NCBI GenBank assembly: GCA_029975165.1
Contig: JARKPR010000030.1
Location: 1 to 64,000 of the forward strand
From: Selenomonadales bacterium
GTDB taxonomy: Bacteria > Bacillota > Negativicutes > Sporomusales > UBA7701
Direction: 5' to 3'
Length of the DNA stretch: 64,000 nt
Part shown: one piece after another, positions 1 to 64,000 of the stretch
How positions within the stretch are numbered: position 1 is the stretch's first letter
How the letters are laid out: every line of letters starts with the position of its first letter
Program-made: the position numbers and the translations under genes
Notes under the pieces: generated by a model
The model's database searches: none
What the model was told of the DNA's origin: nothing
The model's input: the letters and a program-made list of their open reading frames with translations, nothing else

Positions 1-1
1 C

Positions 2-958
2 GTGACCACCGTGCTGCTGACGGTGCCGGTGACGATCAGCATCACCCGCCAGCTTGAGGTTTCGCCGATGCCGTACCTGATTGCCCAGATCATCGCCTCC
101 AACATCGGCGGCACGGCGACGCTGATCGGCGACCCGCCCAATATCATGATAGGCAGCGCGGTGAAGGAGCTGACCTTCATGGCGTTTATGAACAATTTGG
201 CCGCCATTTCATTCTTCATCCATTTCATCGTCATCGCCATTCTGGCCCGGCTTTACCGCAACAAGCTGGTGACCAACGATGAGCTGCGCGCGAAGATAAT
301 GCAGCTGAATGAAAGAAAACAGCTTACCAACGGCAAACTGCTCAAAATCTGTCTGGCGGTGCTGGCGTTGACCATCCTCCTCTTCGCCACTCATCAGATG
401 TTTCATCTGGAGTCGGCCACCGTGGCCCTGTTCGGCGCCAGCCTGCTGCTTCTGCTGACCGCCAGGCAGACCGAACACGGCCTGGAGCATATTTTTCACA
501 AGGTCGAATGGGCCGCGCTGTTTTTCTTCGTCGGGTTGTTCGTGCTGGTCGGCGGCCTGATAGAGACAGGCGTGATCAAGTGGCTGGCCCAGGAGTCGGT
601 GAGACTGACGGCCGGCAACGTGACGGCGACGTCGCTGCTCATCCTGTGGCTGAGCGCGATCGCGTCGGCGTTTGTGGATAATATCCCTTTCGTGGCGACG
701 ATGATCCCGCTGATCAAGGATATGGGCACGATGGGGGTCGCCAATCTCGAACCGCTGTGGTGGAGCCTGGCTTTGGGCGCCTGCCTGGGCGGCAACGGCA
801 CGATCGTCGGCGCGAGCGCCAATATCATCGTCGCCGGTCTGGCTGCGCAGGAGGGGTATGAAATAACTTTCCGCAGTTTTTTCAAGATCGGCTTCCCGGT
901 AATGCTGCTGTCGGTCGCGATAAGTACGGTGTATGTATATTTGCGGTATCTGATGTAA
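2..958 (+). CDS. ArsB/NhaD (SLC13-like) permease, 5' truncated
   Basis: Integral-membrane anion or Na+/H+ antiport-type permease; only the C-terminal 318 residues lie in the window and the open frame runs off the left edge. Alternating hydrophobic segments fill the fragment. Two family-typical re-entrant motifs are visible, GDPPNIMIGS near residue 42 and NGTIVGASANIIVAG near residue 265, as expected for the two inverted halves of ArsB/NhaD proteins. A rho-independent terminator follows immediately, so this is the last gene of its unit. The substrate cannot be deduced; arsenite, Na+ and dicarboxylate are all possible for the superfamily. Confidence 0.85.
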   Translation: MTTVLLTVPVTISITRQLEVSPMPYLIAQIIASNIGGTATLIGDPPNIMIGSAVKELTFMAFMNNLAAISFFIHFIVIAILARLYRNKLVTNDELRAKIMQLNERKQLTNGKLLKICLAVLALTILLFATHQMFHLESATVALFGASLLLLLTARQTEHGLEHIFHKVEWAALFFFVGLFVLVGGLIETGVIKWLAQESVRLTAGNVTATSLLILWLSAIASAFVDNIPFVATMIPLIKDMGTMGVANLEPLWWSLALGACLGGNGTIVGASANIIVAGLAAQEGYEITFRSFFKIGFPVMLLSVAISTVYVYLRYLM

Positions 959-965
959 AGATAAG

Positions 966-997
966 AAACCAGGCAGCTTTCGTTGCCTGGTTTTTTT
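966..997 (+). terminator. Rho-independent terminator of the permease
   Basis: AAACCAGGCA and TGCCTGGTTT pair around a short loop and are followed by a T run, 8 bp after the permease stop codon. Confidence 0.85.
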
Positions 998-1026
998 GCT
1001 GTATGGGCGGGAAGCCCGCGGCTGTT

Positions 1027-1122
1027 CAGAAAGCCCTGCCGGAGGATGCGCAACGACAGCGTACTCTCTTTGTGTACGTCGAGCGCGCGGCCGAGGAACA
1101 ACGCTGCAGACGGGGCTTTCTG
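1027..1122. repeat. Structured intergenic element, copy A
   Basis: A 96-bp element closed by a perfect 10-bp inverted repeat (CAGAAAGCCC at 1027, GGGCTTTCTG at 1113). Inside it are a CGTAC/GTACG hairpin and the string GCCGAGGAACAACGC. A second copy (4193-4297) keeps the inner strings but has a different closing stem that still pairs. It could be a structured RNA or a REP/MITE-like repeat. I do not recognise the family, and the transcribed strand is unknown. Confidence 0.6.
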
Positions 1123-1163
1123 AGCGGCCGAGGCATATTATGAAGAGGAGGTGAATTTATTCT

Positions 1164-1499
1164 ATGCCCTTCGCCATTCGCATCTCCCTTTCCACCCGCA
1201 CTCTGGCCCTGGGACAGAACGGTCGGCAGATCAGGATGTATCCCGTAGGGGTCGGCCGGCCGGGCCACGAGACGCCTGTCGGCAGTTATACGATCGCCGT
1301 GAAGCGCCCTAACCCGGGCGGGCCCTTCGGCGCAATGTGGCTGGGCCTCAGCGTCCCCCGGTACGGCATCCACGGCACGAACAATCCTTCGTCAATCGGC
1401 GGCTATGTGTCGCGCGGCTGCATCCGCATGCATAACAGCCATGTGCTTGAGCTGGCGGGGTTCGTGCCTATCGGGACGCCGGTGTACATCAGCGGCTGA
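1164..1499 (+). CDS. L,D-transpeptidase (YkuD domain), minimal
   Basis: A 111-aa protein that is almost only the YkuD/ErfK catalytic domain. The signature is complete: HGTNNPSSIGG with the conserved His, then SRGCIRM with the catalytic Cys near residue 90. Such enzymes make 3-3 peptidoglycan crosslinks or attach proteins to peptidoglycan. No signal peptide or LysM domain is seen, so export is unclear; short spore-former homologues of this type are common. The start is set by GAGGAGGTGA about 10 nt upstream. It is a single-gene unit ending in a shared convergent terminator. Confidence 0.88.
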   Translation: MPFAIRISLSTRTLALGQNGRQIRMYPVGVGRPGHETPVGSYTIAVKRPNPGGPFGAMWLGLSVPRYGIHGTNNPSSIGGYVSRGCIRMHNSHVLELAGFVPIGTPVYISG

Positions 1500-1501
1500 T
1501 G

Positions 1502-1533
1502 AACGGCGGCCGGAAAATTCCGGCCGCCGTTAT
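1502..1533. terminator. Bidirectional terminator
   Basis: AACGGCGGCCGGAA and TTCCGGCCGCCGTT form a 14-bp stem with a 2-nt loop between the convergent L,D-transpeptidase and DUF445 genes. It overlaps the last codons of the latter. Confidence 0.75.
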
Positions 1534-2831
1534 TTCAGCAGCGAATAAATAAGCGGTACCAGGTATGGGTCATACAGATAATGCAGGAAAAGGAAAAGCA
1601 GCAGGCCGACAATGCCGCCGACAACCGAGCCGTTGATGCGTATCCAGGCGAGGTCTTCGCCGACTTTGTCTTCGATGAAGCGGCTCAGGTCTTCGTCACT
1701 GAGGCGGGCGAGGGCGTCGCGGACAACCGTCGCCACCAGTTCGTGTTCGCTGTCGATGAAGCGGCTCAAGGTCGCCTGTAGTTGCGCTTCCGCCCAGTCC
1801 TGCAGGTCGGGGTCGGCCCGGAAGGCCGTCCATAGCTTTTCGGCCTGGCGGGCCGCCCAGGCGGCAGGCCAGTCGGGCGGCGCGTTGCGGGTTGCCAGGG
1901 CAACGACGGCGGCCAGTGTTTCTTCGAGCCGCAGGCGCCCGGCCAAGCCTTTCTGCCAGGCGTCTATGTCGGCCGCCCAACCGGGATCGTCTTCCAGGCG
2001 GGCGGCGGCGGCGGCCAGCCTGGCACGCGCCCAGACGCGTACCGGATGGTCGTCGACAGCCAGGTCGCGTAGGATGAGCAGCAGTTCCGCGTGGAGGACG
2101 GCGGCGGCCTCGCTCAGGTTGACGGTGTCGGTGGCCTCGGCCAGGCTGAGGACGAGCTTTTGCCACCAGTTCTGGGCGGCGGTGCGCGAGTAGCGGGTGA
2201 GGTGCCGCTCGATGGCGTGGCGGGTGCTGTCCTGATTCACCGCGGCCGTGAGCGCGGCGAGAAGGTGCCCGATCAGCCTGTCGGCGCGGCCGGCGGCCAG
2301 AGCCCATGCCAGCCCCTGCCGGCCGTAGGCGGACAAGTCGGCCTCGTGGAGGCTTGCTTTAAGCCATTTCTGTCCGAAACGGGCGACTGCCGGGATGTCG
2401 ATGTTGTCCCACGCCGCCTGGGCGTAACGGGCGGCGAGCCCGGGCAGAAGGGCCTGGCGATCTTCTTCTTCCAGCCATTTTATCACCAGGTCCACCAGGC
2501 GGACGCCGGCCAGGCGCTGCTTGATGGACTCTTTGCTGAGCAGTTCGTTCTGCACTGCGGCGGCGATGGCGACGATGATTTTTTCACGGCTCGCGGGGAT
2601 AAGGGCGGTGTGCCAGGGAAAGCCGAGCGGCCGCCGAAAGAGGGCGGTTACCGCGAACCAGTCGGCGATGCCCCCCACAAGGGCGGCTTCGGCTACGATG
2701 AGCAGCAGCCTGGCGGCGATGTTGTCCGGATATAGGTATTTGCCGCCGGCGGCGGCCGCGAACAGGCAGAAAACCAGGCCCAGCACCCGGTTGGCCCGGC
2801 GGCGGTAGTCGAGGCCGGACACGCTTACCAC
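1530..2831 (-). CDS. DUF445 family membrane protein
   Basis: A 433-aa DUF445 (YjiN-like) protein. It has two N-terminal membrane segments, the ADWFAVTALFRRPLG motif near residue 57 typical of the family, a long helical Ala-rich middle, and a C-terminal hydrophobic anchor after the family motif WIRINGSVVGGIVG. Function is unknown. It follows a paralogue sharing the same end motifs, and the two reading frames overlap by 7 nt, so they are translationally coupled. The listed start is a GTG inside the preceding stop; a GTG at 2822 is an alternative. Confidence 0.85.
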   Translation of the reverse strand: MVSVSGLDYRRRANRVLGLVFCLFAAAAGGKYLYPDNIAARLLLIVAEAALVGGIADWFAVTALFRRPLGFPWHTALIPASREKIIVAIAAAVQNELLSKESIKQRLAGVRLVDLVIKWLEEEDRQALLPGLAARYAQAAWDNIDIPAVARFGQKWLKASLHEADLSAYGRQGLAWALAAGRADRLIGHLLAALTAAVNQDSTRHAIERHLTRYSRTAAQNWWQKLVLSLAEATDTVNLSEAAAVLHAELLLILRDLAVDDHPVRVWARARLAAAAARLEDDPGWAADIDAWQKGLAGRLRLEETLAAVVALATRNAPPDWPAAWAARQAEKLWTAFRADPDLQDWAEAQLQATLSRFIDSEHELVATVVRDALARLSDEDLSRFIEDKVGEDLAWIRINGSVVGGIVGLLLFLFLHYLYDPYLVPLIYSLLK

Positions 2832-4075
2832 CAGTAGGTCAGGAGGAAGATGGCCATGCCGGCCAACCCCCCCACGACCGAGCCGTTGATGCGGATCATC
2901 TGCAGGTCGTTGCCTACGCGCGTTTCGATGAGGCTGACGAGGGCGGCCGTCGAATATTGGTCAAGCCGTTCGCGGACCATCTTGCCGATATGGGCGTGAT
3001 GGGTGTCGATCAAGGCAAGCAGCGCCCGGCGGAAGAGCCGGGCGACGGCCTGCTGCTGGTCGCCGCTTTGCCGGAGGGCGAGAACCAGTTTGTCGACCTG
3101 GGCGCCAAGCCAGCGGTGGATGGCCGCCCGGCCATTTTCGCCGCCGGCCGCCCGCTGAACGGTTGTAACTACGCCGGCGACGCGTCCGTCGAGGTCGGCC
3201 TGCCCGGCCAGCCAGTCGTTCTTGGCCGCCTCTACCCGCGCCTGCAGGGCCGGGTCGCTCGCCAGGCGCTCGGCAAGGACGAGCGCGCGCTGCCGCAGGT
3301 CTTCGCGCCAGGGGTGGTCCGGGTCGGCGAGGGTGCGCAGCCATTGTCCGCCTTCGCGTTGGAGGATGGCGGCCATGGCGGCCGGGGTGAAACCGAGGCC
3401 TTCGAAGAGCTGGCTGGCGAACTGGCGGCGCCTGAGGCCGCGTTCGTAGGCCACGCGAGCCTCGGCGATCAGGCCGGCGATGAGTTCGCCGCTCTGGGGC
3501 TGGGCAAGGAGGGTCACGAGTTCACCGATGACAAAATTTACCAGTCGGTCGGCGTAGCCGTTTTTGACCGACCAGCCGACAACCTGGGACAGGAGAGGGG
3601 CAAGCTTGAGCTGATCGGCGTTGGCGCGGACGACGTCGGTAATGTGGCGGGCAATTTTTTCCGGGCTGACCTGGGCGACGACGTCGTCGCTGACGCGGGC
3701 CAGGAATTCGCTTATGTGGGTTTTGCCGCCATAGTCGGCGAGGTAGCGGACGACGAGGGCGGCGATGTCGTAGCGGCCGATGGTGGCGTGGATGTTCTCG
3801 CGGGTGAGGAGTTCGCCCTCGACCATGGCGATGATGGCCTGGGTGATCCTCGCCCGGTTGCGGGGGATGATTTCGGTGCGGAAGGGGATGCCCAGCGGCC
3901 GCCGGAAAAGGGCGGACACGGCGAACCAGTCGGCCAGGCCGCCGACCATGGCGGCGCTGAAGCCGCTGGCCAACAGGCCGCCGGTGAAGGTGTGGGCAAA
4001 GGGGTGGCTGGCGACGAAGCCGAGCAATACCAGCCCCAGCGTTATGGTCGCTTTGTGCTTGTTGGTCGCAGTCAT
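2825..4075 (-). CDS. DUF445 family membrane protein (paralogue)
   Basis: A 416-aa paralogue of the next gene, with the same architecture: an N-terminal hydrophobic pair, ADWFAVSALFRRPLG near residue 48, a long alpha-helical region, and QMIRINGSVVGGLAG before a terminal membrane segment. A paired DUF445 operon suggests hetero-oligomers, but that is inference. The ATG start has AAGGTG 8 nt upstream. The first gene of a two-gene unit; upstream lies an AT-rich stretch and then the structured repeat. Confidence 0.85.
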   Translation of the reverse strand: MTATNKHKATITLGLVLLGFVASHPFAHTFTGGLLASGFSAAMVGGLADWFAVSALFRRPLGIPFRTEIIPRNRARITQAIIAMVEGELLTRENIHATIGRYDIAALVVRYLADYGGKTHISEFLARVSDDVVAQVSPEKIARHITDVVRANADQLKLAPLLSQVVGWSVKNGYADRLVNFVIGELVTLLAQPQSGELIAGLIAEARVAYERGLRRRQFASQLFEGLGFTPAAMAAILQREGGQWLRTLADPDHPWREDLRQRALVLAERLASDPALQARVEAAKNDWLAGQADLDGRVAGVVTTVQRAAGGENGRAAIHRWLGAQVDKLVLALRQSGDQQQAVARLFRRALLALIDTHHAHIGKMVRERLDQYSTAALVSLIETRVGNDLQMIRINGSVVGGLAGMAIFLLTYWW

Positions 4076-4192
4076 GGGTCAGCACCTTCGATAGATTCTT
4101 TCTGTATATTTATATTATGTTTTTCCTCCGTCAGGGAAATCCCTCTTTAGCTTGTCCGCATTCGTTGTCCTTGAATAGCGTCGCGAGCATTC

Positions 4193-4297
4193 AGAAGCCC
4201 CCAGTGCAAAGCCGCACCGGAGGCTGCGCGCGCAGGCGTACTTTGTTTCGTACGTCGAGCGCGGCAGCCGAGGAGCAACGCCGCAATGGGGGCTTTC
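4193..4297. repeat. Structured intergenic element, copy B
   Basis: This lies in the 297-bp gap between the DUF445 gene and ilvB1, which otherwise holds no gene. Closing arms are AAGCCCCCA (4195) and TGGGGGCTT (4287). Inner features shared with copy A are CGTAC/GTACG around a T-rich loop, the string GTACGTCGAGCGCG, and GCCGAGGAGCAACGC, here with an extra GCGGC/GCCGC pairing. Stem changes preserve pairing relative to copy A. Confidence 0.6.
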
Positions 4298-4372
4298 CCG
4301 CTACGCGAATAGCTCAACTAAAGCTCGGGCTAATCGCACGGGCCAAGTTTCGCTTATCAACGCCCGCCGAAG

Positions 4373-6034
4373 TTATTCGACGGAGACAAATTCATTGAGG
4401 GCGGCGCCGGGAGCGATCATCGGCGTAACAATATCCTTCGTGCCGATGTCGGCGACGATGACCGCCGGCCCGCCGGCCGCCCAGGCGGCGGCGAACGCCG
4501 CCGTGAATTCGGCCGGGGTGGCGGCTTGCCAGCCGGCGACGCCGCACACCTGCGCCAGGGCGGCGAAGTCGAACTTCCGCGGGACGAGGCTGGCGGAGTA
4601 ACGCTCGCGGTAGAAGAGCTGCTGCCACTGGCGGACCATGCCCAGGCAGCGGTTATCGAGGACGACGGCGATGACGGGCAGGTTGTAGGCGGCGGCGGTG
4701 TAGAGCTCCATGGCGGTCATCTTGAAGCCGCCGTCGCCGGCCACGAGGACGACGCGGCTGCCGGGGGCGGCAACCTGGGCGCCGAGGGCGGCCGGCAGGC
4801 CAAAGCCCATGGCGCCGAGGCCGCCGGAGGTCAGCCATGTGCCAGGGGTGTCGATGGCGAGGTGCTGGGCGGCCCACATCTGGTGCTGGCCGACGTCGGT
4901 GGCGAAAATGGCCGGCTGCCCGGCGGTGTGGCGGGATATCTCGCGCATTATCCAGGGGGCGTTGAGGCGGTCGGCGCTGTATGCGAGGCGGCTTTCCGCC
5001 CGCCATTCGGCGACGGTGGCGTTCCAGGCGGCGATGTCACCGGCGGCCGCCTGGGCGGCAAGCGCGGTGAGCAGCGGCCCGAGTTCGCCGACGAGGGCGA
5101 TGTGGCTGGCGATGTTTTTGCCGACTTCGGAGCGGTCGATGTCGAGATGGATGAAGGTTTTGCCGGCCGGGTAGCGCTTGGGGTCGCCGGTGACCCGGTC
5201 GCTGAAGCGGCTGCCGGCGGCGATGACGAGGTCGGCTTCGTGAACGGCGCGGTTGGCGGCGATATGGCCGTGCATGCCGGTAAGGCCCAGCAGCTGGGGG
5301 TGGTCGGACGGCAGGGCACCGAGACCCATGAGGGTACTGACGACCGGCAGGCCGAGCTTTTCGGCCAGCAGCCGCGCCTCGGCGGCCGCCCGGCCGCGGA
5401 TGACGCCGCCGCCGAGGACTAGGACGGGGCGACAGGCTTCCTTTATCGCCGCGGCCGCCCGGCCAATAGCCTCGTCCGTCCCCCGGCGGCCTGCGGCGGC
5501 CTGCGGCGGTGAGGCGGCGGAACTAAAGGCCAGGGTGGCCTGCTGGATATCGCGCGGCAGGTCGACGAGCACCGGCCCCGGCCGCCCCGAGCGGGCGATG
5601 CGGAAGGCGGCGTGCATGATCTCGGGCAGGCGGGCCGCGTCCTTGACAAGGAAGTTGTGCTTGGTGACCGACATGGTGACGCCGGTGATGTCGACTTCCT
5701 GGAAGGAGTCGCGGCCGAGCATGGCGGTCGGCACCTGGCCGGTGATGGCTACAAGCGGCACCGAGTCGAGGTGGGCGGCGGCCAGCCCGGTAACGAGGTT
5801 GGTCGCCCCCGGGCCCGAAGTGGCGATGCACACGCCGACCCGGCCGCTGGCACGGGCATAGCCGTCGGCGGCATGGACCGCCCCCTGTTCGTGGACGGTG
5901 AGGATGTGCCGCAGGGGGGCGTCGTAGAGGGCGTCGTAAAGCGGCATAATCTGGCCTCCGGGGTAACCGAAGACGGTATCGACGCCTTCTTCGACGAGGC
6001 ATCTGACGACGGCTTCCGCGCCGGTGAGCTGCAT
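4373..6034 (-). CDS. ilvB: Acetolactate synthase large subunit (copy 1)
   Basis: A 553-aa ThDP-dependent acetohydroxyacid synthase catalytic subunit that condenses pyruvate with pyruvate or 2-oxobutyrate in Val/Leu/Ile synthesis. Domains run PYR, central FAD/DHAP-like, PP. The catalytic Glu is E49 in VHEQGAVHAADGYARA. The ThDP/Mg motif starts AGDGGFKMT near residue 430 and ends VLDN. Full length for the family. The ATG has GGAGGTG 8 nt upstream. It is the last gene of the minus-strand ilvN-ilvC-microprotein unit and has its own Ile T-box. A second copy lies at 8395-10056; which one pairs with IlvN is not visible. Confidence 0.93.
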   Translation of the reverse strand: MQLTGAEAVVRCLVEEGVDTVFGYPGGQIMPLYDALYDAPLRHILTVHEQGAVHAADGYARASGRVGVCIATSGPGATNLVTGLAAAHLDSVPLVAITGQVPTAMLGRDSFQEVDITGVTMSVTKHNFLVKDAARLPEIMHAAFRIARSGRPGPVLVDLPRDIQQATLAFSSAASPPQAAAGRRGTDEAIGRAAAAIKEACRPVLVLGGGVIRGRAAAEARLLAEKLGLPVVSTLMGLGALPSDHPQLLGLTGMHGHIAANRAVHEADLVIAAGSRFSDRVTGDPKRYPAGKTFIHLDIDRSEVGKNIASHIALVGELGPLLTALAAQAAAGDIAAWNATVAEWRAESRLAYSADRLNAPWIMREISRHTAGQPAIFATDVGQHQMWAAQHLAIDTPGTWLTSGGLGAMGFGLPAALGAQVAAPGSRVVLVAGDGGFKMTAMELYTAAAYNLPVIAVVLDNRCLGMVRQWQQLFYRERYSASLVPRKFDFAALAQVCGVAGWQAATPAEFTAAFAAAWAAGGPAVIVADIGTKDIVTPMIAPGAALNEFVSVE

Positions 6035-6062
6035 TATTGAACACCTCCGTTAGAATGGAAAT

Positions 6063-6305
6063 GAAAATCGCCCCCACCGGCGCATGGCGCCGATAGGGGC
6101 GGGTATCCGCGGTACCACCCTATGCTGTACTCTTCATACCGGCCTGTCAGCCGGCTCCGCTATAACGCGCGGGCGCGCTCCCGTCTATGGCCTGGGCCGT
6201 CGGGGGAGAGCTCACGGGTGATCTGGTATGCGGCGGCCGCGCCGGGCTTTCACCTTTCCCCGGCTCTCTGCGGCGGCTGCCGGGTGCATACCCGTCCCGC
6301 TCATC
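6063..6305 (-). promoter_or_regulatory. Ile T-box leader (ilvB1)
   Basis: It reads leftward. The T-box sequence AGGGTGGTACCGCGG lies at 6107-6121. A Stem I with the AG-bulge region AGAGAGCCGGGG and GGTGAAAGCC is followed by the specifier loop CCAGATCACCCG. The triplet ATC (6220-6222) followed by A aligns with the Leu specifier of the leuA T-box (both are followed by a purine, CCC, then TGA), so Ile is inferred. A GC-rich terminator (6063-6104) with a T run precedes ilvB1. No clear promoter lies between the microprotein and this leader, so it probably acts on read-through transcripts. Confidence 0.92.
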
Positions 6306-6340
6306 ACTTTTGCAGCTTATTAGTTCAACAGGCAACGGTT

Positions 6341-6439
6341 CTAGGCGACGCCGGCCAGGCGCAGCAGGTTCTGGTCGGCGTGCGGGTCCACCCCGCCGAG
6401 GTCTTCGCTGATTCCGCCCACATGCACTAAGCGCTCCAT
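6341..6439 (-). CDS. BCAA-cluster microprotein A (32 aa)
   Basis: A short ORF 39 nt after ilvC with a good ribosome site (GGAGGG, about 7 nt before ATG). It encodes 32 residues ending GVDPHADQNLLRLAGVA. The tail is nearly the same as that of a 34-aa ORF after ilvB2 (8276-8380), which ends GVDPRADENLLRQALGV. Two copies with independent N-termini but a conserved D-P-x-A-D-x-N-L-L-R core argue for a real protein. No Cys, membrane segment or amino-acid runs are seen, so it is not an obvious attenuation peptide. Function unknown; an accessory to acetolactate synthase or KARI is possible by position only. Confidence 0.7.
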   Translation of the reverse strand: MERLVHVGGISEDLGGVDPHADQNLLRLAGVA

Positions 6440-6478
6440 TCCGGTCCCTCCTTACCGTTATTTATTTCGCCGCAGGGA

Positions 6479-7471
6479 CTATTTCTTGAGCCAAGGCATC
6501 ATGGCCCTGAGGTCTTTGCCGACTTTTTCGATCTGGTGTTCCGCCTCGCGCTTGCGCATGGCGTTGAACACCGGCCGATTGGCCTGGTTTTCGAGGATCC
6601 ACTTCTTGGCGAATTCACCGCTCTGGATTTCGGCGAGAATCTTTTTCATCTCGACGCGGGTCGCGTCGGGGATGATGCGCCTACCGGTCATGTAGTCGCC
6701 GAATTCGGCAGTGTCGCTGATGGAGTAGCGCATCATGCCGATGCCGCCTTCGTACATGAGGTCGACGATGAGCTTCATTTCGTGGAGGCACTCGAAGTAG
6801 GCCGATTCGGGCTGGTAGCCCGCTTCGACGAGCGTTTCGAAGCCGGCCTTGATGAGTTCGGTGACACCGCCGCAGAGGACGGCCTGCTCGCCGAAGAGGT
6901 CGGTTTCGGTTTCTTCCTTGAAGGTGGTGGCCAGGACGCCGGCACGGGTGCCGCCGATGCCGCGGGCGTAAGCGAGGGCGAGTTCCTGGGCGTTGCCGGT
7001 GTGGTTCTGGTAGACGGCCATCAGACAGGGGACGCCTTTGCCTTCGCTGTACATCCGCCGCACGAGGTGGCCGGGTCCCTTGGGAGCGACCATGAAGACG
7101 TCGACATTTTCGGGCGGGATGACCTGGCTGAAGTGGATATTGAAGCCGTGGGCGAAGGCGAGGGCGGAGCCGGCCTTGAGGTTGGGGGCGACGTGGTCGC
7201 GGTAGACCTGGCCCTGTTTTTCGTCCGGGATGAGGATCATTATGATGTCGGCGCCGTTGACGGCGTCGGCGACAGCGGCGACTTTGAGGCCGTCGCTCTC
7301 AGCCTTGAGCCACGATTTGCTGCCCTTGTAGAGGCCGACGGTCACGTCGAGGCCGCTTTCCTTGAGGTTGAGGGCGTGGGCATGGCCCTGGCTGCCGTAG
7401 CCGATGACGGCGATTTTCTTGGTGGCGATCATATCCCAATTGGCGTCGAGATCATAGTACAATTTGCTCAT
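6479..7471 (-). CDS. ilvC: Ketol-acid reductoisomerase
   Basis: Class I KARI, 330 aa. It converts acetolactate or acetohydroxybutyrate to the dihydroxyacid using NAD(P)H and Mg2+. The Rossmann motif [17 protein letters not shown] lies near residue 24. The cofactor loop reads LYKGSKSW. The knotted domain carries the metal and catalytic acidic residues, including E-T-D-L-F-G-E-Q and the [16 protein letters not shown] helix. The ATG has GAGAGGAGAG upstream and sits inside the end of ilvN (20-nt overlap), so the two are coupled. Confidence 0.96.
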
Positions 7472-7979
7472 AACAGTCTCTCCTCTCGTAGTCGTAAATG
7501 GTGCTCGCCCCTCTGGCCAGGCCGGCCATGCCGGTGCGGACCATTTCCAGGAGGCCGTATGGGTTGATAAGTTCGATGAAAGCGTTTATCTTGTCGTCGT
7601 CGCCGGTAATCTCGATGGTGACCGACTGCTCGGCGACGTCGACGATGTTGGCCCGGAAAACTTCGGCGAGCTTGAGGACTTCAGACCGCTTGTCGCCGCC
7701 GGCCGCGATTTTGACCATCGCGATGCCGCGTCTGACCGAGGTTTCCGGGGGCAAGAGCTGGATGGCCTCGACTTCGACAAGTTTATCGAGTTGTTTTACG
7801 ATCTGGTCGAGGATGCCGTTGTCGCCGCAGACCACCACGGTAATTCGCGAATACCTCGGATCCTGAGTGATGCCGACGGTCAGGCTGTGGATGTTGAAGC
7901 CCCGCCGGGAGAACATGCCCGCTACCCGTACCAGCACGCCGGGCTGGTTGTAGACCAGGATGGACAGCGCGTGTTTCAT
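7452..7979 (-). CDS. ilvN: Acetolactate synthase small (regulatory) subunit
   Basis: A 175-aa IlvN/IlvH subunit that confers valine feedback inhibition and activates the large subunit. The N-terminal ACT domain starts [19 protein letters not shown], with [12 protein letters not shown] typical of the family. The C-terminal domain runs to the end. It heads the ilvN-ilvC operon, which is unusual because the large subunit is not adjacent upstream; both ilvB copies lie elsewhere in the cluster. It is preceded by a ykkC-class riboswitch and attenuator. Confidence 0.95.
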
Positions 7980-8013
7980 GGTGATCCTCCTTTCGTAATA
8001 TAGGCATACAGAA

Positions 8014-8027
8014 TATTGTATACAATA
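8014..8027. promoter_or_regulatory. TTGTATACAA palindrome, ilvN leader
   Basis: A perfect 14-bp palindrome (TATTGTATACAATA) lies between the attenuator and the ilvN ribosome site. Its 10-bp core recurs at the leuA promoter, and an 8-bp core recurs at the ilvN promoter. It may be an operator for an unidentified repressor. Confidence 0.4.
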
Positions 8028-8037
8028 ATTCGGGGTA

Positions 8038-8091
8038 TAGAAAAACCTGCGAAAAAGTCGCTTACTGCCAAAGTAAGAAACTTCCCGCAGG
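8038..8091 (-). terminator. Riboswitch-controlled attenuator before ilvN
   Basis: On the minus strand CCTGCG (8086-8091) pairs with CGCAGG (8046-8051), with inner pairing of CTTACT and AGTAAG, then a T run. The left arm overlaps the GACCCTGCGGG end of the aptamer, so ligand binding should block terminator formation (an ON switch). Confidence 0.8.
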
Positions 8092-8183
8092 GTCTTTTAT
8101 ACCCACGGTGTAATGCGTTTGCGCATTCTGCGTCGCTCGGTCCAGGCCTGCATGTTTACAGCGGAACCCTAGACGCACTTCCT
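8086..8183 (-). promoter_or_regulatory. ykkC-family riboswitch (probably ppGpp, subtype 2a)
   Basis: The minus strand carries the ykkC core in order: GTCTAGGGTTCCGC, CTGGACCGAGCGACGCAG, an optional AATGCG/CGCATT hairpin, and ACACCGTGGGTATAAAAGACCC. The outer stem TGCGTC/GACGCA pairs. The ykkC class contains guanidine-I, ppGpp and PRPP sensors; ppGpp types are known in front of branched-chain amino acid genes, which matches ilvN-ilvC here. Class membership is read from the sequence; the ligand is inferred from context. Confidence 0.85.
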
Positions 8184-8203
8184 TACATCACGTCATTGTA
8201 ATG

Positions 8204-8213
8204 TTGTATACAT
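8204..8213. promoter_or_regulatory. TTGTATACAT site at the ilvN promoter
   Basis: An 8-bp palindrome TGTATACA overlapping the edge of the -10 box. It matches the core of the palindromes at 8014 and 14872. Confidence 0.35.
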
Positions 8214-8240
8214 TATCCATGGACTACACATTTTTGTCAA
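8212..8240 (-). promoter_or_regulatory. Promoter of ilvN-ilvC
   Basis: Minus strand: TTGACA (8235-8240), a 17-bp spacer, and GATAAT (8212-8217), placed just before the riboswitch. Confidence 0.8.
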
Positions 8241-8249
8241 TACGCTTTT

Positions 8250-8271
8250 AAAAAGTTATGAGAACTTTTTT
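8250..8271 (-). terminator. Weak AT-rich terminator after microprotein B
   Basis: AAAAAGTT and AACTTTTT flank a 5-nt loop just downstream of the leu operon's last ORF. The stem is AT-rich and may only partly terminate. Confidence 0.35.
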
Positions 8272-8275
8272 GCCG

Positions 8276-8380
8276 TCACACACCGAGCGCTTGCCGCAGC
8301 AGGTTTTCGTCCGCCCGCGGGTCGACGCCCGGGATGGCTTCGCCGTCGGCGGTATGGGTGGTTTGGGGATCGGCGGTCAT
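8276..8380 (-). CDS. BCAA-cluster microprotein B (34 aa)
   Basis: It starts 14 nt after the ilvB2 stop, with AAAGGGGG about 8 nt before ATG, and encodes 34 residues. The last 17, GVDPRADENLLRQALGV, align with the end of microprotein A (6341-6439); the N-terminal half differs (Thr/Asp-rich). It is the final ORF of the leuACDB-ilvB2 operon. Conservation of the C-terminal half between two separate operons is the reason for calling it. Function unknown. Confidence 0.7.
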   Translation of the reverse strand: MTADPQTTHTADGEAIPGVDPRADENLLRQALGV

Positions 8381-8394
8381 GGCTAAACCCCCTT

Positions 8395-10056
8395 TCAAAT
8401 GTCGAGGTAGGCGTTGATGGCCGCTCCCGGCGGCACCATGGGACTGACGAGGTCAGCGGGATCGATGGCGGCGACGATGACCTGCGGGTCGGGGGAGGCC
8501 AGCGCGGCGGCGAAGGCGGCGGCGAAGCCATCCCGGGTGTCGACGCTGACGGCGCGGATGCCGAAGGCGGCGGCGAAGGCGACGAAGTCGACGCCCGGCA
8601 GTTCGCAAGCGGTGTAGCGCCGGTCGAAGAAGGCGTGCTGCAGCTGCCGGATCATGCCGAGGCCGCCGTTGTCGAGGATGACGGAGATGATCGGCAGGCG
8701 GTGGGCGGCGACGGTGTGGAGCTCGGCCCCGGTCATCTTGAAGCCGCTGTCGCCGGCGATGTGGATGACCCGCTTGTCAGGGACGGCGAGCTGCGCGCCG
8801 ACGGCGGCCGGCAAGCCGTAACCCATGGCGCCGAGGCCGCCCGAGGTCACCCATGTGCGCGGGGTTTCGATTTTGAGGTGTTGGGCGGCCCACATCTGGT
8901 GCTGGCCGACGTCGGTGGCGAAGATGTAGCCGCCGCCGCCGGTCCGGACAGCGATCTCGCCGCACAGCCAGGGAGCGGTAAGCTTGTCGGCGGCGGGCGG
9001 GAGGCGGTTTTCCTCCTGCCAGGCGGCGATCGTTTGCCACCATGAGGGATTGTCGCCGGCGGCGAGCCGGTCGACGAGCATGGCGAGGATGGTTTTCATG
9101 TCGCCGGTGATGCCGATGTGGGCGGCGACGTTTTTGTCGATCTCCGCCGGGTCGACGTCGATGTGGATGACGGTCTTGCCGGCGGCGTATTTGGCCCGGT
9201 CGCCGGTTACCCGGTCGCTGAAGCGGCTGCCGACGGCGATGATGAGGTCGGCGTCGTGGATGCAGTTGTTGGCCGCTTTGTGGCCGTGCATGCCGGTGAG
9301 GCCGAGGAAGAGCGGATGGGAGGCGGGGAAGGCCCCCAGGCCCATGAGGGTGCTTACGACGGGGCAGGCGATCTTGGCGGCGAGGGCGGCTATCTCCGGC
9401 GCGGCTTCGGCAGCTACGGCGCCGCCGCCGGCGATGATGGCGGGCCGCTTGGCGCGGGCAATGGCCACGGCCGCGGCCTCGATCCTGGCCACCGCCGCCC
9501 CGGCGACGGCGAAGGGAACCATGTCGGCCGGCTCGGCGGCGGGCTCGAAGAGGATGGCGGCGGTCTGGATGTCGCGGGGCACGTCGACGAGCACGGGGCC
9601 CGGCCGGCCGGAGCCGGCGATGCGGAAGGCGTAACGGATGGTTTCCGCCAGCTTGGCGGCGTCTTTGACGAGGAAGTTGTGCTTGGTGACGGGCATGGTG
9701 ATGCCGGTGATGTCGACTTCCTGGAAGGCGTCGCGGCCGATGAGGGCGGTGGGTACCTGGCCGGTGATGGCGACGACGGGCACCGAGTCCATGAATGCGG
9801 CGGCCAGGCCGGTAACGAGGTTGGTAGCACCGGGGCCGGAGGTGGCGATGCACACGCCCGCCCGGCCGCTGGCGCGGGCGTAACCGTCGGCGGCGTGGGC
9901 CGCGCCTTGCTCGTGGGCGGTGAGAATGTGCCTGATCGGCGCGTCGCGCAGGGCGTCGTAGAACGGCAGGATGGTGCCGCCGGGGTAGCCGAAGACGGTG
10001 TCGACGCCTTGTTCCTTGAGGCATTCGACAATGATCTGGGCGCCTGAGATGCGCAC
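8395..10056 (-). CDS. ilvB: Acetolactate synthase large subunit (copy 2)
   Basis: A 553-aa paralogue of the copy at 4373, with the same domain order and the catalytic Glu in AHEQGAAHAADGYARA. Its ThDP motif reads AGDSGFKMT, so the third residue of the usual GDG is Ser; the Mg-binding Asp and the later LDN remain, so activity is plausible. GTG start with GGAGGTG 7 nt upstream. It follows leuB by 37 nt and sits under the Leu T-box, unlike copy 1. The duplication with different RNA control suggests separate roles in leucine and isoleucine supply. Confidence 0.92.
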   Translation of the reverse strand: MRISGAQIIVECLKEQGVDTVFGYPGGTILPFYDALRDAPIRHILTAHEQGAAHAADGYARASGRAGVCIATSGPGATNLVTGLAAAFMDSVPVVAITGQVPTALIGRDAFQEVDITGITMPVTKHNFLVKDAAKLAETIRYAFRIAGSGRPGPVLVDVPRDIQTAAILFEPAAEPADMVPFAVAGAAVARIEAAAVAIARAKRPAIIAGGGAVAAEAAPEIAALAAKIACPVVSTLMGLGAFPASHPLFLGLTGMHGHKAANNCIHDADLIIAVGSRFSDRVTGDRAKYAAGKTVIHIDVDPAEIDKNVAAHIGITGDMKTILAMLVDRLAAGDNPSWWQTIAAWQEENRLPPAADKLTAPWLCGEIAVRTGGGGYIFATDVGQHQMWAAQHLKIETPRTWVTSGGLGAMGYGLPAAVGAQLAVPDKRVIHIAGDSGFKMTGAELHTVAAHRLPIISVILDNGGLGMIRQLQHAFFDRRYTACELPGVDFVAFAAAFGIRAVSVDTRDGFAAAFAAALASPDPQVIVAAIDPADLVSPMVPPGAAINAYLDI

Positions 10057-10093
10057 GTAGGCACCTCCTTTGCTTTTTGCGTTATTGGTACAA

Positions 10094-11164
10094 CTATTGG
10101 AGTTTTTTCAAGATCAATTTTGTCATTTCTTCGGTCGATACTTTCGTCATTCCCGGCCTGTACAGGTCGGCGGTGCGGTGGCCGGCGGCGAGGACGGCTT
10201 CAACGGCCTGCTCGATGGCGGCGGCGGCTTCCTCGGCCCCGAGAGAGTGGCGGAGGAGCATGGCGGCCGACAGGATGGTGCCTACGGGGTTGGCGATGCC
10301 CTGGCCGGCGATGTCGGGCGCCGAGCCGTGGATGGGTTCGTAGAGGCCGGTGCCGTCGCCGAGGCTGGCCGAGGGCAGCAGGCCGATGGAGCCGGTGATG
10401 ACGGCGGCTTCGTCACTGAGGATATCGCCGAAGAGGTTGCCGGTGACGACAACGTCGAAGCTTTTCGGGCTGAGGACGAGCTGCATGGCGCAGTTGTCGA
10501 CGTACAGGTGGCCGATGTCGAGGCCTTCTTCGCGGGCGGTTGCGGTGGCCACCCGCCGCCACAGGCGGGAAGAGGCAAGGACGTTGGCTTTGTCGACCGA
10601 GGTGATTTTGCCGCGCCGCCCTTTGGCTGCCCGGCAGGCGACCCTGACGATGCGGGCTACTTCGGGGACGCTGTAGACTTCGGTGTCCCAGGCCCGTTCG
10701 GTGCCTTCGATCGTTTCACTTTCGCATTTGGGGCCGAAGTACATGCCGCCGGTAAGCTCGCGGACGATGAGGATGTCGGTGCCGGTGACGATTTCGGGCT
10801 TGAGGGGCGAATAGGCGGTCAAAGCGGCGGAGACTTTGACCGGCCGCAGGTTGGCGTAAAGGCCGAGGGCTTTGCGGATGCCGAGGAGGGCTTTTTCCGG
10901 CCGGATTTCGGGGGCGACGCCGTCCCATTTGGGGCCGCCGACGGCGCCGAGGAGGACGGCGTCGGCAGCTTTGGCGGCCACGAGCGTTTCCTGCGGGAGG
11001 GGCTCGCCGTATTTGTCGATGGCCGCGCCGCCGGCCAGACAGGTGACGAATTCGAGGTCGAGGCCGCTTTTGTTGGCGGCGGCAGTGAGGATGGGCCGGG
11101 CGGCGGCGGTGATCTCGGGGCCGATGCCGTCGCCGGGGATGACGACGATCCGCTTGGTTGTCAC
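10094..11164 (-). CDS. leuB: 3-isopropylmalate dehydrogenase
   Basis: A 356-aa NAD-dependent beta-decarboxylating dehydrogenase of leucine synthesis. Typical motifs are GDGIGPEI at the N-terminus, the substrate region [10 protein letters not shown], and [16 protein letters not shown] near residue 280. GTG start overlapping the leuD stop by 3 nt (GTGA), indicating coupling. Confidence 0.96.
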
Positions 11165-11648
11165 GCCTTTTCCCCCTTCACGTAGTTGATGAGGCCGCCG
11201 GCTTTGGCGATGTCCTGGATGAAGCCGGGGAGAGGCTGGATGGTGTATTGTTTGCCGCTGGCCAGGTTTTCGAGCGTGCCGTTGCCGAGGTCGATGCGTA
11301 TCCGGTCGCCGCCTTTGATTTCCGCCACCGCCGGCCCGAGTTCGACGAGCGGCAGGCCGATGTTGATGGCGTTGCGGTAAAAGATGCGGGCGAAGCCGTC
11401 GGCGATGATGCAGGTGACGCCGCTGGCCTTGATGGCGACGGGGGCGTGCTCGCGCGAGGAGCCGCAGCCAAAGTTGCGGCCGGCGACGATGATGTCGCCG
11501 GGCTGGACCTTGCCGGCGAATGCGGGGTCGATGTCCTCCATGCAGTGGGCGGCGAGATGGGCGGGATCGGCAGTGTAGAGGTAGCGGGCCGGGATGATGA
11601 CGTCGGTGTCGACGTTATCGCCGAAGCGCCATACTTTTCCTTCGAGAA

Positions 11649-11652
<4 letters not shown>
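11161..11652 (-). CDS. leuD: 3-isopropylmalate dehydratase small subunit
   Basis: A 163-aa swivel-domain subunit of isopropylmalate isomerase. The start [19 protein letters not shown] and the loop [14 protein letters not shown] are diagnostic. ATG overlaps the leuC stop (ATGA). It works with LeuC to move the hydroxyl of isopropylmalate. Confidence 0.95.
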
Positions 11653-12911
<1,259 letters not shown>

Positions 12912-12914
12912 CGG

Positions 12915-14462
12915 TTATTCCCCTCCTACCGCTTTTTCTGCTGCGGGGTGACCGCAGGTGGCGATGAGTTTGTTGATGGCGTTCATGCAGGCCCGGGCGC
13001 TGGCTTCGATGATGTCGGTGCTGAGGCCGCGGCCGCTGACGACTTTGCCGTCCTGCTCCAGCCAGACCGTCGCTTCGCCGAGAGCGTCTTCGCCGGCGGT
13101 GACGGCTTTGATCTGGTAGTCCTTGAGGCACACCGGGAAGCCGACCGCTTTCTCGATCGCCTTGAAGGCGGCGTCGACCGGCCCGTCGCCGCAGGCCGCC
13201 TGCTCGGTGAAGCCGCGCTCGGTCTCGACGCGGACGGTGGCGGTGGCCGTCGTCTGGTTGCCGCTGACGACGTGGTGGTAGACGAGGCGGTACCACTCCG
13301 GCGTGACCGAGGCTTTCTCGGTGACGAGCGCTTCGATGTCGCGGTCGAAGACCATTTTTTTGCGGTCGGCCAGTTCCTTGAATTTGGTGAACAGTTCGTT
13401 GATCCGCTCGCCGTCGAGCTCGTAGCCGAGCGATTTAAGGCGTTCCTCGAAGGCGTGGCGGCCGGACAGTTTGCCGAGGATGAGGGCGTTCCTGTTGAGG
13501 CCGATGCTTTCCGGGCGCATGATTTCGTAAGTGAGGGGGTTATTGAGGACGCCGTGCTGGTGGATGCCCGACTCGTGGGCGAAGGCGTTGTCGCCGACGA
13601 CCGCTTTATTGGGCTGGACTACTACGCCGCTGAGGACGCTGACGAGGCGGGAGGTGCGATAAATGTGGCGGGTGTCGAGGGCGGCGGCGGCGTGATAGTA
13701 CTCGGCGCGGGTCGCGAGCGCCATGGCGATCTCTTCGAGCGAAGCGTTGCCGGCCCGCTCGCCGAGGCCGTTGATGGCGCACTCTATTTGGCCGGCGCCG
13801 TTCTGTACGGCGGCGAGCGAATTGGCGACCGCCATGCCGAGGTCGTTGTGGCAGTGGACGCTGACGATGGCCTGGCCGATGTTGGGGACTTGCTCGCGGA
13901 TGTAGCGGATGAGGGCGCCGAACTCGTCGGGGGTGGTGTAGCCGACCGTGTCGGGAATATTGATGGTGGTGGCGCCGGCGGCGATGGCGGCAGTGAAGAT
14001 CTGGCAGAGGTAGTAGCGGTCGGAGCGGGAGGCGTCTTCGGCGGAAAATTCGACGTCGTCTACGAACCGGCGGGCGTAACGGACCGCTTCCTCGGTCGCC
14101 TTGAGCACCTCGCCGCGGCTCATTTTCAGCTTGTACTGGAGGTGGAGGTCGCTGGTGGCGATGAAAATGTGGACGCGGGGCCGCTCGGCCTTTTTGAGGG
14201 CCTGGACGGCGGCGTCGATGTCCTTGGAATTGGCGCGGGCCAGGCCGGCGATGACCGGGCCGCGGACTTTGGCGGCGATTTCGCTCACCGCCGCGAAGTC
14301 GCCGGGCGAGGAAATGGGGAACCCGGCCTCGATGATGTCTACCTTGAGCCTCGCCAGCGCCTGGGCGATCTCGAGTTTTTCGGCGGTGTTGAGGGTGACG
14401 CCGGGGGTCTGCTCACCGTCCCGGAGCGTCGTGTCGAAGATCCTGATGATTCTTGCCGTCAT
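12915..14462 (-). CDS. leuA: 2-isopropylmalate synthase
   Basis: A 515-aa enzyme condensing acetyl-CoA and 2-oxoisovalerate, the committed step to leucine. It has an N-terminal DRE-TIM barrel with [13 protein letters not shown] and the metal motif [14 protein letters not shown] near residue 200, and a C-terminal LeuA allosteric domain, giving the full-length feedback-regulated form. ATG with AAGGAGG upstream. It heads leuACDB-ilvB2-microprotein and is controlled by the Leu T-box. Confidence 0.96.
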
Positions 14463-14521
14463 GGCAGTCGCCTCCTTAGTTTGCGGTCGAAAACCGGCTT
14501 CGTCTCACTTGCCGGTGAAAA

Positions 14522-14775
14522 CAAAACGCCCCTATCGACGCCTATGCGTCAATAGGGGCGGATTATCCGCGGTACCACCCTACGTTGTACTCTGCACCGC
14601 CTATCAGCGGCTGCCGGCTAACGCCCGGCTTACGTCCCCGCCTACCGGCACGCGGCGCGTGCGTTCGGCGAAACAGTTCATGGGCGAGTTATCTGGCGTC
14701 GGCTTCCGCACCGGTTCGCAGCAACCACCGGCTCTCTGAGCGGTTTAGGCCGTGCCTTTTCTCCCAATCATCACC
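14522..14775 (-). promoter_or_regulatory. Leu T-box leader (leuA)
   Basis: The minus strand holds AGGGTGGTACCGCGG (14567-14581), a terminator CGCCCCTATTG...CAATAGGGGCG-T run (14523-14561), and a Stem I distal part AGAGAGCCGG. The specifier loop CCAGATAACTCGCCC offers CTC (14686-14688, Leu) followed by G. About 100 nt of extra leader separates the start site (near 14873) from Stem I; this stretch is GC-rich, can fold, and contains an open frame without a clear ribosome site. Confidence 0.92.
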
Positions 14776-14871
14776 TGTCGATACAAGCGATATGCATTTG
14801 TCGCGACCGCAGCAGCGGCCAAATTGTAAACCGCCTGCGACAATCGCCGGTTTTTCCAGCGATGTGTAACT

Positions 14872-14881
14872 TTGTATACAA
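14872..14881. promoter_or_regulatory. TTGTATACAA palindrome at the leuA promoter
   Basis: A perfect 10-bp palindrome overlapping the start-site edge of the leuA -10 box. It is the same core as at 8014-8027, and TGTATACA recurs at the ilvN promoter. Confidence 0.4.
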
Positions 14882-14909
14882 TATACCAGGATGGGTTACC
14901 TGTTGTCAA
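14880..14909 (-). promoter_or_regulatory. Promoter of the leu operon
   Basis: Minus strand TTGACA (14904-14909), an 18-bp spacer, and TATATT (14880-14885). Confidence 0.75.
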
Positions 14910-14959
14910 GGGGTGTTCAAGATATTTTTTCCCTGCTGTGTTGTGTTCGTTTGTAATTA

Positions 14960-15010
14960 GGTTGTATACTCGTGCAATTGGTCGTATACCTTTGTGTAAT
15001 AGGTCGTATC
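14960..15010. repeat. Three direct repeats GGTYGTATAC upstream of leuA
   Basis: GGTTGTATAC (14960), GGTCGTATAC (14980) and GGTCGTATC (15002) are spaced 20 and 22 bp, close to two helical turns, about 50 bp upstream of the leuA -35. They share GTATAC with the promoter palindromes. A possible regulator binding array; nothing else is seen in 14910-15090. Confidence 0.45.
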
Positions 15011-15091
15011 TAAATATGAGTTGCACAGTTATGTTTCCGCAATCCTACCAGGACGAGTCCCGTCCGATCAGCGAAAACAGCCGGTGGGATT

Positions 15092-15271
15092 ATGCGGCGC
15101 TTCCAGCAGGGCAGAGTGCAGGAGATAGCCGAGGTACTTAGATCGATATATGGAGTACAGAATTTTGACGAGGAGTTGTTTGGTACGTTAGTCGAGCGGA
15201 CAAAAGTAATAAATCTGGTGCAAGTAGAGTTTGTGCTGCAATCGGGGGTTGAAATTATAGAAATTTTATGA
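15092..15271 (+). pseudogene. Serine recombinase C-terminal remnant
   Basis: A 59-codon open stretch reading GRVQEIAEVLRSI near its start and VEFVLQSGVEIIEIL at its end. The latter resembles the extreme C-terminus of large serine recombinases (a conserved K/VEFVF-SG-E-type strand). No catalytic domain is present. A second remnant, 16130-16648, shares GRVQEIA. Probably debris of a mobile element next to the leu promoter. Confidence 0.5.
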
Positions 15272-15327
15272 TTAAAGAGGAGAGGAGTTAAGTGATGTTG
15301 ATATACGTTCTTGTAATTCCATACTTA

Positions 15328-15356
15328 TTGTTCGTTTTCTGAAAGATGATTATAAT
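15328..15356 (+). promoter_or_regulatory. Promoter of the LysE gene
   Basis: TTGTTC (15328), a 17-bp spacer, and TATAAT (15351-15356). Confidence 0.7.
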
Positions 15357-15397
15357 TAGTATAAAGTGTCTCATATCCAAAAGGAGATGACGTTGGA

Positions 15398-16033
15398 TTG
15401 GATAGTATATTGGCATTGGCGGGTATCTTATTAGCCGTCTTGATTGGAGCAATGAGCCCTGGTCCCAGCTTCTTAGTTGTAGCCCGGATTTCGATTTCCG
15501 AATCGCGGCGAAATGGTCTCGCGGCTGCAACGGGAATGGGCGTTGGCGCTGTTATATTTGCTATATTGGCTTTGCTTGGACTAAAGGCCCTGTTCACAAG
15601 TGTTCCTGGGCTTTATATCGTTTTGAAAATCCTTGGCGGAATATATCTTATTTATATAGGAGTTTCAATATGGCGTGGGGCAAAAGAACCCATCAGCGTG
15701 CAGGCGACGGAAGCCGATGAACAAAGAGCATGGCTGAGCGTTTTTACCACGGCTCTTTTTACTCAGTTAAGCAACCCTAAAACAACGGTCTTCTATAGCA
15801 GTATATTTGCTGCACTGTTGCCTCAAACGATTTCCCTTATGTTTGTAATTGTTCTTCCGCTACTTGTTTTTTTAGTGGAGATCGGATGGTATTGCGTTGT
15901 CGCATTAGTGCTTTCCTCGACAGGCCCACGTTCTGCTTATCTGCGCTCAAAAGTTTGGATTGATCGCGTGGCCGGTGGAGCGATGGGATTACTAGGAATT
16001 AAACTCATCGCCTCTACAGATGCGGTAGTTTAA
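15398..16033 (+). CDS. LysE/RhtB family amino-acid exporter
   Basis: A 211-aa inner-membrane exporter with about six hydrophobic segments. The family signature is GAMSPGPSFLVV near residue 19, followed by ESRRNGLAAATGMGVGA. A TTG start is chosen because AAGGAGATGA lies 7 nt upstream and there is no better codon. The base composition is less GC-rich than its neighbours and it lies between recombinase remnants, which suggests acquisition with a mobile element. The exported substrate cannot be read from sequence. Confidence 0.87.
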   Translation: MDSILALAGILLAVLIGAMSPGPSFLVVARISISESRRNGLAAATGMGVGAVIFAILALLGLKALFTSVPGLYIVLKILGGIYLIYIGVSIWRGAKEPISVQATEADEQRAWLSVFTTALFTQLSNPKTTVFYSSIFAALLPQTISLMFVIVLPLLVFLVEIGWYCVVALVLSSTGPRSAYLRSKVWIDRVAGGAMGLLGIKLIASTDAVV

Positions 16034-16129
16034 TTGGGCAAAATATGAAAGAGTTTTCTAACCCTCGTGTAATAGTCAAGCCCTAAAGGGCACACTCAAT
16101 GTAACTGTCGATCCACCAAAAACAAGAAA

Positions 16130-16648
16130 AGCATCCCTTCTATGCCAGCATGGCAAGGTGGATGGCTAGCCGATGGATGAGGAAAAATTGCAGGATGCGT
16201 TTATGCGGGTAGTGACCCGGCTGATAACAAAAAGATACCTTATTTCGCGCATGCTGGAGAATATCGAGATGGTTGTTCGTGAGCAAGCCAGTGCGGTTGA
16301 TACGGCAGCGATTGCCGGGCGACTGCAGGAGCTGCATGGGGAGATGTCCGCACTGGTTAAGTTAAATTTGACGACAGGAATTGATGATACGTGGAAGTGG
16401 TACAATAATCTGGACACTAAGTTAAGAACAAATAAAAAAGGTGGCCAGATTAAACTAAGCGAGTAGTCTATAACAAGCAGTTCAAAAAAAGGAGTATAAT
16501 CGGATAGCGGCCGAAATGGAAGATTTACGGAATAAACGGGCCGGGGTTATGCAGGACGAAATACTGCGGCAGGATATACTTGGCAGGGTACAGGAGATCG
16601 CCAAGATACTCAGCTTTGAGTATCCATTTGGATGCGTCTCCTTTTGTT
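16130..16648 (+). pseudogene. Serine recombinase middle-region remnant
   Basis: An open segment 16173-16465 (97 aa, MDEEKLQDAFMRVV ... REQASAVDTAAI ... LNLTTGIDD) followed, after a frame change, by AAEMEDLRNKRAGVMQDEI and GRVQEIAKILSFEYPF. Together these match the coiled-coil and linker region C-terminal to the zinc ribbon of large serine recombinases. The frame is broken and both ends are missing. Confidence 0.5.
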
Positions 16649-16770
16649 AGAGTTATACAGTCGGCAAACCTGCATTTATTTTATCAAAAGGGGGCTGTTC
16701 TTTTCGTGGTATAGCTATAAGCTTTTGGGAACCACGAGCCTAGCGCGTGGTATTCTGCTTACGCAAATAA

Positions 16771-16806
16771 CATGAGAACCTCGGGCAAACGCCCGAGGTT
16801 CTCATG
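16771..16806 (-). terminator. Terminator of the sdh operon
   Basis: A perfect 16-bp stem with a 4-nt loop (arms begin CATGAGAACCTCGGGC), 8 bp past the sdhB stop. The T run is weak. The rest of 16650-16815 shows no gene. Confidence 0.7.
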
Positions 16807-16814
16807 TGCGGCGA

Positions 16815-17543
16815 CTATAATTTCAGGCCGGCCAGGGCCATCTTGCGGCGGACCCAGGCCAACTGGGACTCGAGCGGCACTTGGATGGGACAGCTGTCGT
16901 CGCAGGCCATCAGGCCCACGCAGCCGAAGGTGCCGTCCTCATTGCCCACCACCTCGAAGTACTGGGCGTCGCTGCGCTTGTCGCGCGGATCGACCATGAA
17001 GCGGGCCACCCGGTTGATGCCGGCGGCGCCGATGAAGTCTTCGCGGATGTTGGCCGTCACGCAACTGGCAACGCAGCAGCCGCATTCGATGCAACGTTCC
17101 GGCTCATAGATGGCCAGCGCCGTTTCGTTGTCCATCCTGTCCTCGAGGGCCTGGGAGTCAAATTCCTTGTCGGTATGGACCCAGGCTTCGGTTCTGACCT
17201 GCAGGTCGCGGAACCAGGTGCCGGTATCGACCGCCAGGTCGCCGACCAGCTTGAAGACCGGCAGCGGCATCAGCGTGATCTCGCTCGGCAGGTCCTTGGT
17301 CAGCGTCTTGCAGGCCAGCCGCGGTTTGCCGTTGATCATCATGGCGCACGAGCCGCAGATGGCCGCGCGGCAGACGAAGTCGAACATCAGGGAAGGGTCG
17401 AGCTCTTCTCTGATTTTATTGAGGGCGACGAACAGGGTCATGCCCTGCTGTTCTTCCAGCTGGTATTCCTGCATCCGCGGTTTATCGTCCGGCAGGTTGG
17501 GGTTATAGCGGAAAACGGATATTTTTAGCTGGCGATTGCTCAT
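16815..17543 (-). CDS. sdhB: Succinate dehydrogenase/fumarate reductase iron-sulfur subunit
   Basis: A 242-aa protein carrying the three clusters that link flavin to quinone: [2Fe-2S] at CRAAICGSCAMMINGKPRLAC, [4Fe-4S] at CIECGCCVASC, and the C-terminal set beginning CVGLMACDDSCP. The start at MSNRQLKISVFRYNP is preferred over longer frames because GAGGTG lies 7 nt upstream. It is the last of sdhC-sdhA-sdhB, 20 nt after sdhA. The reaction direction (succinate oxidation or fumarate reduction) is not resolved by sequence; in anaerobic Negativicutes fumarate reduction is common. Confidence 0.94.
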   Translation of the reverse strand: MSNRQLKISVFRYNPNLPDDKPRMQEYQLEEQQGMTLFVALNKIREELDPSLMFDFVCRAAICGSCAMMINGKPRLACKTLTKDLPSEITLMPLPVFKLVGDLAVDTGTWFRDLQVRTEAWVHTDKEFDSQALEDRMDNETALAIYEPERCIECGCCVASCVTANIREDFIGAAGINRVARFMVDPRDKRSDAQYFEVVGNEDGTFGCVGLMACDDSCPIQVPLESQLAWVRRKMALAGLKL

Positions 17544-17563
17544 TGTACCCACCTCATATCCGG

Positions 17564-19393
17564 TTATTTCTCCTTGCTGGCGGCGTTCCGCGCCGAGGCT
17601 TCGCCGTAGCCGCGGTCGCCGGGCGGCATCTCGGTGCATTTCACCGGCTCGTAGTCAAGGGTGGGCAGTTCCGCCCCAGCCTTCCAGTAAGCCAGCGTGC
17701 GCTTGAGCCAGTTGACGTCGTCGCGTTTGGGATAGTCCTCACGGGCGTGGCTGCCCCGGCTCTCGGTGCGCATGAGTGCGCCGTAGGCGATGGCCAGCGA
17801 CAGGCGGATCATGCCGGGCAGCCGCAGGGCGGCGGCCAGTTCGGGGTTCGCCCCCAGGCCGGACGAGCGCAAGCCGAGATGAGCGGCGCGCTGATGCAGT
17901 TCCTGCAGCCTAGAGACGGCGGTCTCCAGCGAAGGCCCGTTGCGGAAGATGTGCACATGTTCGTTGAGCGTCTCTTCCATGGCTTTTCTCAGCTCATATA
18001 CGTTTTCCTTGCCGTTCTTGCCGGCGATGAGGTTGGCGATCCGTTCCTCGTCCTTTTTCACGGCGTCGTCCACCAGGCGGTAGTTGAAGGCCGGCGCAGC
18101 GCCGAGGGTGTATTTGGCGACCTGTTCGCCGACGATCATGCCGGCGGTGCAGGTTTCGGCCAGCGAGTTGCCGCCGAGGCGGTTGAAACCGTGCATGTCC
18201 CAGCAGGCGGCTTCGCCGATGGCGAACAGGCCTTTGAGGCCGTAGGCGTAGCCGTCGATGTTCGTGCGGATGCCGCCCATGGTGTAGTGCTGGGTGGGCC
18301 TGACGGGGACGAGGTCGACCGCCGGGTCGAGGCCCAGGAAGTTCATGGCGATGTTGGCGATCTCCCGGAGGTTGGTCCAGACGTGCTTGCGCCCCAAGTG
18401 GCGGATGTCCAGCCACAGGTGCGGACCGTACTCGGTCTCGACGCCGAGGCCTTTGCGCATATGCTGGACCATGCGCCGCGATACGACGTCGCGGGAGGCC
18501 AGTTCCTTCTTCTCCGGTTCGTAATCCGGCATGAAACGGTATTCGTTCTTGTCCAGCAGGTAGCCGCCGTCGCCGCGGGCGCCTTCGGTCATGAGGATGC
18601 AGGTCGGCGGCATGCTGGTGGGGTGGAATTGCACGGCTTCCATGTTGCCGAGGGGGACGACGCCAGTATCGAAGGCGATGGCCGTGCCGGTGCCTTCGCA
18701 GATGACGGCATTGGTGGATGCGCCGTACAGGCGGCCGGCGCCGCCAGATGCGATGACGGTGGCTTTGGCGAGGTAGACAATGAGGTCGCCGGTGCGCAAG
18801 CAGCGGGCCACGACGCCGTAGCAGTTGACGCCGTCGTGGATGAGGGAGATGGCTTCCATGCGGTCGTGCACGGCGATGCCCATTTTACAGACGACGCTGT
18901 CCATGGTGTACTGCACGGTATGCCCGGTGCCGTCAGAGGTGTAGCAGGTGCGCCATTTGGCGGTGCCGCCGAAGTTGCGGGCGGTAATGAGGCCTTCTTT
19001 GTCTTTGGTGTCTTCGAGTTCCATGCCGTTGGGGTGTTTATATTTCCCGGCCTTAACCCGGTTCCAGGGCACGCCCCAGTAAGCGAGCTGGCGGATGGCG
19101 ATGGGCACCTTCTCGACGAACAGCCTGGCTACATCCTGGTCGCAGCCCCAGTCCGAGCCTTTGACGGTGTCGGCGAAATGGACGTCCGGGCTGTCGCCTT
19201 TGCCCATGGCGCTGTTGGCCAACGACGCCTGCATCCCGCCCTGGGCGGCGGTGCTGTGGGACCGCCGCGGCGGTACCAGGCTGAGGATAACGACATCCAG
19301 GCCGGCGGCCGCGGCTTCGACGGCGGCCCGCTCCCCGGCGAGGCCGGCGCCGACGATCAAAACGTCGGTTATGTGAGTATGCTTAGCGCTCAT
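17564..19393 (-). CDS. sdhA: Succinate dehydrogenase/fumarate reductase flavoprotein
   Basis: A 609-aa flavoprotein with the FAD motif VGAGLAGERAA near residue 14 and the covalent-FAD His region RRSHSTAAQGG near residue 45. Substrate-binding residues lie in HPTSMPPTCILMTEGARGDGGYL; a capping domain and a C-terminal helical domain follow. ATG overlaps the sdhC stop by 4 nt. Confidence 0.95.
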   Translation of the reverse strand: MSAKHTHITDVLIVGAGLAGERAAVEAAAAGLDVVILSLVPPRRSHSTAAQGGMQASLANSAMGKGDSPDVHFADTVKGSDWGCDQDVARLFVEKVPIAIRQLAYWGVPWNRVKAGKYKHPNGMELEDTKDKEGLITARNFGGTAKWRTCYTSDGTGHTVQYTMDSVVCKMGIAVHDRMEAISLIHDGVNCYGVVARCLRTGDLIVYLAKATVIASGGAGRLYGASTNAVICEGTGTAIAFDTGVVPLGNMEAVQFHPTSMPPTCILMTEGARGDGGYLLDKNEYRFMPDYEPEKKELASRDVVSRRMVQHMRKGLGVETEYGPHLWLDIRHLGRKHVWTNLREIANIAMNFLGLDPAVDLVPVRPTQHYTMGGIRTNIDGYAYGLKGLFAIGEAACWDMHGFNRLGGNSLAETCTAGMIVGEQVAKYTLGAAPAFNYRLVDDAVKKDEERIANLIAGKNGKENVYELRKAMEETLNEHVHIFRNGPSLETAVSRLQELHQRAAHLGLRSSGLGANPELAAALRLPGMIRLSLAIAYGALMRTESRGSHAREDYPKRDDVNWLKRTLAYWKAGAELPTLDYEPVKCTEMPPGDRGYGEASARNAASKEK

Positions 19394-20046
19394 AAGGCAC
19401 CCCCGAACTTTTTAAACATGTACAGGGCACCCAGTCCGATCGCCACGATTGCCACGGTAATCACTTTCAGCACCCAGCCGGCCGTCCGCCGGTTGCTGAT
19501 GAGCCCCCATTTCACGCAGATGCGGTACAGGCCGAATCCAGCATGGTACTCGCCGGCGAGCAGCAGTAGTACGTAGAACCAGAGGTACCCCGAATCGACG
19601 CGCAGGGCGCTTTTGGCGGCGGTGATCGGCCACTCGTACATCACCGACCATACGTGGATGCTGCCCATGATGACGATGATCAGGGCGGTGACGACCTGGC
19701 CCACCCAGATCCAGGTGTCGGTGTGGGCGATCATCCGGGCGTGCCGCCAGGTGGTCTGCATGTCGCTAAGCCGCCACGGGGCACGGCGCCCGGCCACGAA
19801 AATATGTACCAGGAAAATCACAATCACCGCCGGGATGCCGATGTGCGCCAGATAATATTTGTCCAGGCTCTCCGCCAGCAGGTCGAATATTTGCTTCCCG
19901 AACAGGATGGTGCCGACGAACAGCATATGAATCCACAGGAAAGCCACCAGGGAAATTCCCGTTGCGGCCTCGGCGAGATCGACATACAGATCGGTTTTGG
20001 GATTGGCTCGGATAAGCGCCTTCTGCAGGGTCTTCGCTGATTCCAT
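19390..20046 (-). CDS. sdhC: Succinate dehydrogenase/fumarate reductase cytochrome b
   Basis: A 218-aa membrane anchor with five hydrophobic segments, the single large-subunit (B-type) form. Candidate haem His residues sit in the helices near WIHMLF, LAHIGI, LVHIFV and GSIHVW. The ATG at 20046 is chosen since GGAGAGGAG lies just upstream; a longer in-frame start exists but lacks a ribosome site. First gene of sdhCAB; I see no convincing promoter in 20047-20200. Confidence 0.9.
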   Translation of the reverse strand: MESAKTLQKALIRANPKTDLYVDLAEAATGISLVAFLWIHMLFVGTILFGKQIFDLLAESLDKYYLAHIGIPAVIVIFLVHIFVAGRRAPWRLSDMQTTWRHARMIAHTDTWIWVGQVVTALIIVIMGSIHVWSVMYEWPITAAKSALRVDSGYLWFYVLLLLAGEYHAGFGLYRICVKWGLISNRRTAGWVLKVITVAIVAIGLGALYMFKKFGGAL

Positions 20047-20205
20047 ATTGTTCTCCTCTCCTTGATATCTCTCTGGTTGTGCTCCTTCCGCTGTAATTCT
20101 GACAGATGAAGTCATTTCATATTTGGTTATTCTAATTTTTATCGCGAAATCCTGTTTTTACTATGATTACAAAAATTGCATAATTACCTGTTTCGGCCTA
20201 AAAGA

Positions 20206-20236
20206 AGAAGGGCTTCGCAGAAAACCTGCGAAGCCT
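20206..20236 (-). terminator. Terminator of the aldolase/UbiD operon
   Basis: GGCTTCGCAG and CTGCGAAGCC pair around AAAAC; on the minus strand CTTCTTCTTTT follows. It lies 9 bp after the aldolase stop. Confidence 0.75.
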
Positions 20237-20244
20237 TGGTCTCC

Positions 20245-21012
20245 CTACTTCTGCGAAAGATTGGCGCAGGTTTCTTTTATCTTTTCGAATCCGGCCCGCA
20301 ACACATCCGCATCTGATTCCGACATAACCAGTGTTAAATCATTGATGAACATGCCGAGCAGCTTCGCCCCGCCGTGCAGGCCAAAAGCTTTTTTGTGCTT
20401 TTTGCAGGCCGCGGCGACATGGGTGATCGCCTCAAGCTCGACTTTGTTGAACAAATCGCCGGGGATACCGAGGGAAAGCGAAAGGTCGTTCGGGCCAATC
20501 AGCAGCGCGTCGATACCGGGCACTGCGGCAATTGCCTCGGCATTATCGACAGCTTCCCTGGTTTCAATCTGGGCGATGGATATAACGGTATTGTTGGCTT
20601 GCTCCATAACGTCGGCGTGCTTTTTGCCCACGGCGTAATCGACATGGGCGATCGCATTGCAAAAGCCTCTGGCGCCTACAGGCTGATATTTCGAGTATTT
20701 TACAAGCGCCTTGGCCATTTCGGGAGTATCGACCATAGGAACCATTACACCGTGAGCACCTTGATCAAGCGCTCTCGATATATAGTCTTTGGACAGTTGG
20801 GGGACGCGCAGGAAGCTGTCCAGCCCCAACGCATTCCCGGTAACAAACAGATTATGCAGGGTTTCCATGTTGTAACTCGCATGTTCGCAGTCGTACATCA
20901 CAAAGTCCAAGCCGCTATGTTTGGCCAGATAACATACCGCGGGGTTTTGCACGACCCTTAACATTGTTCCGTAGATTCTTTGCCCCGCCACAAGCTTTTC
21001 TTTTAGCGACAT
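20245..21012 (-). CDS. HpcH/HpaI family class II aldolase
   Basis: A 255-aa (beta/alpha)8 metal-dependent aldolase/lyase of the HpaI/citrate-lyase-beta superfamily. Metal and substrate motifs are visible: VMYDCEHASYN near residue 40, GAHGVMVPMVDTPE near 84, AQIETREAV with the metal Glu near 147, and IGPNDLSLSLG with the metal Asp near 174. Family members cleave 4-hydroxy-2-oxo acids or related compounds. GGGGGAT lies 6 nt before ATG. It is the last gene downstream of the UbiD cluster, separated by a decayed ferredoxin, so it may share the pathway or be a later neighbour. Confidence 0.88.
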   Translation of the reverse strand: MSLKEKLVAGQRIYGTMLRVVQNPAVCYLAKHSGLDFVMYDCEHASYNMETLHNLFVTGNALGLDSFLRVPQLSKDYISRALDQGAHGVMVPMVDTPEMAKALVKYSKYQPVGARGFCNAIAHVDYAVGKKHADVMEQANNTVISIAQIETREAVDNAEAIAAVPGIDALLIGPNDLSLSLGIPGDLFNKVELEAITHVAAACKKHKKAFGLHGGAKLLGMFINDLTLVMSESDADVLRAGFEKIKETCANLSQK

Positions 21013-21074
21013 TTTCGATCCCCCACTCGCGTTGAATCCGTTAAGCCATACATTATGATAAAATTAATCCCAGC

Positions 21075-21340
21075 ATCAGGCAATAATATCGCTTCGGGAC
21101 AAAAACAAGCCACTGCAGTCGCTTACGGCACAGCCAACTCCCATTTTAACCGCAAGGGCTTCACCAGGGCAATCCGGGCATAGGCTCCACATTCTATGCA
21201 CCGGTCCCGGTCACTGATCCACGCCTACCGTCATTCACCCCCAAAACCTTATGGGGGCATACAGTCAAACACATGCCCCACCCGATACACTCATCCGCAT
21301 TCAGCTACGTTAAATTCCCGGTCTGTTTTCCGCTTTCTCT
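21075..21340 (-). pseudogene. Decayed two-cluster ferredoxin (HgcB-like)
   Basis: This fills the 331-bp gap after lpdD. Pieces of a 2[4Fe-4S] ferredoxin appear in successive frames: ADECIGWGMCLTVCPHKVL (one cluster Cys is Trp), then SDRDRCIECGAYARIA, then CPGEALAVKMGVGCAVS. An in-frame stop near the N-terminus, two frame changes and Cys losses show decay. The order of motifs and the terminal GVGCA resemble HgcB-type and related ferredoxins. It may once have supplied electrons to the operon. Confidence 0.65.
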
Positions 21341-21343
21341 TAT

Positions 21344-21727
21344 TCATCCCTTCATTTCTGATAAATGATCAAGCAGTCCATCAATCATTTCGCGGCTAAT
21401 TTCGATTACCGTTTCAATCTCGTCTTCGGTGATACCACTTATATGGATACCACAGCTGACCACGACGTTGCCACCGGTTGTGCGGGCGACGGTTTGGGCG
21501 GCCATCCGGGCTATAACATCATCCTTGTGGCCTGGCAAAGTAATTATCGATATACTGACCGTATTGCCATCCTTGTGTAAGCAAGGCACTGTTTGGGCTA
21601 CTGCTACCGCGCCGATATGCGGCTTGTCGCCTCCGGAAATGAGGATGTCGATATCCTCCCCGACGATTATCGCCCGAACGTCTAGTAATATCCTACCTGC
21701 CTGCTTACGCAAGGAAACCTCTTTCAC
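21344..21727 (-). CDS. lpdD: LpdD-type prenylated-flavin chaperone-like protein
   Basis: A 127-aa alpha/beta protein resembling LpdD, which accompanies UbiD-type gallate decarboxylases and is named as a prenyl-FMN chaperone. Visible family features are GGDKPHIGAVAVAQ near residue 32 and the pair LPGHKDDVIA and GGNVVVSCGIHISGI. GTG start with GGGGGG 7 nt upstream. Placed directly after ubiX. Its presence supports an active prenyl-FMN decarboxylase; its exact role is not proven even in the family. Confidence 0.75.
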   Translation of the reverse strand: MKEVSLRKQAGRILLDVRAIIVGEDIDILISGGDKPHIGAVAVAQTVPCLHKDGNTVSISIITLPGHKDDVIARMAAQTVARTTGGNVVVSCGIHISGITEDEIETVIEISREMIDGLLDHLSEMKG

Positions 21728-21771
21728 CTTGCAGCCCCCCTATCGCAATGCGGCCCGCTGACGCCCATTGA

Positions 21772-22332
21772 TCAATCCAAGCCCTGCCAGCGTTTAACAA
21801 GGTCGTTGTCGACGCCCAACCGGTCCAGAACCCTACCGACGAAATGGCCGACGATATCATTCATATTTTCCGGTTGGTTATAGAAAGCAGGGACAGGCGG
21901 CATGATTGTCACCCCGATGCGGGCCAGCTTCAGGAGGTTCTCGAGGTGAATGGCGCTGAGAGGCGTCTCGCGGGCAACTAGTATCAGCCTGCGCCCTTCC
22001 TTGATTGTTACATCCGCCGCCCGTTCGAGCAGGGTGGCGGAATAGCCGTTCGCTATCGCGCCGGCGGTTTTCATACTGCAAGGGATAACTACCATGCCGT
22101 CGTGGCGGAATGATCCGCTGGCTATCGGCGCCCCGAGGTCGTCACCGTCATGGAAGGTAGTTGCGAGTCCGCAAAGATCCTGCATACTCACCTCGGTTTC
22201 CAGCTCGAGGGTACGCTCGGCCCACTTGGATACAACAAGGTGGGTTTCGATAGCCATCCGTTGACATTCCCTCAGAAAGCGCACCCCCAGGCAGGCCCCG
22301 GAGGCGCCGCTCATACCGACGATTATTCGCAA
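21772..22332 (-). CDS. ubiX: UbiX-family flavin prenyltransferase
   Basis: A 186-aa enzyme that prenylates FMN to make prenyl-FMN, the UbiD cofactor. Motifs: GMSGASGACLGVRFL at the N-terminus, VIPCSMKTAGAIANG near residue 90, RETPLSAIHLENL near 128, and PPVPAFYNQP near 148. A TTG start (LRIIVGMSG) is chosen because GGAAAGGCGG lies just upstream; longer frames run into the previous gene. Its neighbour UbiD is the natural client. Confidence 0.93.
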   Translation of the reverse strand: MRIIVGMSGASGACLGVRFLRECQRMAIETHLVVSKWAERTLELETEVSMQDLCGLATTFHDGDDLGAPIASGSFRHDGMVVIPCSMKTAGAIANGYSATLLERAADVTIKEGRRLILVARETPLSAIHLENLLKLARIGVTIMPPVPAFYNQPENMNDIVGHFVGRVLDRLGVDNDLVKRWQGLD

Positions 22333-22370
22333 AATAGCCGCCTTTCCCGGGCCGAGGGCCCGCCTGCGTA

Positions 22371-24080
22371 TTAACCGATAACGACCTCGACGACTTGTTG
22401 CCGCAGGACATCGATCATCCCTTGGTCGGTAAACCCTACTTCGGGGATGACCGGCAGGGAGACAAGCGAAAGGGTGGCAAACGGGCTCGCCAGCGGACAT
22501 CCCAGGCGGGCCGCCGCTTGATTCAGCTCTTCCAACCGGCTGATGACATATGCGGCCGGTTGATCGGAAATCAGTCCGGCTATCGGCAGGGGCAAGCCCG
22601 CCAGGACATGGCCGTCAGCAACAGCAACAAGCCCGCCGCCCCACTCGATAATCTGGTTCAAAGCGGTCGCCATGTCGGCCTCGTTGGCACCGACCGCCAC
22701 CAGATGGTGATGATCATGAGCGACAGACGAGGCGAGAGCCCCGCGATTTAGGCCAAACCCCTTGAAGAAACCCTTGGTAATCTGGCCGCTGGACCGGTGT
22801 CGCTCTACAAGAATGAACTTATTTATATTCCCGGCGGGATCGCAGAAAACCTCTCCGCCCGCAACCGGTAACCTGAGGGTGACCATCTTGGTCACGATCT
22901 GGTTTGGTACGATTTCGGCCGCCCTTACCGCAACGTGCCCTTCACCGACAGGCGCCGATACCTTCAGATCGGCGGGAATTAATCTGGCTTTGACTTTAAC
23001 AGTATTTCGCCCAAACTGCGGAATCGTCCCCACTGCGTCGCCATTTACGGCCGCCGCATCGCCGACGACGGGCCGGCCCCCGAAGTAAACCGCGGAGATT
23101 TCCACCTTCTCCAGGTCGCGCAGCAGGATAATATCCGCCTGGCTTCCGGGGGTCAAAGCGCCGATACGGCGTTCCAGACCATAGTGGCGCGCGGTGTTGA
23201 AGGTCGCCATGCGATAGGCCAGAACCGGCTCGATGCCCAAGGCTATTGCCTTGCGTATATTATGATCGATATGGCCTTCCCGCAAAAGATCGTCGGGATG
23301 CTTGTCGTCGGTGCAGAAGCATATCTGGTCCTGGAAACGGCAATGGCGGACGAGGAAAGGCAGGATGTCGGCCAGATTCCGTTCGGTGCTGCCTTCGCGG
23401 ACAAAAAGGGTGCAGCCCAATCGCAGTTTAGCTAATGCCTCCTCACCGCTGGTCGCTTCATGGTCGTCGGTGATGCCGCCACGGACAATGGTGTTCAGGG
23501 CGTCCCCCATGAATCCGTTAATGCTGCCGCAGACCTTAAGTCCTCTGCTCCTGGCAACGGTGATGGTTGCGGCAAATTTGGGGTTGGGTTTCAATAGTTT
23601 GAAGGCATCAATTTCACCCACACCGACAACGTTCGGCCAGGACATCATCTCTTCGATTTCCCCCATGCCGAACTCGGCCGCCGAGGTCTCAAGCCCGGGG
23701 GCGGTCGGCACCTTGCAGGGGGCAAGGACATAAGTGTGCAGCGGCGCCTCCTCGCTGTCGGCGAGGAGGCGGGCTATCCCGTCCAGACCCAGGACATTGG
23801 CTATTTCATGGGGATTGGCGAAAATCGCCGTCGTCCCGCGCCCGGCCAGTATGCGGGCAAGCTCGGGCAAAGCCAGGAAGGTGCTCTCGGGGTGGAAGTG
23901 AGCGTCAATAAAACCCGGGGCGGCGAACAAGCCGGTGCAATCGAGGATTTCCTCGCCCCGGCCCTCTCCCGGCCCGGCGACTGCGTATATCTTGTCGTCT
24001 GCAGTTACGATATCGGCCGGATAGATTTCGCCGCTCACAACATTGACCAGCCGGCAATTGCGGAAAACCTTGGACGCCAT
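22371..24080 (-). CDS. Adenine deaminase paralogue, divergent active site
   Basis: A 569-aa amidohydrolase of the Ade/AdeC family, full length. Conserved parts: GFIDAHFHPESTF (HxH metal site), PHEIANVLG, DHEATSGEEAL, REGS, and CTDDKHPDDL. Two usual motifs differ: the loop normally containing G-H-x-P-G reads CGSINGFMG, lacking the His, and the usual GL-E-MM region reads GVGEIDAFKLL. These comparisons are from memory of E. coli Ade. Adenine deamination is therefore doubtful; another ring substrate (an imidazole or purine derivative) is possible. It starts 1 nt after ubiD, so the two are coupled. Confidence 0.82.
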   Translation of the reverse strand: MASKVFRNCRLVNVVSGEIYPADIVTADDKIYAVAGPGEGRGEEILDCTGLFAAPGFIDAHFHPESTFLALPELARILAGRGTTAIFANPHEIANVLGLDGIARLLADSEEAPLHTYVLAPCKVPTAPGLETSAAEFGMGEIEEMMSWPNVVGVGEIDAFKLLKPNPKFAATITVARSRGLKVCGSINGFMGDALNTIVRGGITDDHEATSGEEALAKLRLGCTLFVREGSTERNLADILPFLVRHCRFQDQICFCTDDKHPDDLLREGHIDHNIRKAIALGIEPVLAYRMATFNTARHYGLERRIGALTPGSQADIILLRDLEKVEISAVYFGGRPVVGDAAAVNGDAVGTIPQFGRNTVKVKARLIPADLKVSAPVGEGHVAVRAAEIVPNQIVTKMVTLRLPVAGGEVFCDPAGNINKFILVERHRSSGQITKGFFKGFGLNRGALASSVAHDHHHLVAVGANEADMATALNQIIEWGGGLVAVADGHVLAGLPLPIAGLISDQPAAYVISRLEELNQAAARLGCPLASPFATLSLVSLPVIPEVGFTDQGMIDVLRQQVVEVVIG

Positions 24081-24081
24081 A

Positions 24082-25443
24082 CTACCTATCCCCTAATAGC
24101 TTGCGAACCAGCCCGTCGGTAGCCGGATTGGTCCGGCAGCGGATAACATCCCATTCCAGAGGGGCCGTGGCGTCAATCGCCATTTTGGCCGATACTCCTT
24201 CGCGGGCCGAGGGATCGAGTTTATTGCAAAAAACGCTTGGGACGATGAAGACATCTTTGTCGGCCTGCATCCTCGTCGCCATGGCCCAGAGCACTTCTTC
24301 CTCGTTGAAAACGTCCACGTCTTCGTCGACCGCAACTACCAATTTGAGATAGGAATCCAGGCCGAGGAGGAGCATCAGCGCATGGCGGGCCTGCCCTTCT
24401 TCCGTCTTTTTAAAGGACATATAGGCGTGGAAGTGGGTCCCGGATTTGGGGAAGTTGATGGCCTTCAGCGTCGGCACAACTTCCTTGAGGCGGGCGAACA
24501 CATGGGCTTCCTTAGCCACCCGCCCCAGCAACAGATGCTCGTTTGAGTAGCCGGGAACCAGATCGAGGTAATAAGGGGTTTTCCGACGGCAGACGGCGCT
24601 GACCTTGAAGACATTGCGGGTCGAGCGGGAGGTCGAGTAGCCTGTGTACTCGCCGAAGGGACCCTCGGGCTCGTCGGCCCCGACGATGATTTTGCCTTCC
24701 AGGACAATCTCGGCGTTCGCCGGGATGAGTAGGTCTATCGTTTGCGCCGGCGTCAGCTCCGCTCCCTGCCCCAGCAAGCCGCCCGTCAGGGCGTATTCGT
24801 CGACGTCCATGCCTACCTTACAGGCGGCAGCCAGATAATATGCGGGGTGACAGCCGATGATTATGGCCACTTCGAGATCTTGTCCTTTTTCGGCCGCCCG
24901 CCGGAAATAATCCCACAGGTGGGCACGCGAGTGCAGGCTGATGCCGAATTTGTCGCGAGCTTTCAACTGCATACGGTGAAAACTCATATTGTACGTGCCG
25001 GAGTCCGGGTCTTTGGCGACGACGATGCCGGAAGAAATGTAAGGTCCAGCGTCGTCGAGGAAGTGGCGGGCGATAGGCAGCTGATAGAGATCGACTTGAT
25101 CGCCGACTTGCACTATTTCCTTCACCGGGCCTGTCGGCAGCACTACGGGCTGAATCGGGCTTTCTTCCCTCTCCAGCCAGGCGCTGTTGAATCCCGCCTG
25201 TGTAGTATTCAGGATGCGGGCGATTCGTTCCCTTGTTCCGAATAAGTTGCCAACCACCGGCATACCGCCGGCCCCTTCAACATTATCCAGGATGAGCAGA
25301 GGATACTTTTGCTGGCGGGATAGCTCCTGTTCCAGCGAGGTCAGGAAAAAGTCCTGCGGAACTTGCTCGCTTACTCTCAGTATCTCTCCCGGCTGTTCTT
25401 GTTCAAGCTGCGCGACAAATGAGCGCAGACTCATTTCTCCCAT
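24082..25443 (-). CDS. UbiD-family prenyl-FMN decarboxylase
   Basis: A 453-aa reversible (de)carboxylase of unsaturated or aromatic acids. The acidic catalytic region EPEGPFGEYTGYSTS near residue 265 is characteristic; the Arg-containing strand YNMSFHRMQLK and the C-terminal hexamerisation part are present. It is co-transcribed with ubiX and lpdD. The substrate is unknown; pairing with a deaminase-like amidohydrolase, a nucleobase-type permease and a guanine riboswitch points to a heterocyclic carboxylate rather than a phenolic acid. Confidence 0.93.
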   Translation of the reverse strand: MGEMSLRSFVAQLEQEQPGEILRVSEQVPQDFFLTSLEQELSRQQKYPLLILDNVEGAGGMPVVGNLFGTRERIARILNTTQAGFNSAWLEREESPIQPVVLPTGPVKEIVQVGDQVDLYQLPIARHFLDDAGPYISSGIVVAKDPDSGTYNMSFHRMQLKARDKFGISLHSRAHLWDYFRRAAEKGQDLEVAIIIGCHPAYYLAAACKVGMDVDEYALTGGLLGQGAELTPAQTIDLLIPANAEIVLEGKIIVGADEPEGPFGEYTGYSTSRSTRNVFKVSAVCRRKTPYYLDLVPGYSNEHLLLGRVAKEAHVFARLKEVVPTLKAINFPKSGTHFHAYMSFKKTEEGQARHALMLLLGLDSYLKLVVAVDEDVDVFNEEEVLWAMATRMQADKDVFIVPSVFCNKLDPSAREGVSAKMAIDATAPLEWDVIRCRTNPATDGLVRKLLGDR

Positions 25444-25506
25444 TTATAAAGCCCCTCTCTATGGCCGGGGCAAAGGCTATAGCCCTCCCCCAAATGTATA
25501 CTATAA

Positions 25507-27054
25507 TCAATGGCTAGCCTGAGTATCCTTTCCCGGAACATCGAACCGATGGAAGCTAACCGCGAAAAAGCCTGCCGCCAGCAATATGTAGCCCAGGGTG
25601 AACTGCGGCGAAGCCCCCAGGGCAAGCTTGGTCGAGTGGATAATCCCGAAATAAGACAATGCTGCCGCAACCAGGCTGGTATAGGCCGCTTTTTTGAACT
25701 GCTTGTCTATCAGAAAAGTAATTATCGTAGCCAGGAGCATGGCCGACAGCAGCGCCCCCGAGGCCAGATTTGCAAGGCCCTGGTAATGCACCCCTACTTT
25801 TCCCAAGGCGCCTACGCCAAGCTTGTCAATGTTTGATCCGAGCGCCTTCATCGTGCTGTCGATCTGCCCCTTGGTGAAGTTCGCGACATGAGGGAGAAGG
25901 GCGATGGCGATTGCCGGAGCATGCGCCTTCGGGGTTGTCTGGAAAGCCTGGGCCGCCATCACCAGGCCGACGTACAAGAGGATAGGCAGGATGGCTTCGC
26001 GGGGTATAAGGGCGCTCAGCGTGGCCATCATCCCGCAAAGACATACCATGGCCACGGCAAAGCCGTCGACTAGGGTGTAGCCGCTGCGGCAGCCGATTTC
26101 CTTATAACCGGGGTGTCCGATATATACGTGCGCCGGGAAGCAGCCGCCGAAGAGCGAGCCGAACATTGTACCGATGCCGTCCATTAGCATCGTGTTGCGG
26201 GTGCTGTAATTGTCGCCGGCCGCCGCTGCGCTCTCGACGTTCTGCATGGTGGAAAAGGTGTTCTGTAACGACAGAGGGACAATTACAGCAATGTAGGGGC
26301 CCATGTTCTTAAAGCCTTCAATGACAGCGTCCACTGACAAAATCGGCAGGTTGAAGCCCAGCATCTTATAGCTCGCTGTAAGAGCCTCGGGATTCATGAA
26401 ACCCAAAAACCAGGCAATAGATGTGCCGACAATAACGCCGATTAAGCCGGCGGGAATGTGCCAGGGCAGCTTAAGCCGGCTAAAAAAGGTCAGCAGGGTG
26501 ATCAGCAGCGGGATGAAACTGATCTGCGGCCTGGTAAATATTTCGAGGGTAGGCGTCATGGCAATGAAGGCGATGGCCATGCCGGCGAGGGTGCCCAGGA
26601 GGGCCGCCCGGGGAGTGATCCGCCTGATCATCTCGCCGAAAAAGGCGCCGATGATTTCGAAAAAGCCATTGATGAAAGCGGCCGCACAGGCAACCTTCCA
26701 GGCTAAAATCCCGTCGCCGCCGCTCAAGGCGTAAACCGGGAACATGATCAAAAATAAAAAGCCAAAAACCGTTGAGGTGGTAATACCGTAGGGTATCGCC
26801 GTAACGTCGGTACGCTGTTCCTTTTCCGCCAGCTTTTTCGCCATCCAAGAGTAATAGCAGTTGCCGACCAGCAGCGAGAGGGCGATACCGGGGAGGACAT
26901 GGCTGAAAACAAATTCCGCCGGAATCTTGAACAAACCGATCATCGTCGTGACGATGATCATAAGATTAGCGATATTGTCTACAAAAAGTCCAAAAAAACC
27001 GTCGATGTCCTCGGAAACGAAGAAGGGATATTTCATTTTTGCAGCGTTATTCAC
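25507..27054 (-). CDS. NCS2/AzgA-like purine or heterocycle permease
   Basis: A 515-aa multi-spanning membrane protein with 12 or more hydrophobic segments; the first is in GLFVDNIANLMIIVTTM. TAIPYGI and the late YIGHPGYKEIGCRSGYTLVDG segment fit the NCS2 nucleobase-transporter superfamily. A GTG at 27054 has GGAGGT 8-9 nt upstream, whereas the ATG at 27060 would be only 2 nt from it, so GTG is preferred. Its position after LacI and before ubiD suggests uptake of the pathway substrate. Confidence 0.82.
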   Translation of the reverse strand: MNNAAKMKYPFFVSEDIDGFFGLFVDNIANLMIIVTTMIGLFKIPAEFVFSHVLPGIALSLLVGNCYYSWMAKKLAEKEQRTDVTAIPYGITTSTVFGFLFLIMFPVYALSGGDGILAWKVACAAAFINGFFEIIGAFFGEMIRRITPRAALLGTLAGMAIAFIAMTPTLEIFTRPQISFIPLLITLLTFFSRLKLPWHIPAGLIGVIVGTSIAWFLGFMNPEALTASYKMLGFNLPILSVDAVIEGFKNMGPYIAVIVPLSLQNTFSTMQNVESAAAAGDNYSTRNTMLMDGIGTMFGSLFGGCFPAHVYIGHPGYKEIGCRSGYTLVDGFAVAMVCLCGMMATLSALIPREAILPILLYVGLVMAAQAFQTTPKAHAPAIAIALLPHVANFTKGQIDSTMKALGSNIDKLGVGALGKVGVHYQGLANLASGALLSAMLLATIITFLIDKQFKKAAYTSLVAAALSYFGIIHSTKLALGASPQFTLGYILLAAGFFAVSFHRFDVPGKDTQASH

Positions 27055-27070
27055 ATACATTACCTCCAAA

Positions 27071-28057
27071 TTAAGTCGATTGGCGGACAACTAATTCGGT
27101 TCGCATAATCACCTCCCTTGCCGGGCCCGGCTCCTTCATGACCTCGATAAGTAAATTCGCCGCAGCGGCTCCGGATTCAACCGCATGCTGGGCGACTGTC
27201 GTCAGAGCCGGCGTAGTGATCTGGCTAATTTGCGAGTCCCCATAGCCGATCACCGCCATATCCTCCGGAACTACGAGCCCGCAATCCTTTGTCGCCTTGA
27301 GTACGGCCGCTGCCATCAGGTCACTGGCGGCGAACACGGCCTCAGGTCGATACCCCAATAATTTCCGGGCGGCATGATAGGCCTTATCGTAACTAAAAAA
27401 GCCTTCGGCAACCATATCCTGCCCGAGCATGATGCCGCGTTGCCACAGTTCTTGTTCAAACCCGTAAAGCTTCAACTGCGACTCCTCATTGTCCTTATAG
27501 CCGGTAATCACCGCGAACCGGCGATAGCCCTTGCCGACCAAGTAGTCCGCGGCCAATCGCGAACCGGCGGTAAAATCGGTTATCACGCGGTTAAAATCGC
27601 CATTTTGCCAACACCTGTTCACGACGACCAGCGGGATTATATCTTTGACCTCTTCCAACCAGTCCCGGCTCCCCGTCTTACCCGATGAACCGACTACGAC
27701 CAGCCCGTCGACTCGGCCCGCCAAGAGGGTGCCTATCCCCTCCTTTTCTTTACTCAAATGGTTTTCGGTCGAATACAACATTGTCGTGAATTTATTGGCT
27801 TCCAGTCTTTGAGTCAGCCCCGCGACTATGTCAGCGAACAGGGGATTACGAATCGTCGGAATGACTATGCCGATACAGTTGGTGACGCTCGTCTTCAGCG
27901 CTTTCGCCGTTGCGTGGGGCCGGTAACCGAGTTCGGCGATGGCGGCGTCGATCTTCTCCCGCGTCTCCTTCTTGACGTTCAACTTTCCGGCTACGTACCG
28001 GGATACCGTGGAGACATTGACCCCGGCCTTTTGGGCCACGCTTTTGATATTTGCCAT
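27071..28057 (-). CDS. LacI-family transcriptional regulator
   Basis: A 328-aa repressor. The N-terminal HTH reads IKSVAQKAGVNVSTVSRYV, with a hinge near residue 50, followed by a periplasmic-binding-like effector domain (GIVIPTIRNPLFADIV near residue 62, FAASDLMAAA, VIGYGD). No ribosome site precedes ATG; a 27-codon ORF ends 1 nt before it, so translational coupling is likely. A perfect LacI-type operator overlaps that ORF, implying autoregulation of the whole operon. Confidence 0.93.
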   Translation of the reverse strand: MANIKSVAQKAGVNVSTVSRYVAGKLNVKKETREKIDAAIAELGYRPHATAKALKTSVTNCIGIVIPTIRNPLFADIVAGLTQRLEANKFTTMLYSTENHLSKEKEGIGTLLAGRVDGLVVVGSSGKTGSRDWLEEVKDIIPLVVVNRCWQNGDFNRVITDFTAGSRLAADYLVGKGYRRFAVITGYKDNEESQLKLYGFEQELWQRGIMLGQDMVAEGFFSYDKAYHAARKLLGYRPEAVFAASDLMAAAVLKATKDCGLVVPEDMAVIGYGDSQISQITTPALTTVAQHAVESGAAAANLLIEVMKEPGPAREVIMRTELVVRQST

Positions 28058-28058
28058 T

Positions 28059-28142
28059 TTATTTTACGCAATCGTTTGCGTAAACCTCCAAAAAAATATA
28101 TTCACCTGTTTCAGCCTGGTGAAAGTCCTTAATTTCTGTCAT
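28059..28142 (-). CDS. Possible 27-aa leader ORF coupled to lacI
   Basis: An open frame beginning MTEIKDFHQAETGEYIF, stopping at TAA 1 nt before the lacI ATG. It overlaps the operator and lies after the second terminator. Its own ribosome site is poor, so it is tentative. Confidence 0.35.
   Translation of the reverse strand: MTEIKDFHQAETGEYIFLEVYANDCVK
28063..28084. promoter_or_regulatory. LacI-family operator
   Basis: Perfect 9-bp arms TTTACGCAA/TTGCGTAAA around TCGT, close to the classical CGCAAACG-type LacI/PurR operator. It sits just before lacI and well downstream of the promoter, so it would act as a roadblock or bind together with another site. Confidence 0.8.
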
Positions 28143-28150
28143 TTCAAACC

Positions 28151-28199
28151 CGAAAAAACCTTGGCAGAAAGTCCGCAACGTGCGGCAACCGCCAAGGTT
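28151..28199 (-). terminator. Second leader terminator
   Basis: Minus strand AACCTTGGC and GCCAAGGTT pair around a hairpin-forming insert and are followed by TTTTTT. A second attenuator between the riboswitch and lacI. Confidence 0.7.
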
Positions 28200-28231
28200 C
28201 AAGCTTTAAGCGTCATAAAGTGTATGGAACC

Positions 28232-28262
28232 AAAAAGCCTATTGCTAATGATAAGCAATAGC
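28232..28262 (-). terminator. Guanine riboswitch terminator
   Basis: Minus strand GCTATTGCT and AGCAATAGGC pair and are followed by TTTTTGG, 24 nt past the aptamer. Confidence 0.75.
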
Positions 28263-28285
28263 TCCTACATCCAAAAACACCTTCC

Positions 28286-28356
28286 ATTCGTAGCTCGGCA
28301 TTTTACGGTCGCCGTGTAGAAACTTCTGAGCCATATCCCCAGAAATATACGAGATT
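28286..28356 (-). promoter_or_regulatory. Guanine-type purine riboswitch
   Basis: The minus strand matches the purine aptamer: P1 TCGTA/TACGA; P2 around the loop GATATGG; J2/3 AGTTTCTAC; the P3 loop CCGTAAAA; and J3/1 ending GCTACGA. The base before UA in J3/1 is C, which specifies guanine/hypoxanthine rather than adenine. P3 is about one pair longer than in the textbook xpt aptamer. It is followed by a terminator, so guanine should switch the operon off. Confidence 0.88.
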
Positions 28357-28370
28357 ATTCACTTGGATTT

Positions 28371-28399
28371 ATTATACTTTTTCTCACATAAAAGTGCAA
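28371..28399 (-). promoter_or_regulatory. Promoter of the lacI-ubiD operon
   Basis: Minus strand TTGCAC (28394-28399), a 17-bp spacer, and TATAAT (28371-28376). Confidence 0.8.
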
Positions 28400-28449
28400 T
28401 AAATACCATGAAATACAACTCAAAATCCATGATTTTGCCTAGTATAAAC

Positions 28450-28487
28450 GGAAGCATAGGCTTGCTAAAACGCAAGCCTATGCTTCC
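28450..28487. terminator. Displaced tRNA-Ala terminator hairpin
   Basis: A perfect 16-bp inverted repeat (arm GGAAGCATAGGCTTGC) with a 6-nt loop. It lies just beyond the left attachment repeat in the direction of tRNA transcription, so it is probably the original terminator of tRNA-Ala, now 9 kb away. Confidence 0.5.
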
Positions 28488-28515
28488 ATTCCCACAAAAA
28501 ATCTGCAAAACCCCT

Positions 28516-28567
28516 TAGTTACTGGTGGAGACGATGGGATTCGAACCCACGACCTCTTGAATGCGAG
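28516..28567 (-). repeat. Left attachment site (tRNA-Ala 3' copy)
   Basis: 52 bp identical to 37483-37534: the tRNA 3' half from the anticodon loop through the T arm and CCA, plus 7 bp beyond. The 5' half of the tRNA is absent here. Confidence 0.9.
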
Positions 28568-28709
28568 TGTAATAAACCTTGTTTGTTAACGTTTTTTTAT
28601 GTTGGCGAACCCTTGCGACAACTAGGTTTATGCCTTATGGTTGTTGGTAACTGCTGGCGAAATACTATCCCCATTTGCAAGCCGGTATCCCCAATAGTAT
28701 CCCCATATA

Positions 28710-28853
28710 TTATAGTCCCTTTCGGTCTGGCGTTTCGGATATGATCTTCGCCAAAACCCGTGCAATTTGCTTAACGGCCAAATCCTTGGTGTTAGGAAAC
28801 CGGCGCACCTTTAACGTGCGGCCGGTCTTGCGGCAGATCGTGTAGACAACCAT
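28710..28853 (-). CDS. Small basic protein (47 aa)
   Basis: Starts MVVYTICRKTGRTLKVRRF. GGAGGT lies 8 nt before ATG. Basic, no domain recognised. It lies next to the left end of the island, where excisionase or cargo genes are often found. Confidence 0.55.
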   Translation of the reverse strand: MVVYTICRKTGRTLKVRRFPNTKDLAVKQIARVLAKIISETPDRKGL

Positions 28854-28904
28854 ACCCAGTAACCTCCGTTTAGTCCGTCTTTTAGGGTATACTATCCGGT
28901 TCTC

Positions 28905-29201
28905 TCATGCGGACGTGGCCACATTGACAGCCGCACGCCTCGCTTTAGCAATAATTCTCTGGTGTCTCCTTAAAACGCTGTCATCAATAAGGTGTTTCCG
29001 GGCCAACTTGATCATATAGGCTTGACGATCAAGAAATGTTTTGCCGTGAAAATCGGGCTTAATTTGGAAAACGTACTTTTCGCAGCGGTTACAGCGAAAC
29101 AAGAGTTTGCTGTTGTCGGGGTCAGTATCATGAACAGTTACCACCATCTCAAGGGACAAAGTCCTTCCGCAATCAGGGCAACGATGATTGGTATTGCTCA
29201 T
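28905..29201 (-). CDS. Zinc-ribbon hypothetical protein
   Basis: A 98-aa protein with two CxxC pairs, CPDCGRTL near residue 8 and CNRCEKYVF near residue 37, forming a probable zinc ribbon, followed by a basic helical tail. GAGG about 10 nt upstream of ATG. Island cargo of unknown function. Confidence 0.65.
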   Translation of the reverse strand: MSNTNHRCPDCGRTLSLEMVVTVHDTDPDNSKLLFRCNRCEKYVFQIKPDFHGKTFLDRQAYMIKLARKHLIDDSVLRRHQRIIAKARRAAVNVATSA

Positions 29202-29342
29202 AATTCAATTCCTCGCCTTCTTTGATTTTTTGTACCCTGCCGGCGAGTTTGATATAATGTTGCCGACAGAGCAAGTACCTTTTGCGGGCTTGTCCTTGTC
29301 GCCGGCCGGGCCCTGGCTCCAACAGGGCCCGGCCCTTCACTT

Positions 29343-29534
29343 TTAATCGGCATTCGACGGTTTGGGCTTTTGTGTGTTGCTCTCAAGCCATATTTCCAAC
29401 TCGGCTTTTGGTACCCTCCACAGCTTGCCGATTTTTGTGCCGGGGATAGTCCCGGCTCTAAGCCAATCCTTAACAACCTTTTCACTAACCTTAAGAATCC
29501 CTGCAACCTCTTCCGGCGTAAAGTATTCGTCCAT
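29343..29534 (-). CDS. MerR/excisionase-type HTH protein
   Basis: A 63-aa winged-helix DNA-binding domain: FTPEEVAGILKVSEKVVKDWLRAGTIPG, then KLWRVPKAELEIWL, the usual excisionase/HTH_17 layout. AAGGGGGTG just upstream of ATG. Candidate excisionase or regulator of the island. Confidence 0.8.
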   Translation of the reverse strand: MDEYFTPEEVAGILKVSEKVVKDWLRAGTIPGTKIGKLWRVPKAELEIWLESNTQKPKPSNAD

Positions 29535-29743
29535 AATTCACCCCCTTGAGAATATAATACCATGTGCAATATTACTTTTCAATACTTTTTCGTCCTTTAT
29601 AATACTTTTACATCCAATAATATCCATTATGTTAATTTGTATTTTAGTTTACGAAAGCCTATAACGCCATTAAATAAAGGGTTTACGGTATTCAAGTCAC
29701 AAACAACGATCTTTAATATTTGTCCTGTTTTTCCTCGGTGGAC

Positions 29744-29774
29744 AAAAAAGGGGGCCCTTTCAAGGTTGCCCCCC
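29744..29774 (-). terminator. Terminator within the island
   Basis: Minus strand GGGGGC and GCCCCC arms followed by TTTTTT. It lies in the 429-bp gap 29535-29963, which holds no convincing gene; a hairpin CGCCAC/GTGGCG with a T run near 29863-29890 points the other way. Confidence 0.65.
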
Positions 29775-29963
29775 TAGCACTCTTCAAATTCGTATCCTGG
29801 GTACCTGGCCATAAACCGCTGCATTAAGGCCCCGCATACCTTTTCCTTCCTGGTTCATTCGCCACGCGCCCCTGTGGCGTGTTTTTTTACTATCCTGCGT
29901 GTTGGTTCCCTTACCCACGTCGCGTTATTCGTCCCGATGGCCACCACGCAGCCAGCGGGTTTA

Positions 29964-30551
29964 TTACTGCCCCAAATCTGGCCGTCGTTGAAGCTCTTTT
30001 AATATGTCGGCGTTTTTAGGGTAGTTTTTGGCCCTTTCAAGAACGCCGGCGATTGATCGAGCCAACTTCGTGAAAAAAGGGTGCTGCTCGTTCAGTTCGG
30101 TAACTTCGTTGGCGTCACGGGCCCCGATAAATTCGCCGTCTTGATCAATATACATTTCGCGTGAAACCGTTACCTGCCTGTTTTGCATATCAAAAAAAGC
30201 GTAGTCTACAACGAACCTGAGTAATTCGGGGTAAGTTTTGCCGAAAGTAGCGATGTAATTGTCGGCGATACCTGTTTTGATGTTCTCTATTGTATTGCGC
30301 CTCGCCTGATCGTCTTTAATTTCAAAGTACAACGCCATAGAAAAGTTACCGCTTTGAGGGTACTTGGCCCAGAAGAGGTTAAAATTTATCATGTCGGCCG
30401 GTATATACACATTAATCTTGCTGTCCGAGTAAACTAATACGGTTTCCGTCCACGAATGGCTTTGCACCGAACTTTTTACCACCGGGTTACATTGCGCCGT
30501 ACTCCAGGCCAGAAATACCGCGAGGAACACCAAAACAACCTTGACTTTCAT
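29964..30551 (-). CDS. Secreted hypothetical protein
   Basis: A 195-aa protein with a clear signal peptide (KVKVVLVFLAVFLAWSTA, cleavage near residue 20). The mature part is soluble and mixed, with no family recognised. GGGAGG lies 9 nt before ATG. As island cargo it may act in the envelope; nothing more can be supported. Confidence 0.65.
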   Translation of the reverse strand: MKVKVVLVFLAVFLAWSTAQCNPVVKSSVQSHSWTETVLVYSDSKINVYIPADMINFNLFWAKYPQSGNFSMALYFEIKDDQARRNTIENIKTGIADNYIATFGKTYPELLRFVVDYAFFDMQNRQVTVSREMYIDQDGEFIGARDANEVTELNEQHPFFTKLARSIAGVLERAKNYPKNADILKELQRRPDLGQ

Positions 30552-30635
30552 TCTTCGCAGCCTCCCAATATATGGTTTTTAGCTACAGAGTATCATAGCT
30601 GTCAAAACTTGAAAACTACTGCCTTAAGCCTGCGC

Positions 30636-30878
30636 CTAAACGTCCAAAGGTACCTGGCGGCTGTAATTGGTTTTTGCCGGCTTCTTTCGTTGTTTGCTCC
30701 CCCCGTCGCCACCCTTGGGGTTGCCATAACGGCCTTCGGCTATTTGCGCCGCCCACGTCTCCTTTAATTGGCGGCCAGTGTCCATGTCCGGCCAGAGTTC
30801 GGCGCCGCAGCCAGGGCACTTCCAGAAGTCCGGGTGCTTCACCATCATCTCACGACATAACGGGCATATAACCGTCAT
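30636..30878 (-). CDS. Small zinc-ribbon protein
   Basis: An 80-aa protein with CPLCREMM at residue 5 and CPGCGAEL near residue 21, a typical zinc ribbon, followed by a basic tail rich in Lys and Gly. GAGGGGGC precedes ATG. It follows the 30888 gene by 9 nt, so probably co-transcribed. Confidence 0.65.
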   Translation of the reverse strand: MTVICPLCREMMVKHPDFWKCPGCGAELWPDMDTGRQLKETWAAQIAEGRYGNPKGGDGGSKQRKKPAKTNYSRQVPLDV

Positions 30879-30887
30879 AGTGCCCCC

Positions 30888-31154
30888 TCAATAGCGTATT
30901 TTCCCGAGGTTGCAATTGCCCACGATCACAGTACCATCCGGCAGGACTTTATATTTCCCTGGCGGAATGTGGCAGGTGAATTTACCGGGCCGAATTATAA
31001 GTAGCCGGCCGTCAGAGTCGGGGAAAACAGTCATTGAATAAAGCCCGTGGGTAACGTGGTTTCGGTTCCCCCATTTGGGCATCCAGTTCCCGCGGGCTCC
31101 CCTGGCCGCCTGATTGCCGGGTAAAAACTTGCCGGACTTTGGGTCGCGGTCCAC
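30888..31154 (-). CDS. Island hypothetical protein
   Basis: An 88-aa protein beginning MDRDPKSGKFLPGNQAARG, a phrase seen at the start of some phage terminase-small-subunit and related proteins, but the rest (ending VIVGNCNLGKIRY) does not look like a full domain. GTG at 31154 is preferred because GGAGG lies 8 nt upstream; the ATG at 31169 has no ribosome site. Confidence 0.55.
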   Translation of the reverse strand: MDRDPKSGKFLPGNQAARGARGNWMPKWGNRNHVTHGLYSMTVFPDSDGRLLIIRPGKFTCHIPPGKYKVLPDGTVIVGNCNLGKIRY

Positions 31155-31172
31155 CCCACCCGCCTCCATTCA

Positions 31173-31201
31173 CTAACGTTACTTTATATCGGTAACGTTA
31201 G
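31173..31201. promoter_or_regulatory. CTAACGTTAC palindrome in the island
   Basis: Arms CTAACGTTAC and GTAACGTTAG around a 9-nt AT-rich spacer, overlapping the region just upstream of the 30888 gene. Related strings (GTAACGTTTACG at 31311, TAAACGTT at 31204) are nearby. Probable operator for the cargo genes. Confidence 0.5.
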
Positions 31202-31225
31202 TTTAAACGTTCCCCATCCCCACGG

Positions 31226-31264
31226 CGAAAAGCCGCCTCCGTCCTAAAGAAAGCAAGGCGGCTA
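31226..31264 (-). terminator. Terminator of the island tail-gene operon
   Basis: Minus strand AGCCGCCT and AGGCGGCT arms followed by TTTT, about 110 bp past the baseplate gene. Confidence 0.6.
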
Positions 31265-31375
31265 TTCTATTCTACTAACATCGTCTAACCGTTTTGGAAG
31301 CAAAAAAATAGTAACGTTTACGAACCTTTTTCGGGAACAAGTTGTTACCCTAAAGGCGGCAGATCATACAGTGCC

Positions 31376-32350
31376 TTAGCCGTTGGGGCTCTGTTGTCGA
31401 TTTTCCAACATAGCCAAGAGGCTTTTTCTACCGTAGCGGCTCACGCCATCAACTTCCGTGTACCATTCGTCCCCGCGGGTATCGCCGTAATGGATAACCC
31501 GGTAAGCCTGGTACTGTCCGTCCTGATCGAGCATAGAGGGGATTTGGCCAATTCGCTGCTTTAGCTGCCGGACAATGCTGTTGTCGATCTTGACCATGGA
31601 CATTAGTTTGATAGCCGGATTTAGCAGGCATTTGAAAGCAACGCCGTCTTGGGTCTGCTGCGGCACGCCTACAAGTCCGGTTTCCGGCGAAAGAACAATT
31701 GTTTCGCCGGGGGCTTCGTCTGTAGCTTTGGCGATGTAGATTTGGCCGTCATCAACCCAAAAGTTGGCGCTGTTGTCGCGGGCAATGTCTCGCAGGTACT
31801 TCTTGGGCATTCCGAAAAAGACTTTCCCGCGGGGAAGGGCTTGCGTGCTAAGATCGGGAGAAATTCGGCCAATCTCCGTTAGCGTCAGAGCCGCAGAGGC
31901 AATTTGGTTGACAAACTGGCGTTGGTTGAGACCAGCGTTGACCGTCATGCGAACAATGTTGTTATTGAGAAAACTATCGCCGTCCAAGCAAACCAACGTC
32001 AGTTTATAATCAACATTATTATCCTCGCGGTCCCTGATCGGCTGAATAACTTCGCCGTCAAAGATCACGCCGTATTGCTTGGGAGTTATCACCTGCTGCG
32101 CGGCGCCCTGCTGCTGCGCCTGTAAATACCCTTGGTAACCGGCCTCGATAATAATCCGCATGCCCTCTTTGACGATAAGCGCTTCGGTTTCGGGGGACAG
32201 GTTATATATAGCTACCTCGGCATAGTTGGACGTGGAATTGGCAATCTTCTCAACGCAAAAAACACACCGAAGGTTGGACACGTCAAGCGCAGTATTACCC
32301 TTGTCAGCCACCAACACACGGTATTTTCGGCCATATAAAAAATCGCTCAT
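31376..32350 (-). CDS. Phage baseplate hub-like protein
   Basis: A 324-aa protein. The N-terminal part (CVEKIANSTSNYAEVAIYNLS, residues about 30-50) resembles baseplate-hub proteins of contractile-tailed phages, followed by FDGEVI and a hub-like beta-rich body. ATG overlaps the stop of the preceding tail gene (ATGA). In phages such proteins sit at the tail tip under the spike. Similarity is judged by eye. Confidence 0.65.
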   Translation of the reverse strand: MSDFLYGRKYRVLVADKGNTALDVSNLRCVFCVEKIANSTSNYAEVAIYNLSPETEALIVKEGMRIIIEAGYQGYLQAQQQGAAQQVITPKQYGVIFDGEVIQPIRDREDNNVDYKLTLVCLDGDSFLNNNIVRMTVNAGLNQRQFVNQIASAALTLTEIGRISPDLSTQALPRGKVFFGMPKKYLRDIARDNSANFWVDDGQIYIAKATDEAPGETIVLSPETGLVGVPQQTQDGVAFKCLLNPAIKLMSMVKIDNSIVRQLKQRIGQIPSMLDQDGQYQAYRVIHYGDTRGDEWYTEVDGVSRYGRKSLLAMLENRQQSPNG

Positions 32351-32994
32351 TCCTCCACCCCCATTGCCTTCGCTATCTGTCGCGCTGTTGTCGCCGATGG
32401 TTCCTGTGGTTGCTGCTGTCCCCGGTTTGTGCTACCTGTAGCGTGTGGCCGCGCGCTCACCGTCGTTTTGCTCACCTCGACGACGAATATTTCCTTGAGC
32501 ATGACTGTACACCTGAGCCCGTAAAGGGTTTTCATGTCATCGGGCGCCGTCATTTCCTCGATCAACATGTTTTGGTAAACGTTCAACCGGGTAACGACCT
32601 GCAAAGGCACTCGCGTTTGTTGCAACCGCAACAAAGTTTGATAGGCCGATACGGATTTTGTAACGCCTTCGGTAAACTGGCCGGCTACAACGCTATCCAT
32701 AGCGTCGGACATGGCCACTTCCATTGTCAGGCGGGAAGGCTGCACGTACGAATGGTCCGTGATGTTGGCGCCGGTCTGTACGGGATGCTCGGTAATTTTT
32801 AGCGACGTGGTATGTTCTTCGCGCACTATGGCGTCAAAGAAATACCCGCCGATGTTGGTTTTCACATAAACCAACTGCTCGGCGCTGGCCGATAGTCCCG
32901 CCCATTCCTGCGGTCGCCACGGCCCGTCTTGCTGCGGCACCTCGGGCGGGGTCTGCTGTGCAGGCCAACCGAAAATATTGAACAGTCCAGGCAT
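32347..32994 (-). CDS. Dit-like phage tail protein
   Basis: A 215-aa protein. Residues 55-95 (EEHTTSLKITEHPVQTGAN, then TDHSYVQPSRLTMEV) match the N-terminal domain of Dit-like baseplate proteins; SVSAYQTLLRLQQTRVPLQVVT follows the family pattern. The C-terminus is low complexity (Gln/Pro/Thr). Coupled to the hub-like gene. Confidence 0.7.
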   Translation of the reverse strand: MPGLFNIFGWPAQQTPPEVPQQDGPWRPQEWAGLSASAEQLVYVKTNIGGYFFDAIVREEHTTSLKITEHPVQTGANITDHSYVQPSRLTMEVAMSDAMDSVVAGQFTEGVTKSVSAYQTLLRLQQTRVPLQVVTRLNVYQNMLIEEMTAPDDMKTLYGLRCTVMLKEIFVVEVSKTTVSARPHATGSTNRGQQQPQEPSATTARQIAKAMGVEE

Positions 32995-33020
32995 TAGTCA
33001 CACACCCTTTCTATTGTTTT

Positions 33021-33632
33021 TCAACGCCACTTGGCACAACGAGTTAAGCTAAGACAGGTCTGCCCGTTAGGTTCCATCGTCAGCCTTGGCACAAAGCCTT
33101 TTTGAGTACACTCGCGCGGCGTCCACAGACAACGGCTGCACATTTCTTCGCTGTCCTTGGCCTCGCGAAATTCCCGCTCATTCGCCAATATAACGGCATC
33201 GCTGACTCGCGGGAATAACTCTCGGGCGAACGGTCCCAGTTCGGCCAAGGCGGCCCGGTTAATCTCCATGTACGTGCGGTCTGCGCTCACATCGGCGCCG
33301 GACAGGATGCGCTTTGCGAGCTCTGCGCACTGGCAGCCGAAGTCAGTTGATTCACTGCGCTGCGCCTCAGCCAGGAAGCCGGCAATCCCCTTCGGTTTGG
33401 TCACCTCTTCCCGTAATAGCTCTTCGATGGCCTTGCGTAAATCGGCGACGTTGGGGAAACGGTGCTGACTGTTGATTACCGCGATAGCGGCTGTTTCAAA
33501 CACTTCATCGTCGTAGCCCTTGAACATCTGCCACCACATGCCCTGCATCGCTGCGGCCTCGGCGTTTTCGAACTGAGCCCGGTAATTTAGAGTTAACTTC
33601 AAAAATACCCTCGCTATAGTCTCCTTGGTCAT
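33021..33632 (-). CDS. Replicative helicase loader/inhibitor-like protein
   Basis: A 203-aa protein. The N-terminal 75 residues (LTLNYRAQFENAEAAAMQGMW, then FPNVADLRKAI) follow the G39P/helicase-loader pattern. A C-terminal Cys cluster (CSRCLWTPREC, later TCLSLTRC) suggests a metal site, which is unusual for the family. Overlaps the initiator gene by 4 nt. Confidence 0.65.
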   Translation of the reverse strand: MTKETIARVFLKLTLNYRAQFENAEAAAMQGMWWQMFKGYDDEVFETAAIAVINSQHRFPNVADLRKAIEELLREEVTKPKGIAGFLAEAQRSESTDFGCQCAELAKRILSGADVSADRTYMEINRAALAELGPFARELFPRVSDAVILANEREFREAKDSEEMCSRCLWTPRECTQKGFVPRLTMEPNGQTCLSLTRCAKWR

Positions 33633-34645
33633 ATCTCCTCCTCCAGAAAAGCCCGCGTCCCAGCGATGGCACCGGCCATACGCGAACGCTGTTGCGTGCT
33701 CACGGGCAGTCGGTTATCATAGTTCCCTTCGGCAATCTTTTGCCTGTTAGCCGGTTTAAGAACCCAATCAAAGCCCGCGCGAAAGCCCTGCTCCGTCCTG
33801 TTGGTTAAAAAGTCGCTTGCTTCCACCCGTCGGAAGAAATCTTCAACCGTCCGTCCATCCTGGCCAATCCACTTCAAAAAGCCCTTGATTGCTGCCTGTC
33901 GATGGGCGGTAACGTCTCTTACCCTCGGCAGAGAAGTGCAAGTTGCGTTGAAGGTTTCCACTACCGTTCCGTAAGGAACGGTGTCTTTACCATTCTGCCA
34001 TTTTTCCATTTTTGTTTGTGTCACGCTGCTGTCACGCTGAATGTTATTCTGAATGTCACCTTTGCTATCATTTTTTAGCGGAGCGAGTTGGTAAAGTTCC
34101 CAATTTGTAAGGCTTACAAGGCTATATTTGTTGTTACCCTGGATGTCTAAACTTTGGTTATCTCGCAGCCACAGCATGTACTTCCAAAAAGTTGAAGGAT
34201 TCAACTTTAATTCGGCCGCCCCGACAAAGCGGCCAGTGATAAACTGGCCCGGCATCAGAGTAATTTTTTTTAGGCCAACAGTCTGTTTATGTTCTTTATG
34301 GGACGCTTTTAGTAGGCACCATATCCATGTTTTTAATAAACTAGGATTTGAAAATATGGCACCTTCCAGCAGCCGGCGATGTAACCGAACATAACCTTCA
34401 ATGAGTACCGCCTCCCTAACAATCCGACGCAGCACGCCCACCTTCGGCGCCGGCGCCGGCTGCTGCCGGCCGTCCTGCTCCTTGGCGGCAATCCACGCCA
34501 GCACGGTTGCCAGCCGGTAGAAAATCCGCGCACCCACCGTGAAGTATGGGCAGCCCTCTTTAAGCCGCATCCCGCGAACCGTCCACGGGCTCAGGCCAAG
34601 CTCGGCCGCTAGTTCCCGTTCATTCAATACCCGTGCTGTATTCAT
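33629..34645 (-). CDS. Phage replication initiator-like protein
   Basis: A 338-aa protein. An N-terminal HTH (LNERELAAELGLSPWTVRGM) of the excisionase/AlpA type is fused to a winged-helix region typical of phage DnaD/O-like replication proteins (residues 100-190: WIWCLLKASH, MPGQFITGR, NPSTFWKYMLWL). The C-terminus carries a DnaD-like tail. GAGAGGG lies 9 nt before ATG. Confidence 0.65.
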   Translation of the reverse strand: MNTARVLNERELAAELGLSPWTVRGMRLKEGCPYFTVGARIFYRLATVLAWIAAKEQDGRQQPAPAPKVGVLRRIVREAVLIEGYVRLHRRLLEGAIFSNPSLLKTWIWCLLKASHKEHKQTVGLKKITLMPGQFITGRFVGAAELKLNPSTFWKYMLWLRDNQSLDIQGNNKYSLVSLTNWELYQLAPLKNDSKGDIQNNIQRDSSVTQTKMEKWQNGKDTVPYGTVVETFNATCTSLPRVRDVTAHRQAAIKGFLKWIGQDGRTVEDFFRRVEASDFLTNRTEQGFRAGFDWVLKPANRQKIAEGNYDNRLPVSTQQRSRMAGAIAGTRAFLEEEI

Positions 34646-34648
34646 GAT

Positions 34649-34858
34649 CTATAGCCCTCTCGTGTTCTCCTTCACATTGGCCATGCTTTGGGCGCCAATC
34701 CAATCCCGGATTACATCGGCGTCGAAAAAAACCCGCCGGCCAATGCGAACATAGGGAATGTGGTTGTTGCGCACGTCGCGCCAAATTGACTCTGTGGATT
34801 TCTTCCCGCCGAAGAGTTGAGCGGAAACTTCCTCGGCCGTCAAAAGTGCCCGGTCCAT
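34649..34858 (-). CDS. HTH DNA-binding protein (AlpA/excisionase-like)
   Basis: A 69-aa winged-helix domain: LLTAEEVSAQLFGGKKSTESIW, then IPYVRIGRRVFFDADVIRDWI. GGGAGGG upstream of ATG. First gene of the minus-strand island operon, next to the divergent promoters; a likely switch protein. Confidence 0.8.
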   Translation of the reverse strand: MDRALLTAEEVSAQLFGGKKSTESIWRDVRNNHIPYVRIGRRVFFDADVIRDWIGAQSMANVKENTRGL

Positions 34859-34889
34859 CGTTTGCCCTCCCTTTTTTAGTTATATCGAC

Positions 34890-34932
34890 TTGTATTTACC
34901 TAAATTATCCTGTATAATATGAAACAAAACAA
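34890..34932. promoter_or_regulatory. Overlapping divergent promoters of the island
   Basis: Plus strand: TTGTAT (34890), 17 bp, TATAAT (34913-34918). Minus strand: TTGTTT (34927-34932), 17 bp, GATAAT (34904-34909). The two -10 boxes lie within 15 bp, so the promoters should exclude one another. Confidence 0.7.
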
Positions 34933-34991
34933 CATTAATTGCCCATTACATTTGATATTTTACATTACAAATCAAGGGAGATGTGTTGCTA

Positions 34992-35957
34992 ATGCATGAA
35001 CCGAAACCTATAGAACATTCAATTTTTATGGGACAAGTCGCCGATAATGGCTATCAGATTCAGACACCCGCCGGAACCACCTCTTATCTATTAGAAAAGC
35101 CGGGAAGCACAAAGTATAAGACGTACGAACCACTAGTTGAAAACCCCGCATTGTTTGCGGAGTTCGCAGAATTGGAGCCTACGAAGGAAGCTATAACCGA
35201 TTTCGCTAATAAATACGGCCTCCTGATTGGCAAAGGTTATCCCGTTGTTAAGGGGTCGAAAAGCAATTTCTCGACGGCCGTAACGCCCGGAGACCCAGTT
35301 TTAATATGGTTCAATGAAATAGCTCACATGAAGGCGCTTATGACCATCTGGAGACACTACCTTGAGCAAAATAAAGAGGCGTTGGCTCAATGGTTCTATT
35401 GGGAAAACGGACAAATTAAATGCGTTCCTCTAACTAAAACCTATCCCGGCGATAACAGCCCTTACGCATGGCACGATTTCAGCCAAAGCGTCAACAACCT
35501 TCTAGCCATACCGAAAGTAGCGGCACAAATAATTCCTGGGGACATTCTACTGCCAGTAAAGATTTTTGTAATGACCGTCGTAAATGATAAACTTGTTCAA
35601 TATCCTGCACTTGCTCAGATAACGATCAACGTCAACGGTCTCATTCTAGCTCCGAAATTTCAGCCTAAGAACCTGCTTTCGGTGCTGTGGTTCCAATTTT
35701 CCCGGTATGTAATCGGCGAGTTGAAGGTTACGCCTTGCATCGTCTGCGGAGGATGGGTTGAGTTCACCGACGGCAAAAAAATGAAAGCCCACCCGGCCTG
35801 CTCTAATCGTTGGCGGGTTAAGAAGTCAAGGATACGGCCCGATGTTTTGCGCCTGCACGCTGAGGGGAAAACAGTTTCTGAAATAACCCTTGCCTTAAAT
35901 GCGGACCGGAGAATGGTCCTGCAAATATTGGAGGTAGCAAATGGCCGGTTCAATTGA
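34992..35957 (+). CDS. Island protein with zinc-binding and HTH-like C-terminus
   Basis: A 321-aa protein, no family recognised. The C-terminal third has CIVCGGWVEF ... HPACSNRWR, a zinc-knuckle-like pattern similar to CGNR-type fingers, then an HTH-like stretch LHAEGKTVSEITLALNADRR. The N-terminal 230 residues are unassigned. ATG 34992 is 11 nt from GGGAG; TTG 34986 is an alternative. It overlaps the integrase start by 17 nt. It could be a regulator or an island-encoded defence/immunity factor. Confidence 0.7.
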   Translation: MHEPKPIEHSIFMGQVADNGYQIQTPAGTTSYLLEKPGSTKYKTYEPLVENPALFAEFAELEPTKEAITDFANKYGLLIGKGYPVVKGSKSNFSTAVTPGDPVLIWFNEIAHMKALMTIWRHYLEQNKEALAQWFYWENGQIKCVPLTKTYPGDNSPYAWHDFSQSVNNLLAIPKVAAQIIPGDILLPVKIFVMTVVNDKLVQYPALAQITINVNGLILAPKFQPKNLLSVLWFQFSRYVIGELKVTPCIVCGGWVEFTDGKKMKAHPACSNRWRVKKSRIRPDVLRLHAEGKTVSEITLALNADRRMVLQILEVANGRFN

Positions 35958-37359
35958 AAAGCGCGGGAAAAATTCATATCGCCTTGTAGTGTCTGGCGGC
36001 CTGGACGGCAACGGCCGGCAGGTAAAAAAGACAAAAACAGTCACTTGCTCGGATATGAAGGCAGCCGAGAAGGAACTGGCCAGGTTCATCACCGATATTG
36101 AGGACGGCAAGCATGCCACCTCGGGCAAAATGACCCTGGCGGCGTTCTATGAATACTGGAAAAAAAACCACGCGACGAAGAATCACCAGGCGACCACAAT
36201 AGCCTACAATGATTTTATCTTCGCCAGGATTAAGGCAACTCTGGGCCATAAGCGACTCGACAAGATCGAGCCGAAGCACCTATTGAGCTTTTACGAAAAC
36301 CTGGCCGAACCGGGCATAAAGAAGCTGCCGAAGAGAAAGAAGAAGGGGCAGCAGGGCGATCTCCCGCCGGCGGCCGGCAGCATCCCGGAGGCCGGCAGCG
36401 TACCGACCGATGCCACCCCCGCGGCCACCCCCGAAGCTGAAACCGGCGCCAGCACCACCGACGCCACCCCCCCGGAAATCGCCGCGGCCGGTAGCGCCAC
36501 CCAGGCCGGCCACGTCCCGGCGGTCGGCGCCTGCCTGTCCGCCAACACCATCCGCAAGCACCATGCCCTGATCTCCTCACTGCTCAACAAGGCCGTACAA
36601 TGGGGACTAATCCCGAACAACGCCGCTGATCGCGTCGAGCCCCCAAAGGTGGACCAGAAGCCGAAGGCCATTTATGACCAGGAAACCCTTGGCGCTTTTT
36701 TGCAGGCCATCGATGGCGAAGGTGATAAGCAGAAACTATGGATACTCCTCGCCCTGACCGGTGGCCTCCGGCGGGAGGAGATATTCGGCTTGGAGTGGCG
36801 CCACGTCGATTTCGCAAATAGTAGCTTACGGGTCGAGCAGGCCAGCGTGTACGTCCCAGGAACCGGCACGATACCCAAAGGGACAAAGAACAGGAGCAGC
36901 GACCGCCTGGTGAGTATCCCCGGCTCAGTCATGGAGATACTCAGTCGGCATAGGCTCACACAGAACAAGAAGCGCCTCAAAATGGGCGGCCATAAAGACG
37001 ATGGCGGCAAGTGGGCCGGCGCGAAGGAACCCGGCGGTGACCGGGTATTCACTCAATGGGACGGACGGCCGGCGCACCCTCACAGTTTCAATACCTGGTT
37101 ACGGCGCCTCGTCAAAGAGCATCAACTGCCGCCAATCAGCCCGCATGCCTTCCGGCATATGGCGGCCACCTACCTTATCGCCGGCGGTACCGACGTAAGG
37201 ACCGTATCCGGCAAGCTGGGGCACAGCAGAACCAGTACAACCATGAACATCTACAGCCACCTTTTGAAATCGGCCGAACAGGAGACGGCCGAAAGGATGG
37301 AGACGTTCCTTACACAGACAAGCACCCTCGCAAAAAGCAAAAAGGGGCAGGCGAATTAA
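35941..37359 (+). CDS. Tyrosine integrase with low-complexity insertion
   Basis: A 472-aa site-specific recombinase. It has an N-terminal arm-binding domain (residues 1-60) and a core-binding domain that is interrupted at about residues 128-198 by a Pro/Ala/Thr-rich insert. In the catalytic domain Arg is in GGLRREEIFGLEW, then the Lys region TKNRSSDR, HAFRHMAA, LGHSRTSTT, and the nucleophile Tyr in MNIYSH. It lies beside its tRNA target and should catalyse integration and excision of the island. Confidence 0.95.
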   Translation: MAGSIEKRGKNSYRLVVSGGLDGNGRQVKKTKTVTCSDMKAAEKELARFITDIEDGKHATSGKMTLAAFYEYWKKNHATKNHQATTIAYNDFIFARIKATLGHKRLDKIEPKHLLSFYENLAEPGIKKLPKRKKKGQQGDLPPAAGSIPEAGSVPTDATPAATPEAETGASTTDATPPEIAAAGSATQAGHVPAVGACLSANTIRKHHALISSLLNKAVQWGLIPNNAADRVEPPKVDQKPKAIYDQETLGAFLQAIDGEGDKQKLWILLALTGGLRREEIFGLEWRHVDFANSSLRVEQASVYVPGTGTIPKGTKNRSSDRLVSIPGSVMEILSRHRLTQNKKRLKMGGHKDDGGKWAGAKEPGGDRVFTQWDGRPAHPHSFNTWLRRLVKEHQLPPISPHAFRHMAATYLIAGGTDVRTVSGKLGHSRTSTTMNIYSHLLKSAEQETAERMETFLTQTSTLAKSKKGQAN

Positions 37360-37376
37360 CGCCTGCCCCTCCGTTT
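37343..37376 (+). terminator. Integrase terminator
   Basis: AGGGGCAGGCG and CGCCTGCCCCT arms followed by a T run; it overlaps the last integrase codons. Confidence 0.85.
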
Positions 37377-37455
37377 TTTCTTGCTAAATCTTTGTGGTCA
37401 TTTGCGGATTTTGTTACCCGGTATCCCCAAAACTATCCCCATATTTACATAACTA

Positions 37456-37480
37456 AAGGCCCCGCGTTCCCGCGGAGCCC
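37456..37480 (-). terminator. Element-supplied terminator of tRNA-Ala
   Basis: Minus strand GGCTCCGCG and CGCGGGGCC arms (one wobble) followed by TTT, just past the tRNA 3' end. Confidence 0.55.
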
Positions 37481-37482
37481 CG

Positions 37483-37534
37483 TAGTTACTGGTGGAGACG
37501 ATGGGATTCGAACCCACGACCTCTTGAATGCGAG
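37483..37534 (-). repeat. Right attachment site inside tRNA-Ala
   Basis: The 52-bp direct repeat matching 28516-28567; the intact tRNA continues to the right of it. Confidence 0.9.
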
Positions 37535-37565
37535 CCAAGCGCTCTCCCAGCTGAGCTACGCCCCC
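37490..37565 (-). tRNA. tRNA-Ala (CGC)
   Basis: A 76-nt cloverleaf starting GGGGGCG and ending with encoded CCA. D arm GCTCAGCTGGGAGAGC; anticodon loop CTCGCAT, giving CGC; T arm GTGGGTTCGAATCCCAT. The acceptor stem has two G-U pairs. It is the island's integration target. Confidence 0.95.
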
Positions 37566-37589
37566 ATGTGCCAAAAACAGTCTAGTAGT

Positions 37590-37618
37590 ATTGTATAACA
37601 GCGCCGTCCATTTTGCAA
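37590..37618 (-). promoter_or_regulatory. Promoter of tRNA-Ala
   Basis: Minus strand TTGCAA (37613-37618), a 17-bp spacer, and TACAAT (37590-37595). Confidence 0.65.
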
Positions 37619-37626
37619 GCCAAAAC

Positions 37627-38139
37627 CTATTCCGTCAACCGGCCAATTGCTTCCTCCTCGGCCGGGATGCGGACGGCGAGCAGCAGCCAGGCGTTGGCCA
37701 GGCCGGCGGCCAGGGCCGTAAGCCAGGCGCCGAAGATGAGCGGGCCGCAGACGAGCTCGACGGTGACCGCCAGGTAGTTGGGGTGGCTAAGGAGGCGGTA
37801 GGGGCCGCAGCGGACGCACGGGACGCCGGGGAGAACGATGATGCGGGTAGTCCAGCGGCGGCCGAGGCTGGCGATGCACCAGTAGCGGAGAGCCTGGGCG
37901 GCGAGGAAGAGGGCGAGCCACAGCCACCACAGCGCGCCGGGGCCGTCGCCGAGCAGCCCCTCGGCCAGCCAGCCGGCCAACCAGCCGCCATGGAGAAGGA
38001 CGAAGAGGTGATAATGCCCGGCGCCGTACTCGCGGCCACCCTGGTCGAGCAGCCAGCGGCGATTACGGTCGGCGAGCGACTGCTCGGCCAACCGCTGGAC
38101 GGCGACCGCCGCCGTCATGAGCACCAGCCAGCCTACCAC
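37627..38139 (-). CDS. ICMT-family methyltransferase (BpsB-like)
   Basis: A 170-aa membrane methyltransferase of the isoprenylcysteine carboxyl methyltransferase superfamily. It has several hydrophobic segments and the family motif PYRLLSHPNYLAV with the SAM-proximal HPNY. It starts at a GTG overlapping the polyketide synthase stop (AGGTG upstream), so the two are coupled. In Bacillus, BpsB methylates alkylpyrone products of BpsA; the same pairing is seen here. Confidence 0.85.
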   Translation of the reverse strand: MVGWLVLMTAAVAVQRLAEQSLADRNRRWLLDQGGREYGAGHYHLFVLLHGGWLAGWLAEGLLGDGPGALWWLWLALFLAAQALRYWCIASLGRRWTTRIIVLPGVPCVRCGPYRLLSHPNYLAVTVELVCGPLIFGAWLTALAAGLANAWLLLAVRIPAEEEAIGRLTE

Positions 38140-39179
38140 CGGAACAGCACCTGCTCGGCGCTGAACCCCGGGCCGAGCGACAGCATCACCCCATAGCGCC
38201 CGGCGGGCGGCGTGGCCCGCAGGAACCTTTCGAGCACGAACAGCACCGAGGCGCTCGACATGTTGCCGTATTCGGCGAGAACCTCGTAGGCCGTAGCCAG
38301 CGTCACCGCCGACAGGCCGAGGCTGTCGGCGTAGGCGGCGAGCACTTTGGCACCGCCGGGATGAACGATATAGTGGGCCAGGTCCTGGCGCGTTATCCCC
38401 CATCGCCGGCAGGCGGCGGCGGCCAGGTCGGCCAGGTGGGTGCGGACGAAGGTGGGGATGTCGCGGGAGAAGCGCACCTTGAGACCGGTGGCGACGACAT
38501 CCCAGCCCATGATGTCTTCGGTGTCGGCGAACAGGGTGCTGTGGGTCCCGAGGATCTCCGGCCCTTCGCCGCCGGCCGCGACGACTGCCGCCGCGGCGCC
38601 GTCGGCGAAGATGCCCGCCCCCACGAGGTTGGACTTCGAGAAGTCGTTGCGCTGGAAGGTGAGGCTGCAGAGCTCCACCGCCACCAGCAGCACGACGCGG
38701 CCGGGCACGGCCGCCGCCAGCTCCGCTGCCCTGGCCAGCCCCGCTACGCCGCCGGCACAGCCCAGTCCCCACACCGGCAGGCGGGCGGCGCTGGCCGCTA
38801 TACCCAGCCGCCGGATGAGCTTGGCGTCCAGGCTCGGCGTGCTGATGCCGGTGGAGGAGACGAGCACGACCAGCCCCACATCGTCCGCGGCCACGCCGGC
38901 GCGGTCGAGTGCCTGGACGGCGGCTTCCGCGGCCAGGTCGAGGCCGATTTCCTCATACAGCAGGTTGGCTTCGGCAAAGGTGTGCTCGGCCGCGTACCAG
39001 GCAAGCGGCCGGGCCAGGTGGCGTTTGGCGATACAGGCGTTGTCGAAGACGGGCAGCAGGCGTTCCAGGTGGTCGATCCTGGCCTGGAAAAGGGAGGCGG
39101 TGAAATCCCTGATGTCGGCCTGGCGGATGGCGTGGGCCGGCACGGCCAGTCCTACCGACCGCACGCGTGGCGCGGACAT
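38133..39179 (-). CDS. Type III polyketide synthase (BpsA-like)
   Basis: A 348-aa chalcone/stilbene-synthase-fold enzyme. The catalytic triad is visible: Cys in GLGCAGGVAG near residue 140, His in YIVHPGG near residue 276, Asn in EYGNMSSAS near residue 309. It extends fatty acyl-CoA or similar starters with malonyl units, in bacteria often to alkylpyrones or resorcinols. Followed by an ICMT methyltransferase that probably caps the product. Confidence 0.9.
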   Translation of the reverse strand: MSAPRVRSVGLAVPAHAIRQADIRDFTASLFQARIDHLERLLPVFDNACIAKRHLARPLAWYAAEHTFAEANLLYEEIGLDLAAEAAVQALDRAGVAADDVGLVVLVSSTGISTPSLDAKLIRRLGIAASAARLPVWGLGCAGGVAGLARAAELAAAVPGRVVLLVAVELCSLTFQRNDFSKSNLVGAGIFADGAAAAVVAAGGEGPEILGTHSTLFADTEDIMGWDVVATGLKVRFSRDIPTFVRTHLADLAAAACRRWGITRQDLAHYIVHPGGAKVLAAYADSLGLSAVTLATAYEVLAEYGNMSSASVLFVLERFLRATPPAGRYGVMLSLGPGFSAEQVLFRW

Positions 39180-39239
39180 AAAACCACCCCGTTCATAATG
39201 AGCATGCTAGCATACTCTATGACCCGGGGTGGATAAAAA

Positions 39240-40478
39240 TTACTCCTCCAGCGTGGCGGCGGCTTCCGGGGCCGGCAGTTCCTGCACCGTCCGCAGCTTG
39301 CGTTCGATGGTCCGCGACTTCTGGGCAGCGGTTTCGATGGAGTTCGAGGCTTCCTGCAGCTTCTTCTGCGTCTTCTCGAGCATGTCGCCGAAACGGCCGA
39401 ACTCGGTCTTGACCGCCCCGAGGAGCGTCCACACCTCGCTGGAGCGTTTCTCGACCGCCAGCGTCCTGAAGCCCATCTGCAGGCTGCTCAGGAGCGCCGC
39501 CAATGTCGTCGGCCCGGTGACGACCACCCGGTAGTCCCGCTGGAGCTGGTCGCACAGCCCCGGCCGGCGCAGTACCTCGGCGAACAGGCCCTCGACCGGC
39601 AGGAAGAGAATGGCGAAATCGGTGGTATGGGGCGGATCGATGTATTTCTCCCTTATCGCCCTGGCCTCGATTTTCACCCTGGCTTCCATCCCCCTGGCCG
39701 CTTCCTCGGCCATCACCGAGTTGGCCTGGTCCTGGGCGTCGAGCAGCCGCTGGTAATCTTCCTGGGGAAACTTGGCGTCGATAGGCAGCCAGACGGGTTT
39801 TTCCCCGTCTTCGCGCCCCGGCAGGCGGATGGCGAATTCGACCCGTTCGCCGCTGCCGGGCTTGGTGGCCACGTTACGGTCGTACTGGTCGGGGGTGAGG
39901 ATTTGCTCCAGGAGGCTGGCCAGGTGGATCTCCCCCCAGATGCCGCGAGTCTTGACGTTGGTGAGCACCCGTTTGAGGTCGCCCACCCCGGCGGCGAGGG
40001 TCTGCATTTCGCCTAGCCCTTTGTGGACGAGCTCCAGCCGTTCGCTCACCAGGCGGAAGGATTCTCCCAGCCGCTTTTCGAGCGTGGCGTGGAGCTTCTC
40101 GTCGACCGTCGCCCGCATCACCTCGAGCTGCCGGTTGTTGTCCGCCTGCATCAGCTTGAGCCGTTCCTCGACGATCTCCCGCATCCGCTCCAGCTTGTTT
40201 TCGTTGCTCTGGGTAAGCGCCATGAGCTGGCGGGAGAAAACCTCGATCTGCCCGGTCTGGAGGGCGGCCATGTCGGACATGCGGGCCAGCAGGGAGTCGC
40301 TCAGATGCCGCTGAGCGTCGCTATTTTCGCGGCGGCTGACGACAAATTCCTCCCTCACCACCCGCTCCAGCCGTTCCCGGTCGTCGCGGCCGCCGCGGCC
40401 GTGCGACTGGGCGAAGGCTAATAAGGCGATTACGATGACATTGAGTCCCAGGGATATGAGCAACAGTGTTTCCGACAT
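39240..40478 (-). CDS. rmuC: DNA recombination protein RmuC
   Basis: A 412-aa RmuC. It has an N-terminal membrane segment (LLLISLGLNVIVIALLAF), a long coiled coil (residues 30-160), then the nuclease-like RmuC domain with LKRVLTNVKTRGIWGE, LPIDAKFPQEDY and FLPVEGLFAEVL. It is thought to limit inversions at repeats. ATG with AGGAGG upstream. Confidence 0.93.
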   Translation of the reverse strand: MSETLLLISLGLNVIVIALLAFAQSHGRGGRDDRERLERVVREEFVVSRRENSDAQRHLSDSLLARMSDMAALQTGQIEVFSRQLMALTQSNENKLERMREIVEERLKLMQADNNRQLEVMRATVDEKLHATLEKRLGESFRLVSERLELVHKGLGEMQTLAAGVGDLKRVLTNVKTRGIWGEIHLASLLEQILTPDQYDRNVATKPGSGERVEFAIRLPGREDGEKPVWLPIDAKFPQEDYQRLLDAQDQANSVMAEEAARGMEARVKIEARAIREKYIDPPHTTDFAILFLPVEGLFAEVLRRPGLCDQLQRDYRVVVTGPTTLAALLSSLQMGFRTLAVEKRSSEVWTLLGAVKTEFGRFGDMLEKTQKKLQEASNSIETAAQKSRTIERKLRTVQELPAPEAAATLEE

Positions 40479-40640
40479 ATATCCGCCTCCTGTGAAACCA
40501 TTCCTTTACATTTATTTCCATATCATCGGCCGTTTTTCCTTCTGCCGATCAGAAAACTATCGCTTCGCCAAGCCTTTTGTCACAGGCGAATCTATAGTTG
40601 CTCCCATGCCTGCCAGAAAGCTCCTGCCTTCTAACAGACC

Positions 40641-40676
40641 AAACAAAAGCTTGCAGCTATTGCCGCAAGCTTTTGC
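40641..40676 (-). terminator. Terminator of the 40715 gene
   Basis: CAAAAGCTTGC and GCAAGCTTTTG arms around a 10-nt loop. The remaining 40479-40714 gap shows nothing else. Confidence 0.65.
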
Positions 40677-40714
40677 AGTTGGAATGGCAAACTGGCCCGG
40701 CCGCAGGGTTCTCG

Positions 40715-41272
40715 TCACATGCCGCCCATGGCGAACTTTTTATAGCCGTTCGGCACTTCGAACAGTGAGGCATCGGGAACACCGACCTGGATGTTGCGAA
40801 ATTCCTGCCACCAGGAGCCGTCCTCGGCGGCCGTCCTCAGCGGCAGGGCGGAGTCCGCCGCCAGCCACTGCAGGAAGGAGTGCCGCCTGCTGTCGGTCTG
40901 GACGGTGATGCGATATTTGTTGGCGGTCTGGCCGTTGACCGTTTCCGTGCCGAGCAGCGTCCTCTCGACCTCGCCGGCCATCGGCTCGGAGCTAGGGACG
41001 ACGTTTTCCAGCCTGATGGGCTGCTCCATATACATTTTCTCCGTGGGCATCAGCATCCAAACGACTTTTTTGTCCATCCGCGTTATCGAGACCACCCCGG
41101 CCGTCTCGAACCGCATCTTATCCCCGGCGACGAAAATTTTCCCCTGCATGGTCTGCTTGCCGTGCGCGGTGACGATATCGGCGCTGAAGCCCTGGAAAGC
41201 CGCCGCCACCGCCATCGCACCCGCAAGCAAGGCCGCTACCAGCACCAGGCATACGCATACCCGCAACTTCAT
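40715..41272 (-). CDS. Secreted LolA/DUF4412-like protein
   Basis: A 185-aa protein with a strong signal peptide (LRVCVCLVLVAALLAGAMAVAAA) and a beta-rich mature part. FSADIVTAHGKQTMQGKIFV and DKMRFETAGV fit the half-barrel LolA/DUF4412 pattern, usually periplasmic and able to bind lipid. ATG 41272 is preferred (GGAAGG 9 nt upstream). Consistent with a diderm envelope. Confidence 0.75.
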   Translation of the reverse strand: MKLRVCVCLVLVAALLAGAMAVAAAFQGFSADIVTAHGKQTMQGKIFVAGDKMRFETAGVVSITRMDKKVVWMLMPTEKMYMEQPIRLENVVPSSEPMAGEVERTLLGTETVNGQTANKYRITVQTDSRRHSFLQWLAADSALPLRTAAEDGSWWQEFRNIQVGVPDASLFEVPNGYKKFAMGGM

Positions 41273-41481
41273 GCTGATCATCCTTCCCGATTATTGGTCC
41301 CTCATATGGTAAAGTTCGGTAATAAATGTCCGTTTCCCTGCCGGGAACACCCACGATTGCCGCTGTTTTGCCGTGGCCGACGGGATAGCCGGCCTGGCAC
41401 CGGTTCAAACTAATCGTGCAGGAGATTGTCGCCATGCCCCGGGAACTGTCAGAAAGCCCACAACCAGGGAGGTGAATTTTC

Positions 41482-41577
41482 ATGGCCATGAACGATATGC
41501 TCGACTCCGACCCTGCGAAAAAAAACAAGCCGGGAGCGCGGGAAGCCGAGTCGCTGCAAGCCGAAAAACCGAAATGA
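41482..41577 (+). CDS. Small charged protein (31 aa)
   Basis: GGGAGGTGA lies 8 nt before ATG; it encodes a 31-residue hydrophilic peptide starting MAMNDMLDSDPAKKNK. No family. The good ribosome site and a downstream unit with terminator favour a real gene. Confidence 0.5.
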   Translation: MAMNDMLDSDPAKKNKPGAREAESLQAEKPK

Positions 41578-41625
41578 CCGGTCTGCGGGCGGTAGGATAC
41601 CGCCAAACCAGTTTTTGCAAAGGGG

Positions 41626-41784
41626 GTGTGCCTGATAAGAACGCCAACCATTGATGAAGAATACGGGCCCAACAACCCCGAACCCCTGGCCATGAAGGAT
41701 TCGGCGACCGTGCGCGACCCCACCCGCGACTCCCTGCACGCGGCCTCGGAGTACATCGAGCGCACCCAGGCCGATACCGATTGA
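41626..41784 (+). CDS. Possible small acidic protein (about 50 aa)
   Basis: An open frame containing TPTIDEEYGPNNPEPLAMKD and ending SEYIERTQADTD, stopping at 41784 just before a terminator. AAGGGGG precedes it, but the start codon is unclear (GTG 41626 or CTG 41632). Acidic and soluble; function unknown. Confidence 0.4.
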   Translation: MCLIRTPTIDEEYGPNNPEPLAMKDSATVRDPTRDSLHAASEYIERTQADTD

Positions 41785-41791
41785 GCCGGGA

Positions 41792-41826
41792 TGACAGTGG
41801 CAAATCGCCACTGTCAACTTTTTTTC
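41792..41826 (+). terminator. Terminator after small ORFs
   Basis: TGACAGTGGC and GCCACTGTCA arms followed by seven T. Confidence 0.85.
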
Positions 41827-41930
41827 AATATCTTGTGTGTTTTGCAGGATTTATTCCCATTTATAGCGAAATATAGTATTCGACCGATTGGATACTTATG
41901 CCTGAGCGGGCGTAAGAGGAGGGACGAAAG

Positions 41931-42368
41931 ATGTACTGCCCTATCCGTGGCCCGTCAAGAGTCGATAAGCTCAGAAAAAGAAAGCGCAGCAACAAGTCTC
42001 GCTTCCGCAAAGCGATTGTCGTTCTTGCTGGCGTGCTGCTTCTGACAGTGGCGATTCCCGCTTTCCCCGAGCTGGACAAGCAGCTCTTCGGCGGCATCTT
42101 CCCCGTATCCGGGCAGCAACAGCTGACGCCGCAGCAACCGCCGCAGAAGACGGAGTACGCGGTCGTCTATATCAGCGGCGCCGTCGCCAATCCAGGAGTG
42201 ATCAGGGTACCGGCCGGCACCACGGTGGCTGACATCGTCAGGCTTGCCGGCGGCTTTACGGCTGGCGCCGACACCGCCAAGCTCACCCTCGCAGGCATCG
42301 TGAAGGACGAAATGCATATCCATGTCGATAAGGTAGCGACAACACCCCCCCAAGTAAAGAAGAGATAA
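41931..42368 (+). CDS. SLBB-domain membrane-anchored protein
   Basis: A 145-aa protein: a basic N-terminus, one membrane anchor (AIVVLAGVLLLTVAIPAF, residues 28-45), a Gln/Pro linker, then an SLBB beta-grasp domain (VYISGAVANPGVIRVPAG, then VADIVRLAGGFTAGAD), the ComEA-N/polysaccharide-export type of ligand-binding fold. GAGGAGGG before ATG. Ligand unknown; single-gene unit. Confidence 0.85.
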   Translation: MYCPIRGPSRVDKLRKRKRSNKSRFRKAIVVLAGVLLLTVAIPAFPELDKQLFGGIFPVSGQQQLTPQQPPQKTEYAVVYISGAVANPGVIRVPAGTTVADIVRLAGGFTAGADTAKLTLAGIVKDEMHIHVDKVATTPPQVKKR

Positions 42369-42394
42369 ACGGACGGCATCAGATATATCCAGGT

Positions 42395-42428
42395 TTAAAG
42401 AGTCTTTTGTCACAAAAGACTCTTTTTT
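42395..42428 (+). terminator. Terminator of the SLBB gene
   Basis: AAGAGTCTTTTG and CAAAAGACTCTT arms plus a T run. Confidence 0.85.
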
Positions 42429-42473
42429 TGAGTTGATGACTATGTCTTATCCCTGCTTGAAAATAGGGCCGAA

Positions 42474-42507
42474 AAAATGACCTATGCCTGACAGGCATAG
42501 GTCATTT
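42474..42507 (-). terminator. Terminator of the encapsulin operon
   Basis: AAATGACCTATGCCTG and its complement form a near-perfect hairpin; TTTTTT follows on the minus strand. Confidence 0.8.
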
Positions 42508-42549
42508 ACTAGTCTTATATTTCAGGCGTAGTTTCAACAGGACAGCCCT

Positions 42550-43386
42550 TTATTCTAAAGTACAAACGGCACTCGGACGCCGGATTAGAAGCGCTACCGT
42601 CTCCAGAACCCTAAACAAATGGTTCATTTTCTCTGCGCCCAGATAGCCAGCAGTTAAGTCCTGTCCGACGGCTAAGCTCAGGTTCTTGGCCCCTACTTCC
42701 ACCAGCACGGCCTTTTGCCCCTCGATTACATTTGAGTAATATATGCCGCCGGTTACAAGAGCCTTGATCTGGTCGAGTTCAAGCGTACCCGTATTGCCAT
42801 ATACCCGAATAAGCTTGCCAAATTGTACCGGGCTCACCACCATGGCATAAGCCCCGTAATGCCCGGCACCGGCGAGCTGGTTAACTGCCTTCACTACGTC
42901 AGCCAAACCGCTGCCCGGCTCGTCCCAAGCACCGATCTTCACCTGAGAGCGCCCGGAGGCGGTAAATAAGCCTTCTAGCCCCAGTTCTTTACTGCCGTTG
43001 AAAATCAATGCGTCTTCCTGGGCAGCCACCGCCTCCGCCGCAATGGCCGCAGCGCTGACGTCTACAGGCAAGCCCATTTGCCTGTCGGTTTCAACATCGC
43101 GCCAGGCAATCTTAAAATCGGTATAGAGCTGTGGCAAGGACACCGTTTTCCGGTCACTGGCCTCGACTACGGGGCTTTCCCCTTCCCCCGTCATATCTAC
43201 GCCGGCTGCCCTTTTCCCTTTAAAGATCGAAAAAGGCACGCTATATGCCCCAGCCCCCAGAGGACCAAGCACTTCTACCACGCGACGACCAACCATAGTA
43301 GTCCGCGCGGAGGATATAATCGCCTCGTCAATTCTGTTCCATTCAGACTCCGAAAGGGGGGCGGTCGCCCTATCCAAATAATCCAT
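42550..43386 (-). CDS. Encapsulin shell protein (family 1)
   Basis: A 278-aa HK97-fold shell protein. The start MDYLDRATAPLSESEWNRID is typical, with GRRVVEVLGPLGAG, WRDVETDRQMGLPVD and the C-terminal domain after LFTASGR. It assembles a protein nanocompartment. GGGAGG precedes ATG; 25 nt after its cargo gene. The cargo makes iron storage the likely role. Confidence 0.93.
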   Translation of the reverse strand: MDYLDRATAPLSESEWNRIDEAIISSARTTMVGRRVVEVLGPLGAGAYSVPFSIFKGKRAAGVDMTGEGESPVVEASDRKTVSLPQLYTDFKIAWRDVETDRQMGLPVDVSAAAIAAEAVAAQEDALIFNGSKELGLEGLFTASGRSQVKIGAWDEPGSGLADVVKAVNQLAGAGHYGAYAMVVSPVQFGKLIRVYGNTGTLELDQIKALVTGGIYYSNVIEGQKAVLVEVGAKNLSLAVGQDLTAGYLGAEKMNHLFRVLETVALLIRRPSAVCTLE

Positions 43387-43411
43387 ATGTACTTACCTCC
43401 CTTTTCTAAAC

Positions 43412-43795
43412 TTATTTCTGCCCGAGCAGATTTCCTACCGTGAATGCGGGCTTATCAGCTTTATCCGGTTCTACGGCCTTAGCGGGGCCGCCGGCGGACA
43501 AAGATTCCTTCAGTTCCGCCACTTCCTGTTCACCCTGCTCATACCAGGCTTGTTCGTCGGGAGCCAAAGTTTTCAGCAAGGCCAGAAATTCGCCGGCATG
43601 CACTTTCTCTTCGTCGGCTATGTCTGTCAGCACCGCCTGAGTTAACGGGTCGTCGACCGATTCCGCCAACTGGACATAAAGTTGCACCGCCTCATACTCC
43701 GCAGCAATGAGAAATCGAATGGCGCGAATGATTTCCGGCTTCGTCAGTTTACGTTCCGCCGCCATGCCCGCAAAAGGGTTCCCAAAATCCGGCAT
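43412..43795 (-). CDS. Encapsulated ferritin-like cargo protein
   Basis: A 127-aa EncFtn. Two helices carry the ferroxidase residues (FLIAAEYEAVQLYVQLAE and DIADEEKVHAGEFLALL); each subunit supplies half a site. The C-terminus ends PAFTVGNLLGQK, matching encapsulin cargo-loading peptides (TVGSL-like). The start at MPDFGNPFAG has GGAGGA 7 nt upstream; the frame is open 46 codons further but lacks another ribosome site. Confidence 0.92.
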   Translation of the reverse strand: MPDFGNPFAGMAAERKLTKPEIIRAIRFLIAAEYEAVQLYVQLAESVDDPLTQAVLTDIADEEKVHAGEFLALLKTLAPDEQAWYEQGEQEVAELKESLSAGGPAKAVEPDKADKPAFTVGNLLGQK

Positions 43796-43901
43796 TGATC
43801 GTTCCTCCTGTCGTATAATATTTATACCCTCACCAGGACGCAGGCGGCGGGCGATCTGCCCAAACGCCGTATTACTTACCCCGTCCTGTATCGGCCTTGG
43901 T

Positions 43902-43952
43902 AAATAATGATTATCTAAAAAGAATAATACCATCTTAACGACGATAGAGCAA
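43902..43952 (-). promoter_or_regulatory. Encapsulin operon promoter with Fur-like box
   Basis: Minus strand TTGCTC (43947-43952), 17 bp, TATTAT (43924-43929), followed directly by AGATAATCATTATTT (43902-43916), which resembles the Fur 7-1-7 palindrome. The rest of the 317-bp gap 43796-44112 is AT-rich leader without a gene. Confidence 0.55.
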
Positions 43953-44112
43953 TACTTTATTAGTTTAATAATACTATAATATCATAAATTTGGTTATTTT
44001 GATGCCCCATCAGAAACTGCGCTAAATTGACTGGTGACGTCTTTCAGGGCCAGTGGATATATTATGGCTCGCTCAGGACTATAAATTTCGGTACAGGAAT
44101 TAGATGAGCTGC

Positions 44113-45063
44113 TCACAGCCTGCCGGCCAGCCCCAGGAACTGCAGCGGATACACGAGCAGGAGGTATACCGCGGTGGTCAGGACGAACGCGGCCATGGTG
44201 ATGTGGACGTTGAGGCGCTGCATCTTGACGGCGATCACCGATAATATCGCCGTCGGCGTGCTGGCGGTTATGAGGACGGCGTTCAAGGCGACGGGGTCGC
44301 TGATGACCATCCTGGCGATAGCGTACGTAAGCAGCGGCGTGATGACGAACTTGATCACCGTCATGTCGATGATGCCCAGCCAATACTGCCGCATGGCCCG
44401 GAAGTCGACGGAGAACCCCACGGGGATGAGCGACGTCCAGGCGCCGAAATGCACGAGGGGGTCGAAGATGGCGCCGGCCCACGCCGGCCTGGGGATGCCG
44501 CCGTAATAGAGCGCGGCCCCGGCCAGCAGGCCGAGCGCCGGAAGCTGGTTGCGGCTGAACACGGCCGCTGCGACCGACAGACGCGCGCCGCCGCCCTCGC
44601 CGCCCTTCGCGGCGTACCATTGGGCCACCGGGAAGCAGATAAGGAACAGGTAGAGGGTGCCCAGCAGGGTGATGAGCTGCACGTACGCGAAGCCCGTTTC
44701 CCCGTAGAGGATGTAGGTCGATATCCCTCCCAGTGTAAGGGTGTTGGACATGGTCCCGGCCATGACGTAGCTGCCCTGGTCGAGACTGCTGGCGTATTTG
44801 GCCTTGGCGCGGAAATAGGCGAATATGCCGGGGATAACGCTCATCACGATCCCCAGCACCGGCAGCCAGATAAGCTCGGGGGTAAGCTTCGTCGCCCAGA
44901 AGCCGAGCAGGGCGATCAGCGGGTAGATGAGCAGCACGCTGAAATTCATCATCCGCCGGAAAAAATCATCATCCAGTTTCGTCTGGCGGCGGAATAAGTA
45001 GCCGACCGCCAGCGGCAGCAGCAGATCGATAAAGAAATAGGCTATCTTGGTGCCGAAGTCCAT
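44113..45063 (-). CDS. AEC family (auxin efflux carrier-type) transporter
   Basis: A 316-aa membrane protein with about ten helices, in two halves. PLAVGYLFRR near the N-terminus, GSYVMAGTMSNTLTLGG near residue 100 and ASTPTAILSVIAVKM in the C-terminal half follow the AEC pattern. Substrates in bacteria include malate and other organic acids; not resolvable here. It follows the DUF2007-like gene by 55 nt. Confidence 0.88.
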   Translation of the reverse strand: MDFGTKIAYFFIDLLLPLAVGYLFRRQTKLDDDFFRRMMNFSVLLIYPLIALLGFWATKLTPELIWLPVLGIVMSVIPGIFAYFRAKAKYASSLDQGSYVMAGTMSNTLTLGGISTYILYGETGFAYVQLITLLGTLYLFLICFPVAQWYAAKGGEGGGARLSVAAAVFSRNQLPALGLLAGAALYYGGIPRPAWAGAIFDPLVHFGAWTSLIPVGFSVDFRAMRQYWLGIIDMTVIKFVITPLLTYAIARMVISDPVALNAVLITASTPTAILSVIAVKMQRLNVHITMAAFVLTTAVYLLLVYPLQFLGLAGRL

Positions 45064-45118
45064 GCGGACAAATTCTCCTCCCTTTGCGGCGGCGCCTTGG
45101 CGGGCGGCCGCCGGCGGG

Positions 45119-45355
45119 CTATTCTTCGGCCGGAGGCTGGGTACGGAGGCTGGCGAGGATCTCGGCGATCTCCGCCTCGTGCTCCGGCGGCGCGTATACG
45201 GCCCCCCAGCCTTTCTGGGCCTGGAACAGGCCGTCGTACGCGGCGTCGTAGTAGGACTTGAGAGTGTGGGGGATGCGGCGCTCGGCGAGGATTTCCGCCA
45301 GCAGGTGCGCCTCGAACTGATTCTCCACCACCGCTACCTTCACATAACCTTCCAT
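45119..45355 (-). CDS. DUF2007-like small protein
   Basis: A 78-aa protein starting MEGYVKVAVVENQFEAHLL, with the small alpha-beta fold of DUF2007 putative signal-transducing proteins (AEILAERRIPHTL). GGAGGTCG lies 8 nt before ATG. Possibly co-transcribed with the AEC gene. Confidence 0.7.
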   Translation of the reverse strand: MEGYVKVAVVENQFEAHLLAEILAERRIPHTLKSYYDAAYDGLFQAQKGWGAVYAPPEHEAEIAEILASLRTQPPAEE

Positions 45356-45414
45356 CGTCGCGACCTCCTTCCACATGCATATCATCATTATAACAGAATC
45401 GCCCCTGCAAAGGC

Positions 45415-45445
45415 CAAAAGCCCGCCGAAAATCGGCGGGCTTTGA
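45415..45445 (-). terminator. Terminator of the NlpC/P60 gene
   Basis: AAAGCCCGCCGA and TCGGCGGGCTTT arms around a short loop, with TTTT on the minus strand. Confidence 0.85.
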
Positions 45446-45483
45446 CATAGCGACGCAGCTAGGCGACGTTTATCGGCGGCCGC

Positions 45484-46098
45484 CTAGAAGCGGCGGGAGC
45501 CGATATAATGCTGGGTGTAGTACGCTTCGTCCAACTGCGAAATCGTGACCTGTTTGGCACCCGAGCTGGCGTGGATGAACTTGCCGCCGCCCATGTAGAA
45601 GCCGACATGGGACGCGCCCGGCTTGTAGGTGGTGAAGAAGACCAGGTCGCCGACCCGGAGGTTGGCCTTGTCCACCGGCGTGCCGGCGGCGTATTGCTCG
45701 GCCGCGGTCCGGGGGATGGTTATGCCGTTCTGCTTCATGACGTACTGGGTGAAGCCCGAGCAGTCGAACCCCGACGGAGTCTCGCCGCCCCATACGTAAG
45801 GCACGCCCATGTATTTCTGGGCGGTGACGATCACCGCGCTGCGGTCGGCGCCGGGCGAGGCAGGCGTAGTGCTGCTGCCGAGAACCTTGCCGCCGCCCGC
45901 CCCCCCGTCGGAGGTGCCTAAAAGCTTGCCGAACAGGAGCCCGAGCAGGATGTTCAAAATGCCGCCGCCGGTGCTGCCCCCGTCCTGGCCGAGCAGGTCG
46001 GAAAGCGACGCGGCTTGGGCGACAGTCGCCGGCGCTAGCAGCGTGACGGTCAGCGTCAGCAGCAGGAGCAAAGCGACGGAAAATCTGTGACGACGCAT
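45484..46098 (-). CDS. NlpC/P60 cell-wall peptidase, secreted
   Basis: A 204-aa protein with a signal peptide (FSVALLLLLTLTVTLLAPATVAQA), a Gly/Ser-rich linker (residues 30-75), then an NlpC/P60 domain: catalytic Cys in GFDCSGFTQYV, His in ASHVGFYMG, and the third residue near FIHASS. It cleaves D-gamma-Glu to diamino-acid bonds in peptidoglycan. ATG 46098 has GGAGG 7 nt upstream. Confidence 0.92.
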   Translation of the reverse strand: MRRHRFSVALLLLLTLTVTLLAPATVAQAASLSDLLGQDGGSTGGGILNILLGLLFGKLLGTSDGGAGGGKVLGSSTTPASPGADRSAVIVTAQKYMGVPYVWGGETPSGFDCSGFTQYVMKQNGITIPRTAAEQYAAGTPVDKANLRVGDLVFFTTYKPGASHVGFYMGGGKFIHASSGAKQVTISQLDEAYYTQHYIGSRRF

Positions 46099-46230
46099 AT
46101 ACCGACCTCCTTTATTGACAAAAAATAACGGCCGGCCGCAACCGGCCTGCCTCATTATAACATACGCAAACACATTATGTAAAATACATGATAATCCAAT
46201 TGCTTCTGGCGGCCCGTAAAACCTAGCGGT

Positions 46231-49200
46231 TCAGCATTTCCCGCGCCGGTATTTGGCGGCCAGCGAGGCCAGGCGGGCGGCGAGGCCGTTGTCCCGATAG
46301 CCCGGCGGGCAGCGCCACTCCCAGTTGCCGCCGACCGTCCCCGGCGTGTTCATACGGGCCGACCCGTCCAGCCCCAGCACGTCCTGCATGGGCACGACGG
46401 CCGTCGCCGCGCGGGACGCATAGGCGAGCTCGATCATTCCCCACGCCGGGTCGCCGCCGTCCAGCCAGCGGTCGGCGCATGCCGCCGCCGTCGGGGCGGT
46501 TGCGGCCAGCTCCCGATACCAGCCGAGGGTGGTGTCGTTGTCGTGGGTGCCGGTATAGACGACGCAGTCCGGCCCGCAACTGAGCGGCAGGGGGTCGCCC
46601 TGGCCGTCGCAGGCGAGGGCGAAGTGCAGCACCCTCATGCCGGGAAAGGCGAATTTGCGCCTGAGCGCGACCACATCAGGGGTTATCGTGCCGAGGTCTT
46701 CGGCGATGAGCGGCAGTTGGCCGAGCCGCACCTCGAGGGCGGCGAACAGGGCTGCCCCCGGGCCTTTCAGCCACCGCCCGGTTTCGGCGGTCGTCGCGCT
46801 GGCCGGGACGGCCCAGCAGGCGGCGAAGCCGCGGAAGTGGTCGATGCGGACGACGTCGACCAGCGCCAGCAGGTTGACGAGGCGATCCTGCCACCAACGG
46901 TAACCTTCCCGGGCCATCGCCCGCCAGTCATATAGCGGGTTGCCCCACAGCTGGCCGGTGGCGCTGAAATAGTCGGGCGGCACGCCGGCGACGTCGGTCG
47001 GGTTGCCGGCGGCGTCGAGGCGGAACAGGCGGCGATTGGCCCAGACGTCGCAGGAGGCATGGGCGACGAAGATCGGCAGGTCGCCGATGATCCTCACGCC
47101 GCGCTCGCGGGCGTAGTCGCGGAGCGCGGCCCACTGGCGGCGAAAAACGTACTGCAGGAAAACATGATGGTCGATCTCCGCCGCCAGCAGGCCGGCATAG
47201 CGGGTGAGCGCCGCCGGGTCGCGGCCGGCGATATCGGCCGGCCAGCGCTGCCAGCAATCGTCGCCGAAGTGGCCGGCCAGCGCCATGTAGAGGGCGTAGT
47301 CGTCGAGCCAGGCAGCGTTGGCGTGGCGGAAGGGGGCGTATGGTGCGTCGGGGATGAAGCGGGCGGACGCCAGGCGGAAAAGACTTTCTTTATAGGCGCG
47401 CACGGCGGGATAGTCCACCCGGCCGCCGTCATCGGCCGCCAGGCCGCTGGCCGCGCGGGCGGCGGTGATCTCGTCCGCCGTAATCAACCCTTGGTCCGCC
47501 AACTTGTCGAGGTCGATGAGCAGCGGCTCGGCGGCGAAAGCCGATACGCTCTGGTAGGGTGAGTTGCCGCAACCGACGGGGTTGAGGGGCAGGATCTGCC
47601 AGTAGTCCTGGCCGGCCGCCGCCAGGAAATCGACGAAGGCGCGGGCCTCGGCGCCCAGGTCGCCGCAACCGTGGGCGGACGGCAGCGAAGTGGGATGGAG
47701 GAGGATGCCGCACTCGCCGCGCTCCCGGCCGCCGCCTATGAGCAGGCGGCCGCCGAGCGGCGGGATTGTCACGGCCAAACAGCCTTCGCCGGCAGGCGCC
47801 TCAGCCTCGTCTGCGAGGGCGTCGAACAGCAGGCCGCGGTAGCGGCCGCCGAGGTCGACTTCCACTTTCACCGCCGTCTCGCTGCGGTTGACGAGGACGA
47901 CGGCTATGGTGTCCGTGCCCTCCGCCCAGCGGATAAAGCCGAACACGTCGGGATGGGGGGCGAGCGGCCGCCATTCGCCGCTACGCAGCACGGGATGCGC
48001 GTTGCGCAGGCCGATGACGCGCTTATACCAGGCGGTGAGGGCGGCGTCCTGCCGGCCCCAGGGGAAGGGCCGCCGGTTGAGCGGCTCAGTGTAGCCCTCC
48101 AGCCCGGCTTCGTCGCCGTAATACACGCACGGCACGCCGGGGAAGGTCATCTGCCACAGGGCCAGCAGCTTCAGGCGGCGCACCGCGAGCTCCCGCTCAC
48201 GCTCGCCCAGGCGCTGCCGCCGCTGTTGGCTGTAAGGCAGGCCGGCCGGCTCCTCGTAGCCGCCGAGCAGGGTAAGGATTCTCGGTACGTCGTGGCTGCC
48301 GATGAGGTTGAGCGCGGCGTAAAAATTTTCCCGAGGGTAGTTCTCGTACAAGCTGTACAGCACGGCGGCCGTTGCGGCGGCGTCCTCGCGGCCGAGCAGG
48401 AAATCGAGGGCGGCGCGGCGGAAGGGGTAGTTGGTCGCCGCGTCGAGCTCGTCGCCCCGGAAGTAGCCGCGGAGCTCGCCGTAGCTGACCTTGCGGGACG
48501 CGTCCTCCCATACCTCGCCGATCAGCACCGCTTCGTCGTCCGTTTCCTTCGCCGCCCGCCGCAGCTCGCGGATGAAGGCGTCAGGCAGCTCGTCGGCCAC
48601 GTCCAGCCGCCAGCCGGCGGCCCCCAGGCGCAGCCAGTGCCGTACGACGCTGTCCGGCCCGCGGGCGATGAAGTCCAGGTAGGACGGCTCGAGCTCGTTG
48701 ACGTTCGGCAGGGCGTCGACGCCCCACCACGATTCATAGTCGTCGGGGTGGCGGCGGAAGCGGTACCAGGGATAATACGGGGATGCGGCCGACTGGTAGG
48801 CCCCTGTCCCGGGGTAGCGCCCCTCGCGGTTGAAGTAGATGCTGTCGCTGCCGGTGTGGCTGAAGACGCCGTCGAGGATGACGCGGATGCCGATCGTGCG
48901 GGCGGCGGCGCACAGTTCGCGGAAGGCGGCGTTGTCGCCGAACATGGGGTCGATGTTCAGGTAGTCGGCGGTGTCGTACTTGTGGTTGCTGGCGGCGGCG
49001 AACAACGGGTTGAAGTATATGGCGCCCACGCCCAGCTCCTTGAGATAGGGCAGCTTGGCCATCACGCCGGCGAGGTTGCCGCCGAAGAAGTCGAAGGCGA
49101 GGATGCGGCCTGTCTCCCACTCCCGCACGTAGACGGGATCGTCGTCCCAGTGGGCGTGGATGAGGCTGTGCGGCCCGGTGTTCTTCACCTGGCGGCCAGG

Positions 49201-49653
49201 GTTGCCGTTATAGAAGCGGTCGGGGAAGATCTGGTAGACGACCGCGTCCTTGTACCAGGCGGGGACGGCGGCCGGCAGGTGGACGGTGATCTGGAAGGAG
49301 GGCGGGGCGGCGGCGTACATCGCCCCTTCGCCGCCCAGCTGCCGGGCGTTGTTGCCGTAAAAGTGGGCCGCACCGCCGGCATGGACGACGAAATAATACC
49401 ACACCACCCCCGGCTCGTCGGGAACAGTCAGGGTAGTGCGGTAATACACCCTGTCGGCGGCGCCGTCGCCCGGAGTCATGGGGATGAGCTCCTCGCCCCG
49501 TCCGTCGCGCCAGGTGCGGAGGTAGACCGCTTCCACCGGCCGGCCGGCGGCGACGGCCAGGCTTAGGTCGACCGCCGTGCCGCAGGCCACCGCCCCGAAC
49601 GGGCGGCGGTAAGCGACGAGCTGCGAATTGTGGCAAAGCCAGCCGTACGTCAT
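46231..49653 (-). CDS. GH13 amylase - GH77 4-alpha-glucanotransferase fusion
   Basis: A 1140-aa two-enzyme fusion. Residues 1-130: CBM34-like beta domain. Residues 130-620: GH13 neopullulanase/amylase, nucleophile in GWRLDVADE, acid in LIGEVWE, third acid in IGSHDVPR. Residues 650-1140: MalQ/amylomaltase, with NSPYQSVSAFA, nucleophile in VRIDHFRGF, acid in LIAEDLG, and HDNDTTLGW. The start is ATG 49653 (AGGTGG 5 nt upstream). Last gene of the glycogen operon, 9 nt past glgP. It would hydrolyse and re-join alpha-1,4 glucans released from glycogen. Confidence 0.93.
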   Translation of the reverse strand: MTYGWLCHNSQLVAYRRPFGAVACGTAVDLSLAVAAGRPVEAVYLRTWRDGRGEELIPMTPGDGAADRVYYRTTLTVPDEPGVVWYYFVVHAGGAAHFYGNNARQLGGEGAMYAAAPPSFQITVHLPAAVPAWYKDAVVYQIFPDRFYNGNPGRQVKNTGPHSLIHAHWDDDPVYVREWETGRILAFDFFGGNLAGVMAKLPYLKELGVGAIYFNPLFAAASNHKYDTADYLNIDPMFGDNAAFRELCAAARTIGIRVILDGVFSHTGSDSIYFNREGRYPGTGAYQSAASPYYPWYRFRRHPDDYESWWGVDALPNVNELEPSYLDFIARGPDSVVRHWLRLGAAGWRLDVADELPDAFIRELRRAAKETDDEAVLIGEVWEDASRKVSYGELRGYFRGDELDAATNYPFRRAALDFLLGREDAAATAAVLYSLYENYPRENFYAALNLIGSHDVPRILTLLGGYEEPAGLPYSQQRRQRLGERERELAVRRLKLLALWQMTFPGVPCVYYGDEAGLEGYTEPLNRRPFPWGRQDAALTAWYKRVIGLRNAHPVLRSGEWRPLAPHPDVFGFIRWAEGTDTIAVVLVNRSETAVKVEVDLGGRYRGLLFDALADEAEAPAGEGCLAVTIPPLGGRLLIGGGRERGECGILLHPTSLPSAHGCGDLGAEARAFVDFLAAAGQDYWQILPLNPVGCGNSPYQSVSAFAAEPLLIDLDKLADQGLITADEITAARAASGLAADDGGRVDYPAVRAYKESLFRLASARFIPDAPYAPFRHANAAWLDDYALYMALAGHFGDDCWQRWPADIAGRDPAALTRYAGLLAAEIDHHVFLQYVFRRQWAALRDYARERGVRIIGDLPIFVAHASCDVWANRRLFRLDAAGNPTDVAGVPPDYFSATGQLWGNPLYDWRAMAREGYRWWQDRLVNLLALVDVVRIDHFRGFAACWAVPASATTAETGRWLKGPGAALFAALEVRLGQLPLIAEDLGTITPDVVALRRKFAFPGMRVLHFALACDGQGDPLPLSCGPDCVVYTGTHDNDTTLGWYRELAATAPTAAACADRWLDGGDPAWGMIELAYASRAATAVVPMQDVLGLDGSARMNTPGTVGGNWEWRCPPGYRDNGLAARLASLAAKYRRGKC

Positions 49654-49662
49654 CGCCGCCAC

Positions 49663-52047
49663 CTACCCGTCGACCGGCACCGGCCGGATGTTCCAGATGC
49701 CGACGGCGTATTCGCCGACGGTATGGTCGCTGGAGAACTGCCCGGAACGGGCGATGTTGTTGGCGGCCATCGCCGCCCACTTTCCCCCGTCGCGGTAAAA
49801 GGCGTCGACCTGCGCCTGGGCGTCAAGGTAGGCTTTGAAATCCTCCAGCTCAAAGAAGTCGCCCACGCCGTGGACGAGGTAATCGTAGAGCGGCCGGAAC
49901 TCGTCCGCGCCGCCGGGCAGGCTGCCGTCGACCAGCTTGTCGGTCACCCGCCTGATGCGCGCGTCGTTATTGTAGATATAGCGGGGGTTGCAGCGGCCGT
50001 TGGCGCAGATCTCGATGACCTCCTCCGCCTTCAGCCCGAAGATGATGATATTGTCGTTGCCCACCGCCTCGCGGATCTCGACATTGGCGCCGTCAAGCGT
50101 GCCGACGGTCACCGCCCCGTTCATCATGAACTTCATGTTCCCCGTGCCGGACGCCTCTTTGCTGGCCGTCGAAATCTGCTCGCTGACGTCGGCGGCCGGG
50201 ATGATGAGCTCGGCCAGCGTCACCCCATAGTTCTCCAGGAAAACGACCTTCATCTTGTCGCTGACGTCCGGATCGTTGTTGACGACCGACGCTAGCACGT
50301 TGATGAGCTTGATGACCTTCTTGGCCAGCAGGTAGCTGGGGGCGGCCTTGCCGGCGAAGATGAACGTGCGGGGCACGACGTCGAGATGCGGGTTCTCCTT
50401 GAGGCGGTCGTACAGCTCCATGATCCGCAGCGCGTTGAGGAGTTGCCGCTTGTAGACGTGGATGCGCTTGACGTGGATGTCGAAAATCGAGGCCGGGTCG
50501 AGTTCGAAGCCGTAGCCGTCCTTCACGTATTTGGCCAGCGCCGCCTTCCGCATCTGCTTGATGGCCGTCAGCCGTTCGAGGAAAGCGGCGTCGCGGACGA
50601 AATACAGCAGCCGACTGAGGTCGGTGGGATGGTCGACCCAGCTGGGGCCGACCGTCTCCGTTATCAGCCCGGCCAGCTCGGGGTTGGCCTGCATGAGCCA
50701 GCGGCGGTGGGTGATGCCGTTCGTCTTGTTGTTGAATTTGTAGGGCGTGTATTGGTAGAAGAGCTTCAAACAGTCCTTCTTGAGAATCTCGCTGTGGATT
50801 TTGGCCACGCCGTTGACGCTATGGCTGCCGGCCACCGCCAGGTGGGCCATCTTGACGAACCCGTCGGCGGTGACGGCCATGGCGGCGATGCGGTCCCAAT
50901 CGCCGGGGTAGAAATGCCACAGGTCGCGGCAGAAGCGCTCGTTGATCTCGTGGACGATCTCCCACAGCCGCGGCAGCAGGCTCTGAAAAATGTCGATCGG
51001 CCATTTCTCCAGCGCCTCCGGCATGACGGTGTGGTTGGTGTAGGAGACGGTGTTGGTCGTGATCCGCCAGGCCTCGTCCCAGCCGAGGCCCTCCTCGTCC
51101 ATGAGGATGCGCATCAACTCGGGCACGGCCAGGGCCGGGTGGGTGTCGTTGATGTGGATGGCAACCTTGTCCGGCAGCAGCCGGATGTCGCCATGCTTGC
51201 GCCTTAACGTGCGCAGGATGCTCTGGATGCCGGCCGACACTAGGAAGTACTGCTGCTTGAGCCTGAGCAGCCGGCCCTCGTAGTGGGTGTCGTCGGGGTA
51301 GAGGATCTCGGATATGGCCTCGACGGAATATTTGTACTCGACCGCCTTCAGGTAGTTGCCCTGGTTGAAGGAGGCGAAGTCCATCTCGTCCTCGGTGGGC
51401 TCGGCGCTCCACAGCCGCAGGGTGTTGACGGTGTTGTTGCCGAAACCGAGAACGGGGATGTCGTACGGAACGGCCAGCACCGTCCCGAAGGAATCGCCGA
51501 ACTTGACCCGGACCGCCTTGTCGATTTTGCGGTACTCCCAGATATTGCCGTCCTTCAGCCAGTTGTCCGGTCGCTCCACCTGGTCGCCGCCGACGATTTT
51601 CTGGGCGAACAGGCCGTACTTGTAGCGGATGCCGCAGCCGTGGCCGGGCAGGGCCAGCGCGGCCAGCGAGTCGAGGAAGCAGGCCGCCAGCCTGCCGAGG
51701 CCGCCGTTGCCGAGGCCGGCGTCATGCTCCTGCTCCTCCAGCTCGGCGTAGTCCACCCCGAGTTCGGCCAGCCCCGCCACCCACAGGTCGCGGACGCCCA
51801 TGTTGCGCAGGTAGGTGTCGAGCAGGCGGCCGAGCAGGAACTCGATCGAGAAGTAATAGACCTGTTTCTCGCCTTTGGCGGCGTACTGGCGGTTGGTGCT
51901 GACCCAGCGTTTGCCGATGTAGTCGCGGACGAGGCTGCCGAGGGCGGCGAACTTATTCTGGGCCGAGGCTTCGTCGAGGCTTTTGCCGTGCAGCGCCTGC
52001 AGTCTTTCGATGAATGCAGCTTTGAATTCTTCCTTGTCGGTAAGCAT
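49663..52047 (-). CDS. glgP: Glycogen phosphorylase
   Basis: A 794-aa GT35 enzyme releasing glucose-1-phosphate from glycogen. The PLP-lysine motif EASGTGNMKFMMNGA lies near residue 640; EHDAGLGNGGLGRLAACFLDS is near residue 105. ATG 52047 is chosen for GGGAGGG 6 nt upstream. Confidence 0.96.
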   Translation of the reverse strand: MLTDKEEFKAAFIERLQALHGKSLDEASAQNKFAALGSLVRDYIGKRWVSTNRQYAAKGEKQVYYFSIEFLLGRLLDTYLRNMGVRDLWVAGLAELGVDYAELEEQEHDAGLGNGGLGRLAACFLDSLAALALPGHGCGIRYKYGLFAQKIVGGDQVERPDNWLKDGNIWEYRKIDKAVRVKFGDSFGTVLAVPYDIPVLGFGNNTVNTLRLWSAEPTEDEMDFASFNQGNYLKAVEYKYSVEAISEILYPDDTHYEGRLLRLKQQYFLVSAGIQSILRTLRRKHGDIRLLPDKVAIHINDTHPALAVPELMRILMDEEGLGWDEAWRITTNTVSYTNHTVMPEALEKWPIDIFQSLLPRLWEIVHEINERFCRDLWHFYPGDWDRIAAMAVTADGFVKMAHLAVAGSHSVNGVAKIHSEILKKDCLKLFYQYTPYKFNNKTNGITHRRWLMQANPELAGLITETVGPSWVDHPTDLSRLLYFVRDAAFLERLTAIKQMRKAALAKYVKDGYGFELDPASIFDIHVKRIHVYKRQLLNALRIMELYDRLKENPHLDVVPRTFIFAGKAAPSYLLAKKVIKLINVLASVVNNDPDVSDKMKVVFLENYGVTLAELIIPAADVSEQISTASKEASGTGNMKFMMNGAVTVGTLDGANVEIREAVGNDNIIIFGLKAEEVIEICANGRCNPRYIYNNDARIRRVTDKLVDGSLPGGADEFRPLYDYLVHGVGDFFELEDFKAYLDAQAQVDAFYRDGGKWAAMAANNIARSGQFSSDHTVGEYAVGIWNIRPVPVDG

Positions 52048-52079
52048 TTCTTCCCTCCCCACATAGACAGGCGGCGCCG

Positions 52080-53519
52080 TCAGGACAGTCGGTCGTACAC
52101 GGCGGCGTATTCGGCCGCCGACCGGCCCCAGCTATAGTCGGACGTCATGGCGGCTTTTACGATCTTCGGCCAGGTTTCGCCGTCGCTCCAGAAGCCGAGG
52201 GCGCGCCGGAAGGTGTACAGCATATCCTGGGCGTTCACGGCCGCGAAGCTGAAGCCGTTCCCTTCGCCAGTATATTCGCTGTAGGGAAAAATGGTATCCT
52301 TCAGGCCGCCGGTCTCGCGCACCAGCGGCACGCAGCCGTAGCGCAGGGCGATGAGCTGGCCGATGCCGCAGGGCTCCTGCAGCGACGGCATGAGGAGGAG
52401 GTCGGCGGCGGCGAAGATCTTCTGGGCCAGCGACTCGTCGAAGAAGATGTTGGCGGACAACTGGCCGGGGTGGCGGTGGCCGGCCACGCGGAACATGCTC
52501 TCGTACTTGTCGTCACCGGTGCCGAGGACGACGACCTGCACATCGGCGGCGAGGATGTCCCCCAGCACCTCGGCGATGAGGTCGAGCCCCTTAGCCCACA
52601 CCAACCGGGAAACGACGCCGACCAGCATCGCCTCCGGCCGTATCGCCAGGCCGAGGAACTCCTGCAGCTTGGTCTTGTTGACCTGCTTGCGGCCAATCGA
52701 CCGGCGGGTGAAGTTCATGTAGATCCGCTTGTCCTTGGCCGAGTCGTACACCTCGTAGTCGATGCCGTTGAGGATGCCGCAGAAGTCGCCGCTCCGCCGG
52801 CGCAAGGCATCGTCGAGCTGCCAGCCGCCCTCCGGGGTGAGCAGTTCGGCGGCGTACGTCGGGCTCACGGTCGTGACCGCGTCGGCAAAAACGATGCCGC
52901 CCTTGAGGACGTTCACCTTGCCGGCGAGCTCCAGCCGGTCGGCGGTCAGGTACTCGTCGGCGTCGAGCGACAGCAGGTCGCCGAGCGCCGGCGGGTCGCA
53001 GATGCCCTGGTACTGGATGTTGTGAATGGTCAGCACCGTCCGTAGCCGGGCGTATTCCGGCCTGTCCCGGTACTGGGCGTTGAGCAGCACCGGCACGAGG
53101 GCGGCATGCCAGTCGTGGCAGTGAAGGACGTCGGGGGCGAAGTCGAGATACGGCAACGCCTCCAGCACCGCCCGGCAAAAGTAGGCGAACCGCTCGCCGT
53201 CGTCGTGGAAGCCGTACAGCCCCTGGCGGCGGAAATAAAACTCGTTGTCGATGAAATAACAAGTCAGGCCCTCGTACTCCAGCCGCTCGACGCCGCAGTA
53301 GAGCTGCCGCCAGCCGAGCGTCACCTCGAGGCGCTTCAGGTAGACCATCTGCTCCCGCCACGGGGACGGGATGTCGCCGTACTTGGGCATGATGATTCTT
53401 ACGTCGAGGCCCTGGCGCACCAGCTCCTTGGGCAGCGAGCCGACGACGTCGGCCAGGCCGCCCGTCTTCGCGAACGGCACGGCCTCGGCGGCGACGAATA
53501 AAACCTTCTTGGCTGTCAC
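52080..53519 (-). CDS. glgA: Glycogen synthase (ADP-glucose)
   Basis: A 479-aa GT5 enzyme. The ADP-glucose site is in FAKTGGLADVVGSLPKEL near residue 18; the C-terminal GT-B motif is PSLQEPCGIGQLIALRYG. GTG start overlapping the glgD stop (GTGA). Confidence 0.96.
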   Translation of the reverse strand: MTAKKVLFVAAEAVPFAKTGGLADVVGSLPKELVRQGLDVRIIMPKYGDIPSPWREQMVYLKRLEVTLGWRQLYCGVERLEYEGLTCYFIDNEFYFRRQGLYGFHDDGERFAYFCRAVLEALPYLDFAPDVLHCHDWHAALVPVLLNAQYRDRPEYARLRTVLTIHNIQYQGICDPPALGDLLSLDADEYLTADRLELAGKVNVLKGGIVFADAVTTVSPTYAAELLTPEGGWQLDDALRRRSGDFCGILNGIDYEVYDSAKDKRIYMNFTRRSIGRKQVNKTKLQEFLGLAIRPEAMLVGVVSRLVWAKGLDLIAEVLGDILAADVQVVVLGTGDDKYESMFRVAGHRHPGQLSANIFFDESLAQKIFAAADLLLMPSLQEPCGIGQLIALRYGCVPLVRETGGLKDTIFPYSEYTGEGNGFSFAAVNAQDMLYTFRRALGFWSDGETWPKIVKAAMTSDYSWGRSAAEYAAVYDRLS

Positions 53520-54640
53520 ACTATCATCCCCTTCTCAATGACCATCACGTAATTTTTATCGCCGATCATCCGCTTGGCGGCGGAAATCTTCACGTCCTTG
53601 TCGCAGATAACATTCTCCAGCACCGCGTTGGGGCCGATCTCGCCCTTCTGCATGATGACGCAGTTGTTGACGTACGCGCCGCGGTGCACCTTGACGCTGC
53701 GGAACAGCAGGCTGTTCTCCACCCGGCCCTCGATGACGCAACCGTTAGCCACCAACACGTTGCTGACCGCCGCCTGGTCGCGGTAATTGGCCGGCGGCTC
53801 GTCCTTGACCTTCGTGTACACCTGGCCCGACTTGAGGAAAAGGTCCTGCCACACCTCCGGGCGGAGGAGGTCCATGTTGGCCTGGAAGTAGGCGGGAACG
53901 GTATTGATCTTCGCCATGTAGCCGGCGAAGGGGCAGCCGAAGATGCGGAGCCGGCCGAGGCGCTTGACGATGCCTTCCTTGACGAAGTCGTACTCGCCGC
54001 GGGCGATGCAATCCTCGATGATCTGCAGCAGCAGCTCCTTGCGCATGATGAAGGTTTCCAGGCTGATGTCGCCGCCGGCGATGCGGCCGGTAGACACGTT
54101 GATGTCGGTGACGCGGCCGTCGCCGCCGACCGTCAGGGCAGTGGCGAGGGAAAACTGTTTGCCGGGCGCGGGCGGTTCCGTCTTGTACATTATCGTTATG
54201 TCGGCCTGCTTCTCCTGATGGTAGCGGAGCGCTTCGCGGTAGTCGGTATTATAGACGGTGTGGCTGCCGGCGATGATCACGAACCCCTGGCTGCTGCGCT
54301 GGAGGAAGTCGATGTGGGTGTGGAAATGCTCGAGGTCCCCTTTGTAGATGCTGTTGGCGTAATGGGTATGGTCGGGCGGCGGCAGGACGAACAGGCCGTC
54401 GCGCTTGCGGGCCAGGTCCCATTCTTTGCCCGACCGCAGATGGTCCATGATCGAACGGTATTTGTGCTTGACGAGGATACCGACGTTGGTAATGCCGGAA
54501 TTGACCATATTCGACAGCACGAAATCGATGAGGCGGTAACGGCCGCCGAAGGGCACCGCGGCGAGCGGGCGCTGGCGGGTCAGCTCTTTCAGCAGCTCCT
54601 CATTCTCGTGAAGGTTGATGATCCCCAGGACATCTTTCAT
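53516..54640 (-). CDS. glgD: Glucose-1-phosphate adenylyltransferase, GlgD subunit
   Basis: A 374-aa GlgC paralogue acting as a regulatory partner in Firmicutes. The N-terminus reads IINLHENEELLKELTRQRPL instead of the GGxGxRL nucleotide loop, so it is catalytically weak or inactive alone, as usual for GlgD. The C-terminal left-handed beta helix is present. 24 nt after glgC. Confidence 0.95.
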   Translation of the reverse strand: MKDVLGIINLHENEELLKELTRQRPLAAVPFGGRYRLIDFVLSNMVNSGITNVGILVKHKYRSIMDHLRSGKEWDLARKRDGLFVLPPPDHTHYANSIYKGDLEHFHTHIDFLQRSSQGFVIIAGSHTVYNTDYREALRYHQEKQADITIMYKTEPPAPGKQFSLATALTVGGDGRVTDINVSTGRIAGGDISLETFIMRKELLLQIIEDCIARGEYDFVKEGIVKRLGRLRIFGCPFAGYMAKINTVPAYFQANMDLLRPEVWQDLFLKSGQVYTKVKDEPPANYRDQAAVSNVLVANGCVIEGRVENSLLFRSVKVHRGAYVNNCVIMQKGEIGPNAVLENVICDKDVKISAAKRMIGDKNYVMVIEKGMIV

Positions 54641-54664
54641 CTTCTACCCCCCCCTCTCGCAACT

Positions 54665-55846
54665 TCATTCTACCGTCGCCCCGCGCGGCACCATGCTGCC
54701 GGCGGTCAGGCAGCTACGGTCGCCGATGACGGTTATCGCCTTGGCCGTCGCCGGCTCGCCCGCCAGGCCGACCTGGCTCCCGTCGCCGACGACGCTCTCC
54801 GGGCCGACGATGGCGCGCTCTATGGCCGCCCCCTTGCCGATGTAGGCGTCGTGCATGACCACCGAATCCTTGACGACCGCCCCGGGGCCGACATAGACGC
54901 CGGGGAAGAGGACGGCGTTGTCCACCTCGCCGAAGATGCGGCAGCCGACGCTGGCGATCAGCCGTTTGACCTTGGCCCCCGTTGCCACGAAATGGGGCGG
55001 CTGGGTGGGGTTGATGGAATAGATGCGCCAGTTCGGATCGTAGAGGTCGAGCTCGGGGCGGTCGCTTAATAGGTCCATGTTGGCCTCCCACAGGCTCTCG
55101 ACCGTGCCCACGTCCCGCCAGTAGCCGGCGAAAGCGTACGCCATCATCCGGCGGCCGGCGGCCAGCATGGCGGGAATGACGTTCTTGCCGAAATCGTGGC
55201 TGGAGGAACGGTCTTTCTCATCTTTGTCCAGAAAGTCGCGGAGGACTTCCCAGGTAAATATGTACACCCCCATCGAGGCCAGGTTGCTTTTCGCCTGCTT
55301 GGGCTTCTCGGCGAACTCGGTGATCCGCGCCTCCTCGTCGATGCTCATGATGCCGAACCGGCTGGTCTCCCGCCACGGCACCTCAATGACGGCGATGGTG
55401 GCGTCGGCGCCGGTCTGCTTGTGGAAGGCCAGCATCTTGGCGTAGTCCATCTTGTAGATGTGGTCGCCGGACAGGACAGCCACGTAGGCGGGGGCGAACT
55501 GTTCGATAAACGCGGCGTTCTGGTGGATGGCGTTGGCAGTGCCCTGGTACCATTCGCCGCCCTTGGAGCGGACGAACGGCGGAAGGATATGCACCCCGCC
55601 GGTATTGCGGTCCAAGTCCCAGGGGCTACCGATGCCGATGTAGCTGTGCAGCGCGAAGGGCTGGTACTGGGTGAGAACGCCGACGGTATCGAAGCCGGAA
55701 TTGTGACAGTTGCTGAGCGTGAAATCGATCAGGCGGTATTTGGCGCCAAACGGCACTGCCGGTTTGGCCACCATGCGCGTGAGCACGCCCAGCCGGCTGC
55801 CTTGGCCGCCGGCGAGTATCATCGCCACGCACTCCTTGTGGGCCAT
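54665..55846 (-). CDS. glgC: Glucose-1-phosphate adenylyltransferase
   Basis: A 393-aa ADP-glucose pyrophosphorylase. [13 protein letters not shown] near residue 10, [11 protein letters not shown], the GDHIYKMDY region, and a C-terminal beta-helix. ATG 55846 has GGAGGGAG 8 nt upstream. Forms the first committed step of glycogen synthesis with GlgD. Confidence 0.96.
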
Positions 55847-55859
55847 CGCTTCTCCCTCC

Positions 55860-57758
55860 CTACTCTTCATTCTGCTCCTGTTTGATATACACGGCCGCCA
55901 GCGGCGGCACGGTCAGGACGATCGAAAACGGCTGATTGTGCCAGGCAAGCGGCTCGGCCGGCAGGGCGCCGTTTCCCACCCCCGAACCGCCGAACTCCTG
56001 CCGGTCGCTGTTGAACACCTCGCGGTAGACGCCGGCCTGCGGCACCCCCAGCCGGTAGCCGTGGCGGACAACAGGGGTGAAGTTGACCACCGCCGCCGTG
56101 AACTCGCCGTCGTCGGCCCGGCGCAGGAAGCTGACCACGCTCTGGCTGGCGTCGTGGCAGTCGATCCATTCAAAGCCCCGCCAGTTGTCGTCGTTCTCCC
56201 ACAGGCACTTGTCGCCGCGATATAAATGGACAAGCTCGCGAGTGTAGCCCTGCAGCCTGGCATGCAGGTCGTAGTCGAGCAGCATCCAGTCGAGGCCGCG
56301 GCCTTCGTACCACTCGCTGAACTGGCCGAACTCCCCGCCCATGAACAGCAGCTTCTTGCCGGGATGGGCCATGAAGTAGCCGTAGAAGGCTCTGAGGCTG
56401 GCAAACTTCTGCCAGTAGTCGCCCGGCATCTTCTCGATGAGCGACTTTTTGCCGTGGACAACCTCGTCGTGGGACAGCGGCAGGAGGAAGTTTTCGGAAA
56501 AGGCGTACAGCAGGGAGAAGGTCAGCAGGTTGTGCTCATGCTTGCGGTAGATGGGGTCGAGGGATACGTACTTGAGGGTATCGTTCATCCAGCCCATATT
56601 CCATTTGTAGTCGAAGCCCAGCCCGCCGAGGTACACCGGCCGCGACACCAGCGGCCAGGCGGTCGACTCCTCGGCGATGACCAGCGCCCGCGGGAAATAG
56701 TAGTGGACCGCCTCGTTGAGCTTTTTGAGGAAGGCGATAGCGTCGATGTTCTCGCGGCCGCCATACTCGTTGGGCAGCCACTCGCCGCCGTCCTGGCGGC
56801 CGTAGTCGAGGTAGATCATGTTAGCCACCGCGTCGACCCGCAGGCCGTCGAGGTGGAAGATATCGAACCAGTACATGGCGTTGGAAATGAGGAAGCTCCA
56901 TACCTCCGGCCGGCCGAAATCGAAGTTCAGCGTCCCCCAGCCGCAGTTCTCGGCCCGCGCCGGCCAGCCGCACTCGAACTGCGGGCCGCCATCGAACATC
57001 CTCAAGCCGTGGTCGTCCTTGCAGAAGTGCCCCGGCACCCAGTCGAGGATGACGCCGATACCTTTTTGGTGGCAGCGGTCGACGAAATACTTGAAGTCGT
57101 CGGGGCTGCCGTAGCGGCTGGTGGGGGCGTAGTAACCCGTGGCCTGGTAGCCCCACGAGGCGTCGAAGGGGTGCTCGGCTACTGGCAGCAGTTCGATATG
57201 AGTGAAACCCATCGCGGCCACGTAGTCGCTCAGCTCGTCGGCCGATTCGCGGTAGGTGTAGAACGTCCCGTCCGGTTTGCGCCGCCAGGACCCGAGATGG
57301 ACCTCGTAAATGGCCAACGCCTTATGGAGGCCGCCGGTCTCACGCTCGCCGCCCTGCCACAGGCCGTCGCCCCATTGGTAGCCGTCCAGCCCATGCACCC
57401 GCGAGGCGCTCCGCGGCCGCACCTCGGCCCAGAACGCGTACGGGTCGGCCTTCTCACGCACCGTGCCGTCGGCGGCGACGATCCGGTATTTATACAGGTC
57501 GCCGGTGCCGAGCCCGGCTACGAACAGCTCCCATAGGCCGGAAGCTTCCAGCCGCCGCATGCGATCGTTACCCGACCAGGAGTTGAAGTCGCCGACCACC
57601 CGCACTTCCCTGGCGTTCGGCGCCCAGACCGCAAAGCGAACCCCCCGCACCCCGTTCTCGGTGGCCGGATGCGCGCCCAGCATGCGGTAGCTGTGGAAGT
57701 GGCGGCCTTCATGGAACAGGTACCGGTCATAGTCGCTAATTGCTTTCAAATGGCTCAT
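55860..57758 (-). CDS. glgB: 1,4-alpha-glucan branching enzyme
   Basis: A 632-aa GH13 branching enzyme. An N-terminal CBM48 ([18 protein letters not shown]), then the catalytic barrel: nucleophile in [17 protein letters not shown], acid in [23 protein letters not shown] 57758 is chosen (AGAGGT 7 nt upstream). First structural gene of glgBCDAP. Confidence 0.96.
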
Positions 57759-57845
57759 CAAATCTACCTCTCTGCCGGAAATGACCAACAGCATTAATTC
57801 TACCCCAACAAGGAGGTCAAATATTGCCGAAAACCGCCAATCAGC

Positions 57846-57879
57846 AAAAAGAACCTACCAGTCGTCGCTGGAAGGTTCC
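57846..57879 (-). terminator. Leader terminator upstream of glgB
   Basis: Minus strand GAACCT and AGGTTC with an inner CCAG/CTGG pairing, then TTTTT. It separates the leader ORF from glgB, so it is either the end of a small transcript or an attenuator. Confidence 0.7.
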
Positions 57880-57885
57880 CCCCCT

Positions 57886-57993
57886 TCATCTCCGAATCAT
57901 GTCAAGCGCCTGTCTTGCCCGGGCCGCGGCCTTTCCGCCGTCCATCCATGCCGGGATCATCTTCCGCCGGCTCGGCCCGGCGGCCGGCAGCAC
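57886..57993 (-). CDS. Glycogen-leader small ORF (35 aa)
   Basis: A GTG-initiated frame beginning MLPAAGPSRRKMIPAW and ending RARQALDMIRR, basic and helical. It lies between a good promoter and the terminator; the ribosome site is weak and an internal ATG (24 aa) is an alternative. Could be a small protein or a leader peptide. Confidence 0.45.
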   Translation of the reverse strand: MLPAAGPSRRKMIPAWMDGGKAAARARQALDMIRR

Positions 57994-58030
57994 CTGCTTA
58001 TGCCAAAATCTTCTTACTCTTCTTATTTCT

Positions 58031-58060
58031 ATGATACCAGTCCGGTTTCCTGCCTGTCAA
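58031..58060 (-). promoter_or_regulatory. Promoter of the glg leader/operon
   Basis: Minus strand TTGACA (58055-58060), an 18-bp spacer, and TATCAT (58031-58036). No second strong promoter is seen before glgB. Confidence 0.65.
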
Positions 58061-58076
58061 TTGAAGTCAGGAACAC

Positions 58077-58769
58077 TCAGGCGGGCGGCGCCGCGTCGGC
58101 CAGCCGGGCCTTCTGGCGCAGGTAGGCGATCTGCAGCACGGTGGGGATGATCTTGCGGTATGCCGGCCCGGCCAGGTCGACGGCGACGATGACGATCCCC
58201 AAGACGATGCCCAGCGGGCCGAGCAGCAGGTCCAGCCCGCCGGCCACCAGCCCTCCCAACATTCCGGCGCCGGCTTCGCGGGCCGCGGCCGCGGCCACGA
58301 TACGGGCGATATTCCATGTCACGAGGTAGCCGATCGCCGGCATGAGATCGACGATCGTGCCTTCGACAAGCAGCTTTGTGATGCGCTCGGTCTCCAGCCC
58401 CTGCGCGGCGAACAGTTTCTCGACCGGCGCCCGTTCGGCCGGCGACATCTTCTGCCAGGCACGGGCGAAAATTGCCCCGAGAATCTTTTTTTCGACAGCT
58501 TCCTCGTCTTCGGCACGCGACCACGGCACATCGACCTTGTCGGCCACGCTACGGACGATGTCCAGATACTCCGCCTCCCGGCCCAACAGATGGGCAATGG
58601 TATTCGAGCCGTTGTAGCGGACCTTGGCCACCAGCTCCTCGCATGGTATGTCTGCGGCCGTCGCGCCGAAATTATACTCGATCAGCAGCCGGAGGTCGGC
58701 CGGGTCCGAGCGGCGGAAAAGCGGACACAAGCCTTCCGTGGAGCAGCGCAGCAGTTCTTGTTCGCTCAT
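58077..58769 (-). CDS. YaaW/UPF0174-like protein
   Basis: A 230-aa protein resembling E. coli YaaW: N-terminal LLRCSTEGLCPLF, IAHLLGREAEYLDIVRSVADK in the middle, and a C-terminal Gly/Ala-rich hydrophobic region (residues 160-205) able to insert in membranes. Function unknown. A single gene upstream of the glg promoter. Confidence 0.7.
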   Translation of the reverse strand: MSEQELLRCSTEGLCPLFRRSDPADLRLLIEYNFGATAADIPCEELVAKVRYNGSNTIAHLLGREAEYLDIVRSVADKVDVPWSRAEDEEAVEKKILGAIFARAWQKMSPAERAPVEKLFAAQGLETERITKLLVEGTIVDLMPAIGYLVTWNIARIVAAAAAREAGAGMLGGLVAGGLDLLLGPLGIVLGIVIVAVDLAGPAYRKIIPTVLQIAYLRQKARLADAAPPA

Positions 58770-58878
58770 CGTAACACCTCACAAAGAATTATTCCCCGCC
58801 GTTTGACGAAAAACCTCCTTGCCCCTTATCATTAAAACAGGCCCTGCGGAACGGGCACTTCAACGCAACGAGGACAGT

Positions 58879-59553
58879 ATGCTCAAACAACTGTGGCCCT
58901 GGTTCGCTATCGTCGCCCTGGCGGCCGTCATCCACCTTGCCCAGCCCGCCTTTTTTCCCCAGGTGTGGCAGCTCATCGCCGCGGGCGACGTCCGTGACAT
59001 CGCCGTTTACCTCCGTTCGTTCGGCGCCTGGACGGTGGCGGTCAGCATCCTCATCAACATCGTCATCAACCTGTCCGGCATCTTGCCGACAGTGCTCATC
59101 TCCGGCGCCAACGCCGTCGTCTTCGGCCTTGGCGGCGGCATCGTCGTATCGTGGTTCGGCGAATGCCTGGGGACGGTCATCGCCTTCGTCCTGTGGCGAA
59201 GCCTTCTCCAGAAAGCCGCCCGCCGCCTCATCTGCCGGAGTCCGCACCTGTCCCTCGCCGACGAATTCAGCGGCAAGAACGGCTTCAAGGCCATGCTGGT
59301 CGCCCGCCTCATCCCCCTCGCCCCGTCGGGCCTCATCACCCTGCTGGGCGCCGTCAGCAGCATGTCGTTTACCGCCATGCTGTGGGCGACTCTGATCGGC
59401 AAACTCCCGTCCATCGTCCTCGAAGTGCTCCTCGGCCATCAACTGGCCTTCGCGCAGAGCAACGCGCTACGCCTGCTCCTGCTGCTGCTCGTCGTCACCT
59501 CCGGGTACGGCTATTTTTGGTGGCGCAAACGCCGCCGGCTGCCAAGCGACTGA
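58879..59553 (+). CDS. TVP38/TMEM64 (DedA-superfamily) membrane protein
   Basis: A 224-aa protein with about five hydrophobic segments and the central signature LPTVLISGANAVVFG plus FKAMLVARLIPLAPSGLI. A lipid-scramblase-type superfamily. The start is ATG 58879; the ribosome site GAGGAC is weak and an upstream in-frame TTG (58819) is less likely. Confidence 0.85.
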   Translation: MLKQLWPWFAIVALAAVIHLAQPAFFPQVWQLIAAGDVRDIAVYLRSFGAWTVAVSILINIVINLSGILPTVLISGANAVVFGLGGGIVVSWFGECLGTVIAFVLWRSLLQKAARRLICRSPHLSLADEFSGKNGFKAMLVARLIPLAPSGLITLLGAVSSMSFTAMLWATLIGKLPSIVLEVLLGHQLAFAQSNALRLLLLLLVVTSGYGYFWWRKRRRLPSD

Positions 59554-59576
59554 CCGGCGCCCGTGCTCCCTGCGGA

Positions 59577-59611
59577 CAAAAGGCCTGTGCGGTTTACCGC
59601 GCAGGCCTTTA
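59577..59611 (+). terminator. Terminator after TMEM64 gene
   Basis: AAAGGCCTG and CAGGCCTTT arms with inner GCGG/CCGC; it also lies close to the convergent gene's stop. Confidence 0.8.
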
Positions 59612-59628
59612 ATATTCGGCGTCCTTAT

Positions 59629-60549
59629 CTACCGGCTCTGGATGAGGTACAATCCGGCTGCCGGATGGAACTTGACCAGCTTGTCGGGGTAATACCAGGT
59701 CTCCTCCCCTTCGGTCCGCGCGATATTCCGCGGCTCGCCCCAGGCCAGCCGCACCTGATCGGGGATCATGCCCGGCCTCGTCACCCCGTCGTTGATGGCC
59801 TCCCAGGTCTGATCGTCCCAGGAGTAGATCGCCCGCGGGTCGTCCTCGAACAGCAGCGTCTCCCATGGCCTGGCTGTCGGCCATATGCCCGGCTGCGCGT
59901 TCGTCAGGCTGTAGGCGATGGCGATGTAGCCCCGGCGGTTGTCGGCGGTGGACACCACCAGCCAGATGGGTTCGTCGGCGCTGATGCCGGCGATGACATC
60001 CTCGACCGTCAGCGGCTCGCTGATCTTCACCCGGATGGTGGCAAGGCTTTCCTGGTAGGCGGGGATGGCCAGCCGCTTGGAATAGACCATTCTCGCGGCA
60101 AAGTGCTTTTGGGCCGCCGCCAGGTCGTCGGCCAGCACCACCTGGGCCATCTGCCCGCCAAGCGCCTTGGCGGTCACCACCGCCCCGTCGTCCGCCAGCC
60201 GGCAGACAACCTCGTAATCGTCGGCCGGCAGGCCCTGGCCGGAGACGGACAGCTTCTTCACGGCCGTCACCTGCAGTCGCTTGCCCTCCAGCCATTCGGC
60301 CCGGATGTTGCCGTCGGCCGTCTGCAGTTCCGGCTGCGGCACCTGGAAGGCGAAGGCATAACCTGCCGCTTTTTTGCTCTCCTCCAGGGGCAAAACGGTG
60401 AAAACCCGGCCTACCCATTCCTCCACCGGTGTAGCGGCGGCGTCCCCTCCGGGGTCGCTCCCAGCCGGCCCCGCGGCCAGGGCGGCCAACGGCACGGCCA
60501 GGATCAGCGCCAGGCAGACAAGCCATTTTTTCGCCAGCAACGCGACCAC
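59629..60549 (-). CDS. Secreted protein with BamE/SmpA-like C-terminus
   Basis: A 306-aa protein with a signal peptide (WLVCLALILAVPLAALAA). The long middle is unassigned; it carries VEDVIAGISADEPIWLVV. The last 60 residues (GMIPDQVRLAWGEPRNIAR, then TWYYPDK) match the BamE/SmpA/OmlA pattern of outer-membrane assembly factors. Consistent with a diderm host. Confidence 0.7.
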   Translation of the reverse strand: MVALLAKKWLVCLALILAVPLAALAAGPAGSDPGGDAAATPVEEWVGRVFTVLPLEESKKAAGYAFAFQVPQPELQTADGNIRAEWLEGKRLQVTAVKKLSVSGQGLPADDYEVVCRLADDGAVVTAKALGGQMAQVVLADDLAAAQKHFAARMVYSKRLAIPAYQESLATIRVKISEPLTVEDVIAGISADEPIWLVVSTADNRRGYIAIAYSLTNAQPGIWPTARPWETLLFEDDPRAIYSWDDQTWEAINDGVTRPGMIPDQVRLAWGEPRNIARTEGEETWYYPDKLVKFHPAAGLYLIQSR

Positions 60550-60751
60550 TCCCCTGTATTATTTTTCCAGATAGTATTTGACGTCCGGCCGCCCATTCCT
60601 GCTTGTATTTTTGTCATCATTTTAACGTCATCTGTCATACAATATATCAAGAATGTAAAAAGCACGGCGACGTTTGTCCGCGCGTGCGGCGGGAAGCACT
60701 CTCGTCTCCGGTACACAATCGTCCCCCAACGGCATGAAAGGAGGCCTCTGT

Positions 60752-61663
60752 ATGAAAAAGCTCCTCGGCTTGGTCGCTGTTGCCCTGGTGCTGGCCTTCG
60801 CCTCGGTTTCGGTCGGGTGGGCGGCGCCGGCGCATAATCACCATCAGCAAAAATACCCTGGGAAAGAGCAGCCCAAGAAAGCGGTCAAAAAGCCGGGCGA
60901 CAGCGTACGCCATCCCCCGGCCGGCAAACCGAATATCAAAGCTCCGCCGCCTGTCCAGCGGCAGCATCCCCGGAACAACGACCGCCACGTCAAAGCTCCC
61001 GGCGAGGCGACGGTGAAAGCACCGGCGCGCGACAACCGCAGCCATATCAATCCTGACAGCTATCGACCCCACAAGGCCGCCGCCGACAGAATCAAACCTC
61101 ACGGCAACTACGACCGGCATGACCGGCCGCGCTTCGAGCCCCGTTCCGGCCACCGCCATCCTCCGGCCCACCCCGGCGCTTACCGCCACCACAGCCGCTA
61201 TCACTACTGGCCGGACAACGACCGCTGGCACCACCATTTCCGCGACTGGTCCTGGTTCATCTCTCACCGCGTGCTGAACATCGGCGTCGTTTACGCCGAC
61301 GCGGCCCGCGCCCACGAGGTCTACGTACACTACGAACCCCAGGACGGCAACTACCTCTACCTGCTCGAATCGCGCTACGGCCCGTGCACTTACAGGGAAC
61401 GCCATTACCGCTACGGGGACTATGGCTGGAGCTACTACTGGTTTAGCGCCGAAAACGTCATCGCCTTCTTCGTGCGCGACGACGGCTACTCGCGGGCTTT
61501 CATCTGGCGGCGGGCCGAGGCTGAGGACCGGGCACTCTCCCTCGGGCTCCTGACCAGAGACTTGCAGCTCTACTACAGCAGCTATGCCGCTGACATGCCG
61601 CCCGAGCTGGCCGCCGACTACGCCCGCGACATACTGTGGCCCACGGTCGACGACGAAGTTTGA
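60752..61663 (+). CDS. Secreted His-rich basic protein
   Basis: A 303-aa protein: signal peptide (KKLLGLVAVALVLAFASVSVGWA), then about 140 residues of Lys/Pro/His/Arg-rich low-complexity sequence with many HH and RH pairs, then a folded C-terminal region (residues 170-303) with Tyr-rich segments (YGDYGWSYYWF). The start ATG has AAAGGAGG 8 nt upstream. Possibly metal- or wall-binding; no family recognised. Confidence 0.75.
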   Translation: MKKLLGLVAVALVLAFASVSVGWAAPAHNHHQQKYPGKEQPKKAVKKPGDSVRHPPAGKPNIKAPPPVQRQHPRNNDRHVKAPGEATVKAPARDNRSHINPDSYRPHKAAADRIKPHGNYDRHDRPRFEPRSGHRHPPAHPGAYRHHSRYHYWPDNDRWHHHFRDWSWFISHRVLNIGVVYADAARAHEVYVHYEPQDGNYLYLLESRYGPCTYRERHYRYGDYGWSYYWFSAENVIAFFVRDDGYSRAFIWRRAEAEDRALSLGLLTRDLQLYYSSYAADMPPELAADYARDILWPTVDDEV

Positions 61664-61699
61664 TCCCGTATTTTTATAATAAATATTTTTAAATAATTA

Positions 61700-61728
61700 T
61701 TGTTATTTAATTCTGCCTTTGCTATAAT
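61700..61728 (+). promoter_or_regulatory. Promoter of an orphan short transcript
   Basis: TTGTTA (61700), 17 bp, TATAAT (61723-61728), within the 331-bp gap 61664-61994. Confidence 0.7.
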
Positions 61729-61840
61729 AAGGATGAAGGTAGGAGATGGTGCCAATGGATTTAGCCCTTCGCACCACAACTCACCCTCCTGACAAGTCCA
61801 TCTCCCCTTCCCCACACATATCTCCGAAGGAGGTAACGTC

Positions 61841-61897
61841 ATGGTCTGGATGCTGCTTCGCCCCGTTACCCACTGCAAGGAAGGCTGCCATCTGTAG
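61841..61897 (+). CDS. 18-aa Cys/His peptide ORF
   Basis: AAGGAGG lies 7 nt before ATG. The peptide MVWMLLRPVTHCKEGCHL has an H-C-x3-C-H motif that could bind metal. Tentative because of its length; the strong ribosome site is the reason to list it. Confidence 0.4.
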   Translation: MVWMLLRPVTHCKEGCHL

Positions 61898-61952
61898 TCC
61901 CGGGCAGGACGGTAAAAGGCCCGCCGGCTGCCCGGCAGCCGGTACAATATAT

Positions 61953-61990
61953 AAAAGGAGAGGCTCACCTCCGTGAGCCTCTCCTTTATT
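61953..61990. terminator. Terminator between the short transcript and the MFS gene
   Basis: AAAGGAGAGGCTCAC and GTGAGCCTCTCCTTT form a 15-bp stem with a short loop; usable in both directions. Confidence 0.8.
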
Positions 61991-61994
61991 TGTT

Positions 61995-63383
61995 CTATTT
62001 TCCGGAGTCGGCCTTGGTGGCCGCCGGCGCCGGCGCGGGGACGACGTCCTTCGCGGTCAGCTCGTCCAGCGTCTTGCCGGCCGTCTCCCGGCCGAGGATG
62101 AAGATATCGGCGGCGACGACGGCCAGCACGGCGGTGAACATCATGAACACGGTCGGGATCATGGTCGGCCCGCCGACCATGAGCCAGCCGACGACGATCG
62201 GGGCGATGATGCCGCCCGTGCGGCCGAAAGCCGCGGCCCAGCCCACCCCGGTGGCCCGGGCGTAAGTCGGATACTGTTCGGCGGAATAGGCGTGGCAGAT
62301 GCCCCAGGCGCCGAGGTTGAAGAAGGAGATCATACAGCCCCACAGCATGATTTCGAAGACAGATGCGGCTCTGCCGAACATGAAGGCGGCGATGGCGGTG
62401 ACCGCCAGGAAGCTCCCCAGCGTCGCCCGGCGGCCGATCTTGTCCACCAGGTAGGCGGCGGCGAAGTAGCCGGGAACCTGGACGAGGGTCATCCCCATCA
62501 TATATTCGAAGGATTTTACCAGATTGAAGCCTTTGGAGACCAGCAGCGACGGCAGCCAAGTGAACATGCCGTAGTAGGCGAACACGATGCCGAACCACAA
62601 GATCCACAGGCAGACGGTGCGGCGGATGAAGGTGGGGCTCCACAGGTCGAAGAAGTTGGCTGTCTTGCCGACGGCGACCGCCGGAATCTCCGACGGCTGC
62701 GGCGGCTCGCCCACCGGCACGCCCAACTCGCGCTCTATCTTGGCCACCTGCTCGTGGGCCTCCTGGTAGCGGCCCTTGCTGACGAGATACATCGCCGACT
62801 CGGGCAGGATTTTGTAGATGTACAGCACGAGCAGCGCCGGCGCGGCGCCGATCACGAACGCCAGCTGCCAGCCGAATTTAGGGATGACCAGGTAGGCAAT
62901 CAGCGACGCTACCAACCAGCCGACCGCCCAGGAACAGTTCTGGAGGACGAGCATCTTGCCGCGGTGCTTGGCGGGGGCATACTCGCTCATCAGAGCGTTG
63001 GCCACCGGCGGCTGACCACCGACGCCGAAGCCGACGATGAAGCGGAACACCAGCAGCGATTCGAGGTTCCAGGAAAAGGCGCACAGCGCGGTGCCGACGC
63101 TGTACACGGCCAGTGTGGCCGAGAACATCATCCGCCGCCCGATGCGGTCGGCCAACGTGCCGGAGAAGATGGCGCCGAAGCACATGCCGAACAAGCCGGC
63201 GCTGCCGATGTAGCCCATCTGGACGGGGGTCACGCTCCACGACCCGATCATCTTGGCGAGCACAAATGCGATCAGCGCCGTGTCCAGCGCCTCGAAGGCG
63301 ATGCCCGACCCGATCAGTACCAGCAGCCGCCAATGAAAGGACCCGAGAGGAAGATTGCTTACGCGATCGGAGATACTTGCCAT
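61995..63383 (-). CDS. MFS transporter (sugar/metabolite:H+ type)
   Basis: A 462-aa major-facilitator protein with 12 predicted helices. Signature loops are GTLADRIGRRMMFSATL between helices 2 and 3 and VDKIGRRATLG between 8 and 9; PESAMYLVSKGRYQEA lies in the central loop, as in the sugar-porter/AAHS type. AAAGGAGGG precedes ATG. Substrate unknown. Confidence 0.9.
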   Translation of the reverse strand: MASISDRVSNLPLGSFHWRLLVLIGSGIAFEALDTALIAFVLAKMIGSWSVTPVQMGYIGSAGLFGMCFGAIFSGTLADRIGRRMMFSATLAVYSVGTALCAFSWNLESLLVFRFIVGFGVGGQPPVANALMSEYAPAKHRGKMLVLQNCSWAVGWLVASLIAYLVIPKFGWQLAFVIGAAPALLVLYIYKILPESAMYLVSKGRYQEAHEQVAKIERELGVPVGEPPQPSEIPAVAVGKTANFFDLWSPTFIRRTVCLWILWFGIVFAYYGMFTWLPSLLVSKGFNLVKSFEYMMGMTLVQVPGYFAAAYLVDKIGRRATLGSFLAVTAIAAFMFGRAASVFEIMLWGCMISFFNLGAWGICHAYSAEQYPTYARATGVGWAAAFGRTGGIIAPIVVGWLMVGGPTMIPTVFMMFTAVLAVVAADIFILGRETAGKTLDELTAKDVVPAPAPAATKADSGK

Positions 63384-63425
63384 TACACACCCTCCTTTAT
63401 AATGAATGAGTACGTTTGCGCCTGA

Positions 63426-64000
63426 TCAACCGACCGTACCTGCCCGACGCTTCACCTCCTCGGCCTCGGTCGCCGCCCTGTTCACCAGATACTGCTGGGC
63501 GATGTCGCGGGCGTATTCACGGATGGCCGGCGTCCCGGCCATGACGAGCGGCGTCGACGTGATCCGCTCGCGGAAAAGCACCACCTCGACATCCGGCAGG
63601 AGCATCTGCAGGGCGATGGCCAGCGGCATGCCGTTTTCGAGGATCTCCATGGCGTGCGAGTTGCCGACGATGAAGTTCATGCCGAGTTCTTTGGCCTTTT
63701 TCGCCAGCGGGTGGTCGGCGCTCACCCTGCTGATCGACGCCAGTACCGTGTCGGCTTCCGGAAAACGGCTCTTGACCTGTGCCAGATGTTCGGGGGAAAA
63801 GCCGGTATGGGGGAAGATATGGATTATCGTGCTGACCTTGTTGGCGGGCTTGCCGACCAGGATGCGGCCGCCGGTGGCGACGTTGGTCTCGGTGATCTGG
63901 TCGCAGCCCCGCTCGCCGCGTTCGGCCATCAGCATCCGCTTCTCCTCGTCCAATCCCATGAAATAGTCGAGACGGTCGATGATGTCGCCGAGGGTATTCA
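63426..64000 (-). CDS. Unassigned protein (NIF3-like?), 5' truncated
   Basis: The frame stays open to the right edge, so the true start lies outside; 190 residues are visible. NVATGGRILVGKPANK and NSHAMEILENGMPLA are distinctive, and VVLFRERITSTPL follows. It loosely resembles the C-terminal half of NIF3-superfamily proteins, but I am not sure. It lies 42 nt downstream of the MFS start, in the same direction. Confidence 0.5.
   Translation of the reverse strand, partial: NTLGDIIDRLDYFMGLDEEKRMLMAERGERGCDQITETNVATGGRILVGKPANKVSTIIHIFPHTGFSPEHLAQVKSRFPEADTVLASISRVSADHPLAKKAKELGMNFIVGNSHAMEILENGMPLAIALQMLLPDVEVVLFRERITSTPLVMAGTPAIREYARDIAQQYLVNRAATEAEEVKRRAGTVG

Follow-up and report, generated by a model that had tools for sequence, protein, structure and literature searches.

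A genomic island of ~9 kb in Selenomonadales bacterium (genome G000, contig JARKPR010000030.1) raises the question of what an element with two phage tail genes and no recognizable head gene might be. It spans positions 28511-37534 of the window, that is, of the whole 64-kb stretch of DNA analysed, and is flanked by a direct repeat of 57 nt with 1 mismatch, 52 nt of which are perfect. The tRNA-Ala(CGC) gene at its right end (minus strand) is the sole tRNA within the window; an Rfam scan matched only this tRNA and a purine riboswitch located outside the island. Three members of the genus carry a single intact tRNA-Ala with the same right flank as G000 but do not share its left flank, so these genomes do not display the exact joined empty site. 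The G+C content of the island is 45-54% (2-kb windows starting at 28001-35001) against 60-70% in most of the window, the right flank included; it is not clearly lower than that of the left flank (49-60%, 19 to 28 kb). The perfect 52-bp repeats at the tRNA gene and the open integrase frame bear out an earlier sequence-only reading of the locus, which had described it as a defined unit. Its features are listed below; G004, G005 and G011 are three other genomes of the order, and KB1 and S. ovata designate Sporomusa prophages.

28511..28567, no strand: left att copy (52 nt perfect = 28516-28567)
28710..28853, minus: 47-aa ORF; a 59% identical relative adjoins the integrase in the G004 element
28905..29201, minus: zinc-ribbon-like protein, 98 aa; all Pfam matches below cut-off
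29343..29534, minus: HTH_17 protein (AlpA/excisionase-type), 63 aa; 92% identical in G004
29964..30551, minus: putative secreted protein, 195 aa; relatives in the G004 element (73%) and KB1 prophage (41-42%)
30636..30878, minus: zinc-ribbon-like protein, 80 aa; the S. ovata prophage has a weak relative that lies upstream of terL
30888..31169, minus: 93-aa protein with a weak, short TerS-like motif; 82% identical in G004
31174..31211, no strand: candidate operator upstream of the 93-aa gene; its AACGTT boxes (two TAACGTTA) are conserved in G004
31376..32350, minus: baseplate hub, 324 aa; PF22759 (8e-14), phrog_196 (2.1e-67)
32347..32994, minus: Dit-like tube initiator, 215 aa; PF21821 (9.1e-35)
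33021..33632, minus: G39P-like helicase loader, 203 aa; PF11417 (2.4e-5)
33629..34645, minus: DnaD/O-like replication initiator, 338 aa; phrog_2514 (1e-23); relative in the G005 element
34649..34858, minus: HTH_17-like protein, 69 aa, excisionase or regulator; Pfam match below cut-off
34983..35957, plus: 324-aa protein, possible regulator, divergent from the replication operon; no Pfam or PHROG match
35941..37359, plus: tyrosine integrase, 472 aa; PF00589 (1.4e-21); 47% identical relative in the G005 element
37478..37534, no strand: right att copy; extends into the 3' part of tRNA-Ala(CGC) (37490-37565)

The same reading had proposed a replication module, two tail genes and small cargo genes, with no head, portal or large terminase gene. 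Profiles matched the DnaD/O-like, G39P-like, hub and Dit-like proteins, the zinc-ribbon-like (below the Pfam cut-off) and putative secreted protein genes are present, and the 13 island frames scanned gave no convincing match to a head, portal or large terminase family. Nor did the island contain a convincing capsid or spike gene; no tape-measure or tail-chaperone gene was matched, and neither were the sheath and tube genes by which a tailocin or contractile injection system would be recognized. An integrase with att sites, its own replication genes and an incomplete set of particle genes are general marks of a satellite, and all three are found here. We give about an even chance to the view that the island is an integrated phage satellite which would supply helper tails with tail-nucleation proteins that it encodes itself.

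The two tail genes form a pair in which the stop of the Dit-like gene overlaps the start of the hub gene by 4 nt (ATGA). Among solved structures, the Dit-like protein resembles the Pam3 tube initiator gp17 and the hub resembles Pam3 gp19, for which 6 and 3 chains, respectively, are deposited. The hub matched 560 INPHARED records (best identity 42.5%), 25 plasmid records (each below 60% identity) and 254 IMG/VR relatives, of which the best 80 were retained; in the contig scan matches came with an alignment query and none with a single-protein query. INPHARED held no near-identical island DNA. Two labels returned for the Dit-like protein are weak or misleading, namely phrog_1517 'endolysin' (2.1e-19) and the virion protein family phrog_16481 (0.032).

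As for the small proteins, the 93-aa product matches the TerS family phrog_1889 weakly (4.5e-4, over 34 residues only). As a TerS it is at most a weak candidate: blastp found no match among the KB1 and S. ovata ORFs, TerS included, and no relatives were found in IMG/VR. A weak or misleading TerS label also falls on the helix-turn-helix parts of the 338-aa and 63-aa proteins, which match phrog_57 (1.5e-5 and 0.011). The 195-aa protein is called secreted from a signal peptide judged by eye. Its relative in the prophage of Sporomusa sp. KB1 (G027) lies in the tail module on the reverse strand, and its one IMG/VR contig is a KB1-type phage. Its AlphaFold model is weak (pLDDT 59), it has no PDB match at E<=0.001, and its match to a head family (0.092) is at chance level. 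The Dit, secreted and zinc-ribbon genes appear to come from phages, as would also be seen in a prophage remnant.

Complete contractile prophages with this hub occur in Sporomusa sp. KB1 and S. ovata DSM 2662. They share with the island the hub (62-65%) and Dit (55-57%) and, in KB1, the secreted protein. However, they possess full head-to-tail gene sets and a plug gene (PF22479) between Dit and hub which the island lacks. The second half of the sequence-only reading was a reduced prophage frozen in place, for which related full prophages with the same genes plus head genes would speak. Prophages of the KB1/ovata type do contain relatives of the Dit, hub, secreted and zinc-ribbon genes, and a degraded 294-bp fragment of the cassette lies elsewhere in the G000 genome. 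Yet the phage order (zinc ribbon, terminase, ..., TMP, Dit, plug, hub) cannot give the island order (Dit, hub, 93-aa, zinc ribbon, secreted) by deletion alone. Moreover, a tblastn search with 84 ORFs, all from these two Sporomusa prophages, revealed no trace of head, terminase or further tail genes in the island beyond the Dit, hub, secreted and zinc-ribbon genes.

Elements bounded by att sites and carrying this hub were found in four genomes: G000 (9.0 kb), G004 (9.8 kb), G011 (11.2 kb) and G005 (21 kb). The three related elements (~10-21 kb) encode the hub and no other tail-core gene or head gene; in one of them a putative fibre protein is encoded as well. Only 22-bp repeats mark the ends of the G004 and G011 elements, and a longer G011 repeat of 27 bp (387961/403339) was judged unrelated to the element. 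The hub is the sole one of the 84 prophage ORFs to match all four elements. Beyond the hub, G000 has matches to Dit, the secreted protein and the zinc ribbon, G004 to the latter two and, weakly, to a 57-aa ORF (E=0.006), G005 to a fibre-region C-terminus, and G011 to primase segments. The G011 element encodes a VapE-like primase (2.2e-45), a type usual in PICIs. In PADLOC, a 666-aa ORF of the G005 element weakly matches REase_II models (4.5e-6).

Cassette and backbone may have been exchanged among these elements. The hub cassette of G004 (same genus) is 73-92% identical in protein to that of G000, within a colinear 3.1-kb DNA block of 74.5% identity. In contrast, the two integrases are distant (29% over part of their length) and the replication proteins show no tblastn match, although both match phrog_2514. 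Conversely, G005 (same family) shares the G000 backbone: integrase (47%), replication protein (35-60%) and, adjoining the integrase, a relative of the 324-aa protein (23%). Integrase relatives also occur in G023 and G014, with no hub match in either genome and no hub element seen alongside. The dN/dS ratios of four small cassette genes are 0.06-0.17 (NG86) or 0.12-0.26 (YN00), and hub dN is 0.16 at saturated dS; from these sequence comparisons, the G000/G004 cassette is judged to be under purifying selection. Such constraint, combined with distant integrases, argues against decay, as do the gene order and the lack of debris. We therefore consider a decayed or frozen KB1/ovata-type prophage, having lost its head and most tail genes, quite improbable, and simple decay of the island unlikely. 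The satellite half of the earlier reading gains from the three further hub elements without head genes, one with the shared cassette on another backbone and one with the shared backbone and another hub.

In a survey of 60 genomes including G000, the hub was found in 9, Dit in 6, sheath in 5 and spike in 6, the control genes being these last three and one wedge protein. Stray spike and wedge matches were seen in G014, G025, G055 and G059. Only G000, G004, G005 and G011 have the hub without a sheath. Another tail gene lies near the hub in 115 of the 117 hub loci scanned; the exceptions are L046, which is the G005 element, and L053. As the elements were sought by their hub, those with a different lone tail gene could be missed. 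An 85-row hub tree was built after dropping repeat loci (L033, L034, L046, L156, L160), 17 identical rows, and matches above E 1e-40 or spanning <250 residues. AU tests used a second tree of 35 hand-picked rows, in which the listed locus L120 gave no row. A single clade of the four island hubs was rejected (p=4.5e-5), while G000, G004 and G011 as one clade gave p=0.10. Grouping of the G005 hub with those of G000 and G004 was also rejected (p=5.7e-6, one of two tests of a later round chosen after tree inspection). According to these trees hub-only elements arose at least twice, a further point against decay. It also speaks against passive cargo, in which the hub-initiator pair was gained by chance or serves a role outside the virion. 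Most small island genes lack an assigned function and the functional reading rests on sequence, which leaves some room for that view; retention of the same hub gene in four elements, from at least two hub lineages, and its low dN at saturated dS make it improbable. A broader proposal, to which we give somewhat less than an even chance, is a recurrent class of satellites that seize helper tails via the nucleation core only, which would comprise the hub and in some cases the tube initiator but no tape measure. Such satellites would have arisen on two or more separate occasions and would exchange hub cassettes and integrase/replication backbones.

If the island is a satellite, a contractile phage of the Sporomusa KB1/ovata type would infect or be induced, whereupon the island would excise and replicate by means of the initiator and loader that it encodes. 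The tube initiator and hub form the rings on which the tail tube is built, with few copies per virion; the island's versions would replace those of the helper, and the chimeric tails would join helper heads containing island DNA. Seizing a low-copy assembly step could favour island particles and harm the helper, and the chimeric tails may shift receptor use or host range. Regulation by the small zinc-ribbon and helix-turn-helix genes and exclusion of superinfection by the secreted protein are guesses. No Sporomusa-type sheath was matched in the four island genomes, though the search would overlook a diverged one, so a helper would have to be of another type or arrive from elsewhere. G000 itself has two terminase-bearing loci, both of other types.

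The lack of a sheath match would suit an interference role, in which the hub, with or without the initiator, is a decoy that poisons contractile phages: dead-end hubs would block tail growth and protect host and island, with no packaging. Tail assembly is a known target of defence, as described for Tab (PMC10884400) and, in PICIs and P4-like satellites, Tai (PMC11364771), in the portions of these sources considered, and in G004 and G011 the hub is enough, with no S. ovata-type initiator beside it. However, island hubs align with Sporomusa phage hubs over their full length with all domains kept, whereas a decoy could lose parts. Furthermore, G000 keeps initiator and hub as an overlapped pair, the elements retain integrase and replication modules of the kind that transferable satellites usually have, and PADLOC identified no known defence gene among the 6 island and 3 G004 proteins scanned. 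Interference is the main rival reading, possible but unlikely.

Among known satellites, PICIs (SaPI-like) are ~10-kb att-bounded islands with an integrase, AlpA-like genes and a replication module. The G000 island shares this layout, with HTH_17/AlpA-like genes and no capsid genes, and the related G011 element has the VapE-type primase. It differs in using an O-like initiator and helicase loader with no Pri-rep/VapE-type gene, and in having no clear TerS or capsid-remodelling gene. To our knowledge, the hub and tube initiator are not PICI markers. PICMIs, as far as the available part of their description goes, are similarly minimal: they have an integrase and AlpA (PF12728 accepted) and lack a capsid-remodelling gene, and the description reports no particle change beyond packaging. 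However, under the PICMI model an element needs a primase (DUF3987, DUF5906; PMC10803314), and neither domain was found in G000.

The closest precedent is PLE11 of Vibrio cholerae. According to the part of the report considered, the tails of its virions are chimeric and include the TMP and BhuB that PLE11 itself encodes (western blot and mass spectrometry, n=1 each); such tails were reported in 2026, for PLEs, tmp genes being noted in some capsid-forming PICIs, and BhuB is 41% identical to its phage counterpart, ICP1 gp78 (PMC12987554). In our comparison ICP1 gp78 matches PF21821 (1.2e-17), like the island Dit, and ICP1 ORF76 matches phrog_196, like the island hub; the family link to PLE11 BhuB runs through gp78, the protein scanned. 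PLE11 and, putatively, the island are satellites with their own tail-core proteins, whose building into helper tails is established for PLE11 and proposed here. They differ in phylum and gene set: PLE11 has tape-measure and chaperone genes, whereas the island has none and adds the hub proper.

Satellites that redirect capsids or packaging are well documented; here it is the tail core that is found in unrelated putative satellites of the Sporomusa order. Four elements carry the hub, one of them also the tube initiator, and the hub was apparently captured more than once. If the proposed role is correct, tail nucleation would be a step at which satellites in general exert control, and a test bed could be found in cultured Sporomusa strains whose prophages match.

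The island (28511-37534) is flanked by a direct repeat of 57 nt with one mismatch, 52 nt of which are perfect, in agreement with the 9-kb unit bounded by perfect 52-bp repeats at tRNA-Ala proposed in the sequence-only reading. Of its two copies, the right one extends over the 3' part of tRNA-Ala(CGC), the sole tRNA gene within the window; the integrase sits at this tRNA-proximal end of the island. Of four further members of the genus that were searched, three (G001, G002 and G004) carry an intact single tRNA-Ala(CGC) within the stretches retrieved. Their right flank beside this gene is shared with the window (80-81% DNA identity) while their left flanks have no match to it. Directly outside the left att site lies a purine riboswitch (28271-28372, minus strand; Rfam RF00167, 73.5 bits), upstream of a LacI-type regulator (27071-28057, minus strand) and a gene labelled permease-like by eye (25507-27090, minus strand), which has no Pfam match.

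An operon-like series of genes is divergent from the integrase and a 324-aa protein. It encodes, in order, an HTH protein, a replication initiator, a loader, a Dit-like tube initiator, a baseplate hub, a 93-aa protein and an 80-aa zinc-ribbon-like protein, followed by a putative secreted protein, an HTH_17 protein and a second zinc-ribbon-like protein. Their matches include:

DnaD/O-like initiator: phrog_2514, 1e-23
G39P-like loader: PF11417, 2.4e-5
Dit-like protein: PF21821, 9.1e-35
Hub: PF22759, 8e-14; phrog_196, 2.1e-67
93-aa protein: short TerS-like motif

The Dit stop and hub start overlap (ATGA, 32347-32350). The solved relatives by sequence are the Pam3 tube initiator gp17 for Dit (1.6e-19) and the Pam3 hub gp19 for the hub (1.5e-14), so the two tail-tip proteins recognized earlier, here specified as tube initiator and hub, make up the core from which a contractile tail nucleates. 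AACGTT boxes cluster at 31174-31211, with six in the 9-kb island against two in the other 55 kb of the window. The G004 element has ten, scattered, and retains two of this cluster with a different spacer.

A hub profile matched 13 of 380 genomes of the class (E<=1e-20). In four of them, the window's own genome (G000) included, the hub lies within a capsid-less, repeat-bounded element. The sequence-only reading proposed a search for related islands at tRNA-Ala; three were recovered, one of them at tRNA-Arg:

G004 (same genus), 584289-594089: 22-bp repeats
G005 (same family), 81381-102525: 49-bp repeat at tRNA-Arg
G011 (same order), 388303-399528: 22-bp repeats

A longer repeat in G011 (27 bp, 387961/403339) falls outside the integrase and was for that reason taken to be unrelated. 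Cargo genes of the G004 element (L016 3590-13391) encode a Schlafen/AlbA_2 protein (PF04326, 3.2e-15) and two proteins that lack a Pfam match. In the G005 element, three tandem genes of about 266 aa, apparently paralogous by eye, directly follow the hub (L027 10929-13356); neither of the first two matches a PHROG, and the first lacks a Pfam match as well. A further protein of this element, LamG-like by eye, matches tail families.

Contractile prophages that include both head and tail genes are present in Sporomusa sp. KB1 (G027) and S. ovata DSM 2662 (G024), with the gene order TMP, Dit, plug (PF22479), hub, spike, gp25-like and gpJ-like (some labels by eye). A relative of the island secreted protein lies between Dit and plug in KB1, in reverse orientation, and in S. 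ovata a weak relative of the 80-aa protein lies upstream of the terminase-like gene. The four elements and two 12-kb flanking controls were searched by tblastn with 84 ORFs from these two prophages. The hub was matched in all four elements. The other matches were Dit in G000, the secreted protein and zinc ribbon in G000 and G004, a fibre-region protein C-terminus in G005, primase segments in G011 and, weakly, a 57-aa ORF in G004 (E=0.006). The controls gave no match.

That the island is a reduced prophage produced by simple decay is unlikely. The same search found no remains of head or other tail genes in it, as the earlier claim of missing head genes implied, and gene order differs: zinc ribbon and terminase precede Dit and hub in the phages, whereas the 93-aa and zinc ribbon genes follow the hub in the island. 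A degraded version of the zinc ribbon-secreted junction, 294 bp long and 77% identical, lies at G000:C50:2171-2464 (L175) next to a tyrosine-recombinase-like ORF (by eye). This suggests that the cassette also occurred elsewhere in the lineage, although it could also be read as a second copy in decay. The suggested helper prophage with matching Dit and hub has counterparts in KB1 and S. ovata, but none of the four island genomes has a match to their sheath. G000 has two TerL-bearing loci: C33, which a transposase-like ORF (by eye) suggests to be Mu-like, and C71, with terminase-like and portal-like ORFs.

Hub matches were obtained in 9 of 60 genomes (own included), compared with 6 for Dit, 5 for the sheath, 6 for the spike and 9 for the gpJ-like wedge. 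All five occur together in G003, G024, G027, G048 and G053, whereas the four island genomes have the hub and no match to sheath, spike or wedge. The sixth spike match (50 residues) is in G014, and the extra wedge matches are in G014, G025, G055 and G059. Of 117 hub loci, drawn with some redundancy from named genomes, IMG/VR and fetched stretches, 115 have a further tail gene from the S. ovata set close to the hub. The exceptions are G005 itself (L046) and Methylobacterium terricola (L053 1788-12365), where a primase-like gene (by eye) and a resolvase lie upstream of an apparently interrupted hub frame and a tape-measure-like ORF follows; this is possibly another reduced element. In an IMG/VR contig (L147 4684-12096), Toprim/DUF927 primase genes precede the hub and the spike, the sole tail gene of this set beside it, with no further S. 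ovata-type tail gene within 14.1 of 15.2 kb. It is a possible further satellite with hub and spike.

G000 and G004 share a colinear DNA block (29211-32351, 74.5%) containing the HTH, secreted, zinc ribbon, 93-aa and hub genes. Outside it, the two integrases are only distantly related (29% over 233 residues); no tblastn match is obtained with the replication protein, yet both replication proteins match phrog_2514. What G005 has in common with G000 is the backbone: its integrase is 47% identical, the replication protein 35% (60% for its HTH) and the 324-aa protein 23%. In G011 nothing but the hub and a distantly related integrase (23%) is shared. NG86 dN/dS values for G000/G004 are 0.042/0.669 (HTH), 0.108/0.653 (93-aa), 0.104/0.663 (zinc ribbon) and 0.159/1.372 (secreted), and YN00 ratios for these genes are 0.12-0.26. 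The hub (dN = 0.16) has no ratio because its dS is saturated. A single clade of the four island hubs is rejected (p=4.46e-5), as are two hypotheses named after tree inspection, G000+G004+G005 (p=5.7e-6) and G011+G005 (p=1.7e-4); G000+G004+G011 is not (p=0.10). Three changes of the island label are needed on an 85-row hub tree, and well-supported branches force no fewer than two of them. These results require at least two capture or reduction events, possibly three, and place hubs from two lineages on the G000-G005 backbone.

According to PMC12987554, PLE-encoded TMP and BhuB replace the proteins of the helper phage ICP1 in virions of the Vibrio cholerae satellite PLE11 (western blot and mass spectrometry, n=1 each), PLEs are termed the first satellites known to form chimeric tails, and tmp genes are also attributed to other putative satellites. 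ICP1 gp78, the phage BhuB (L190 8449-9063, ORF78), is 41% identical to PLE11 BhuB according to that source and matches PF21821 (Dit_like, 1.2e-17). The protein named there baseplate hub therefore belongs to the Dit-like/tube-initiator family, and the match to hub family phrog_196 is ORF76 (6e-49). The island is probably not a PLE, since TMP and chaperone are missing. Literature on satellites (tail, baseplate, hub, Dit-like, chimeric tails, Negativicutes) was surveyed as titles, abstract starts and passages, with bioRxiv and most subscription papers outside coverage; within it, no satellite that carries a hub alone, or Dit and hub as a pair, was described. The hub and Dit may alternatively act as decoys, akin to Tab (PMC10884400) and Tai (PMC11364771), which inhibit tail assembly. 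The island carries the Dit-like family that PLE11 appears to use, adding the hub proper and dispensing with a tape measure. By analogy, our best guess is that it would work like PLE11.
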